A stretch of 37,475 nucleotides of DNA from Microcaldota archaeon (GTDB lineage Archaea; Micrarchaeota; Micrarchaeia; Micrarchaeales; CABMGC01), in contig JAKAUU010000031.1 of NCBI GenBank assembly GCA_021817505.1, positions 1-37,475 of the forward strand. The letters are read 5' to 3'. Numbering within the stretch: position 1 is the stretch's first letter; each line of letters starts with the position of its first letter. This document shows positions 1 through 37,475 of this stretch, one piece after another. Position numbers and translations under genes: made by a program. The notes beneath the pieces are model-generated. The model saw only the letters and a list, made by a program, of their open reading frames with translations, did not search any database and had not been told where the DNA came from.

Positions 1-780
1 GGCGATCCGGTATCGAGGCATGCTGCACAATTCCTTATCAGGGAGTATGGCATTGATGAACGGAACAATAGGCAGATGCTTGGGGATGTAGAGCTGCTGA
101 AGCTTGATGGCAGGCCCATAGACGCAAACTATATAGACGCAAGGGCTTATTCCGCCATACTTTTTATGAGCAGGCACAGCAGCGCGGCAGGAGTGACCTC
201 CTTCACAGCGCATTCGCTTGGAAACTGGGGCTCTGATGCACGCCTTGGAGGCATGCCAAAAGCCCTTTCAGTATCCTCTCCGCTGCTTATGCTCTCTTCC
301 ATAAAGAAGCTGCGTGCTAATGCACAGGCAGATGTCGGCGTTGTCTTTGAAGCGACGCACCATGGGCCCTTCCTTAATACGCCGTCTGCATTCATCGAGT
401 TCGGGGGTAGCGAAGCTGCCATTAATGAACTGAAGCCTGCCGAAGAGCTGGGAAGGGCTGCGATCGATTCAGTTGCTGCGGTATCTGAAGGAAGTGTCGA
501 ATGCTCAAAGGTAGCCATAGGCATAGGCGGCAACCATTATCCATCAAAGTTCACAAAACTAGCTATTGAAAAGGAGTATGCATTCGGGCACATAATGCCG
601 AGCCATTCTTTTATAAAAGATGGCACCTCATGGAATACAGAGATGATCGGAGAGGCCTTTTCCAGGAGCGACCTTGAGACGGAACTTGCAGTCATAGAGT
701 GGAAGAGCATGGGCTCCGAATTGCGCACATCAGTCATTAATAAGCTTGACGAGCTGGGGATCGATTATGAAAGAGTATAA
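1..780 (+). CDS. dtdA: D-aminoacyl-tRNA deacylase, archaeal DTD2 type (5' partial)
   Basis: The product removes D-amino acids wrongly attached to tRNA, in the cytoplasm. The frame is open from base 1, and the residues before the track's first ATG (DPVSRHAAQFL...) resemble the family N-terminus, so the gene begins upstream of the window and the ATG at 76 is internal. Family signatures visible are the EATHHGP segment, probably metal-binding, and the GGNHYPSKFT segment near the C-terminal third. The stop overlaps the start of the downstream surface-protein gene by 14 bp, so the two are probably read from one transcript, although no functional link between them is obvious. I am confident of the family; only the N-terminus is missing. 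Confidence 0.88.
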   Translation, partial: GDPVSRHAAQFLIREYGIDERNNRQMLGDVELLKLDGRPIDANYIDARAYSAILFMSRHSSAAGVTSFTAHSLGNWGSDARLGGMPKALSVSSPLLMLSSIKKLRANAQADVGVVFEATHHGPFLNTPSAFIEFGGSEAAINELKPAEELGRAAIDSVAAVSEGSVECSKVAIGIGGNHYPSKFTKLAIEKEYAFGHIMPSHSFIKDGTSWNTEMIGEAFSRSDLETELAVIEWKSMGSELRTSVINKLDELGIDYERV

Positions 781-2743
781 GGCGGCTGTGTTCATTATAG
801 GCGTGATGCTTCTTATCTGCAGTGTAAACGCACAGTATTGGTTCCAGTACGGGGCTACAGGGGATCAGGCGGTGTACCAGAATACAGGCGCAGCTGTCAG
901 CATCCAGACTATTTACCAGCCGTACGTTAACAGCGGCTCCTTGGGATTCTGGACCGGGGAGAATCTTGCTAACGGGGCTTTCTTGCAGATCGGATATGTC
1001 ATAGAGAACCAGTCAGGTGAATATCCCGATTACTGCAATCAGTACAATTGCACCTCTTCTGAATACATTAAAAGGGGCAATGCGGAATGGTTCTATGAAT
1101 ACTTCCTCCCTAATTCGAACTCCAGCGGATTTACAGGTGCCATAGGGCCTGATGGATCCGCAGGGACCAACGGCACTTTTAACAGATACTCTTTCTATTA
1201 TTCCGGAGGAGAGTGGCACTTCCTTTTTAATGGCAATGTGATCGGGAGCGTAAACCTTGGCACGGGATCTTCAGGCAACAATGCGCCTGTTGCTTTCGGA
1301 GAGGTAGCCAACACCACGAGTGCAAACATAAAGATACTGCCGGTTATATTCTCAAACCTGTCGTTTTACAATTCTGCAGGGGCGGTGCACCCCGTGCCGC
1401 ACGGTTATTCTTACATAGGTTATGGAGTAGGCAGCGAAAAGGCTTTGCAGAATCCGTACGGGGTGAAGGAGCTTTCCCCCAGGATAAATTACTTTGAGGT
1501 TGGTTCCGGGCTTCCGCAGAATAGCAACGGCTATCAGCTGTGGAGCTTTGGGTACCGTCTAAGCGTGGTATCCGGGTACGGGAACGCTAACTATAGCTCA
1601 GAATACCAGGCATACTCTGCACAGTCGATATCAGAGCCTAAATACGTATACATAAACGGCAGAACCAGGGAGGCTTTCCAAGGATGGGCAGGCACCGGGG
1701 CAGGAAGCTATTCCGGGCCTGATAATTCCACGTTTATATCGATTGCAGGCAATATAACCGAACGTGCGGAGTGGAAGACGCAATACCTGATAAATATAAA
1801 TTCCACCCACGGGGCGGTTTCAGGGACAGGATGGTACGATTCGGGTAGTGCGGTGCATTATTCCGCTGAAAATTATACGGAGTATTACAACAGGACCGTA
1901 AGATATGTTTTCGCAGGATGGTCTAACGGAAACAAAAATCTTTCCGGACTGCTCTTTGCAGACTCTCCCGGCAATATAACGGCAATTTTCAACGAGGAGT
2001 ATTATGTCAACGCAAGCTCTAAATACGGCAGGGTTGAAGGAGTCGGCTGGTATGTGAACGGAACCGACGCTGCGCTTACCATCAGCAATTATACAATAGA
2101 CAAATCAAAGTTTGCGCGGATCTCCTTCTATCAGTGGAGCAACGGATCTTCCAAGCCCAACCTGAGCTTCACTGTAGAGGGGCCGGTCAGCCTGAATGCG
2201 CTATTCATGAATCAGTATCTTGCGAAATTCGATGCGATGGATGCTTATGGGAATAGGGTATTTCCATCGGAGATATACATAGACGGACAGCCTTATGGAA
2301 GGAACGTGTTCCTCTTCCCCAACCAGAGCTATAATGTAACCAGTGTCTACTACGACGGCATGCAGATAGCGCTGGATCAGAGGGTAAGCCTGTCTGGCAA
2401 TGGTACGATATTCCTGAACCTGCCGCTTTATGACGTTAATGCCACATTCACGGATCTTTTCGGCAATCCGGTAAATCCATATGTATACGCCAGCTTTGCA
2501 AATGGCACATCGTCAAACCTGCAAAGCGAGTATGGAAGGATAAGTTTCGTGGACCTGCCTTACGGAAAGGTAAACATAAGCGCCACTTATTCCGGGATAA
2601 CCGAATATGCTTCCGCGTCGATGGGAAGTGGCGTAAGGATGCTCTTCTTCTCGCCGTATGACATTGCCGTTCTTGTGGCGATAGTGGCTGTTGCGTTTGT
2701 AATATACTTCATTTCAAGATCAAGGCTCCATAGGAAGAGGTAA
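767..2743 (+). CDS. Large secreted surface protein with InlB-like repeats and C-terminal membrane anchor
   Basis: The track starts at a TTG (746), but ATG at 767 begins directly with a good signal peptide (MKEYKAAVFIIGVMLLICSVNA), so I prefer it; the protein is then 658 residues. After the signal comes a Tyr/Gly/Ser-rich beta-rich region resembling a lectin-like fold (about 23-210). Roughly 270-475 holds three divergent copies of a module with the pattern 'Y.v......G.v.G.GWY..G....' and '...F..WSNG', like the divergent InlB B-repeat family. Next comes a beta-sandwich-like region, then a single membrane helix (about 632-652) with a basic tail (RSRLHRKR). N-glycosylation sequons are abundant. 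It is probably displayed outside the cell and tail-anchored, for adhesion or as envelope material. The exact role is unknown. Confidence 0.8.
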   Translation: MKEYKAAVFIIGVMLLICSVNAQYWFQYGATGDQAVYQNTGAAVSIQTIYQPYVNSGSLGFWTGENLANGAFLQIGYVIENQSGEYPDYCNQYNCTSSEYIKRGNAEWFYEYFLPNSNSSGFTGAIGPDGSAGTNGTFNRYSFYYSGGEWHFLFNGNVIGSVNLGTGSSGNNAPVAFGEVANTTSANIKILPVIFSNLSFYNSAGAVHPVPHGYSYIGYGVGSEKALQNPYGVKELSPRINYFEVGSGLPQNSNGYQLWSFGYRLSVVSGYGNANYSSEYQAYSAQSISEPKYVYINGRTREAFQGWAGTGAGSYSGPDNSTFISIAGNITERAEWKTQYLININSTHGAVSGTGWYDSGSAVHYSAENYTEYYNRTVRYVFAGWSNGNKNLSGLLFADSPGNITAIFNEEYYVNASSKYGRVEGVGWYVNGTDAALTISNYTIDKSKFARISFYQWSNGSSKPNLSFTVEGPVSLNALFMNQYLAKFDAMDAYGNRVFPSEIYIDGQPYGRNVFLFPNQSYNVTSVYYDGMQIALDQRVSLSGNGTIFLNLPLYDVNATFTDLFGNPVNPYVYASFANGTSSNLQSEYGRISFVDLPYGKVNISATYSGITEYASASMGSGVRMLFFSPYDIAVLVAIVAVAFVIYFISRSRLHRKR

Positions 2744-2781
2744 AAGATTATAATTACTCTGTAGGATTAGATAGTGGTAAT

Positions 2782-3303
2782 ATGCGCGTAGTGATGCTTA
2801 TTCCTCCGAAGGACTTCAGGGACGAATCCGTATCTAGCTTGAAGAACATGCTTGAGAAGTGGGGAATAGAGGTGGTTCTTGCAAGCTACTCGAAAAAGGA
2901 GTGCGTCGGTTCCCATGGGGCCGTCTACAGCAAGTTTCTTAATGCAGGGCACATAAAGAGCGCAGACTATGATGCCATAATACTTATAGACGGGGCAGGG
3001 ATCGAATCGTATAAGCTTTACGATTTCAGGCCGCTTCTCGAGACGGTTTCCTCATTCGCAAATACCGGCAAGATGATAGTGGGCATAAACAATGGAATAA
3101 AGATAATGGCGCGTGCGAATGTAGTTTCCGATATAAGGGTGGCTGCCCCGAATAACCAAGCCATAAAGGATATGATAAGGCTTTATCACGGCAAGCTCTC
3201 TGAGAATTATCTTGAGGATCAAAGGAACATAGTAACGCTTAGCGACCCTGAAAGGATAGACAGGCTATCAGATCTGCTTCTGCACAGGCTGGGGGCAAAA
3301 TAG
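2782..3303 (+). CDS. DJ-1/PfpI-like protein lacking the catalytic cysteine
   Basis: This 173-residue protein has the flavodoxin-like layout of the DJ-1/PfpI superfamily: an N-terminal strand (MRVVMLIPP), the DFRDES segment carrying the conserved glutamate (E15), and the nucleophile-elbow region after TGKMIVGI. Active members read A-I-C-H-G at the elbow; here it is GINNG, so both the nucleophilic Cys and the following His are Asn (residues 103-104). It therefore cannot use the usual cysteine chemistry, and a binding, chaperone or structural role is more likely. It lies 38 bp after the surface-protein gene, with an AT-rich stretch resembling a TATA box in the gap, so it may have its own promoter. 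The family call is fairly secure, the function is not. Confidence 0.75.
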   Translation: MRVVMLIPPKDFRDESVSSLKNMLEKWGIEVVLASYSKKECVGSHGAVYSKFLNAGHIKSADYDAIILIDGAGIESYKLYDFRPLLETVSSFANTGKMIVGINNGIKIMARANVVSDIRVAAPNNQAIKDMIRLYHGKLSENYLEDQRNIVTLSDPERIDRLSDLLLHRLGAK

Positions 3304-3310
3304 GCATTCC

Positions 3311-3667
3311 TCATTTGTAGAATATGTGCCGCTCTGCGCCGCATGCACACGTATATGAGATATAACCCTTTTCCGATACCACTCTGACCTTTGCATTTAT
3401 GCCTGGGACAAGCGGATTGTGGCATGAACGGCATATGTAAAGACGCACATTATCTGGAATTTTTATCCTGTAGTGAGAGCTTATCTCTTCCGCTATGCGG
3501 ATATATCGGCTGCCCAGGCCGTTCATCGGCGATTTTGGATTAAGGGACTCCTTTGCAAGATCGAAGAGCCTCGTTATCCTGTACTGCGCAACCTCCTGCT
3601 GCACCTTGTTCCCCTTCAAGATATCAACCCGCTTTTCTCCTCCTGAGAATGGCGTATGCGGCGCCAA
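3311..3667 (-). CDS. rnp4: Ribonuclease P protein component 4 (Rpp21/Rnp4)
   Basis: This is a protein subunit of archaeal RNase P, which trims the 5' leader of pre-tRNAs. An N-terminal helical part (QYRITRLFDLAKES) and a second helix with SRYIRIAEEISSHYRIKIP precede a zinc ribbon with two CxxC-type pairs (CRSCHNPLVPGINAKVRV ... CACG), the family hallmark. The track start (ATG 3667) overlaps the upstream gene by 44 bp. TTG at 3619, just after that gene's stop, or a GTG slightly further in with AAGGGG six bases upstream, is equally plausible and gives a more usual length of about 100 residues. It is probably co-transcribed with the tail-anchored protein upstream. Confidence 0.87.
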   Translation of the reverse strand: MAPHTPFSGGEKRVDILKGNKVQQEVAQYRITRLFDLAKESLNPKSPMNGLGSRYIRIAEEISSHYRIKIPDNVRLYICRSCHNPLVPGINAKVRVVSEKGYISYTCACGAERHIFYK

Positions 3668-4331
3668 GCAGCCCTATGATTATGATGATCAGGAGAGCGT
3701 ACCCTATCGGGCTGCTTTGCTGTTCCGATGTGCCCGTAGTGTTGGAGATTGTCGTCGTATTTAGATAGGTGGTTGTATTGATGGCCGGAGGTATCGAAGT
3801 TGTGAAATTCTGGACTGAGGTGGTTTTCTGGGTGATGGGAGCAGTAGTTATCGAGGTGCTGTTTGGATTGCTGACATTATTCATGGCGCGCTCTATCCCT
3901 AGATAATCGCCGTATAACGTCCTGTTGAGTATTGTCAGGTTGACTATCTCTGTAAAATTGGTGGGATTGCCTCCTATCGCGCGAAGGTACAGCCTGTACA
4001 TGTTCGAGGGAGTATGTATGGTTGGGGATACGCGTATATAACCGACAAACGGAGGGTATCCGCTGTTGTTCACCATCTGTATGCTTAGGTTATATTTTGA
4101 GAAAGAGCTTTGGTTCAGCAGTTCTAGAGTGGTATAGCTGCTTATGTTTGATAGTGGAAAGACCACAAAGCTGATGTTCCCGCTCTGATAATTGGGCATT
4201 ACATCCGTGATGTTAATTATGATTGTCGAGTATCCGGTAGCATTTTGATTGGTTGAATTTGTATTGGCAGCATAAGATGTTGATATTAATGCAAAAACAA
4301 GCAACGTAAATGCATATGTATAAATGCGCAT
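3624..4331 (-). CDS. Secreted, tail-anchored membrane protein of unknown function
   Basis: The protein has 235 residues. An N-terminal signal peptide (MRIYTYAFTLLVFALISTSYA) is followed by an Asn/Thr/Ser-rich extracytoplasmic domain with many NxT/S sequons, then a long Thr-rich, probably glycosylated linker (about 160-200). A C-terminal membrane helix (IGYALLIIIIIGLLGAAYAIL) ends in the basic stop-transfer tail RRRKAG. The layout is the same as in the protein at 12877-13614, but I see no sequence similarity beyond the linker and tail. A TATA-like TTTAAAAT lies about 34 nt before the ATG. I do not recognise the extracellular domain. Confidence 0.72.
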   Translation of the reverse strand: MRIYTYAFTLLVFALISTSYAANTNSTNQNATGYSTIIINITDVMPNYQSGNISFVVFPLSNISSYTTLELLNQSSFSKYNLSIQMVNNSGYPPFVGYIRVSPTIHTPSNMYRLYLRAIGGNPTNFTEIVNLTILNRTLYGDYLGIERAMNNVSNPNSTSITTAPITQKTTSVQNFTTSIPPAINTTTYLNTTTISNTTGTSEQQSSPIGYALLIIIIIGLLGAAYAILRRRKAG

Positions 4332-4379
4332 ATTACCAGATAGAGATTAGAATCCCTATTTTAAATAAGTATATGCTTG

Positions 4380-5504
4380 CTAGAAAAATCCGAACTTCTT
4401 CTTGGACGTGCCTTTGTGCTCTTCTCCAAGTTCCTTTAGCTTTTCAATAAGGTCCTTCTCGTCTTTGGATAGGTCCTTTGGTATCGATATGTTTATGCTT
4501 ATGATCTCATCTCCGATTGCACTGCCGTTAAATCTCTTTATTCCTTCATCCCTTAGGAATATGCGCTTCCCGGCCTGCGTGCCCCCTTCAATCTCTATCT
4601 CTTTTGTGCCATGAAGAAGCGTAGGGACCGTTATGCCGCCTCCCAGTATTGCAGTGTAGTAGGGGACTGAGACCTCTGCAAGTATATTGTCCCCATTCCT
4701 TTTGAATAGATGATGCTTCAGCTCGCGTATCTCTATGTACAGATCGCCATTGCCGTCCTTGCCGAAGTCGCCCATTCCTTCCAGCCTAAGGCGCATGCCA
4801 TCAGTAACCCCTGCAGGGATACTGACCTCAACATTCTCTGATGCGACTATTCCACCCTTTCCTGAACAGGTTCTGCACTGCTTGTCATAGTAGGTGCCTG
4901 CGCCGCCGCATGCTTCGCAGGTCGTGACCGTGTTTATGCTCCCGAACATTGAACGCTGCTGCTTTGAGACGTACCCTACTCCTTTGCATTTGGGGCACTT
5001 TGCAGGTTTTGATCCTGGTTCGCCGCCGGAGCCTGAGCATCGCGAGCACGCCTTAAGATGCTTTATGGTTATCTTCTTCTTTGTTCCTCTGGCTATCTCA
5101 TCCAATGAGAGATCCATCCTGTAAAGTATGCTCTGGCCGACATTCCTCTTCTGTGCCTGCCCGCCGAAGAAGCTGCCGAACAGGTCTTCCGAGCCGAAGC
5201 CTCCGAAGTTGACGTTGAATCCGATGTCCCTGAAGATATCCTCGAAGTTGACCCCTCTGAAGATATCCTCCTGGGAGTACTGCCTGTTGAACATGTCTGG
5301 CCCGTATGTATCGTACTGTTTGCGTTTTTCCTCGTTCCCAAGTACGGCATATGCCTCGTTTATCTCCTGCATCTTCGTCTTGGCTTCATCGCTCTTATTC
5401 ACATCGGGATGGTACTTCAGGACGAGCTTCCTGTAGGCTTCCTTGATCTGGGCTTGGCTAGTTCCCTTGGCTACTCCCAGAATACCATAGTAGTCTTTTG
5501 CCAT
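4380..5504 (-). CDS. dnaJ: Chaperone protein DnaJ (Hsp40)
   Basis: This is the co-chaperone that stimulates the DnaK ATPase and delivers unfolded clients. The J-domain spans about 4-68 with HPD at 32-34. A short, Phe/Asp-rich linker with few glycines replaces the usual long G/F region. A zinc region with four CxxCxGxG repeats lies at about 153-217 (CSRCSGSG, CPKCKGVG, CEACGGAG, CRTCSGKG), followed by the two C-terminal substrate-binding domains. At 374 residues it is a full-length type I DnaJ. It is the last gene of the wHTH-grpE-dnaK-dnaJ operon, 9 bp after dnaK. AAGGT lies six bases before the ATG and supports this start. Confidence 0.97.
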   Translation of the reverse strand: MAKDYYGILGVAKGTSQAQIKEAYRKLVLKYHPDVNKSDEAKTKMQEINEAYAVLGNEEKRKQYDTYGPDMFNRQYSQEDIFRGVNFEDIFRDIGFNVNFGGFGSEDLFGSFFGGQAQKRNVGQSILYRMDLSLDEIARGTKKKITIKHLKACSRCSGSGGEPGSKPAKCPKCKGVGYVSKQQRSMFGSINTVTTCEACGGAGTYYDKQCRTCSGKGGIVASENVEVSIPAGVTDGMRLRLEGMGDFGKDGNGDLYIEIRELKHHLFKRNGDNILAEVSVPYYTAILGGGITVPTLLHGTKEIEIEGGTQAGKRIFLRDEGIKRFNGSAIGDEIISINISIPKDLSKDEKDLIEKLKELGEEHKGTSKKKFGFF

Positions 5505-5513
5505 GGTGCTACC

Positions 5514-7364
5514 TTATTTCTGCACTTTGAAATCGGCATCTACGCTTCCGTCTGATCCGCTGCCCTGACCGTCTTCGGAACCAGGACCTGGGGGAGCTGG
5601 CCCAGGATCTCCCTGTTCGCCTTGGCCGTACATGCTGCCTCCGACCTTCTGCAGCTCCTCCCTGAGCTTGTCCAGGTTGTCCCTCATGCCTTGGTAATCC
5701 TCAGCCTTTATGGATTTGTCCAGGTCATCCCTTATGCCGGTTATGCTTCCTGCAACATCCGCAGGTATCTTGTCCTTGTAGTCCTTAAGGGTCCTGTCCG
5801 TAGTGTACAATACCGACTCGGCATCATTCTTGAGCTGGACCTTTTCCAGAAGCTCCTTGTCCTGCTCCGCGTTGGATTCGGCTTCCTTTATCTTCCTGTC
5901 TATCTCATCCCTGTTCATCTTGTTCGGAGCCATTACCTGCAGGCTCTGCTCCTTGCCGGTTGCTTTGTCCTTCGCATGCACATGCAGTATGCCGTTCGCA
6001 TCTATGTCGAAGGTAACCTCTATCTGAGGCACTCCCCTTCTTGCAGGAGGAAGCCCGGTTAGCTCAAACCTTCCGAGTTCGATGTTGTCCTTTGCGAGAC
6101 CTCTCTCGCCCTGCAGTATGTGTATATCGACCGTCGGCTGGTTATCATCAGCCGTCGTAAATATCTGGGATCTCTTTACAGGTACGGTCGTATTCCTGTC
6201 GATTATCCTTGTCATTATCCCTCCCATCGTCTCCAGGCCGAGAGAGAGTGGAGTGACATCAAGGAGAACTACGTCCTTTACCTCTCCGGTTAGGACGCCT
6301 GCCTGTACCGCTGCGCCGAATGCCACTGCTTCCATAGGGTCTACCCCCCTTTCGATCTTCTTGCCGAGAAGCTGCTCTATGTACCTCTGTACTATCGGCA
6401 TTCTTGTCGGGCCTCCTACAAGAATGACCTTGTCTATGTCCTTAGGCTCAAGCTTGGCATCCTTCAGTGCCTGCATGACAGGTTTTGTAGTCTTTTCCAC
6501 TATCGGTATGACTATCTCCTCCAGTTTTGCCCTGCTCATCTGGTATGAGAAGTTGACAGGGGAGTTATTGGCACCCATGGCTAGGAAAGGCAGGTTTATG
6601 TCTGTTGACAGGGTTGTCGAAAGCTCTATCTTGGCGCGTTCACCGGCCTCTCTTACTCTCTGCACAGCCTGCTTGTCCTTCGATACATCAACGCCTGCGC
6701 TCTTCTTTATCTCTGCAAGAAGGAAATCGACAAGAGAGTTGTCCATATCGGTACCTCCCAGATGGGTATCGCCGCTTGTAGACTTAACCTCGAATACACC
6801 TCCGCCGAATTCCATTATTGTTACGTCAAGGGTACCTCCTCCGAAGTCGTATACGAGAACCTTTGCCTCCTTTGTGCCTTTATCTATCCCGTATGCAAGC
6901 GATGCTGCAGTAGGTTCGTTGACCAGTCTTACGACCTCTAGTCCTGCTATCTCCCCCGCATCCTTCGTTGCCTGCCGCTGGTTGTCGTCGAAGTATGCAG
7001 GCACGGTTATTACTGCCTTTGTTACCTCCTCTCCGAGGAAGGCTTCGGCATCCTTTTTTATCTTCTGCAGGAGCGCTGCGGAGAGTTCCTGGGGAGAGTA
7101 TTTCTTTCCAAATATCTCATACTTGAAATCAGTTCCCATCTTCCTCTTGAAAGTGGCAACGGTGCCTTCCGGATTAGCTACTGCCTGCCTCCTTGCAGGT
7201 TCGCCCACAAGCCTCTGGCCGTCCTTTGTGAATGCAACGTAGCTGGGAAATGACTTTCCATAAAGCGAAGTTCCTTCTGCACTTGGTATCAGAACCGGCC
7301 TGCCTCCTTCCAATACTGCTGCTGCGCTGTTGCTTGTTCCAAGATCTATTCCAATAATTTTCAT
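5514..7364 (-). CDS. dnaK: Chaperone protein DnaK (Hsp70)
   Basis: This is an ATP-driven folding chaperone. Nucleotide-domain signatures are present in order: [15 protein letters not shown] at the N-terminus, the phosphate-2 motif [11 protein letters not shown], and VGGPTRMP. The substrate-binding domain ([14 protein letters not shown]...) and helical lid follow, and a Gly/Pro-rich flexible tail ends DADFKVQK, much like bacterial DnaK. The track places the start at GTG 7373. ATG at 7364 is better because it begins one base after the grpE stop and has AAGGTGA immediately upstream, giving 616 residues. DnaK is patchy in archaea and generally attributed to transfer from bacteria. It forms an operon with grpE and dnaJ. 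Confidence 0.97.
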
Positions 7365-7365
7365 T

Positions 7366-7920
7366 TTATTCACCTTTTTCTTCTTTGTTTTCCGTGCTTT
7401 CTTCTGGATTTATTTTTTCATCATGCTTTTTCTTTGCTATTATGACTGATGCGGGCCTTAGCATTATGTCTTTGAATTTGTAGCCGTTCCTTATCACTCC
7501 CAATACCGTCCCTTCTTCCTTGTCGCTTTCTTCGGCAAGTACTATCTCGTGTTTGTAAGGGTCATACCTTCCTGAAGAGTCTATCACCTGCAATCCTGCA
7601 GACTTCAGTATGCTGATCATGTTGGAATATATCAGACTTACGCCCTTTGCATGCTCCTGCTTAAGGTCCATCGTGCTTATCGCAAGCTCGAATTCATCTA
7701 TTACCGGCAGGAGCCTTGATATCATCTCCGCTTTGGCCTTGTCCGACGATGCGTTCAGGTCCTTTGCTATCCTCTTCTTGTAATTGTCAAATTCTGCGGT
7801 CAGCCTGAGGATGCGCTCCTTGAGCTCAGCTATCTCTTTCTCCGAAGCGACTTGTTCTTTTCCAGCTTCCGCTTCAGGTTCATTCTTTTCTTCTTTCTCT
7901 CCATTTTCTGTATCCTGCAT
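7366..7920 (-). CDS. grpE: Nucleotide exchange factor GrpE
   Basis: GrpE releases ADP from DnaK. An acidic, Glu/Lys-rich N-terminus precedes a long coiled coil ([23 protein letters not shown]) and the C-terminal beta domain, which holds the typical segment [46 protein letters not shown]. The track start at 7959 would extend the overlap with the regulator gene. ATG at 7920, beginning [11 protein letters not shown] with GAGGGT just upstream, gives a normal 184-residue GrpE and still overlaps the regulator by 41 bp, which suggests translational coupling. Confidence 0.94.
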
Positions 7921-8326
7921 CTGAATTACCCTCGAATAAACTGTCCATTCGCTGTGCAAACTCCATCATACGCCCGAATTCCCTGTCAATCTCATTCTGC
8001 AGCTCCTCAAGAGTGCTCTCCATGTCCTCGGAACGCAGATAATACTTTCTTCCTCTGCGTATCACAAGACCTGAGTATATGAACCTGTTTAGATGATATA
8101 TGACAGTGCTCCTGGGAAGTTTGAGCTTTTGGTTTAGGACCTTGCTTGTGGTCCCGTCACCGTGCATGCTTGTCTGTATTATCTCCTTTAGCAGTACAGG
8201 CTCTATCTCGCTCTTCTCTCCTGAGAGGCCGAATACCCTGCAGAACCAATCTACCAGTTCGGCAGCGTCTCCTCTTTCTGATGGCTTGCCCACTGTCTTT
8301 ATTATTATCTTGTCTCCAGAGGACAT
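7880..8326 (-). CDS. Winged-helix regulator heading the heat-shock operon
   Basis: This is a 148-residue protein when begun at ATG 8326 (MSSGDKIIIK); the track's extra 30 residues are translated promoter. The central part (about 55-110) is a winged helix: LLKEIIQTS, then NQKLKLPRSTVIYHLNRFIYSGLVIRRGRKYYLRS, with the recognition helix at RSTVIYHLNRF and a basic wing. A C-terminal coiled, charged helix (STLEELQNEIDREFGRMMEFAQRM) probably dimerises. It is the first gene of the grpE-dnaK-dnaJ operon, so I infer an autoregulating heat-shock repressor or activator, comparable in role but not shown to be related to Phr of Pyrococcus. TATA at 8347-8355 is 29 nt before the ATG, so the mRNA is probably leaderless. 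Confidence 0.8.
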   Translation of the reverse strand: MSSGDKIIIKTVGKPSERGDAAELVDWFCRVFGLSGEKSEIEPVLLKEIIQTSMHGDGTTSKVLNQKLKLPRSTVIYHLNRFIYSGLVIRRGRKYYLRSEDMESTLEELQNEIDREFGRMMEFAQRMDSLFEGNSDAGYRKWRERRKE

Positions 8327-8331
8327 GATGC

Positions 8332-8355
8332 TATTATGCACATGTAATATATAAA
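8332..8355 (-). promoter_or_regulatory. Promoter of the heat-shock operon with small inverted repeat
   Basis: On the minus strand TTTATATAT (8355-8347) lies 29 nt upstream of the regulator's ATG, the spacing expected for an archaeal leaderless transcript. Just downstream, overlapping the TATA end, TATTA and TAATA form a 5-bp inverted repeat separated by eight bases (8332-8349). A factor bound there would block polymerase recruitment. It is a candidate autoregulatory operator, but the arms are short and AT-rich. Confidence 0.5.
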
Positions 8356-8423
8356 TATTTGCTTTTTTTGAATAATTAATTGAAATATTCCAACATTTAT
8401 TTGTAAATATTAGCATTTATATA

Positions 8424-8432
8424 TTATAAATA
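8424..8432 (+). promoter_or_regulatory. TATA box of the acylphosphatase gene
   Basis: TTATAAATA begins 27 nt before the ATG at 8451, so transcription should start at or next to the start codon. It sits in an AT-rich divergent promoter region shared with the heat-shock operon. Confidence 0.55.
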
Positions 8433-8450
8433 CCATAAAGCACCGATTGG

Positions 8451-8741
8451 ATGAAGATCCTTTTGATAGTGCATGGAACGGTGCAGGGAGTAGGCTATAG
8501 ATGGCTTGTCAAAAGAGTCGCTTTCCGTAATAACGTGAACGGCAGCGTAAGGAACATGAAGGATGGCAGCGTTAGGATAATAGCAATAGCTGACAGCTCT
8601 TCATTGAAAATATTCGAGAAGGAGATATGTGTGGATATCAGAGGAGGACCATCAGTGATGCATGTGGAAAGATACGAAGAGCACTCTGAAATGTTTCCAG
8701 AGTGCCCGGAATATGAGAAATTCATCATAGAAAATGATTAG
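8451..8741 (+). CDS. acyP: Acylphosphatase
   Basis: The enzyme hydrolyses carboxyl-phosphate bonds of small acylphosphates such as 1,3-bisphosphoglycerate. The 96-residue length is normal. The phosphate-binding loop with the catalytic arginine is VQGVGYR (R17), and the catalytic asparagine lies in GSVRNMKDGSV (N35). The last part, IRGGPSVMHVERYEE, matches the usual final strand region. It is a single gene, divergent from the heat-shock operon and transcribed from its own near-leaderless promoter. Confidence 0.93.
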   Translation: MKILLIVHGTVQGVGYRWLVKRVAFRNNVNGSVRNMKDGSVRIIAIADSSSLKIFEKEICVDIRGGPSVMHVERYEEHSEMFPECPEYEKFIIEND

Positions 8742-8778
8742 ATTACTAAGGGTTTTCTGCAGACCGCCGATTATGCTG

Positions 8779-8994
8779 TTATCCTATAAACAGCGGCTCT
8801 CCACCGTAGTTATCCGACTGGTCGTATATCGTGTTTTTTATCCTGCTTTTTGGATTGCTTTCGATGAATACTTGATTCTTATCACTCCTGAAGCTTTCCT
8901 TCAGGGAGTCTATCCCATATACCGGAGCGCCGATCCCAAGTGCCTCGGTCTTGTTGTTTGTCGCCTCTTTGGTTTTTGATCCCATATCAATCAC
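8779..8994 (-). CDS. Small hydrophilic protein, unknown
   Basis: A 71-codon ORF beginning GTG (8994), or 68 codons from ATG 8985. It is charged and hydrophilic (MGSKTKEATNNKTEAL...), with no recognised motif. Support comes from the promoter: TATAAATA lies 29 nt before the GTG, the same geometry as other genes here. The opposite-strand ORF 8734-8979 is rich in Leu/Phe/Arg/Cys and overlaps the acyP end, so I regard it as a shadow. The function cannot be guessed. Confidence 0.42.
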   Translation of the reverse strand: MIDMGSKTKEATNNKTEALGIGAPVYGIDSLKESFRSDKNQVFIESNPKSRIKNTIYDQSDNYGGEPLFIG

Positions 8995-9098
8995 ATTATA
9001 TTTGGGGTATTCTGATATTTATACTTTTTCTATAAACCACGCTGAGAAAAAGGAATATGTGGGCAGTTTTACCTGGACATAGCATTGGCGGATGTTTG

Positions 9099-10025
9099 CT
9101 AAGTAGACTGGCCGATATAGGTATTCTTCCACTGTGATGTGGCAGTTACGTTGTATATTTTACCGTTAAATCCATTCCCGCTGTAATCGTTTGCATTTCC
9201 GTTCAGCTGCCACCATGCTATTAAATTAGGGAGATCGACTGGAGCACCGTTGATCCCTTCGGCATATAGCGTCTGGACGTCTGCGGTCGTCAGAGTCGAA
9301 TTGTATATCTGCACGTCTGCCTCATAGCCGCTGTTGTAATATGCTTCGTACTGGCCATTGTTCACCCAGCATCTGCATCCGCTTGCATTGACCCCTATAT
9401 ATGCAGTATTGGCTCCTGTTAAAGCCGCGCCTGGACCTGATGCAACGAGCTTTCCGTTAAGATAAACTCTGGTAGTAGAGCCGTTTATGGTAGTTACGCC
9501 GTAGTTCCACCCTCCTGCAACCACATTCGACGGACTGCACTGCATCGCGCTCGGAGTGCCACCGCATAGTTCGTTAGAATATGGTTGGCCGATTTCATAT
9601 CCTACGGCAAGTTGCGGATATGTTCCATTGAATCCTACTAAAACTCCGCCGTATGATATGAGACTTCCGCCGTATTCAATGTTTGGCGGCTCCCAGAACC
9701 AAGCCGATATGGTCATCGGGCTTATGGTCTGATTAAGATATGATACAACATAATTAGGGTAACATATGGCAAGATTGGGCCATGCACAGGGCATGTTGGC
9801 CACAGATTGAGGTATGCCGGTGGTACAAGTCCCTGCAAGACTTATGAACTGTGTTGACAGCGGCCCATAGGGTCGTATTACTTGGCAGGCGCCCCCTTGA
9901 ACTGCAGGGTAGAATATTGAAGGGTTGAATACGCCGTATTCAAATAGGATTGCGATTACGACCATGAGTATCGCAAACATCCAACCGTATGTGAGCAGAT
10001 ACTCCATTGCGCTTTGAAGCTTCAT
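9099..10025 (-). CDS. Pilin-like secreted protein with LamG/concanavalin-like domain
   Basis: This 308-residue protein begins MKLQSAMEYLLTYGWMFAILMVVIAILFEYGVF, a class III (type IV pilin-like) signal segment: a short basic N-terminus, Gln-Ser-Ala-Met-Glu-Tyr, then a hydrophobic helix. This motif is widespread in archaeal surface proteins and is cut by a prepilin-type peptidase. Residues about 95-300 form a LamG/ConA-like lectin domain: SAWFWEPP near the start, the VAGGWNYGVTTINGSTTRVYLNGKLV strand pair, and LIAWWQLNGNANDYSGNGFNGKIYN at the end. Several cysteines could form disulfides outside the cell. It is a single gene; TTTAATAT is 28 nt before the ATG. Likely an adhesin or pilus-associated lectin. 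Confidence 0.8.
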   Translation of the reverse strand: MKLQSAMEYLLTYGWMFAILMVVIAILFEYGVFNPSIFYPAVQGGACQVIRPYGPLSTQFISLAGTCTTGIPQSVANMPCAWPNLAICYPNYVVSYLNQTISPMTISAWFWEPPNIEYGGSLISYGGVLVGFNGTYPQLAVGYEIGQPYSNELCGGTPSAMQCSPSNVVAGGWNYGVTTINGSTTRVYLNGKLVASGPGAALTGANTAYIGVNASGCRCWVNNGQYEAYYNSGYEADVQIYNSTLTTADVQTLYAEGINGAPVDLPNLIAWWQLNGNANDYSGNGFNGKIYNVTATSQWKNTYIGQST

Positions 10026-10026
10026 G

Positions 10027-10062
10027 ATACTATCATATTAGGCAAATATTAAAAGATAGTAT
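10027..10062. promoter_or_regulatory. Inverted repeat flanking the TATA box of the pilin-like gene
   Basis: ATACTATC (10027-10034) and GATAGTAT (10055-10062) are perfect 8-bp inverted arms whose centres are 28 bp apart. They bracket the minus-strand TATA element (TTTAATAT) used by the LamG gene and also lie upstream of the divergent Nudix gene. This is a candidate operator for either gene; no cognate regulator is adjacent. Confidence 0.45.
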
Positions 10063-10114
10063 AGGGATTTAGCAAACTTTGATTAATCTTTTATTGGATT
10101 TATTCTGTGGGTTC

Positions 10115-10546
10115 ATGGGAGTAGATAGGCAATTTTATATAGGCGTAAAGGCACTCGTAACCGATCGGAAAGGCAGGATACTTGTCCTTAGAAAGGTTCC
10201 CCGCAAGGCATCTGACAGATGGAAGCCGTTCTGGGATCTGCCTGGCGGTAAGATGCAGGAACATTCTGTTGAAGATACACTGCTGCGCGAGATATATGAG
10301 GAAATAGGAGTAAGAAAGGTTAGAATAGGCCGGCTTATCGGTGCAACTGTATCTAATTTTAAGATTGATGGAGGAAGGAGCAGCCTTTTGTTCCTTATAT
10401 ATAAGTGCAGGGTTTCTGAAGGGTCGGAATTAAGGCTGAGCAAAGAGCATGATGAGTTACGGTGGGTTTCTGCCAGGGAAGCGAAGAGATACCTTGCTTA
10501 CATGCTGCCTGAAGAGTTTTTGAAGAAACTTGTGATTGCCAAATAG
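10115..10546 (+). CDS. Nudix hydrolase
   Basis: The enzyme probably hydrolyses a nucleoside diphosphate linked to another moiety, possibly an oxidised dNTP. The Nudix box is clear: LPGGKMQEHSVEDTLLREIYEEIG, with the REIYEEIG metal-binding core intact. It is one residue shorter than the usual GGxxExGEs...REUxEExG, so the first consensus Glu is displaced. The track's TTG start (10079) adds a hydrophobic run with no family support. ATG at 10115 gives MGVDRQFYIGVKALVTD, a typical first Nudix strand, and 143 residues. The substrate cannot be predicted. Confidence 0.85.
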   Translation: MGVDRQFYIGVKALVTDRKGRILVLRKVPRKASDRWKPFWDLPGGKMQEHSVEDTLLREIYEEIGVRKVRIGRLIGATVSNFKIDGGRSSLLFLIYKCRVSEGSELRLSKEHDELRWVSAREAKRYLAYMLPEEFLKKLVIAK

Positions 10547-10646
10547 CCTCTGCTCGTATGGAAAAATCAGCATCACACACAGATTGCAACATAATTACAA
10601 CATTTAAAAGCTTATCCTGCGCATTGTATTAAGATGGTGTGATTTC

Positions 10647-10919
10647 GTGGCTAGAAGACAAAGAGTTAGAAACAGTGGAACTGGAACTTCTATGAACTAT
10701 GCACATAAGAATAATCATAGTCCTGCAGGATGGTTGTACATGCTTGCCGGGATAGTTTTGGTATTTGTGGCATATTTTGTAGACCCTGAATTGATAGCGG
10801 CACTCATTTTCGTCGTTATAGGATTGGGTCTATTGGCTGCAGGATTTGGCATGATGGGCATAAAGTTTCCAGCGATATGCAACTTGTGCTGTGATGGCAG
10901 TTGCAGGACTGAGCATTGA
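10647..10919 (+). CDS. Small two-helix membrane protein
   Basis: This 90-residue protein starts at GTG (10647), with GGTG seven bases upstream and a TATA-like TTTAAAAG further up. A basic, polar N-terminus (MARRQRVRNS...) precedes two membrane helices (about 28-45 and 50-72). The C-terminal tail has four cysteines (CNLCCDGSC) that could bind metal or form disulfides. I do not recognise the family. A strong hairpin follows the gene. Confidence 0.65.
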   Translation: MARRQRVRNSGTGTSMNYAHKNNHSPAGWLYMLAGIVLVFVAYFVDPELIAALIFVVIGLGLLAAGFGMMGIKFPAICNLCCDGSCRTEH

Positions 10920-10938
10920 TTGAATTTTGCTCTTTTGC

Positions 10939-10964
10939 AGGTGCATGGTCTTTTCCATGCACCT
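10939..10964. other. Perfect 10-bp hairpin between convergent genes
   Basis: AGGTGCATGG-TCTTTT-CCATGCACCT forms a perfect 10-bp stem with a six-base loop, 20 bp after the small membrane protein and 61 bp before the end of the convergent polyprenyl synthase gene. No T-run follows directly on either strand, so it is not a classic archaeal terminator. It could be a 3'-end structure or a processing site. Confidence 0.55.
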
Positions 10965-11024
10965 TGGCAATCCTAATTCTGGCAGGCTATCCTTTTTCCT
11001 ATCTTGTTAATCCGTAAGTATGTT

Positions 11025-12095
11025 TCATACGGTCCTGTGGACTAAGAACTCTACAAGCTGATGCATCCTATTCTTTGCAGCAGATTCAGGAAGTATTTTA
11101 TCGACGTCATTCCATGCTTCGTTTATCATCTTTTCGGCAACATTTGAAGAGTATTCCTTTGATCCATACTTGTCTATTATGCTTATTGCTTCTTTTATCA
11201 GCGCCTTGTCCTTTGTATGCGTCTTGAGGATCTCTGCGAGCCTGTTTTTGTCTGCTTCGCTCCCGACCTTCATTACATGAAGCACCATTAAGGTTATCTT
11301 GCCTTCCGATATATCATCCCCTACGCCTCCTTTATTATCTGCAAGTTCGCTTTCAGTCAGGTTGAGTATATCGTCCTGTATCTGGAACGCTATGCCTATT
11401 GTAGCGCCAAATTTGCCAAGAGTGCTTATGGTTTTATCATCCGCCCCCGCCAGTGCACCGCCCAACTCGCACGCAAAACGAGAGAGTACTCCCGTCTTAT
11501 CATGTGCCATCTGCAGGTATTTTTCCTCAGTTATACTCTTTGGGTCTACAAGACCTGAGTGCCAGGCTATATCGATTGCCTGCCCAAGGGAGACTCTCGT
11601 CATGTTCTTTACGTATATTGATACGGCCCTGTTCTTCTTTTCATTATTAAGTTTTGGGCTATCTATCAGTGCAACCATCGGGAAGAAGTACATGAAGTCT
11701 CCGAGATTGGTCGCCACGTCTATCCCGAACTTAATGTGCAACGCATCCGCATTCCTTCGCTTTGGAGAGTTGTCCTCTATATCATCGTGTATCAGTGTTG
11801 CGTTGTGTATTACTTCAGGTATTATCGAGAATTCTATATATTCCTCCGGATCACTCCCCAAGGCTTCAAGGGTAAGCATGGTCAGAGCTGGCCTCCACCT
11901 CTTCCCTCCCAGGTCAAGCAGGTACCATGCAGGCTCAAGAATGCTCTTAGTCATGGCCTCAGGATCATATTCGTAGCTGCTCCTTCCAAGCAGGCTCTCT
12001 ATATACCTGCTTGACGACCTTTTCTTAAGATAGGTCTCAAGTTCCTGGTTTACCCTCTTTGAATTCTCTTTCAGATACTCTTCAAAATTATCCAT
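11025..12095 (-). CDS. Polyprenyl (geranylgeranyl/farnesyl) diphosphate synthase
   Basis: The enzyme chains isopentenyl units into the prenyl diphosphates used for archaeal lipids. The first Asp-rich motif is LIHDDIEDNSPKRR (DDxxD) with the basic pair after it. The second is FQIQDDILNLTE, with Asn in place of the last Asp (DDxxN). GGKRWRP near the N-terminus and GDDISEGKITLMVLHVM, with the conserved GDDI.EGK, near the C-terminus complete the family pattern. I start at ATG 12095 (MDNFEEYL); the track's TTG adds six residues. Chain length cannot be fixed from sequence alone: a Thr-Leu precedes the first DDxxD (NATLIHDD), with no bulky aromatic at the fifth position. Confidence 0.92.
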   Translation of the reverse strand: MDNFEEYLKENSKRVNQELETYLKKRSSSRYIESLLGRSSYEYDPEAMTKSILEPAWYLLDLGGKRWRPALTMLTLEALGSDPEEYIEFSIIPEVIHNATLIHDDIEDNSPKRRNADALHIKFGIDVATNLGDFMYFFPMVALIDSPKLNNEKKNRAVSIYVKNMTRVSLGQAIDIAWHSGLVDPKSITEEKYLQMAHDKTGVLSRFACELGGALAGADDKTISTLGKFGATIGIAFQIQDDILNLTESELADNKGGVGDDISEGKITLMVLHVMKVGSEADKNRLAEILKTHTKDKALIKEAISIIDKYGSKEYSSNVAEKMINEAWNDVDKILPESAAKNRMHQLVEFLVHRTV

Positions 12096-12164
12096 GAAAA
12101 ACACGTCTATCAATGGATTTTACTATGGACACTATGGTATTAAGAATTTAGCTGCATGTTCGTC

Positions 12165-12202
12165 AAAAAGCATTTGTTGCAGGGTTTCCCTTCGGCATGC
12201 TT
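12165..12202 (-). terminator. Hairpin plus T-run after the dedA operon
   Basis: On the minus strand AAGCAT...ATGCTT encloses a second small stem GGG-AAA-CCC and is followed by TTTTT. It lies 34 bp downstream of the DedA-family stop and before the next minus-strand gene, so it may end the dedA transcript and prevent readthrough. Confidence 0.4.
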
Positions 12203-12235
12203 TGCATAAAATACATTGCTTGTTAATTCACAGGA

Positions 12236-12877
12236 TTATGCCTTTCTTGTTCTTTTAACCGCAGTCCTGTAGATCATATAGAAGATTAGGGCCAGGAGAG
12301 CCACTGCAGACATGGCCACATACAGGTTATTTGAAGAGAGGAGATAATAGCCGAAAAGCATCAGGAGAATGTCCCATATCGCACTTCCTATCAGCGAATA
12401 AATGAAGAATTTCTTGAAAGGCATCCTGGCGAATCCCGCAGGGAAGCTTATCAGCCCCCGCAGCACTGGAATCATCCTTGAGACAAATACGGCAAACCCT
12501 CCGTTCCTGTTGAACCAGCTGTCAAACGCATCTATTTGCTCTTTCTTTATGTGGAATAGGCGCAGGTGTTTGTATACGACATCCTTTCCTATGAAGTATC
12601 CTATCGCATAGTCTATGACAACCCCTACCATGTTTCCCGCAAGTATTGCAAGCAGGGCTATGTAGAAGTTAAACACACCCTTCGCTGCAAGGTATCCTGC
12701 TATAGGGGCTATAACCTCGCTTGGAATGGGAAGAGATGCCCCTTCAAGCGCCATCAGCCCGAATAGGCCCATGTACCCATAAGCGGAGAGCAAATGGTTT
12801 ATGTAGGTGGTGCTGAATATGGTTTGCAGGATCATTATCGTTTGCAGCAAGAAGATCACAATATTATTAGTTGGCAT
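12236..12877 (-). CDS. DedA family membrane protein
   Basis: This is a multi-pass membrane protein of the DedA/VTT (SNARE-associated) family, several members of which move polyprenyl-phosphate or phospholipid across the membrane. Signatures are GLFGLMALEGASLPIPSEVIAPIAGYLA at the re-entrant loop and FVSRMIPVLRGLISFPAGFARMPFKKFF, which carries the conserved R...P...R...PAG...M pattern. At 213 residues it is normal length. Its ATG shares one base with the stop of the upstream secreted protein (TGATG), so the two are translationally coupled, suggesting a joint envelope role. Confidence 0.93.
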   Translation of the reverse strand: MPTNNIVIFLLQTIMILQTIFSTTYINHLLSAYGYMGLFGLMALEGASLPIPSEVIAPIAGYLAAKGVFNFYIALLAILAGNMVGVVIDYAIGYFIGKDVVYKHLRLFHIKKEQIDAFDSWFNRNGGFAVFVSRMIPVLRGLISFPAGFARMPFKKFFIYSLIGSAIWDILLMLFGYYLLSSNNLYVAMSAVALLALIFYMIYRTAVKRTRKA

Positions 12878-13614
12878 CAGCTCTTTCTGCGCATTGAGAG
12901 CAGATAGAGTATCACTATGGCTATTGCAAGTATGAATCCCACAACTATAAGAAGGCTTGGCTGCTGGGCCTGGCTGCTTTGATTGGCAGGTGTGCCTGTT
13001 CCGTTGCCCCCTGCAGTTCCAGATGAGCTTCCGTTCTGTGAAGGTATGGTATATAGCAAGGTAGTCGTAATGTTCTGCAGGACTGTAGTAGTTACGGATG
13101 AGGTAAGTATTGTGGTGGTTATATTTGCGGGAGCCTCAAAGCCTGGAATTGCAGTGCCGTAGTGGTTGGCGCTTCCGAAAAACTCTGCGCTTATGAGCCA
13201 TCCCCCATTTGAATAAACATAGGTGGCAGAATAGGGTATCTGCAATGTGTAGGATTGGTTCTGGGATACGAACCAGACGTCTCTGTTAATGTCATATTCC
13301 GTGCCGTTTATCGGGATTATGCTGGTATTGGTTACATAATACAGATACGGAGTACCATAAGAGGTGAGGTTGGCCAGCATTTGTGCGATTCCGGTTTGAC
13401 CGGAGTATATCCCGGTAAAATTAGTATTGCCCATGTTTATGAATATCGTTGGGGATTGGATGTAGCTGTTGGATACAGAGGATACGTTGTCGTTTGCTAT
13501 TTGCATTATGTGCGTGTTTGAAAGACTGATCAGCGTCTGGTTTACATTCGATTGCGCAAACACTGCAGTCGATAGGATAATCAATGCGATAATTGGCACA
13601 GATACTTTCATCAT
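12877..13614 (-). CDS. Secreted tail-anchored protein, possibly NTF2-like
   Basis: This 245-residue protein has a signal peptide (MMKVSVPIIALIILSTAVFA), an extracytoplasmic domain of about 130 residues, a Thr/Ser/Gly-rich linker (about 140-205), and a C-terminal membrane helix (LLIVVGFILAIAIVILYLL) with basic tail SMRRKS. The folded part alternates strands and ends with ATYVYSNGGWLISAEFFGS, which is reminiscent of NTF2/SnoaL-like domains, but this is weak. It is coupled to the downstream DedA gene by a one-base stop-start overlap. The role is unknown; it may be an extracellular partner of DedA. Confidence 0.7.
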   Translation of the reverse strand: MMKVSVPIIALIILSTAVFAQSNVNQTLISLSNTHIMQIANDNVSSVSNSYIQSPTIFINMGNTNFTGIYSGQTGIAQMLANLTSYGTPYLYYVTNTSIIPINGTEYDINRDVWFVSQNQSYTLQIPYSATYVYSNGGWLISAEFFGSANHYGTAIPGFEAPANITTTILTSSVTTTVLQNITTTLLYTIPSQNGSSSGTAGGNGTGTPANQSSQAQQPSLLIVVGFILAIAIVILYLLSMRRKS

Positions 13615-13764
13615 ATCACTTTAGATGGCTACACATAAATATTTATAGTCAGTATCCCTCGCCTTGCCCCATGCCATATGGGAAAGATTTTGCAAGAAGG
13701 AGCTGCGACTGGTTTTGAATGTGCAGCATATGAATATGGCAGGCTTTTCTGCATTTTAGTAATG

Positions 13765-13772
13765 TTTATATT
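13765..13772 (+). promoter_or_regulatory. TATA box of mscL
   Basis: TTTATATT begins 29 nt upstream of the mscL ATG. With archaeal TATA-to-start spacing this places the transcript start on the start codon. Confidence 0.55.
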
Positions 13773-13793
13773 GATTTTTAGAGTTATTCTATC

Positions 13794-14201
13794 ATGTCGT
13801 TGCTTCAGGAATTCCAGTCGTTCATAACCAAGGGTAATGTGATAGACCTTGCAGTGGCTTTCGTAATTGGCGCTGCATTCAATGCAGTGGTCACTGCGCT
13901 TGTTACGGACATTGTCACTCCGTTAATAGGAATACCTGGGCATGTGAACCTTGCAGGCATCACATTCACGGTTAACGGTAGCACCTTCCTTATCGGCGCG
14001 TTCGTAAATTCAGTAATAGCGTTCCTGAGCATAGCCATAGCAGTATTCTTCTTCGTGATAAAACCGATGGCAAAAATGCAGAAAGCCACCAGCAAGCCGC
14101 AGCCCGCTGCTGCACCTGATACGAAGACATGCACGGAATGCCTGTCAAAGATACCCATAATGGCAAAACGCTGCGCATTCTGCACCTCGCCTCAGAAGTA
14201 G
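13794..14201 (+). CDS. mscL: Large-conductance mechanosensitive channel with C-terminal zinc ribbon
   Basis: MscL opens under membrane tension to release osmolytes. The N-terminal amphipathic helix and TM1 match strongly (EFQSFITKGNVIDLAVAFVIGAAFNAVVTALVTDIVTPLIG); a short periplasmic loop and TM2 (about 66-90) follow. In place of the usual cytoplasmic helix bundle there is an Ala/Pro linker and a small zinc ribbon with C113, C116, C127 and C130 (CTEC...CAFC). The total length of 135 residues is typical. TTTATATT lies 29 nt before the ATG, so the message is probably leaderless. It is a single gene. Confidence 0.93.
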   Translation: MSLLQEFQSFITKGNVIDLAVAFVIGAAFNAVVTALVTDIVTPLIGIPGHVNLAGITFTVNGSTFLIGAFVNSVIAFLSIAIAVFFFVIKPMAKMQKATSKPQPAAAPDTKTCTECLSKIPIMAKRCAFCTSPQK

Positions 14202-14316
14202 GGTAATTGTCAGGCACCGTATGCGGCAGTTATTTCAAGGGCTTATCCTGAAGATAGTCTATGAATAAAAAAGGCAGGTGATTGAGGTTCGCATCGGCTA
14301 CGACTGCAATGCAATT

Positions 14317-14436
14317 TGGCGGAGGGGAGATTTGAACACCCGATCTCTAGATTTCTAAGGTCATAGCCTAAAGGCTCATTACTCATCATGCTATGCATAT
14401 GAGTCTAGCGCTCTAACCAGGCTGAGCTACTCCGCC
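14317..14436 (-). tRNA. tRNA-Met(CAT) (or tRNA-Ile2) with 45-nt intron at 37/38
   Basis: The acceptor GGCGGAG/CTCCGCC is perfect, discriminator A, no encoded CCA. The D-stem is GCTC/GAGC, the anticodon stem CTAGA/TCTAG, and the anticodon CAT sits in loop CTCATA|A. A 45-nt intron (14397-14353) follows position 37; bulges TAT and AAA around CTCA/TTAG (one mismatch) give a relaxed bulge-helix-bulge, and CATAGC/GCTATG forms the intron helix. The T-stem GGGTG/CTCCC has one U-U mismatch (52-62). The AT-rich anticodon stem excludes the initiator, leaving elongator Met or lysidine/agmatidine-type Ile. The mature length is 75 nt. Confidence 0.9.
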
Positions 14437-14528
14437 GCTGGAGTTTATTTGCATGCCAAAGTTATTTAGCTTTGCACCTTTAAATCAAAAGCTTATATAT
14501 AATAAATGATGTTATATTCTTGCTCCAT

Positions 14529-14601
14529 GGCCTTGGTAGTGTAATGGTTAGCATAGAGGACTGTGGATCCTCAGGACCGGGTTCGATTCCCGGCTTAGGC
14601 C
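14529..14601 (+). tRNA. tRNA-His(GTG)
   Basis: The anticodon arm is GAGGA-CTGTGGA-TCCTC, anticodon GTG. The histidine identity base G-1 is encoded (14529) and faces C73 (14601). The T-arm CCGGG-TTCGATT-CCCGG is perfect. The acceptor pairs well except for a U-U mismatch at 5-68 next to a G-U. No intron. TTATATATAA about 30-37 nt upstream is a suitable TATA box, and a T-rich run (TTTTTTT) follows within 25 nt. Confidence 0.93.
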
Positions 14602-14645
14602 CTTCTTTCTTGAGTTTTTTTGTTTCGGCGCTTAATTTTGCCGAA
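14602..14645 (+). terminator. T-rich stretch and hairpin after tRNA-His
   Basis: TTCTTTCTTGAGTTTTTTTG directly follows the tRNA and is typical of archaeal oligo-T termination. A stem TTCGGC/GCCGAA (14624-14645) follows and may mark the processed 3' end. Confidence 0.45.
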
Positions 14646-14729
14646 GGATTTTCATTGTGCTTCAGAATAACTATTTAAAGCTGAGCATCAGCATCTGTTT
14701 TTAGTGATAAAAGCCCTTTCTGATTTCGC

Positions 14730-14738
14730 TTTAAATAT
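14730..14738 (+). promoter_or_regulatory. TATA box of nrdJ
   Basis: TTTAAATAT lies 8 bp before the first NrdR-box-like site. Archaeal spacing puts the transcript start near 14757, inside that site, leaving a leader of about 50 nt before the GTG. Confidence 0.55.
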
Positions 14739-14745
14739 CTTAGTG

Positions 14746-14792
14746 ACACAATAGGTAGTGGTCTTGTGTTTGCAAGACACAACATATAGTAT
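14746..14792 (+). promoter_or_regulatory. Tandem NrdR boxes upstream of nrdJ
   Basis: Two 16-bp sites resemble the bacterial NrdR box, roughly ACACWATATATWGTGT. Site 1, ACACAATAGGTAGTGG (14746-14761), matches 13 of 16 positions. Site 2, ACACAACATATAGTAT (14777-14792), matches 14 of 16. They are 31 bp apart start to start with a 15-bp spacer, the spacing usual for tandem NrdR boxes (three helical turns). Site 1 covers the predicted transcription start. Since nrdR itself is convergent with nrdJ, repression of nrdJ by NrdR is a strong inference. Confidence 0.72.
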
Positions 14793-14806
14793 TTTGGGGC
14801 GAGCGT

Positions 14807-17185
14807 GTGGAAAAAGATGAAAAGACTGATCTTGTTGAGAAAAAGAGTGTGGAGAGAGCCGTGACTGCGATTCCGAAGGAGACATATGAGTTCTTCAACG
14901 GGGATGAGATACGTTCAAGAGTATTCTATGAGAAGTATGCGCTGAAGGACCTTGATGGGACAATGCTGGAGAAGACACCGGATCAGATGTGGTCGAGAGT
15001 CTCGAAGGTCATAGCCGATGCGGAGCTGAGCCCTGAAAAGAGGGCCGAGTGGTATGAGAAATTCAAATGGCTGCTTGGCGATTTCAGATTCCTGCCTGGG
15101 GGAAGAATACTCTTTGCTGCAGGACAGCAGCGCAAGTCAACCCTGCTCAACTGTTATGTGATACCTGTAAAGAATGATTCCATAGAGGATATATTCGACT
15201 GGTGCAAGGAGGCTGCAAGAACCTATAGCTACGGTGGAGGAGTCGGCACTGATATAAGCGTATTGAGGCCTAAGAACGCCCCTGTAAACAACTCTGCAGT
15301 TTATTCAACAGGCTCTACCTCATTCATGAATATCTTCAGCGAGACCACGCACACGATAGGCCAGCATGGCAGGCGCGGAGCCCTTATGATAACCATAAGA
15401 GTAGACCATCCGGATGTTCTCTCCTTCATAACTATAAAGAGAAACCTGGGCAACGTCAGATACGCAAACATAAGCGTAAAGATTACTGACGAATTCATGC
15501 AGGCGGTTAAAGAGGATAAGAATTTCGCCCTCAGGTATGATAATGGCGTTGTGGGAAGAATCACGAGTACCGTGCGGGCAAGGGATCTGTGGAATGAGCT
15601 CGTAAACTCGGCAAGGGACTGGGCAGAACCAGGACTTATATTCTGGGACACTGTGAAGAAGTACTCGCCTAGCGAATACAACGGCATGGAGGTAATAGGC
15701 ACAAACCCGTGCTCCGAACAGCCTTTGCAGGCTTACGGGGCATGCGATCTCGGAAGCCTGAATCTTTCAGCTTTCGTAAGCGGCGCATTCACTGACAGCG
15801 CAAGGATAGAGTGGGAGCAGTTGGACAAGGCAGTAGGCTACGGGGTAAGATTCCTTGACGATGTGCTTGATTACAACGATGCAAGGCATCCGCTGAAGCA
15901 GCAGGCAGAGGCTGCAAGGAACAGCAGGAGGATAGGCCTTGGGATAACAGGTCTTGGAGATATGCTGGTTAAGCTCAAGATAAGGTACGACAGTGAGAGG
16001 GCTCTGGCTTTCATAGACGAGCTCTTTATGAGGATAAAGAACAGGGCGTATATGGAGAGCATAGAGATAGCAAAGGAGAAGGGTTCCTTCCCTATGTTCG
16101 ATAAGGAGAAGCATCTCTCGATGCCTTTCATACAGACGCTAAATGAGGATATAAAGAATGGTATAGAAAAGAATGGTTTGAGGAATGTCGCCGTACTTAC
16201 GGTTCCTCCTACTGGAAGCATCTCGGTGCTTGCCGGAACATCAAGCGGCATAGAACCCATATTTGCATTCAGTTATACAAGAAGGTCAGAATCCCTGAGC
16301 CAGGAGTTCTATAAGGTCTATCATCCTCTTGCAATGGAGTACATGCGCCTGTTCAACATAGCTGATGAGGATAACCTTCCTGATTTCTTCGTACCTGCCC
16401 ATAAGATAGATGCGGAGTTCAGGGTGAGGGTGCAGGCAACCATACAGAAGCACATAGACAGTGCAATATCCTCTACGGTAAACCTGCCGAACGACGCCTC
16501 TGTGGATGATGTGGGAAAGATATACATGAAGGCGTGGGAATCCGGATGCAAGGGAATAACTGTTTATAGAGAGGGTTCCAGAGAGGGCATATTGATAACC
16601 GAAGAACAGCAGAAGAAGAAGGAGCAGGAGCAGCAGAAGAAGGAAGAGAAGCAGGTTGAGGATCTCTCATGGAAGCGTGAGGTCGTGCTTAGCGGGCAGA
16701 CGATGAAGGTGACTCTCCCTAACGGAAGTCCGATGTACCTGACTGCGAATTTCGACAGCACCTCTATACGGGAAATCTTTATCAACCTTGGCAAGACTGG
16801 AAGCGAGGAGAAGAGCTATGCCGAGGCGATAGGCAGGCTTATCAGCAAGTATCTGCAGCAGGGAGGGGATGTCCGCGAGGTTGTTGAGAGCCTGAAGGGA
16901 ATACGTGCAAATTCCTCAGTAGGATGGGATCATGGCATGAAGATATACAGCGTCCCTGATGCGATAGCCAAGAGCATAGAGATACTTGCAGGGATAACCG
17001 CGCCTGCAGTAGCGAAGAAGCTGCTTGAGGAGGTGCCGGCTGACCTGATAAACGGGAGGCAGGATGTGATAAAGAATGTGCACGGGATAAAACCTGAGAA
17101 GTGCCCGTCATGCTCGGAGATGACCCTGATAAACGAGAACGGATGCGTCATCTGCAAGTCATGCAGCTTCACTAAGTGCGAGTAG
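14807..17185 (+). CDS. nrdJ: Adenosylcobalamin-dependent (class II) ribonucleotide reductase
   Basis: The enzyme makes deoxyribonucleotides using a B12-generated thiyl radical. Signatures in order: STLLNCYVIPV with the first redox Cys, SYGGGVGTDIS, NPCSEQPLQAYGACDLGSLNL with the radical Cys and active-site Asn/Glu, and VPPTGSISVLAGTSSGIEPIF near the barrel end. A Gln/Lys/Glu-rich linker (about 600-625) leads to a TSCPD domain, then a C-terminal cysteine-rich tail (CPSCSEMTLINENGCVICKSC) likely to act as redox swing arm or zinc ribbon. There is no N-terminal ATP cone. The start is GTG 14807, with GGGGCGAG upstream. At 792 residues it is typical. Two NrdR-box-like sites lie in its promoter. Confidence 0.96.
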   Translation: MEKDEKTDLVEKKSVERAVTAIPKETYEFFNGDEIRSRVFYEKYALKDLDGTMLEKTPDQMWSRVSKVIADAELSPEKRAEWYEKFKWLLGDFRFLPGGRILFAAGQQRKSTLLNCYVIPVKNDSIEDIFDWCKEAARTYSYGGGVGTDISVLRPKNAPVNNSAVYSTGSTSFMNIFSETTHTIGQHGRRGALMITIRVDHPDVLSFITIKRNLGNVRYANISVKITDEFMQAVKEDKNFALRYDNGVVGRITSTVRARDLWNELVNSARDWAEPGLIFWDTVKKYSPSEYNGMEVIGTNPCSEQPLQAYGACDLGSLNLSAFVSGAFTDSARIEWEQLDKAVGYGVRFLDDVLDYNDARHPLKQQAEAARNSRRIGLGITGLGDMLVKLKIRYDSERALAFIDELFMRIKNRAYMESIEIAKEKGSFPMFDKEKHLSMPFIQTLNEDIKNGIEKNGLRNVAVLTVPPTGSISVLAGTSSGIEPIFAFSYTRRSESLSQEFYKVYHPLAMEYMRLFNIADEDNLPDFFVPAHKIDAEFRVRVQATIQKHIDSAISSTVNLPNDASVDDVGKIYMKAWESGCKGITVYREGSREGILITEEQQKKKEQEQQKKEEKQVEDLSWKREVVLSGQTMKVTLPNGSPMYLTANFDSTSIREIFINLGKTGSEEKSYAEAIGRLISKYLQQGGDVREVVESLKGIRANSSVGWDHGMKIYSVPDAIAKSIEILAGITAPAVAKKLLEEVPADLINGRQDVIKNVHGIKPEKCPSCSEMTLINENGCVICKSCSFTKCE

Positions 17186-17196
17186 ATTGCCCGCAC

Positions 17197-17691
17197 TCAT
17201 TTCTTTTCCTTACTTATTTTTTTATTTCTCTTTCCCTTTTCCCCTTTCTCGAAGAGCTTGACAACTTCCTTGAACTCCCTTGGGGAATCGAAATTCTTGT
17301 AAACGCTTGCAAAACGTATATATGCGACCGGGTCCAGCTTGAAGAGTTCCTTTACGACCATGTCCCCTATGGCGCTTGATTTTATCTCCTTGATATCGTT
17401 GCCGTTGATCTTGGCCTCTATCTTATCGACTACGCGATCCATGGCCTCTCTGCTTATCTTCCTCTTTTCACATGCACGCAGGATGCCGCTGAGGACCTTG
17501 TCCCTGTTGAACGACTCTCTGGTATTATCACGCTTTATTACAGTTACGCCTGCAAAATCGGGTTTCTCGTAAGTAGTAAACCTGTGTTTGCAGTCTGTGC
17601 ACTGCCTTCTTCTCCTTGTGCTGGACTCGTTTGGAACCTCACGCGAATCTATGACCTCGGTGCTGTCGTTTCCGCAGTAGGGGCATCTCAT
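17197..17691 (-). CDS. nrdR: Transcriptional repressor NrdR
   Basis: NrdR senses the ATP/dATP balance and represses ribonucleotide reductase genes. The N-terminal zinc ribbon is complete (CPYCGNDSTEVIDSR ... RRRQCTDCKHRFTTYE), and an ATP-cone spans about 47-137 (VTVIKRDNTRESFNRDKVLSGILRACEKR...). The C-terminal Lys-rich tail is longer than usual, giving 164 residues. It is the last gene of polB-map-nrdR, four bases after map, and is convergent with nrdJ (11 bp between stops). NrdR is mainly bacterial and rare in archaea, which suggests old transfer. Confidence 0.97.
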   Translation of the reverse strand: MRCPYCGNDSTEVIDSREVPNESSTRRRRQCTDCKHRFTTYEKPDFAGVTVIKRDNTRESFNRDKVLSGILRACEKRKISREAMDRVVDKIEAKINGNDIKEIKSSAIGDMVVKELFKLDPVAYIRFASVYKNFDSPREFKEVVKLFEKGEKGKRNKKISKEKK

Positions 17692-17695
17692 ATAA

Positions 17696-18598
17696 TCATT
17701 TTGTTATTATTTCACATCCGTCTTTCTGCACTATTAGGGTATGCTCTGCCTGTGCAACCATGCCTCTCCCCTTCTCTATGAGGCCCGGGAAAGGTTCAAG
17801 GGCTCCTGCATTGAGTATCTCGGCGAGTCCTCTCCTGATCTTAAAATCACCCATGTCTTTAAGCTCCCTGGAGAGCCATCTTGCAGTGAATGGATACGAT
17901 GCGAAGTGCTCGTCTATGAAAGCGCTGACAGTGCGTGCTTCCTGAGACCTCACCATGCACTCGGATGTCTTCTGGAATATGGCCGTGAATGAGCTTTCAT
18001 CGACATGGCCCTTTCCGTCTGTCATGAAAGGTTCGATTGCAACTATCTGGCCTTCTTCCAGCTCTGTGTTGTCTCCGTTGTCGAAGTTTGGTATGAAGAT
18101 ATCCGCATGCAGATCTGCTTCGCTTATGCCATGGCCTCCGAGATTATGTATGGGTTTTAATCCATGCTTTGCTGCTACGCCCTCTATCTCCTTGCCTATA
18201 TCCCTTAATTGCCTTCCTGCCTTTACTATGGAGATCGCATTGCTGAGCGCTTCCTCGGAAGCCTCTACAAGCTTTGAATTGTTTCCTGAGAGGTCTATAG
18301 TGATTGCGCTGTCGGTCAGCAGGCTCTCATGCCTTGCACCCAGATCCACCTTGATTAGGTCCTTGTCTGAGAATACTGATTTGTCATCGACTTCAGGGGT
18401 GAAATGCGCAGCTTGCTCGTTTATCGATAGATTTACGGGAAAGGAGAGCTTGAATCCTTTTGAAGTGATGAATCGTTCTATCTCCTCTGCTGCTTCGAGA
18501 ATTGACTTCCCTGGCTTTATTATGCTCTTTGCATGTGCAAGAGCCTCTGCAGACGCCTTTCCAGCTTGCTTTAGCTTTGTCAGATCCTTCTCTTCCAT
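17696..18598 (-). CDS. map: Methionine aminopeptidase, type II
   Basis: The enzyme removes the initiator methionine from nascent proteins. All five metal ligands are recognisable: Asp in KVDLGARHE, Asp in LLTDSAITID, His in NLGGHGIS, Glu in VAIEPFMTDG, and Glu in MVAQAEHTLIV near the C-terminus. The type II insertion (helical FIDEHFASYPFTARWLSRELKDMG...) lies before the last ligand, as in archaeal enzymes. At 300 residues it is normal. It sits 10 bp after polB and 4 bp before nrdR, in the same operon. Confidence 0.96.
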   Translation of the reverse strand: MEEKDLTKLKQAGKASAEALAHAKSIIKPGKSILEAAEEIERFITSKGFKLSFPVNLSINEQAAHFTPEVDDKSVFSDKDLIKVDLGARHESLLTDSAITIDLSGNNSKLVEASEEALSNAISIVKAGRQLRDIGKEIEGVAAKHGLKPIHNLGGHGISEADLHADIFIPNFDNGDNTELEEGQIVAIEPFMTDGKGHVDESSFTAIFQKTSECMVRSQEARTVSAFIDEHFASYPFTARWLSRELKDMGDFKIRRGLAEILNAGALEPFPGLIEKGRGMVAQAEHTLIVQKDGCEIITK

Positions 18599-18608
18599 AT
18601 TAAAAACC

Positions 18609-21029
18609 TTATAATCTTTTTTGTACTCCTCCGCCCTTTAGTTCCTCCTCGCTGAAGCCGAGCTCCTTCAGTATCTTGAGCGTTGCAGGCACTACCTGAT
18701 GGTTTATGTAATAATCAGGATCGTAGGAGTCTGCCAGCTCGTCTATCTCTGCTTTCTCCGATATAGTATTTCCGCTTCGTGTTATTATATAACCTATGGT
18801 CGAGCCTTCTACCTCTTCCTTCGTCTTCGCCCCTTTCTGAATGGCCTTCCTCGCAGCTGCAAGCTCAGGGGACTTCGCATCGTATTTGTCTATTCCCTTC
18901 CTAAGCTGCGTATATATTATCAGGTCCTTAAGCTCCACCTTCCCATCGCGCAGCCTTGCAAGCACGTCCTTTACTATCTGTATCGCCTTCTCCTTGCTGC
19001 CCTCCTTGAGTATCGCTTCCAATACCTCCTTCTGCGTGGTCCTGGCTATGTTTGACCAGTCCCTGCGTACAAGCTCGAAGCCCTTTATCTTCACTCTTCC
19101 GGCTTCCGATAGCAGTGCGTATTTCTTCTTTGCACCTGCCGAGCTGTTTCCTTTCTTGCCTACGAAGACCCCTCTTACATAGTAATCCTCAAGCTCGAGC
19201 TCCATCGTCTCAGGAAGCTTTGCGTTTATCTCCTCCAGGAATTTCATGGCCTCTTCCTTGCTCTTTCCCTGCGTCTGCAGGAAGATGCTATCGGTATCCC
19301 CGTAAAGAACCTTGAAGCCGGTCTTTTCCGCCTCCTCTATCGTCATTGTTATGTAGGACCTGCCGAAAGCGGTTACGCTTGCAGCGCACTCCCTTGAGTA
19401 CCATCTGGATCTTGCATAGCCCAGATAGCCATAGAATGAGTTTGCAAGTATCTTGAGTGCGCTGGATCTTGCGGCAAGGGTCTGATTATCAGGGTCATTC
19501 TTGTACGCTTTCTTTATATCCTTCCTGTCATCAAGGAGCTTCTTCAGGGCCTTGGGCACTATGCCCATAGGGCTTGCCATGAATTTCGTACCGTTTGGAG
19601 CCTCGCTTGCCTTGCCCTTATAGTCAGGATATGCTATGGTTGATGGGTCTATATTATGGGATATTATTATCGAGGGATATAAGCTTCTGAAGTCAAAGAC
19701 TACGATGCCGTCATAGATGCCTGCTTCCGGGGTCTTTACAAATGCCCCTTCTATGGGGTTGGACATCCGGTCGCTTATCTCGTATTGCGAGGGTTTGTTC
19801 GGCACTATCTCGTTATTGTCTGAGGCATAGCGCATGAGGAGCGCTTCCACAAGCTGGCCTGTCGTAGATACGGCATTCTCGGCGAGAGTCAGCCTCGATA
19901 CCTTCGATGTTTCTATCTGCAGATTTATGAAGAATTCGTAGAGTTTGTTAAGCGTTACGGAATCGCTTAGGGAGTAATCTGCAAGCTCTTCCAGGTCTGC
20001 ATCCGAGCCGTCCCATATCTGCCATATGTTGTTTTTATCGACGGTTATCTTAGTATCGCCGCTTATCGCCCTGTATACTTCCGAGAGAGTGAACCTGTTT
20101 ATCTTTATCAGCTTCTCTGATGCGCCCACTATTGAGACGAATCTTGCTACGTTGTAGACATCGAGGTTTATCCTTCCTGGAATGCGTATGGCTTCAAGCA
20201 ATCCGTGGTGCTCCTGCCTCACATCCTCATCGTATCGCCCTATGTGAAAGTCGATACCGTTCTTCTCCGCCCTTTTCATAAGATAAGGTATATCAAAATT
20301 CGAGGAGTTATAGCCAGATAGTATATCTATGTCCTTCTCCTTTATCAGCTTGACAAAGGCGCTTATCATCTCCTTCTCGTTTGCAAAGGTCCTGACGAAG
20401 TCGCGGTTTATCTTCTTGGTAGTCAGAACTGCAGCCTCTCCTCCAGTATAGTAGCTTATCATTATTGCAGGGTCTTTATCCGGCCTTGGCACCACTGACG
20501 GATTATAGGTCTCTATGTCAAAGCACATGTAGCTTAGGCCTTTTTCAAGAACGTACTCCTTGTCAAGCTCCTTTATGCTGTCAAGGATCAGCTCTCCGCC
20601 CTCTTCATGGACAACTGCCGAAACGCCGTGCAGTGGATTCAGTTTTTTGTCTATAAGATATCTCTTCCAGTATAATATGTCATATTCATAAGACTCTCCG
20701 AACTCTGACAAGAGCTTGCTTACTTCAGGTACGTTTCTGGAATTGTTTGTCTCTACCTTCAGCACCGTCTTCTCCTTCCCGGAGAGAGTCATGTTCGTCT
20801 TTGTTACTCCATGTATTGCAAGCTGATTGCCCTGCTGGTCCCTGAATAGCATCTTCTCTATTGAAGATTCGTCTATATTGATGTTGTAAGGGACGAGTTT
20901 AAAGTAAGGATAGAAGCTCTTGTCAAGGATCGAGTATACACTGGAGTTGTTCTTTACAGTAAGGCGTATTATGCTTCTTCCTGCAGACGAGATATGGTCT
21001 ATATCGATAAGAACTCCCTGTAGCTCCAT
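18609..21029 (-). CDS. polB: Family-B DNA polymerase
   Basis: This is a replicative or repair DNA polymerase with proofreading. Exonuclease motifs are CFDIETYN (Exo I), SGYNSSNFDIPYL (Exo II) and YSLSDSVTLNKL (Exo III). Polymerase motifs are DFRSLYPSIIISHN (A), KILANSFYGYLGY (B) and YGDTDSIFL (C), followed by KKKYAL and KGFELVRRDW in the thumb. All catalytic acids are present, at 806 residues. The C-terminus ends GGGVQKRL, where many archaeal PolBs carry a PCNA-binding QxxLxxFF, so only its first half is present. It is first in the operon with map and nrdR. Confidence 0.97.
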   Translation of the reverse strand: MELQGVLIDIDHISSAGRSIIRLTVKNNSSVYSILDKSFYPYFKLVPYNINIDESSIEKMLFRDQQGNQLAIHGVTKTNMTLSGKEKTVLKVETNNSRNVPEVSKLLSEFGESYEYDILYWKRYLIDKKLNPLHGVSAVVHEEGGELILDSIKELDKEYVLEKGLSYMCFDIETYNPSVVPRPDKDPAIMISYYTGGEAAVLTTKKINRDFVRTFANEKEMISAFVKLIKEKDIDILSGYNSSNFDIPYLMKRAEKNGIDFHIGRYDEDVRQEHHGLLEAIRIPGRINLDVYNVARFVSIVGASEKLIKINRFTLSEVYRAISGDTKITVDKNNIWQIWDGSDADLEELADYSLSDSVTLNKLYEFFINLQIETSKVSRLTLAENAVSTTGQLVEALLMRYASDNNEIVPNKPSQYEISDRMSNPIEGAFVKTPEAGIYDGIVVFDFRSLYPSIIISHNIDPSTIAYPDYKGKASEAPNGTKFMASPMGIVPKALKKLLDDRKDIKKAYKNDPDNQTLAARSSALKILANSFYGYLGYARSRWYSRECAASVTAFGRSYITMTIEEAEKTGFKVLYGDTDSIFLQTQGKSKEEAMKFLEEINAKLPETMELELEDYYVRGVFVGKKGNSSAGAKKKYALLSEAGRVKIKGFELVRRDWSNIARTTQKEVLEAILKEGSKEKAIQIVKDVLARLRDGKVELKDLIIYTQLRKGIDKYDAKSPELAAARKAIQKGAKTKEEVEGSTIGYIITRSGNTISEKAEIDELADSYDPDYYINHQVVPATLKILKELGFSEEELKGGGVQKRL

Positions 21030-21081
21030 AGCCTCACCTGCAGCTGAACTTCCTTAAGCCTTAAGCAGTTAATACAGTGAG

Positions 21082-21480
21082 TTATTTCTCCTGAAGGCGT
21101 GCTCTTGAGAGTGGCAGCGGAGCGACGAAACCCATTGAATATGCGACAAGAGTTCCTCTTGAACCGCATTCAAAATTGAGCATGTTTATGACATCCTCTG
21201 CAAAATTTATCGGGAGCGTCTTCTTTTCCTTCCACATGCTGACTATCTCATCCGTTTCCTTCTTGCTCTCCTTTGAGATTATGTTTCCCTTGATCTCAAG
21301 CCTGCCTACATTCTTTGATGCTTCCTGGCCTTCGTAGTCAGTAGTGAATGTGAAATCAACATGCACATTTTCCTTCTCAACTCTTACGTCATCGAAGTTT
21401 ATGTTGAACTTCATATTCGCTATCATGTCTCTGTGCTCTCTCCTTGCCTCTACCTTATTTATATTTACTTCCGTTATCAT
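21082..21480 (-). CDS. Conserved hypothetical protein, beta-rich
   Basis: A 132-residue soluble protein. The first two-thirds look like alternating amphipathic strands (FNINFDDVRVEKENVHVDFTFTTDYEG..., LEIKGNIISKES), and the end is a helix followed by CGSRGTLVAYSMGFVAPLPL. This layout loosely recalls SecB-like chaperones, whose C-terminal part also ends with a hydrophobic Pro-rich segment, but I see no diagnostic residues. It lies upstream of polB on the same strand with a 52-bp gap, so it may have its own promoter or share one. The function is unknown. Confidence 0.65.
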   Translation of the reverse strand: MITEVNINKVEARREHRDMIANMKFNINFDDVRVEKENVHVDFTFTTDYEGQEASKNVGRLEIKGNIISKESKKETDEIVSMWKEKKTLPINFAEDVINMLNFECGSRGTLVAYSMGFVAPLPLSRARLQEK

Positions 21481-21579
21481 AAAAACACGTAGTCATATAA
21501 TACATTAAACATTATTAATCTTTTGCTGGACCACCAGGTTTCTTTATATTTAGCAGAGAGACATATGCGATGCTTCTTT

Positions 21580-21654
21580 GGGCACGTAGCGCAACTTGGA
21601 TAGCGCATCTGGCTTCGGACCAGATGGTTGCGGGTTCAAATCCCGTCGTGCCCG
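21580..21654 (+). tRNA. tRNA-Arg(TCG)
   Basis: The acceptor GGGCACG/CGTGCCC is perfect, discriminator G. The D-stem is GCGC/GCGC, the anticodon arm TCTGG-CTTCGGA-CCAGA with anticodon TCG, and the T-arm GCGGG-TTCAAAT-CCCGT. No intron and no encoded CCA. The mature length is 75 nt. TTTATATTTA about 30-38 nt upstream is the likely TATA box. Confidence 0.95.
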
Positions 21655-21662
21655 TAATGCGT

Positions 21663-22103
21663 TTATTCCCTTTTTAGCACATTCTTGAGGTGTATTGTGG
21701 CAGTGGCTTGGGCCGGGTTGCTTTCCTTTAGCAGTAGTATAGGAGACCTGTAATTCCCGAAGTCAGCATGTATCATTGTTCGCAATCCCCTGGATTCCCA
21801 GCTGTTGCCAATACTGGCAACTATATGGCCGTATGCAGGAGTACGTAAATATGACCATGTTATCTTTTCTTCTGCAGATAACTCTCTTGAAAGAGCCGCC
21901 TTTGCTTTGGGATCGGCAAGCAGGTTTTCAGCTTCCTCTATAGTAAGCATGCGTTCGTCCCTTTCCTCAGATATTTTGACTGCATTATGGAGATCCGGAC
22001 CCTTTCCTGAGTCAAATGTTAACAGAGTGTATCTTTCCTTATTGATATAGAATGAGTGTTCGGATATCCCTTCCTTGATCTTGTTTGCTTTTTGCTGCAA
22101 CAA
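21663..22103 (-). CDS. Hypothetical protein
   Basis: A 146-residue soluble protein that I do not recognise. The N-terminal part is basic and amphipathic (HSFYINKERYTLLTFDSGKG). A middle acidic/helical part (LTIEEAENLLADPKAKAALSRELSAEEK) precedes a compact C-terminal segment (AYGHIVASIGNSWESRGLRTMIHADFGNYRSPILLLKE) that looks like a folded alpha/beta core with several aromatics. It is convergent with tRNA-Arg(TCG), only 8 bp away, and divergent from the HicA-like gene. No signal or membrane segment. Confidence 0.62.
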   Translation of the reverse strand: MLQQKANKIKEGISEHSFYINKERYTLLTFDSGKGPDLHNAVKISEERDERMLTIEEAENLLADPKAKAALSRELSAEEKITWSYLRTPAYGHIVASIGNSWESRGLRTMIHADFGNYRSPILLLKESNPAQATATIHLKNVLKRE

Positions 22104-22160
22104 ATCACTTCTGATTAATCTGCAGGAAAAGCATAAATACCAGACATTAGGTTATTTTTT

Positions 22161-22445
22161 GTGGATTTAATGATTGTTAGCGATAAGCAGCAGTCCTCTA
22201 AGATAGACTCTGAAAAGATAAGCGAGGCTATTAATAGGCCCGGATGCATGAAGTCGAAGGATTTTCTTTCACACCTTAGAGACGCAGGAGTAGAGGTTCT
22301 TGGCAGTATAGGCCATGGCAGAGTGCAGGTACGTAATCCCGATAATGGGAAGAAGGGATATGTGAACCTTATGGACAAGGACCTGAATAAGGCGTATAGG
22401 AAATCAGTAACGCATACGCTTGGGATACTGCTGAGGACAGAATAG
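22161..22445 (+). CDS. HicA-like small protein (no HicB partner)
   Basis: A 94-residue basic protein. The part KSKDFLSHLRDAGVEVLGSIGHGRVQVRNPDNGKKGYVNLMDKDLNKAYRKSVTHTLGI resembles the HicA/YcfA double-stranded-RNA-binding-like fold: helix, strand with the catalytic-type His (GSIGHGRV), hairpin, then a final helix before the terminal Gly-Ile. HicA toxins are mRNA interferases, normally beside a HicB antitoxin; none is adjacent. The start is GTG 22161, with ATAAATA 28 nt upstream, or ATG 22170. It could be a stand-alone RNA-binding protein rather than a toxin. The antisense ORF 22115-22612 is a shadow. Confidence 0.6.
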   Translation: MDLMIVSDKQQSSKIDSEKISEAINRPGCMKSKDFLSHLRDAGVEVLGSIGHGRVQVRNPDNGKKGYVNLMDKDLNKAYRKSVTHTLGILLRTE

Positions 22446-22515
22446 GATAGTGCATTTTTAAATAACGGGCATAGAAGCGGACGCTCCGGAGATACAAATG
22501 ATGGCCTTCTTATGG

Positions 22516-22671
22516 TTATTTCTTGCGCCCATTGCGGCTTTCTGACGCTTCTATAGAATTCTTCGTTATCTCGAAGTTGCAGCTGTTGTGGGTAGAACAC
22601 CATGCATAACACTTGTCTGCTTCTACTTTTAGGGTGTAATGCAGCTTACAGACCTTGCATTGATATTCCAT
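22516..22671 (-). CDS. Small zinc-binding-type protein, 51 residues
   Basis: The track ORF starts far upstream at 22782, but the first 37 residues are translated promoter. ATG 22671 gives MEYQCKVCKLHYTLKVEADKCYAWCSTHNSCNFEI..., a compact ribbon with C5, C8, C21 and C25 suited to bind zinc, and a basic tail ending NGRKK. TTTATAAAC lies 27 nt before this ATG, supporting a leaderless start. It lies downstream of the NikR-like gene on the same strand. A nucleic-acid or protein-binding role is plausible but unproven. Confidence 0.6.
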   Translation of the reverse strand: MEYQCKVCKLHYTLKVEADKCYAWCSTHNSCNFEITKNSIEASESRNGRKK

Positions 22672-22768
22672 GATAGCATTTTGGTTTTTGTTTATAAAAA
22701 GGCATAGTATTATTTGCCGATTGGAAGATTCGGAGTTGAAGCTAATCTGCTGGATTATCGCATACGGC

Positions 22769-23158
22769 TCAGTAATGCCCAAGGAGTGTGAAGTTCAATG
22801 AACGTATGCATTTGCTCCCCTTCATTGCAGTGAAGAGCTTCCTTATCCTCTGCGCATCTGCAGCCATGTTGAGCATGTCAAGGCACATTGTTCCGTTGTG
22901 CTGATGGACTGTAACCTTTATCTCATTCTCAAAATCGTGCAGCATGTTCGAGACGTGGTTCTTCTCGTTGTCCTTATAGGTTATCACAAATACAACATTG
23001 TGATTTCCTTTAAGCGATTCTATTACCTTATACTCGCTCAGAAGAAGATCTATCGTGGACCTCAGCATCTTTGACCTGCTCTTGAATCCCAGGCTGTCCT
23101 GTATCTCGTTCAGCTCTGCCAGGGTCTCTTTGTCCAATGATATGCTAAGTATTTCCAT
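22769..23158 (-). CDS. nikR: NikR-like nickel-responsive regulator
   Basis: The N-terminal ribbon-helix-helix DNA-binding domain covers about 1-45 (MEILSISLDKETLAELNEIQDSLGFKSRSKMLRSTIDLLL). An ACT-like metal domain (VVFVITYKDNEKNHVSNMLHDFENEIKVTVHQHNGTMCLDML) follows. Nickel ligands of E. coli NikR (H76, H87, H89, C95) map to H74, H85, H87 and C92: the first two gaps are identical and the last is one residue shorter. It is divergent from a nickel/cobalt-type transporter, with a perfect palindrome between them, so I infer that it controls that transporter. The 129-residue length is normal. Confidence 0.88.
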   Translation of the reverse strand: MEILSISLDKETLAELNEIQDSLGFKSRSKMLRSTIDLLLSEYKVIESLKGNHNVVFVITYKDNEKNHVSNMLHDFENEIKVTVHQHNGTMCLDMLNMAADAQRIRKLFTAMKGSKCIRSLNFTLLGHY

Positions 23159-23204
23159 GTTCCCATCTTTTATTAAGAGCCTTGCGTTTTTCCCCTTTTA
23201 TTAA

Positions 23205-23228
23205 TAATAAATATCATAATATTTATTA
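23205..23228. promoter_or_regulatory. Perfect 10-bp palindrome between nikR and its transporter
   Basis: TAATAAATAT-CATA-ATATTTATTA is a perfect inverted repeat with a four-base spacer, in the divergent promoter region. TTATATTG at 23231 is 29 nt before the transporter's TTG start, and TTAATAAAA on the minus strand could serve nikR. The palindrome overlaps or abuts both promoters, as expected for an operator. Its AT-richness means that part of it may simply be back-to-back TATA elements. Confidence 0.58.
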
Positions 23229-23259
23229 ACTTATATTGCATTATTGGTAGTGCGACCTG

Positions 23260-24282
23260 TTGAGTGATAATGTGAAAGGAAAGGATTGGGCAGTTTTGGG
23301 AGCAGGCATACTGCTGCTCGTCGTACTGCTCTTTACGATAACGCCGTTTGGCAGCGATGCATACAATACGATAATGTATGTTCTGAACCCGTCAAGTGAT
23401 CTTGCGCTTGGGACCATACTGGTCATAGCGTTTATCCTTGGCATACTGCATGGAGCGACCCCTGACGAGCATACGTGGCCCATAACATTCAGCTATGCGA
23501 TTGGAAGCTACAGTACACGGAAGGGAATGAAGGCGGGATTCGCCTTCTCGGCAGGATTCACTGTGCAGCGCGCGATACTCACGACTCTCGGCTTCCTTGG
23601 GCTGGCTGCGATTTACAAAACATATAATCTTGACGGGCCGGTCTATTTCATAGTCGGAATAGTTATGGCAGTAGCTGGAATCTACGTCCTGAACAAGAAA
23701 TTATACCCCCATCTTGACATAGGGAAAAAACTGCTGGGGAGCGAACACCACACCGAATATGCGGAGAGGGTGCCTATGCATGAGGATGAGCCCAGCCCGA
23801 GGGGAGTCTCCATGAGGATGGCCACCGTACATGGACTCATAGCGGGATGGGGATTTGGGGCTTACTCTACGATAATAACATTCATACTTGCACCGCAGGT
23901 TCCCGGTCTCATATATGCCCCACTGGTCGGACTGATGTTCGGGCTTGGAACGATGTTCATGCAGATAATGTTCGGTGCCTTGTTTGCTAACATCGCAAGG
24001 ATAAAGAGACTCACCGAGAACCAGATAAAGCATGTCGGGCGGATGACTGCAGGAAGAACCCTCTATTATGGAGGCATAGCTTTTGCAATTATAGGCCTGT
24101 TGATAATCTTCTTCCCGTTCATAGATAATTTTGCGATAAGCACAGGGAATCCGATACCTAACCTCAGCTCTGTGACGATAGCGACATTCCTTGTCCTTAT
24201 AGTAGTAGGCATCATAGGATTTGGCAACCTTGCTATAGAGTTAAGGAGGATACTCAAGTACAAATCTGTTAAAGGAACTTGA
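23260..24282 (+). CDS. Nickel/cobalt-type membrane transporter (NicO/NiCoT-like)
   Basis: This is a 340-residue polytopic membrane protein with about seven to eight helices. The helix-2 signature ILHGATPDEHTWPITFSYAIG (H64, D69, H71) resembles the HxxxxDH metal motif of NiCoT/NicO/RcnA transporters, and AFSAGFTVQRAILT follows as in that family. A charged cytoplasmic or external loop (GSEHHTEYAERVPMHEDE) is rich in His and acidic residues and may bind metal. The start is TTG 23260, 29 nt after a TATA box. The divergent NikR-like gene supports nickel or cobalt as the substrate. Import or export cannot be decided from sequence. Confidence 0.83.
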   Translation: MSDNVKGKDWAVLGAGILLLVVLLFTITPFGSDAYNTIMYVLNPSSDLALGTILVIAFILGILHGATPDEHTWPITFSYAIGSYSTRKGMKAGFAFSAGFTVQRAILTTLGFLGLAAIYKTYNLDGPVYFIVGIVMAVAGIYVLNKKLYPHLDIGKKLLGSEHHTEYAERVPMHEDEPSPRGVSMRMATVHGLIAGWGFGAYSTIITFILAPQVPGLIYAPLVGLMFGLGTMFMQIMFGALFANIARIKRLTENQIKHVGRMTAGRTLYYGGIAFAIIGLLIIFFPFIDNFAISTGNPIPNLSSVTIATFLVLIVVGIIGFGNLAIELRRILKYKSVKGT

Positions 24283-24283
24283 A

Positions 24284-24586
24284 CTAGATTGCATGCTCTT
24301 TCCTAAGCAGCTCCAGTTTCTTCTTGGCTCCGCCTTTTGCAGAGTAATTTCCTATACTTCCATCGGAGCGCACTACCCTGTGGCACGGGATCATTGGAGC
24401 AAGCGGATTTATCTTCATTACAGAGCCGACAGCTCTTGCAGCTCCCGGATATCCTGCCATTTCGGCAAGCTGTTTGTAGCTCCTGGTCTGGCCTTTAGGT
24501 ATTGAAAATGCGGCAAGAAGGACCTCTCTCTGAAAAGCAGTCAGCTGATATGCGCCCAGCTTCTTCTCGATCTCTTTTTGGTTTAT
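24284..24586 (-). CDS. ogt: Methylated-DNA-protein cysteine methyltransferase (MGMT/Ogt), no standard start codon
   Basis: Not in the ORF track. The reading frame immediately follows the secY stop, in the same frame, and encodes QKEIEKKLGAYQLTAFQREVLLAAFSIPKGQTRSYKQLAEMAG...RAVGSVMKINPLAPMIPCHRVVRSDGSIGNYSAKGGAKKKLELL. This is the complete alkyltransferase domain, with the PCHR active-site Cys, the Arg finger helix (ARAVG) and the GSIGNYSAKG loop. It repairs O6-alkylguanine. No ATG, GTG or TTG precedes the domain; the first ATG would delete half of it. AUA at 24586 has AAGGT six bases upstream, the same arrangement as dnaJ. The alternative is readthrough of the secY TAA. The gene is convergent with the transporter, one base between stops. 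Confidence 0.82.
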   Translation of the reverse strand: MNQKEIEKKLGAYQLTAFQREVLLAAFSIPKGQTRSYKQLAEMAGYPGAARAVGSVMKINPLAPMIPCHRVVRSDGSIGNYSAKGGAKKKLELLRKEHAI

Positions 24587-24595
24587 TGGATTACC
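24587..24595 (-). promoter_or_regulatory. Ribosome-binding site suggesting an AUA start for MGMT
   Basis: AAGGT overlaps the secY TAA and lies six bases before AUA 24586. In dnaJ, AAGGT lies six bases before AUG, and in dnaK seven before. This shared geometry argues for initiation at AUA rather than a decayed gene. Confidence 0.5.
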
Positions 24596-26065
24596 TTATG
24601 AAAGCATCTTGCTTATTCCAGGCATGCTCTCCAGGGACTTCTCCTGTTCAAGCTGTTTGTAAAGCATATACATTATCCCTACGGTAAGGAGGACGCCCAT
24701 CCCGGTTCCTACAGCGCCTGTCAGCGTTGCCAATGCGGCCAATAATCCTACGAATATGCTGCCCAGTATGGTTATAGTGGGTATATACTTGTTGAGGACA
24801 TTCTCGGTTATCCTCGGATCCCTTCTGAATCCAGGTATCTGCCATCCTACTCCCTGCAGCTGCTCGGCAACGTTCTTGGGGCTCTGTCCAGTCATCTCTA
24901 TCCAGAATCTCCCGAATATTATGCAGAGCACTATCAGCACAAGCGTGTATGTGATTATGTGCACCCATTCAGGCACCTGTATCAGTCCCCCAGTAGGAAG
25001 ATACAGCGGACTTGTCGATGTAGCAAGGAAGGTTACATAAGGGCCATAGCCACCTATCCCGCCGTATGTTGATGAATAAGGAAGCGGGAAGTTAGGCGAT
25101 ATCAGGTATATTATGCCTCCGGTAAGCTGGTTGGTCAGTCCTCCTGAAGTGGATGGAACCTTCTGGTAGAATGCAATGAAGTGTGCAAGCGGTGCCAGCC
25201 CTCCGGAAACTCCTGCGAGGAAGCCGAACCATACCGTAAGGCTGAGAACAAGCGAGGTTGCAAGTATTACAGGCAGCACGCTTACGTAAAGGAATGGTAT
25301 TGGAAGCCTTCCGCCTACGCCCCTAAGCTGGCTGAATGCGAGGGGCACCTCTACCGTTATGTCGTACGCGTATATGCTTACCAGCATTACGAGTATTGAG
25401 AAGAATAAAGGTCCGAATGCGAGTATTGCATTTGGCAGTGCTGCTGCACCTCCTGCAGCTATGGCCTGGACAGCTTCATTGCCCAGGATATTTATCGTTC
25501 CTGCTATTATCGAATATGCGACTCCTCCTGCTATGAAGAGGTTGATTCCTGATGTTAGGCCGTACTTGACCATCATCTCATCGAGGAAGATGACTATTAT
25601 GGCGCTTATTGCAAGCTGAAGCACTACCAGTCCGAAGAATGCCGGCGCTGCGACAGGGACATATCCCGTGAATGTGAATATGAATGATTCAGCTACTGCA
25701 ATCACTATCGCTGCAAGCTTCTGGATTGCCTGGAACCTGCCCTTCTGCTCAGGATCGTTCATGTCTATGTTGAATACACCTGATCCCTGAAGCAGCTGGA
25801 GTATTATGCTTGAAAGCACTATCGGGCCTATACCCACTGTTATCAGGGTGCCGGTCCTTGCTGCGAATATTACGTTGATCAGCTGGAGCACCGGCTGCTG
25901 CAGGGTAGCTATATTGACTCCGTATGCAGGAGTGCTGAACAGTATGAAGTATGCGCACATTATCGCGCCTGTCCACTTGAGCTTGTCCCTGAATGAGAGT
26001 GGCGAAGCTGGCTTCTTTATGCCAGGTATCAGCTTAAGCAGAGGGTCTAAGGATTTAATATTCAT
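24596..26065 (-). CDS. secY: Protein translocase subunit SecY
   Basis: This is the pore-forming subunit of the Sec translocon in the cytoplasmic membrane. At 489 residues with about ten helices it is normal archaeal size. Recognisable parts are the N-terminal FRDKLKWTGAIMCAYF, the plug region around TGTLITVGIGPIVLSSIILQLLQGSG, and the cytoplasmic ribosome-binding loop ending FGRFWIEMTGQSPKNVAEQLQGVGWQIPGFRRDPR. Its ATG overlaps the stop of the upstream V4R gene (ATGA), so the two are translationally coupled. secY usually closes a ribosomal-protein operon in archaea; here it is detached from it. The MGMT frame follows its stop directly. Confidence 0.97.
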   Translation of the reverse strand: MNIKSLDPLLKLIPGIKKPASPLSFRDKLKWTGAIMCAYFILFSTPAYGVNIATLQQPVLQLINVIFAARTGTLITVGIGPIVLSSIILQLLQGSGVFNIDMNDPEQKGRFQAIQKLAAIVIAVAESFIFTFTGYVPVAAPAFFGLVVLQLAISAIIVIFLDEMMVKYGLTSGINLFIAGGVAYSIIAGTINILGNEAVQAIAAGGAAALPNAILAFGPLFFSILVMLVSIYAYDITVEVPLAFSQLRGVGGRLPIPFLYVSVLPVILATSLVLSLTVWFGFLAGVSGGLAPLAHFIAFYQKVPSTSGGLTNQLTGGIIYLISPNFPLPYSSTYGGIGGYGPYVTFLATSTSPLYLPTGGLIQVPEWVHIITYTLVLIVLCIIFGRFWIEMTGQSPKNVAEQLQGVGWQIPGFRRDPRITENVLNKYIPTITILGSIFVGLLAALATLTGAVGTGMGVLLTVGIMYMLYKQLEQEKSLESMPGISKMLS

Positions 26066-27060
26066 TTATGCACCGCAGTGGTTAACTCAATAACGTAGTT
26101 CATATTTTTATCAATGTTTATATATACATTGGGCTCCTTTGAGGTTCTGCCTTTTATGAACCCACGGAGCATCGCTACGGACAGCTCTGCCATGTCTGCA
26201 TTTGAGTTATAGTATGAGCATGAGAGTTTTGCTGAGGCGCTCTTCTGCTTTATCTCGATTGACTCTCCGGACATTCCGAAATATCTGGCCAGATTCTCCA
26301 GTATCTCACTGGGATCCTCAGACATGTGCCTCTGGGAGATCTCGATCCCTATCAGATAGAGCAGCTTGGTCACTTCACTCCTGAGAGGCTGCTTTGCCAT
26401 CGGCAGCATTGGCAGCATATGGTACTCCGCCTCCGACCTGCTGCTGAACTTTATCCCATGCATGTGCGTTGCTATCGCATCTATAACATCCTCGATAGAA
26501 GGAGGGGTGTGCTCCTTCAGGACCCTTCCCGGATATGAGACGAACCTGCACTCCTTGTTCCCGTAGTATATGCACTCCTTCTCTATAGTGTTTATCGGCT
26601 CTCCTGAATGTGCCGAGAGGTACCCTGCTATTATTCCGGATTCGAAGAAGTGTATTCTTGCCCCTATGTTTATTGCAGGGTATTTCTTTGAGCCGGCGTT
26701 TATTGCCAGTGCATCTATGAAAGGATAGTATTTGATATGCCTGAAACCGAGCCTGCGGAGAGCAGGGATGAGCAGGTTATCCTCTTTTTTAGAGCTTGAT
26801 CGTATCTCCATCCCTATAGAATAGCCGAAATTATATGCAGCCCTCGACATGCTTGGCGTCAGTGCATAGATAAGGTCCTCTATTACCGCTGCGTCGGATA
26901 GGTCTTTTGTTGAATAGGCCAGGCTCTTTGCAAGGAGGCTTTCAAGATCGGCAGCTTGTGGCAACTGGCGTGGTTTTGGTTTTGCTTTCCTTGCAGGCGC
27001 TTTTCTTGCAACGGGCTTGCGCCCGGAAGCAGCCTTTTTCTTGTTTTTAGCTTGTTTCAT
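26062..27060 (-). CDS. V4R-domain (Bet3/TRAPP-fold) protein coupled to SecY
   Basis: This 332-residue soluble protein begins with a Lys/Ala/Pro-rich basic tail (about 1-33) suited to bind RNA, ribosome or membrane lipid. Residues about 65-176 form a V4R (4-vinyl reductase) domain, ending in the typical FFESGIIAGYLSAHSGEPINTIEKECIYYGNKECRF with cysteines 163 and 171 in the usual places. Residues about 215-325 look like a second, diverged copy without the cysteine motif. V4R shares its fold with the TRAPP vesicle-tethering subunit Bet3. The stop overlaps the secY ATG, so a role in translocon or membrane biology is plausible; this is inference. Confidence 0.78.
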   Translation of the reverse strand: MKQAKNKKKAASGRKPVARKAPARKAKPKPRQLPQAADLESLLAKSLAYSTKDLSDAAVIEDLIYALTPSMSRAAYNFGYSIGMEIRSSSKKEDNLLIPALRRLGFRHIKYYPFIDALAINAGSKKYPAINIGARIHFFESGIIAGYLSAHSGEPINTIEKECIYYGNKECRFVSYPGRVLKEHTPPSIEDVIDAIATHMHGIKFSSRSEAEYHMLPMLPMAKQPLRSEVTKLLYLIGIEISQRHMSEDPSEILENLARYFGMSGESIEIKQKSASAKLSCSYYNSNADMAELSVAMLRGFIKGRTSKEPNVYINIDKNMNYVIELTTAVHK

Positions 27061-27122
27061 GCGCTCTCAACAATCCTCTTTGCATAGGAATATTTATATC
27101 TGCTTTTTAACAGCTATTAATA

Positions 27123-28721
27123 ATGGACCTGCTCGCACTGATACTCCAATTGGTTATTGATACTTCCGTTTCATGGTTAAGAATGTTTATCGCACTCTTC
27201 CTCTCGATAATAATCGGCCTTGCCATAGGGATTTATGCCGCAACTTCAGAAAGCGCTTCCAAAATAATAATACCTGTTGTTGACGTTCTGCAGACACTGC
27301 CAATACTTGCCTTCTTCCCTTTTGTGATATTCGTGGTTGTGAGCGCCCTTCCTGGTTCCTTGGGAGTCAACGCCGCTGTGATCTTCCTCATAATAACGAG
27401 CATGCTCTGGAATATAATATTCGGCGTTTACGAAGCGGTAAAGACGCTTCCTAATGAAATGCTGGAGATTGCGTCCCTGTACAGGTTCAGCACGCTTGAC
27501 AGGATAAGGAAGATATTCATACCTGCAAGCATACCTCGTGTCATTGAGCAGAGCAGGCTCTCCTGGGCGATAGGGCTTTTTTACCTTGTTACAAGCGAGA
27601 TATTCTCTGTGGGGAACACGCAGTATCAGGTAGGTTACGGCATAGGAGTTGCGCTCGTAACACTCGGATCTACCAACATATACTACTACCTTGTAGGAGT
27701 GCTTGTCTTCCTTGCGTTCCTCATAGTCACAATATTGTTCTTCTTCAACCCTCTTGAAAAGAGATTCAAGATAGGCGAGCCGAAGGACGTAGACATCATA
27801 GGTTATAAGAGGGCGGCATCTGTCGTCAGCATGGTCAGAAAGGTCTCCTATGTTGACAGGGCCACCAGCCTGCTGGTAAACAGCGGAGCCACGATAACTA
27901 AGAGCAGCATTAAGATTGCAAAAAGAGTAAGGCTTCCTTATGCGACTGCAAAGAAGAAGAGGAAGAGCGGCGGCATTTACAGATACGCGCCTTATTTAGT
28001 TGCCGCTTTTGCCTGCATATTGCTTGTTTATTCCGTAATAGAGTTTAACCTTGCACAGTATGAAGGCGAGGTGATTATGGCACTATTCGCAACGCTTGCC
28101 AGGGTATGGGCAGCGTATGCCGTGATACTGCTTATTGCGATACCCCTCTGCATATACCTCATATTCGTCTCAAGAAGCAAGGTCAGGTATACGACGACTT
28201 TCATGATACTCGCATCGATACCTGCAACGATATTGATGCCTGTGATAGTGATCGCCTTCAAGGGCCTGCCCTATGGGCCGAATCTTGTTGCATTCCTGAT
28301 ATTCTTCTTAAGCGGCATCTGGTACGTCATATTCGGAATACTCTCCAATGCGAGCGCCATAAGCAACATACTTGAGGTAAGGGACGTTTATGGGGTCAGG
28401 GGAAGGAAGGCATGGAGGGAGTTTTATATAGGGGCGATACTGCCTGGCCTGATAACCGGAAGCATAACCGCAGTAGCTGCAGAGTGGAACGCCAGCATAG
28501 TTGCAGAATACTTCACAAGCAGCGGGATATCCGGAACGGGGAGCAGCACCGTACTCACATCTGTTGGCGTAGGCATGGGTAAACTCCTTGATTTATCGCT
28601 AAATGCGAACAACGTAGGCCTTCTGATGCTCGCGATAGTAAATATGGTGGCCATGATATACCTTATAAATTTCTTTGTCTGGAAGAGGCTATATAGAAAG
28701 GTTGCTGCGGTTTACAAGTGA
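27123..28721 (+). CDS. ABC transporter, duplicated permease (NitT/TauT anion type)
   Basis: This is a 532-residue membrane protein made of two fused binding-protein-dependent permease domains (about 1-220 and 290-532), joined by a basic linker. Each carries an EAA-type coupling loop: EMLEIASLYRFSTLDRIRKIFIPASIP in the first and NILEVRDVYGVRGRKAWREFYIGAILPGLITG in the second. This matches the duplicated anion-transport permease group COG4986. The substrate could be nitrate, sulfonate or another anion. TTTATATC is 30 nt before the ATG. The ATPase follows after four bases. No substrate-binding protein is encoded in the window. Confidence 0.9.
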   Translation: MDLLALILQLVIDTSVSWLRMFIALFLSIIIGLAIGIYAATSESASKIIIPVVDVLQTLPILAFFPFVIFVVVSALPGSLGVNAAVIFLIITSMLWNIIFGVYEAVKTLPNEMLEIASLYRFSTLDRIRKIFIPASIPRVIEQSRLSWAIGLFYLVTSEIFSVGNTQYQVGYGIGVALVTLGSTNIYYYLVGVLVFLAFLIVTILFFFNPLEKRFKIGEPKDVDIIGYKRAASVVSMVRKVSYVDRATSLLVNSGATITKSSIKIAKRVRLPYATAKKKRKSGGIYRYAPYLVAAFACILLVYSVIEFNLAQYEGEVIMALFATLARVWAAYAVILLIAIPLCIYLIFVSRSKVRYTTTFMILASIPATILMPVIVIAFKGLPYGPNLVAFLIFFLSGIWYVIFGILSNASAISNILEVRDVYGVRGRKAWREFYIGAILPGLITGSITAVAAEWNASIVAEYFTSSGISGTGSSTVLTSVGVGMGKLLDLSLNANNVGLLMLAIVNMVAMIYLINFFVWKRLYRKVAAVYK

Positions 28722-28725
28722 TATC

Positions 28726-29472
28726 ATGAAGATGGTTTCGATAGAGCATGTTTCATTCAGCTTTGAAGACAGCGGGATAGAGGTTATGGATGATGTCTCC
28801 TTCTATGTCAATGAAGGGGAGTTCGTATCGATAATAGGCCCTTCAGGCTGCGGGAAAAGCACGTTGCTTAGGATAATAGCGGGGCTGATACCTCCGAAAA
28901 AAGGAAGCGTCCATTACTCGGGGAAGAAGGTTGATGGGCCGAGCCATGGGATGGGCTTTGTCTTCCAGGATTTCGCACTCATGCCATGGCTGACCAATCT
29001 TGAGAACATAAAGGTAGGTCTCTCCTTGACAGATATGGGCGAGGATAAGAAAAATGAGATAGCCGTTGGTCTTTTGAACAAGTTTGGATTGGGCGGACTG
29101 GGCAAGCAGTATCCTAACTCGCTCAGTGGAGGCATGAAGCAGAGAGTGGGGATAGCCAGGGCTATTGCGGCTGCTCCCGATGTGCTGCTCATGGATGAGC
29201 CCTTCAGCGCGCTTGATGAGCTGACTGCCGAGACTCTCAGATCCGATATAGTGTTTATGCTTGAGAGCAAGGACATATCCGTAAAATCAGTCATAATGGT
29301 AACCCATAACGTCGAGGAAGCGGTTGAGCTTTCCGACAGGGTGATAGTGCTTTCAAAAAAGCCTTCGTGTGTGAAGAGGATAGAGGTAATAAAGCACAAG
29401 CGTCCGCGTGACAGAAAAGCCGGATGGTTCGGCAAGGTTGAAGACGACATATACGCTGATCTTACAGACTGA
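28726..29472 (+). CDS. ABC transporter ATP-binding protein (NitT/TauT type)
   Basis: ATPase subunit powering the duplicated permease upstream. Walker A GPSGCGKST, Q-loop FQDFALMPWLT, signature LSGGMKQR, Walker B VLLMDEPFSALDE and the H-switch VTHNVEEA are all intact. The track start (28675) lies inside the permease gene. ATG 28726 (MKMVSIEHVSFSF), four bases after the permease stop, gives a normal 248 residues. The C-terminal end (KRPRDRKAGWFGKVEDDIYADL) resembles nitrate/taurine-type ATPases. It is convergent with the AAA-associated gene, with no gap between the stops. Confidence 0.95.
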   Translation: MKMVSIEHVSFSFEDSGIEVMDDVSFYVNEGEFVSIIGPSGCGKSTLLRIIAGLIPPKKGSVHYSGKKVDGPSHGMGFVFQDFALMPWLTNLENIKVGLSLTDMGEDKKNEIAVGLLNKFGLGGLGKQYPNSLSGGMKQRVGIARAIAAAPDVLLMDEPFSALDELTAETLRSDIVFMLESKDISVKSVIMVTHNVEEAVELSDRVIVLSKKPSCVKRIEVIKHKRPRDRKAGWFGKVEDDIYADLTD

Positions 29473-29949
29473 TCATTTTGAATTCGACCATGTGTCATTC
29501 TCAGGGTCGTAGCGCAGGAGCTTTGTCCTTACGCCCCAGTCAACAAGAAGGCCTTTTAATATTTCATGGTTCCTTTGCTTTTCTCCGTGAAAGACAAAGC
29601 CCATTGTCCCTAAGGAATCGAATAGTTCTTCAGAGCTCATCTCTTTCTTCGAGAGGATCTCCGCGGTGCTCTTGAAAGGTTCGATCGCCTCGAGCTTGGC
29701 CTTTATTATCTTTGACCTGTTCCTGACGGTTATGCTCTCGCCTTCCTTGGTAAGGGTTATCCTTGAATCCTTTGTCTTTGTGAACCCAAGCATGTCGCAT
29801 GCTTCTATGAGCGGAAGCAATGAATCTATGTCAATTTCGGACTCCTCTGCCAGTTTTGCAAGATCCATCCTGTTGCCATTCTCCTTTATTATCTTGATGA
29901 TGCCGAGCATCCTGCTCATGCCTATGTCTAAAGGAAAGAGCTTATTCAT
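29473..29949 (-). CDS. AAA-associated (PF09821-like) protein of the anion transporter
   Basis: A 158-residue protein. The N-terminal half is a winged-helix-like fold (MSRMLGIIKIIKENGNRMDLAKLAEESEIDIDSLLPLIEACDMLGFTKTKDSRITLTKEGESI). The second half (FHGEKQRNHEILKGLLVDWGVRTKLLRYDPENDTW) matches the domain commonly found at the C-terminus of, or beside, NitT/TauT ABC ATPases (PF09821). It is encoded convergently with the ATPase, stop to stop. It probably acts as a regulator or accessory subunit of the transporter. TATAAGC lies 29 nt before the ATG. Confidence 0.8.
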   Translation of the reverse strand: MNKLFPLDIGMSRMLGIIKIIKENGNRMDLAKLAEESEIDIDSLLPLIEACDMLGFTKTKDSRITLTKEGESITVRNRSKIIKAKLEAIEPFKSTAEILSKKEMSSEELFDSLGTMGFVFHGEKQRNHEILKGLLVDWGVRTKLLRYDPENDTWSNSK

Positions 29950-30000
29950 ATCTGGCTATAGGCAAGATTAAGCTTATATTCCTTTTCTTGTGCTCGCAGA

Positions 30001-30927
30001 TCAGGCTATTTCGTAGTGCTCAAGGAGCTCCTTTATGCCCTGGTCCACGTCCACCTTGGCCTCGAATCCCAGCTTCTCCCTTGCATTCCTGGTATCCGCA
30101 AGCGTATGCTGGACGTAATTGCTTATCTTGTTGGGCACGTATTGGGTTTTCAGCTCTTTTCCTGAAAATTCGCTTATCTTAGCAACAGTGTCGTTCAGTG
30201 TGTAGCTCTTGCCTGTGCCAACGTTGAAGATACCATAGCCCTTGTAAGAGGAAGCGAGTATCGCAGCATTTACCACGTCTGAAACATTTGTAAAGTCCCT
30301 GGTCTGCTTGCCGTCCCCATATATAACTGCAGGCTGGTTGTCCCGCAACGCCCATATGAACTGCGTGACAAGATTGGCATACTGCTTCTTGTTCTCCTCT
30401 CTCTTTCCATAAACGGAGAAGAGCCTTATGCCTGTTGCGTCAAGGCCGTATAATTTGGAATATAGCTCTGCAAGCCTCTCCACGTAATACCTTGCTTCCG
30501 TATAGAAATCGGTTACATTCGGCATCAGATTCTCTGAATACGGCATCTGCAGCCCGTTGTATAGCGAGGATGATGATATGAAGACGTTCTTTGCATTCTT
30601 CTCTATAGAGTATTTGAATACCTTTACTGCCCCTTCGACAACCTCATGGACACGGTTATTATCCTCCTTGTACATTGGGGTTGAAGAGTACATTCCAAGG
30701 TGGAATATGTAGTCAGGATTGACATCTGCCTTGCTTATCTCCTTTGCGTCAAGCTTGAGCAGTTTAACGTTGTTGTTCTTGATGTCATCCGCAAGATTTG
30801 CCTCTGTTCCCGTATGCATGTTGTCTATTACCGTAACACTGTTTTCCTTTGCAAGAGCTGAAACAAGATTGCTCCCTATGAAGCCCGCTCCTCCGGTCAC
30901 TATTATCTCTTTGTCTTTGATAGCCAT
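30001..30927 (-). CDS. NAD-dependent epimerase/dehydratase (GalE-like) with YxxxR
   Basis: A 308-residue extended short-chain dehydrogenase acting on nucleotide sugars. The NAD-binding TGGAGFIG (11-18), the Asp after strand 2 (VIDNMHTG), the FHLGMYSS segment and the SSSS strand are present. GIRLFSVYGKREENKKQYANLVTQFIWALRDNQPAVIYGDGKQTRDFTNVSDVV is a strong UDP-sugar epimerase signature. The catalytic YxxxK, however, reads Y142-TEA-R146. Other family parts are normal, so it may be slow, altered or specialised. It probably supplies sugars for surface glycosylation, consistent with the many sequons in nearby proteins. Single gene. Confidence 0.87.
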   Translation of the reverse strand: MAIKDKEIIVTGGAGFIGSNLVSALAKENSVTVIDNMHTGTEANLADDIKNNNVKLLKLDAKEISKADVNPDYIFHLGMYSSTPMYKEDNNRVHEVVEGAVKVFKYSIEKNAKNVFISSSSLYNGLQMPYSENLMPNVTDFYTEARYYVERLAELYSKLYGLDATGIRLFSVYGKREENKKQYANLVTQFIWALRDNQPAVIYGDGKQTRDFTNVSDVVNAAILASSYKGYGIFNVGTGKSYTLNDTVAKISEFSGKELKTQYVPNKISNYVQHTLADTRNAREKLGFEAKVDVDQGIKELLEHYEIA

Positions 30928-31006
30928 AGTATTCGCCTAAACCTGTCAATTACTGGTTTGTTTTCCACATATAAAAAGCTTGCTTTTTTGTTTATTGGAT
31001 AAGAAT

Positions 31007-31525
31007 TCAGACCTTTCCCAGGTAGTGATAGATAATGCCCAGATTAAGGAGTATGAGGATCGCCATAAGGTATATCTGGTATGTGCTGATGTAGAAGTTC
31101 AGAAGAGTCACGTCTGCGACCGTCCCTCCGACCACATAAAGAAGCGATATGAATATCGGCACGGTGCATGCGCAGCTTGCTATCGTCCCTCCTGCAAGCA
31201 TTATGATTGATCCTGATACGCTCCCGGAAATGGCACGTGCATATTTTATGTGGCCGTGTATGGAAGATACTGCAACTGTTAGGAGTAGGGCCGAGGTAAT
31301 AACAAGCAGATAGAGCATGTATGTGGGAATGGTTATCAGGAAGATGCCGTAGTTGCTGCTTATTATCAAGTAATAGAATACCATATAGTAGATTATCGCT
31401 GTGACTGCAAAAACTGTTAGGTAAATAGGTTTTCTCAGTACTGAGGTTAGCCTGCTGATCCTGCTCATCGGGGTTCTCTTAGGCCTCTTTGGATTTCTCT
31501 TACGCTTTTCAGGTTCCCGCGGCAT
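31007..31525 (-). CDS. Polytopic membrane protein with CxC motif, partner of DUF929
   Basis: The protein has 172 residues. A strongly basic N-terminus (MPREPEKRKRNPKRPKRTP) stays in the cytoplasm, and four membrane helices follow (about 35-57, 61-88, 104-131 and 148-166). At the start of the third lies GGTIASCACTVPIFISLLY, with C118 and C120 as a CxC pair close to the membrane surface. It starts 18 bp after the DUF929 thioredoxin-like gene. I do not recognise the family. With that partner, the pair of cysteines suggests electron transfer across the membrane, in the manner of DsbB or VKOR, but this is inference. Confidence 0.72.
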   Translation of the reverse strand: MPREPEKRKRNPKRPKRTPMSRISRLTSVLRKPIYLTVFAVTAIIYYMVFYYLIISSNYGIFLITIPTYMLYLLVITSALLLTVAVSSIHGHIKYARAISGSVSGSIIMLAGGTIASCACTVPIFISLLYVVGGTVADVTLLNFYISTYQIYLMAILILLNLGIIYHYLGKV

Positions 31526-31543
31526 TTTTATTACCGGTTAAGT

Positions 31544-32605
31544 TCAGAATGAATTCTTCTCTATCTGCAGCTCTATCTTGCTTATCGCAGGAAGGCTGCA
31601 TGCGCTTATTGATGTTGAGTTGTTCATGGTTAGGCACATCTCCGCTATGTAGACATCAGCAGCGGCATACTCTGACCAGGAGAACTGGTCGTTCGGCTTT
31701 GCCAGTGAATTGAGAATCTGCGCGTGAGTCATGTATGTGATTTCAGGATAACTGCCTATGATCGCTGTCGAGTTGCCGAAGTCTATGCCATCGGCCCCGT
31801 TAAGCTGGTAGTTGCCCCAGATAGTGTAGGGTGTGCCGGTGAAATTATTGAGCTTGTTTATCAGATTGAATGCGGCTATGGCGCTCTGGTTTTTGGAATT
31901 GTTTACCTCCTGGCCTATTGCAGACATCGGCTGCAGTGCAAATCCCCCTGTTATCGGATATTCGTCTTCGAGAGTTATGAAGTTTATGTAGGGGCTATTG
32001 TAATGGTTTGTAATGTCCAATCCTGGAGTCGTATACTCATTGGCATTCCAGTATAGAGTAGGGACGTCGCTGTCCTGAAGGGCGCTGTAGCCTTTGTACA
32101 GTGCGTTGAAGCTTCCGAATCTTGATAGGGCAAGAGCCATTGCCCACCTGTTCTCTCCGCAGAATACGCAGGTTATCGAACCCAGATATATTACAGAGGG
32201 CTTGCCGTTTATCACCACTCCGTTAGTGGGATAAACCTTGAAGCTGCCTATCAGATATGCTACAGGATTCTTTATCGAACCGTTCAGGTACATCTCTCCG
32301 GCGGTTTCAAAGTATGAATTAGGGGCATTGTTTATTATGCCAAGCTGCGTCGTGTTAAGCGGCTGGTCTATATTGGCAAGCCTGTTTCCGAAAGTATTGT
32401 TAGTAATGGTATTGGAGGTTGAATTTGAGGCCAGAGTATGGTTTGCCGCAGCTGGCTGCGTCTCTATTTTTACAAGGGCAAAAGCAGCTATGGTTATGGC
32501 TATGATTGCTACTACTAAAGATACTGAAGAGACTATTCTAAGCGTCTGTATAGCTTTTTTGTAAGATGTGACGCTCTTTTGAGAATCCGATTTTTTTGCT
32601 GCCAT
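31544..32605 (-). CDS. DUF929 thioredoxin-like membrane-anchored protein
   Basis: A 353-residue protein when begun at ATG 32605 (MAAKKSDSQ), with a GAGG ribosome-binding site upstream. A short basic cytoplasmic segment is followed by a membrane helix (about 25-47), a Thr/Asn-rich spacer, then the DUF929 domain: KPSVIYLGSITCVFCGENRWAMALALSRFG, with a CxxC pair (C146, C149) in thioredoxin position, and INFITLEDEYP further on. C-terminal cysteines (EMCLTM, ISACSLP) could form a second disulfide. It is probably an extracytoplasmic thiol-disulfide oxidoreductase. Co-transcribed with the downstream CxC membrane protein. Confidence 0.88.
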   Translation of the reverse strand: MAAKKSDSQKSVTSYKKAIQTLRIVSSVSLVVAIIAITIAAFALVKIETQPAAANHTLASNSTSNTITNNTFGNRLANIDQPLNTTQLGIINNAPNSYFETAGEMYLNGSIKNPVAYLIGSFKVYPTNGVVINGKPSVIYLGSITCVFCGENRWAMALALSRFGSFNALYKGYSALQDSDVPTLYWNANEYTTPGLDITNHYNSPYINFITLEDEYPITGGFALQPMSAIGQEVNNSKNQSAIAAFNLINKLNNFTGTPYTIWGNYQLNGADGIDFGNSTAIIGSYPEITYMTHAQILNSLAKPNDQFSWSEYAAADVYIAEMCLTMNNSTSISACSLPAISKIELQIEKNSF

Positions 32606-32812
32606 AATTAACATCCTCGCTACTTCGTAGCTATTTTACAGTAATGGATGGAAATTGGTATTTATCATACTTTCCTTTTTGTTAGTTTACTTCGGATTTA
32701 TATCATGGCTTAATTTGCCATCCGCATGTACGACATGGTCATTTTTATGCTTCTAAATTCGGTTTTATATGAGATGCTATAATAAGTTAATGATATAAAA
32801 TAAAATCTAGGT

Positions 32813-32824
32813 TTTAAAATATAG
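32813..32824 (+). promoter_or_regulatory. TATA box of tatD
   Basis: TTTAAAATATAG begins 29 nt before the tatD ATG, giving a leaderless transcript by the geometry seen across the window. Confidence 0.5.
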
Positions 32825-32841
32825 ATAATATAAGGATAAGC

Positions 32842-33603
32842 ATGAGCCAGCTTTCAAGCACGATGATAAAAGAGACAGCTATGGAACTTCCGGAGATGTC
32901 TGATGCCCACTGCCACCTTGAACTATTCAAACATCCTTTGGAAATTATAGAAAGAGTACGATCGGAGGGCATCCGGATGATCATAACTTCAGGAGGCACT
33001 GTGGAAGGGAATATGGGAGCCGTAGAGATGACGGGCTATGATGGTGTTTTCGCTACGGTAGGGATAGATCCTTCTGCAATAGGGGATGCGGATCGCATAG
33101 AAGATCTTGAGATGCAGGTACGATCGAATCCGAAGATAATAGGGATAGGGGAGATAGGCCTTGATTCCAAATACATTGACAGGTATGGTCTTGATCTTCA
33201 GAGAGACATTTTCAGAAAGCAGATAAACATAGCTGAGGAGCTGGACATACCTGTAGTGGTGCATGCAAGAGGCATGATGAAACATGTGGTGGAGATTGTG
33301 CATGAGTTCCCAAGGGTCCGTTTCATGATGCACTTTTTCGACGGCACACTGGAAGAGGCGCAGAAGCTTGCAGGAATGGGGCACCTGATATCCATACCGC
33401 CAAGGCTTTCCTCGAATAGGAAAAAGGTTATAAAGCATCTCGATATAAGCAATATAGTAGTTGAGACGGATTCCCCGGTTGCTGGAAACAGCCCTTCGGA
33501 TGTTAAGGAGACCTTGGAGTTTATATCAAAAATGAAAGGTATCAGCTTTTACGATGTGGCTTCCATGATAACCGGAAATCTAAAGAGATTTTTTTATATA
33601 TGA
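32842..33603 (+). CDS. tatD: TatD-family metal-dependent hydrolase (DNase)
   Basis: A TIM-barrel hydrolase of the TatD family (3'-5' DNase or related). Metal ligands are visible in order: DAHCHLE (HxH), GEIGLD (Glu), VVVHARG (His), FMMHFFDGT (His) and VVETDSPV (Asp). The C-terminus ends TGNLKRFF, the usual N-hydrophobic-RFF finish. At 253 residues it is normal. It lies eight bases before tRNA-Arg(TCT), so the tRNA may be cut out of the tatD transcript. Confidence 0.93.
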   Translation: MSQLSSTMIKETAMELPEMSDAHCHLELFKHPLEIIERVRSEGIRMIITSGGTVEGNMGAVEMTGYDGVFATVGIDPSAIGDADRIEDLEMQVRSNPKIIGIGEIGLDSKYIDRYGLDLQRDIFRKQINIAEELDIPVVVHARGMMKHVVEIVHEFPRVRFMMHFFDGTLEEAQKLAGMGHLISIPPRLSSNRKKVIKHLDISNIVVETDSPVAGNSPSDVKETLEFISKMKGISFYDVASMITGNLKRFFYI

Positions 33604-33610
33604 TATTAAT

Positions 33611-33699
33611 GGGCCCGTAGCTCAGCTTGGACAGAGCGACAGACTTCTAATCTGAGGGTCGCGGGTTCAAAAGACCTTCTGAAAATCCCGCCGGGCCCG
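33611..33699 (+). tRNA. tRNA-Arg(TCT) with 14-nt intron in the T-loop (59/60)
   Basis: The acceptor GGGCCCG/CGGGCCC is perfect, discriminator G. D-stem GCTC/GAGC; anticodon arm ACAGA-CTTCTAA-TCTGA, anticodon TCT, with one A-A mismatch at 27-43. The T-stem GCGGG/CCCGC is perfect, but the loop is 21 nt. Removing AGACCTTCTGAAAA (33672-33685) restores the standard TTCAAAT loop. Around the cut sites TTCA pairs with TGAA (4 bp) and is flanked by 3-nt bulges AAA and AAT, a full bulge-helix-bulge stacked on the T-stem. It is therefore an intron, not a degenerate tRNA. The mature length is 75 nt. Confidence 0.93.
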
Positions 33700-33714
33700 A
33701 TATGAAGTGATGTT

Positions 33715-33984
33715 ATGGGAAACAATAAGGAATTTGACGAGATAATCGCGCAGATAAAGCAGCAGATAGACTCCTTGCTTAATGATAACAGCGTTCCTAG
33801 GAACGTGAAGAATTCGCTGAGCGAGGCAAAGGTTGCACTTGCTGATGAAAAGAATCCTTATTCGGTCAGGGCAGGCACAGCGACATATAAAGTAGATGAG
33901 ATAAGCAACGACATAAACCTGCCTCCCTATGCCAGGACAGTTGTCTGGAACATACTCAGCATGCTTGAAGGAATAAAGGAGTGA
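33715..33984 (+). CDS. UPF0147 family protein
   Basis: An 89-residue helical protein matching the archaeal UPF0147 family: two long helices (DEIIAQIKQQIDSLLNDNSVPRNVKNSLSEAKVALADEKNPYSVRAGTATYKVDEISNDINLPPYARTVVWNILSMLE), with the conserved VPRNVK and PPYARTVVW segments. Function is not established. It starts 15 bp after tRNA-Arg(TCT) and ends 11 bp before the aminotransferase, so it is probably co-transcribed with one or both. GTGAT lies close to the ATG. Confidence 0.93.
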   Translation: MGNNKEFDEIIAQIKQQIDSLLNDNSVPRNVKNSLSEAKVALADEKNPYSVRAGTATYKVDEISNDINLPPYARTVVWNILSMLEGIKE

Positions 33985-33995
33985 GCATCTGTTGA

Positions 33996-35354
33996 ATGTT
34001 TATTAATTCTTTTGCACCAATCCTTAACGAGAGCATGGGGTTCAAGGCTGATGATAGGATAAGACGGGCCATTGCCAGAGACAGAAAGTATATGCTCACC
34101 ACTACAAAAGAAGACTTCCCCTTGGTGGTCCAGAAGGCCTCTGGAGACTATATACATGACATTTCCGGAAACAGGTTTATCGATTTCTCAACGTTTATAT
34201 CAGTGTATAATTTCGGAGGCAACTCCAGAAAAGAGGTGAGGGAAGCAATAGTGAAGCAGATTGATCTGCTTATGCATAACGCTTTTACCGACTATTATTC
34301 AGAGGGCCCGGTAAATTTCGCAGAAAGCCTCCTGAAAATGCTTCCTAATGGTTTTGGCAAGGTGTTCTTCTCAAATTCAGGCACGGAAGCGAATGAGGCC
34401 GCACTTAAGTTTGCAAGGATATTCACTAAGCGCGAGTATGTGCTTGCCTTTTACGGCGCGTTCCATGGGAGAACTTACGGATCGTTATCCATGACTGCTT
34501 CTAAAACAGTGCAGCGGGCAGGAGTCGGACCGTTAGGGCCAGTTGTCCATGCGCCATATGCATACTGCTACAGGTGCCCTTTCAAGCTTGAGTACCCTTC
34601 ATGCGGAATGGCCTGCGTCGATTACATAAAGAAATATCCTTTGAGCAAGGAGATACCTGCAAATGAGACCGCTGCGATATTCATGGAGCCCATACAGGGA
34701 GAGGGCGGTTACGTTGTGCCTCCTAAAGAGTTTGTAAAAGGAATGCGCGAGATAGCTGATGATAATGGCATGCTTCTTGTTGATGATGAGGTTCAGGCAG
34801 GATATATGCGCACAGGCAAGTTCCTCGCGCTTGACAATTTCGGGGTTAAGGCAGATATCTACACCTTTGCAAAAAGCATCGGGGCAGGGCTGCCTCTCGG
34901 AGTAACGGTTACGAGAAGCTCACTTGGCGACCTGAAGCCCGGTTCGCATGCGAATACTTTTGGAGGTAATGCCGCTGTCGTGGCAGGCGCAGATGCGCTT
35001 CTTGGCTACGTGAGAAGAAATATGGTTAGGATAGAATCAGGAGTGAAGGAGAGGTCAAGGATCGCAATGAAGCGGTTGAATGAAATGAAGGAGAACTACG
35101 AGATTGTAGGGGACGTTCGTGGCATAGGGCTGATGATAGGTATTGAGATCGTGAAGGACAAGAAGAGCAAGATTCCAGGCGTAAAGGAAAGGGACGCAAT
35201 AATAAAGAGGGCTTTTGAAAGCGGGCTTGTTCTTCTTCCTGCAGGAGAGTGTTCAATTAGGATAATACCGCAGCTTGAGATTGACAAGAAGGTTCTGGAA
35301 AAAGGTTTGGACATACTTGAAGAGACAATCAGGAAGGTTTCACTAACCGCTTGA
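33996..35354 (+). CDS. Class III PLP-dependent aminotransferase (or related racemase)
   Basis: A 452-residue fold-type I enzyme. Signatures are the SNSGTEANEAALKFAR phosphate loop, FYGAFHGRTYGS, the FMEPIQGEGGY segment, the catalytic Asp in LLVDDEVQAGYMRTG, and the PLP lysine in IYTFAKSIGAGLPLG. The Cys-containing insert YCYRCPFKLEYPSCGMACVDYI is common in archaeal GABA/ornithine aminotransferase-like enzymes, a group that also includes archaeal amino-acid racemases. The substrate cannot be fixed; ornithine, 4-aminobutyrate or a neutral amino acid is possible. A second ATG at 34035 is an alternative start. It follows UPF0147 in the same operon. Confidence 0.92.
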   Translation: MFINSFAPILNESMGFKADDRIRRAIARDRKYMLTTTKEDFPLVVQKASGDYIHDISGNRFIDFSTFISVYNFGGNSRKEVREAIVKQIDLLMHNAFTDYYSEGPVNFAESLLKMLPNGFGKVFFSNSGTEANEAALKFARIFTKREYVLAFYGAFHGRTYGSLSMTASKTVQRAGVGPLGPVVHAPYAYCYRCPFKLEYPSCGMACVDYIKKYPLSKEIPANETAAIFMEPIQGEGGYVVPPKEFVKGMREIADDNGMLLVDDEVQAGYMRTGKFLALDNFGVKADIYTFAKSIGAGLPLGVTVTRSSLGDLKPGSHANTFGGNAAVVAGADALLGYVRRNMVRIESGVKERSRIAMKRLNEMKENYEIVGDVRGIGLMIGIEIVKDKKSKIPGVKERDAIIKRAFESGLVLLPAGECSIRIIPQLEIDKKVLEKGLDILEETIRKVSLTA

Positions 35355-35488
35355 GTTTATTGCAGGCAAATGCGAACGCCGCATTGACTGACTACGAAGT
35401 TGCATTAAAATTTGCGCAAGGGATTGATGATTTTGATGCGCAAAAAAGAATACACGGCATGATTGATAGGATTGGTCAGAAGTCTTAG
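35351..35488 (+). CDS. Small 45-residue protein coupled to the aminotransferase
   Basis: Too short for the track. TTG 35351 overlaps the aminotransferase stop as TTGA. The frame reads SLLQANANAALTDYEVALKFAQGIDDFDAQKRIHGMIDRIGQKS, a charged amphipathic helical sequence with coding-like composition. No family recognised. It could be a small regulatory partner or the remnant of a longer gene. Confidence 0.45.
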   Translation: MSLLQANANAALTDYEVALKFAQGIDDFDAQKRIHGMIDRIGQKS

Positions 35489-35569
35489 CCATTGCTCATG
35501 ATATGACTTAGTGTGTATTTATATATCAAAATATACATCACATATATTACGTTAGCGATCAGTGGGTTG

Positions 35570-36853
35570 ATGATGAAACACAGATCTAAAAAACAGAGTG
35601 GGCCTGGGCCTGAACAAGAAAAGCAAATAGGCTCTGCAGAGGATTTTAAGAAGCATGTGGGAAGGATCTCGGACAAGGTAAAGACGCATAGTCTTATTGA
35701 AAGTGCAGGAGCGAAAGATTTTGCCGGGAAGGTCGGAAGGGTTTCAGATAGATTGCACGACCCGGAAGTTGAAGAACGCAGGCGCATGCAAAAACATGAA
35801 AGAGTGATTGCAGGCATAGGCGCTGCTGTTGCCGTATGGAGCGTGTTAGTGTATGATCCGGCGGCAATCAGGCAGGATGTGAAAACGGTAAAATCTACTA
35901 CAAATGCAGAAGTTATCAATTTATTGCACAGCGAACAAACGAGCAAACATCAGGCTATGGGAGAATCGGTATCTAGCGGTTTGCCAACTACACAAGCTGT
36001 AGCGAAGATTAATATAGATAAGATAAGGGGAAATTCTTATCTTCATAAAAACGGCCATTTGTATGAATTGCAGAATTCGTGGTCAGCCCAGTTCAATATT
36101 AATTTGGGCATTATCACTAAAAATGCAGGAGGAAAAACAAAGAATCCGGAAGTGCTATGGCTGCAGAATGCGTTTAGTTCGTATAAAGGCAAGGCAACAA
36201 TTACATCTGAGATTTACCATGGAACCGTCCACATTGCACGTGAGATGGTTCATCGTGACAAAGAGGTAAATTGGGACTTGATTAGCGTTGGGCTATTGGG
36301 CAATGCTGCCAAGGAGGAAGCATTGCCGGTAGATATTCTCAGGGGAATAAGCGGCAGAGGCAAGGTATCTGATGATAGTAAGATAGAGGGAAACGATACG
36401 TACGAATACACCAGGTCAATTGCTGCTTCTACTGACAAAGTCCATATTGCCCTCGATATCAGAACTGCAGTTAAAGGACCGCATGAAGTGGAGATAAGCT
36501 TTGGCTATGCTCCAATAGGGAAGAAGGGGGATGTTAATTGGAAGAAAGAGACGACATTTGATAACGTTACATATCATGTTAAAGGAACGGTAGTAAGCGC
36601 AAATATGGGTTTTAGCAAAGTTTATGACGCGGGGCTTACTATTGATGGTTATGCCGATGGTGAGTTTTTCTATGCACAGAAGCTGAGTGGCACTCTCGGC
36701 ATATATGAAGAAGAAAAGGGAAAGTTGAAGGCATTGCCAGTAAGCGGATTTAAGGATTATAGCACTGCAGAATACACATATAACGTAAAATCAGTAATTA
36801 TACATAAGGGGACAGTCAAGATAGGCACAGTTAAAGGAAATGAAAATAAATAA
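35570..36853 (+). CDS. Membrane-anchored protein with possible thermopsin-like domain
   Basis: ATG 35570 (MMKHRSKKQ) is preferred; the track's earlier residues are translated TATA region (TTTATATAT at 35518). The 427-residue product has a basic cytoplasmic part with two related repeats (FKKHVGRISDKVKTH and FAGKVGRVSDRLHDP), a membrane helix (about 79-95), and a long beta-rich domain outside. Its segment NSWSAQFNINLGI...NPEVLWLQNAFSSYKG recalls the QLN...YWVQN pattern of thermopsin (peptidase A5), an acid protease of acidophilic archaea; later ISFGYAP...TTFDNVTYH also fits. The match is moderate and catalytic residues are not confirmed. It may be a protease or a non-catalytic relative. Confidence 0.65.
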   Translation: MMKHRSKKQSGPGPEQEKQIGSAEDFKKHVGRISDKVKTHSLIESAGAKDFAGKVGRVSDRLHDPEVEERRRMQKHERVIAGIGAAVAVWSVLVYDPAAIRQDVKTVKSTTNAEVINLLHSEQTSKHQAMGESVSSGLPTTQAVAKINIDKIRGNSYLHKNGHLYELQNSWSAQFNINLGIITKNAGGKTKNPEVLWLQNAFSSYKGKATITSEIYHGTVHIAREMVHRDKEVNWDLISVGLLGNAAKEEALPVDILRGISGRGKVSDDSKIEGNDTYEYTRSIAASTDKVHIALDIRTAVKGPHEVEISFGYAPIGKKGDVNWKKETTFDNVTYHVKGTVVSANMGFSKVYDAGLTIDGYADGEFFYAQKLSGTLGIYEEEKGKLKALPVSGFKDYSTAEYTYNVKSVIIHKGTVKIGTVKGNENK

Positions 36854-36983
36854 ACAACTATTGTTTTACACTGTTGTCAATAATTATAAAAATCGGGCGT
36901 TTATACATAGCTAAGGAGGTTGAACTGGCCTTCGTTGCCCGTGTAGGAGTTGTTTTTGCACTTAAGCATTAGGCAATATTGCC
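36854..36983. other. Intergenic stretch with strong unused ribosome-binding site
   Basis: This 130-bp gap holds TATA-like TTATAAAAAT and TTTATACAT, then AAGGAGG (36913-36919) on the plus strand. The only frame at good spacing is CTG 36925 to TAG 36972 (15 codons). It could be a leader of a small peptide, a short RNA, or a relic of a gene. No other signal is visible. Confidence 0.35.
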
Positions 36984-37475
36984 TTATAGTAGCAAGAGAA
37001 ACGTTAGCAGAATTAATAAGCCGAATATTATAGATATCAGGCCGGTGATTATGATAAATTTTACAGTGGTGTCATGTGGAGATTTTTGAATTATTTCAGT
37101 ATTAGGTAGTGCTTTTTTGATAATGCTCAGATATTGCATAATTGTAATATCATTTTGTGTTTTTGCGTTCAATAAATAATAGTTATAATCTCTTTCGTAG
37201 GTTACAAGACGAATTGTATAAAGGCCGAATCTGTTTTCAGAGTATATGATTATTTTTTGGATTGCGGCATATTGAATTGAGAAGTTTTTGTCATTTGAAT
37301 TGCATAATGTCTTTGGACTGGTTTTGTTTTTCAGTACGTTTTCAGTAGCGGCTTTGTTTAGGAATATGCGAAATGAAATTAAAGCAGTTTGAATATTTCC
37401 TTTCTCAGTATAGCCGATATTTGCAAATATTACTCTTTTATTAGTAAAGAATAGTGACACAGGAGTTCTGAATGT
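36984..37475 (-). CDS. PH/GRAM-like membrane protein (5' partial)
   Basis: The frame stays open to the window edge (TFRTPVSLFFTNKRVIFANIGY...), so the track's GTG at 37460 is probably internal and the start lies outside. SLFFTNKRVIF followed by IQYAAIQKIIIYSENRFGLYTIRLVTYERDYNYYL resembles bacterial/archaeal PH-like (bPH/GRAM) domains: strand, 'TNKRV', then an I..I pair and hairpin. A C-terminal membrane helix (FIIITGLISIIFGLLILLTFLLLL) anchors it. AT content is higher than in most neighbours. Function unknown; such domains often bind lipids or partner proteins. Confidence 0.65.
   Translation of the reverse strand, partial: TFRTPVSLFFTNKRVIFANIGYTEKGNIQTALISFRIFLNKAATENVLKNKTSPKTLCNSNDKNFSIQYAAIQKIIIYSENRFGLYTIRLVTYERDYNYYLLNAKTQNDITIMQYLSIIKKALPNTEIIQKSPHDTTVKFIIITGLISIIFGLLILLTFLLLL

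Follow-up and report, generated by a model that had tools for sequence, protein, structure and literature searches.

An intact O6-alkylguanine-DNA alkyltransferase gene stands directly behind secY in the window, as we call the whole stretch of 37,475 nucleotides analyzed here, and its ancestral ATG start codon reads ATA, a point change that is well supported in the sequence as it now stands. We tentatively favor, with a confidence just short of even, the explanation that ribosomes finishing secY initiate weakly at this AUA, and place it narrowly ahead of a recent loss of the start. The genome carrying the window (839 kb over 34 contigs, 84% complete) has Candidatus Micrarchaeota MAGs as its closest named relatives.

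The secY-alkyltransferase junction

After the secY stop codon the minus strand reads, 5' to 3', GGT AAT CCA ATA AAC CAA AAA GAG..., with a spacer of 9 nt between TAA and ATA and with both frames in phase (Table 1). According to the codon list of the frame, there is no in-frame ATG, GTG or TTG between the secY TAA and the alkyltransferase domain; the first canonical start in frame comes 42 codons past the start of the alignment with a relative's gene and lies inside the domain. The initial annotation had described an intact alkyltransferase frame in phase behind the secY TAA and lacking a usual start codon, and both the sequence and the PF01035 match agree with that description. It had also pointed out an AAGGT six bases before the ATA, as before a dnaJ gene, and the same motif is indeed found 6 nt before the ATG of a dnaJ-like gene (at about 5515, minus strand).

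Table 1 Features of the secY-alkyltransferase locus, in window coordinates
Feature	Position	Strand	Remarks
secY, upstream partner of the pair	24596..26065	minus	ORF of 489 aa; PF00344, 183.5 bits; NF006341
secY stop codon TAA	24596..24598	minus	Read from the sequence; stop also kept in congeners
AAGGT, Shine-Dalgarno-like, overlapping the secY stop	24593..24597	minus	Ends 6 nt before ATA
ATA in place of the ancestral ATG start	24584..24586	minus	Alignment with congeners, ATG in 5/5
Single-domain O6-alkylguanine-DNA alkyltransferase frame, ATA to TAG	24284..24586	minus	100 codons plus stop
Alkyltransferase stop codon TAG	24284..24286	minus	
ATC, in-frame codon 6, alternative near-cognate start	24569..24571	minus	Codon list
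CTG, in-frame codon 10, alternative near-cognate start	24557..24559	minus	Codon list
CTG, in-frame codon 15, alternative near-cognate start immediately ahead of the PF01035 domain	24542..24544	minus	Codon list
PCHR active-site motif, including the acceptor cysteine	24377..24388	minus	P67, C68, H69 and R70, invariant in 17 sequences

The encoded protein

The match to PF01035 scores 102.2 bits (cut-off 27) and covers model positions 1-80 of 81, so that the domain is complete, and TIGR00589 is matched at 88.8 against a cut-off of 46.4. Along with the PCHR residues and their acceptor cysteine, R51 and N60 are invariant across the 17 aligned sequences, and all 27 invariant columns of the alignment are retained in the window copy. 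The conserved Asn and Arg have roles in the O6-alkylguanine-DNA alkyltransferase family. The protein lacks the N-terminal domain of the two-domain architecture and is only 100 residues long, much like the aligned relatives; on domain content we therefore file it as a one-domain AGT-type protein and not as a typical two-domain AGT. A search of the host genome found no second alkyltransferase.

An AlphaFold2 model of the 100-residue protein has a mean pLDDT of 93.6 and includes an N-terminal helix at residues 3-11. In the alignment, residues 4-13 ahead of the domain resemble those of relatives (K4, E5, K9, L10 and Y13). Such relative-like residues and a confidently predicted helix are what would be expected if translation still begins at or near the ATA.

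The start region in relatives

An ATG stands exactly at the position of the ATA codon in all five same-genus genomes searched, and none of these congeners has an AUA start. The start change is thus a single-base substitution, in a single lineage, of the ancestral start codon, and the agreement of the congeners is beyond what chance would produce. The comparison of the junction in related genomes, which the initial annotation had proposed, accordingly places an ATG-to-ATA change at the ancestral start and confines it to the window genome. In all five congeners secY, 85-90% identical (for G003 the last 299 residues were compared), lies directly upstream of the alkyltransferase, with spacers from stop to ATG of 9 nt in G002, 7 in G003, 10 in G001, 8 in G005 and 7 in G004. 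Only G002 has secY and the alkyltransferase in phase; the other four congeners have them out of phase. The C-terminus of SecY is conserved among the congeners, ending in FLS or MLS (once ILS) before the stop.

In a wider search, an alkyltransferase match was obtained in 85 of 98 genomes, the window genome included, and was absent from 13 (6 of 49 among the better genomes); by gene content, the alkyltransferase is dispensable. We inspected the start regions of 78 loci (75 distinct), made up of 70 of the 86 genome-search matches, the 16 weakest being omitted, and the 8 archaeal loci, labelled Micrarchaeota or Marsarchaeota, among 27 further ones. An ATG precedes the domain in 73 of the 78 and only GTG or TTG in 4; the window gene alone lacks a canonical start there.

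Two further loci deserve mention. In another Micrarchaeota MAG (L007, 1655-1705) the alkyltransferase has ACG where its relative L009 has ATG, with a GTG 9 codons and an ATG 17 codons further in, the ATG only at the edge of the domain; L007 is counted among the 73 loci with an ATG. It is possible that this ACG is a sequence error, since the contig coverage given in the title is only 2.5. In G078 (C39:10647-10835) a weak alkyltransferase match contains four in-frame stops and may be a remnant or due to chance.

Signs of decay and selection

No stop or frameshift occurs within the 100 codons of the alkyltransferase frame. The initial annotation had held that relatives with a normal ATG, together with disabling mutations in this copy, would speak against its proposal; the ATG is there in the relatives, and the window copy carries no disabling mutation. 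Pairwise NG86 estimates between the window gene and the congeners give a low dN/dS, with dN of 0.17-0.24 and dS of 1.8-3.5 where computable, dS being saturated or undefined in several pairs. Amino-acid differences to six outgroups amount to 31-45 for the window protein and 30-48 for the congeners, of at most 99 positions, and an excess in rate of the window protein over the congeners was not seen with these outgroups. Judged from these comparisons, purifying selection acted on the alkyltransferase for the greater part of its branch, a signal that averages over the branch and is blind both to a recent loss and to the date of the ATA change.

Across 205 conserved genes (57,159 aligned codons) in the sampled part of the genome, we found neither an internal stop nor a frameshift, a check that bounds indel errors better than substitutions; three genes were flagged, two of them at the very ends and one as a shadow frame.

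Use of AUA in the host genome

We compared 357,966 bases of the host genome (about 43%, including the window) with 471,945 bases of the congener G005. Among 225 orthologous pairs, 217 have upstream stops on both sides, and in 168 a canonical start of the G005 gene lies close to where the alignment begins. In 17 of these 168 pairs the first canonical start of the host lies more than 5 codons past the start of the alignment. Inspection one at a time divided them into 15 at 6-14 codons, one shadow frame (a1498) and the alkyltransferase, at 42 codons; in our judgement the 15 are alignments extending upstream of the true start, some of them maybe shadow frames. No real case of an AUA start at another gene was found among the surveyed pairs. 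The putative AUA start is thus a singular event within a clean sample, and does not belong to a conserved or general system of non-AUG starts.

AUA is the commonest isoleucine codon (3983 of 5263), and the host genome has an intron-containing gene for tRNA-Ile(UAU) (C13:20357-20448). We rejected general AUA initiation or an altered code, since AUA is the dominant isoleucine codon, tRNA-Ile(UAU) is present and no other start-less gene occurs in the sample. In a sample of 40 genomes of the order, made up of the host and 39 relatives and with 21 of the 40 complete to 90% or more, none matched TiaS (PF08489), while the control genomes of M. jannaschii, H. volcanii, S. acidocaldarius and M. acetivorans did; AUA appears to be decoded without agmatidine in the host genome. 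Several further tRNAs of the host genome bear introns. One tRNA with an intron, in the window at 14317-14436 on the minus strand, was missed by ARAGORN, scores 55 bits and has CAU in its anticodon arm; it is probably an elongator tRNA-Met.

Shine-Dalgarno context

The AGGT within AAGGT pairs with the 16S tail GATCACCTC of the host genome, and the duplex energy of AAGGT, -4.0 kcal/mol, is about the median of 97 confident starts. Equal or stronger Shine-Dalgarno (SD) pairing is found at 48 of the 97 starts and at 21 of 97 when shuffled; motifs of at least 4 bases complementary to the 16S tail precede 45 of the 97, compared with 19% of shuffled controls. A stronger SD before the ATA, which might have compensated for the weaker codon, was not found by duplex energy. 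In the congeners the energy is slightly stronger in G002 and G005 and weak in G001, G003 and G004, so that the SD is not conserved in three of five and it is closeness to secY, and not a conserved SD, that the junctions have in common.

The matching 25-base stretch of the 16S tail is present in 18 of 21 genomes. The usual 16S tail is GCTGGATCACCTCC. The 3' end of the L118 16S gene (host contig C30, about 11305-11331) reads GCGGATAGATCACCTCAAAA, and the ATAGATCACCTC form occurs in 18 of 21 genomes; a second GGATCACCT lies about 20 nt downstream of the 16S 3' end in the host genome.

Proposed initiation at AUA and alternative explanations

Weak initiation at the AUA would have arisen by a single G-to-A transition, in one lineage, in the AUG of the downstream gene of the secY-alkyltransferase pair. 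Ribosomes terminating on secY, 9 nt upstream, would be held by the AAGGU across the stop codon and would restart at the AUA with initiator tRNA, tolerating a C-A mismatch at the third position. The alkyltransferase would still be produced, at a lower level, and a suicide repair protein is plausibly required in few copies, so that weak initiation could suffice. We infer here that the ATA base is real, that initiation takes place at the AUA, that it does so by termination-reinitiation, and that a low dose is sufficient.

In favor of AUA initiation count the ATG in all five congeners with secY adjacent at 7-10 nt and the intact body of the gene, as well as an SD-like site of median strength and the lack of a second alkyltransferase. 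In passages of PMC10666635, which concern an archaeon and a bacterium, genes -8 to +10 nt apart count as coupled and such a distance as a predictor of termination-reinitiation; both the 9 nt of the window and the 7-10 nt of the congeners fall into this range. The same passages describe a strong dependence of reinitiation on distance in Haloferax; they also present post-termination scanning as rare and overlaps as the usual coupled arrangement, which argues somewhat against a handover across 9 nt. For E. coli, the near-cognate AUU is quoted there as reaching about 0.3% of the AUG level. Several points count against AUA initiation: in Sulfolobus, aIF1 is described in excerpts of two papers as discriminating against non-canonical starts (PMC8211752, PMC6237735); AUA is unused as a start elsewhere in our sample and, as the commonest isoleucine codon, is read by tRNA-Ile(UAU); the SD is not strengthened, as compensation would predict; and the gene is dispensable. 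For the full combination, i.e. a natural archaeal protein starting at AUA through a handover of secY ribosomes over 9 nt, with an SD overlapping the stop, at low dose, and in a genome with tRNA-Ile(UAU) and no detectable TiaS, our assent is more guarded still.

A doubtful though credible competitor is that the AUG was mutated and the gene fell silent, or nearly so, too recently for further decay. The restriction of the ATA to one genome fits this, as do the 13 of 98 genomes with no alkyltransferase match, an SD with no compensating gain and the disuse of AUA as a start elsewhere in the sample. There is also a precedent, as excerpted from PMC11834397, in a spontaneous ATG-to-ATA SNP at the start of nadA in engineered strains of a model archaeon, taken to be Halobacterium salinarum from adjoining VNG gene names. 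Against it stand the lack of a second lesion in the 100 codons and of any broken gene among the 205 conserved genes sampled, so that a loss must be very recent, and it would be the sole one seen.

It is unlikely that the ATA is an error of the consensus or a minority strain variant in a population that has ATG. A single base differs in a single genome, and the assembly is incomplete (84%) and in 34 contigs; however, the site is interior to a 37 kb contig, and the assembly is clean of frameshifts and stops over the conserved genes, a result that again speaks to indels better than to substitutions.

Decidedly less probable is initiation at a downstream near-cognate codon, either AUC (codon 6) or one of the two CUGs (codons 10 and 15), which would shorten the protein slightly. 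The CUG at codon 15 stands immediately before the domain, where solved one-domain relatives begin (the matches of 3gva and 2kif open with chain residue 2 at profile position 14-16), but a start there would delete the confidently predicted helix with its relative-like residues, and the spacing of the AAGGT suits the ATA and not AUC or CUG.

Readthrough of the secY UAA into a SecY-alkyltransferase fusion, for which the phase of the frames in the window genome and in G002 could be cited, is very improbable in view of the four out-of-phase congeners, the conserved SecY end and stop, and the ordinary UAA. A fusion conserved across the genus is excluded, the frames being in phase in only one congener of five. 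Of the three options raised by the initial annotation, readthrough is thus disfavored, while AUA initiation and recent start loss both stand.

Were AUA initiation true, the gene would be an example from nature of an archaeon starting a protein at a codon that gene callers refuse, and would allow start-codon stringency during reinitiation to be tested; if the start was recently lost, or the base is wrong, the case is ordinary. Under every reading, a gene search limited to ATG, GTG and TTG would overlook an intact repair gene here.

Comparison with known systems

No demonstrated archaeal AUA start was found in the open-licence literature consulted, the nadA SNP being the only related case. As excerpted from PMC11834397, that SNP is the same base change at an archaeal start codon; it is a mutation of laboratory strains, whereas the window gene belongs to a natural genome and is coupled behind secY. 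In known prokaryotic non-AUG starts (GUG, UUG, rarely CUG and AUU) an ancestral AUG has given way to a weaker codon, as at the window gene. According to the tally excerpted from PMC5622118, of 61,358 AUG starts 363 switched to GUG, 113 to UUG, 2 to CUG and 1 to AUU; AUA is missing from this excerpted tally, and the AUA of the window is a putative start. Switches beyond GUG and UUG being so few, a functional AUA would be rare, and gene callers also hide such cases.

The window protein resembles alkyltransferase-like proteins (ATLs), e.g. 3gva, in size and one-domain layout. In ATLs, as stated in PMC7216122, Trp replaces the acceptor Cys, whereas the window protein has Cys68 and is thus set apart from them. 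With the AGT/MGMT/Ogt family (PF01035) it shares a complete DNA-binding and active-site domain with PCHR, and solved structures of MGMT, Ogt and Ada gave matches to it; it differs from the family in having no N-terminal domain and about 100 residues, as do the aligned relatives.
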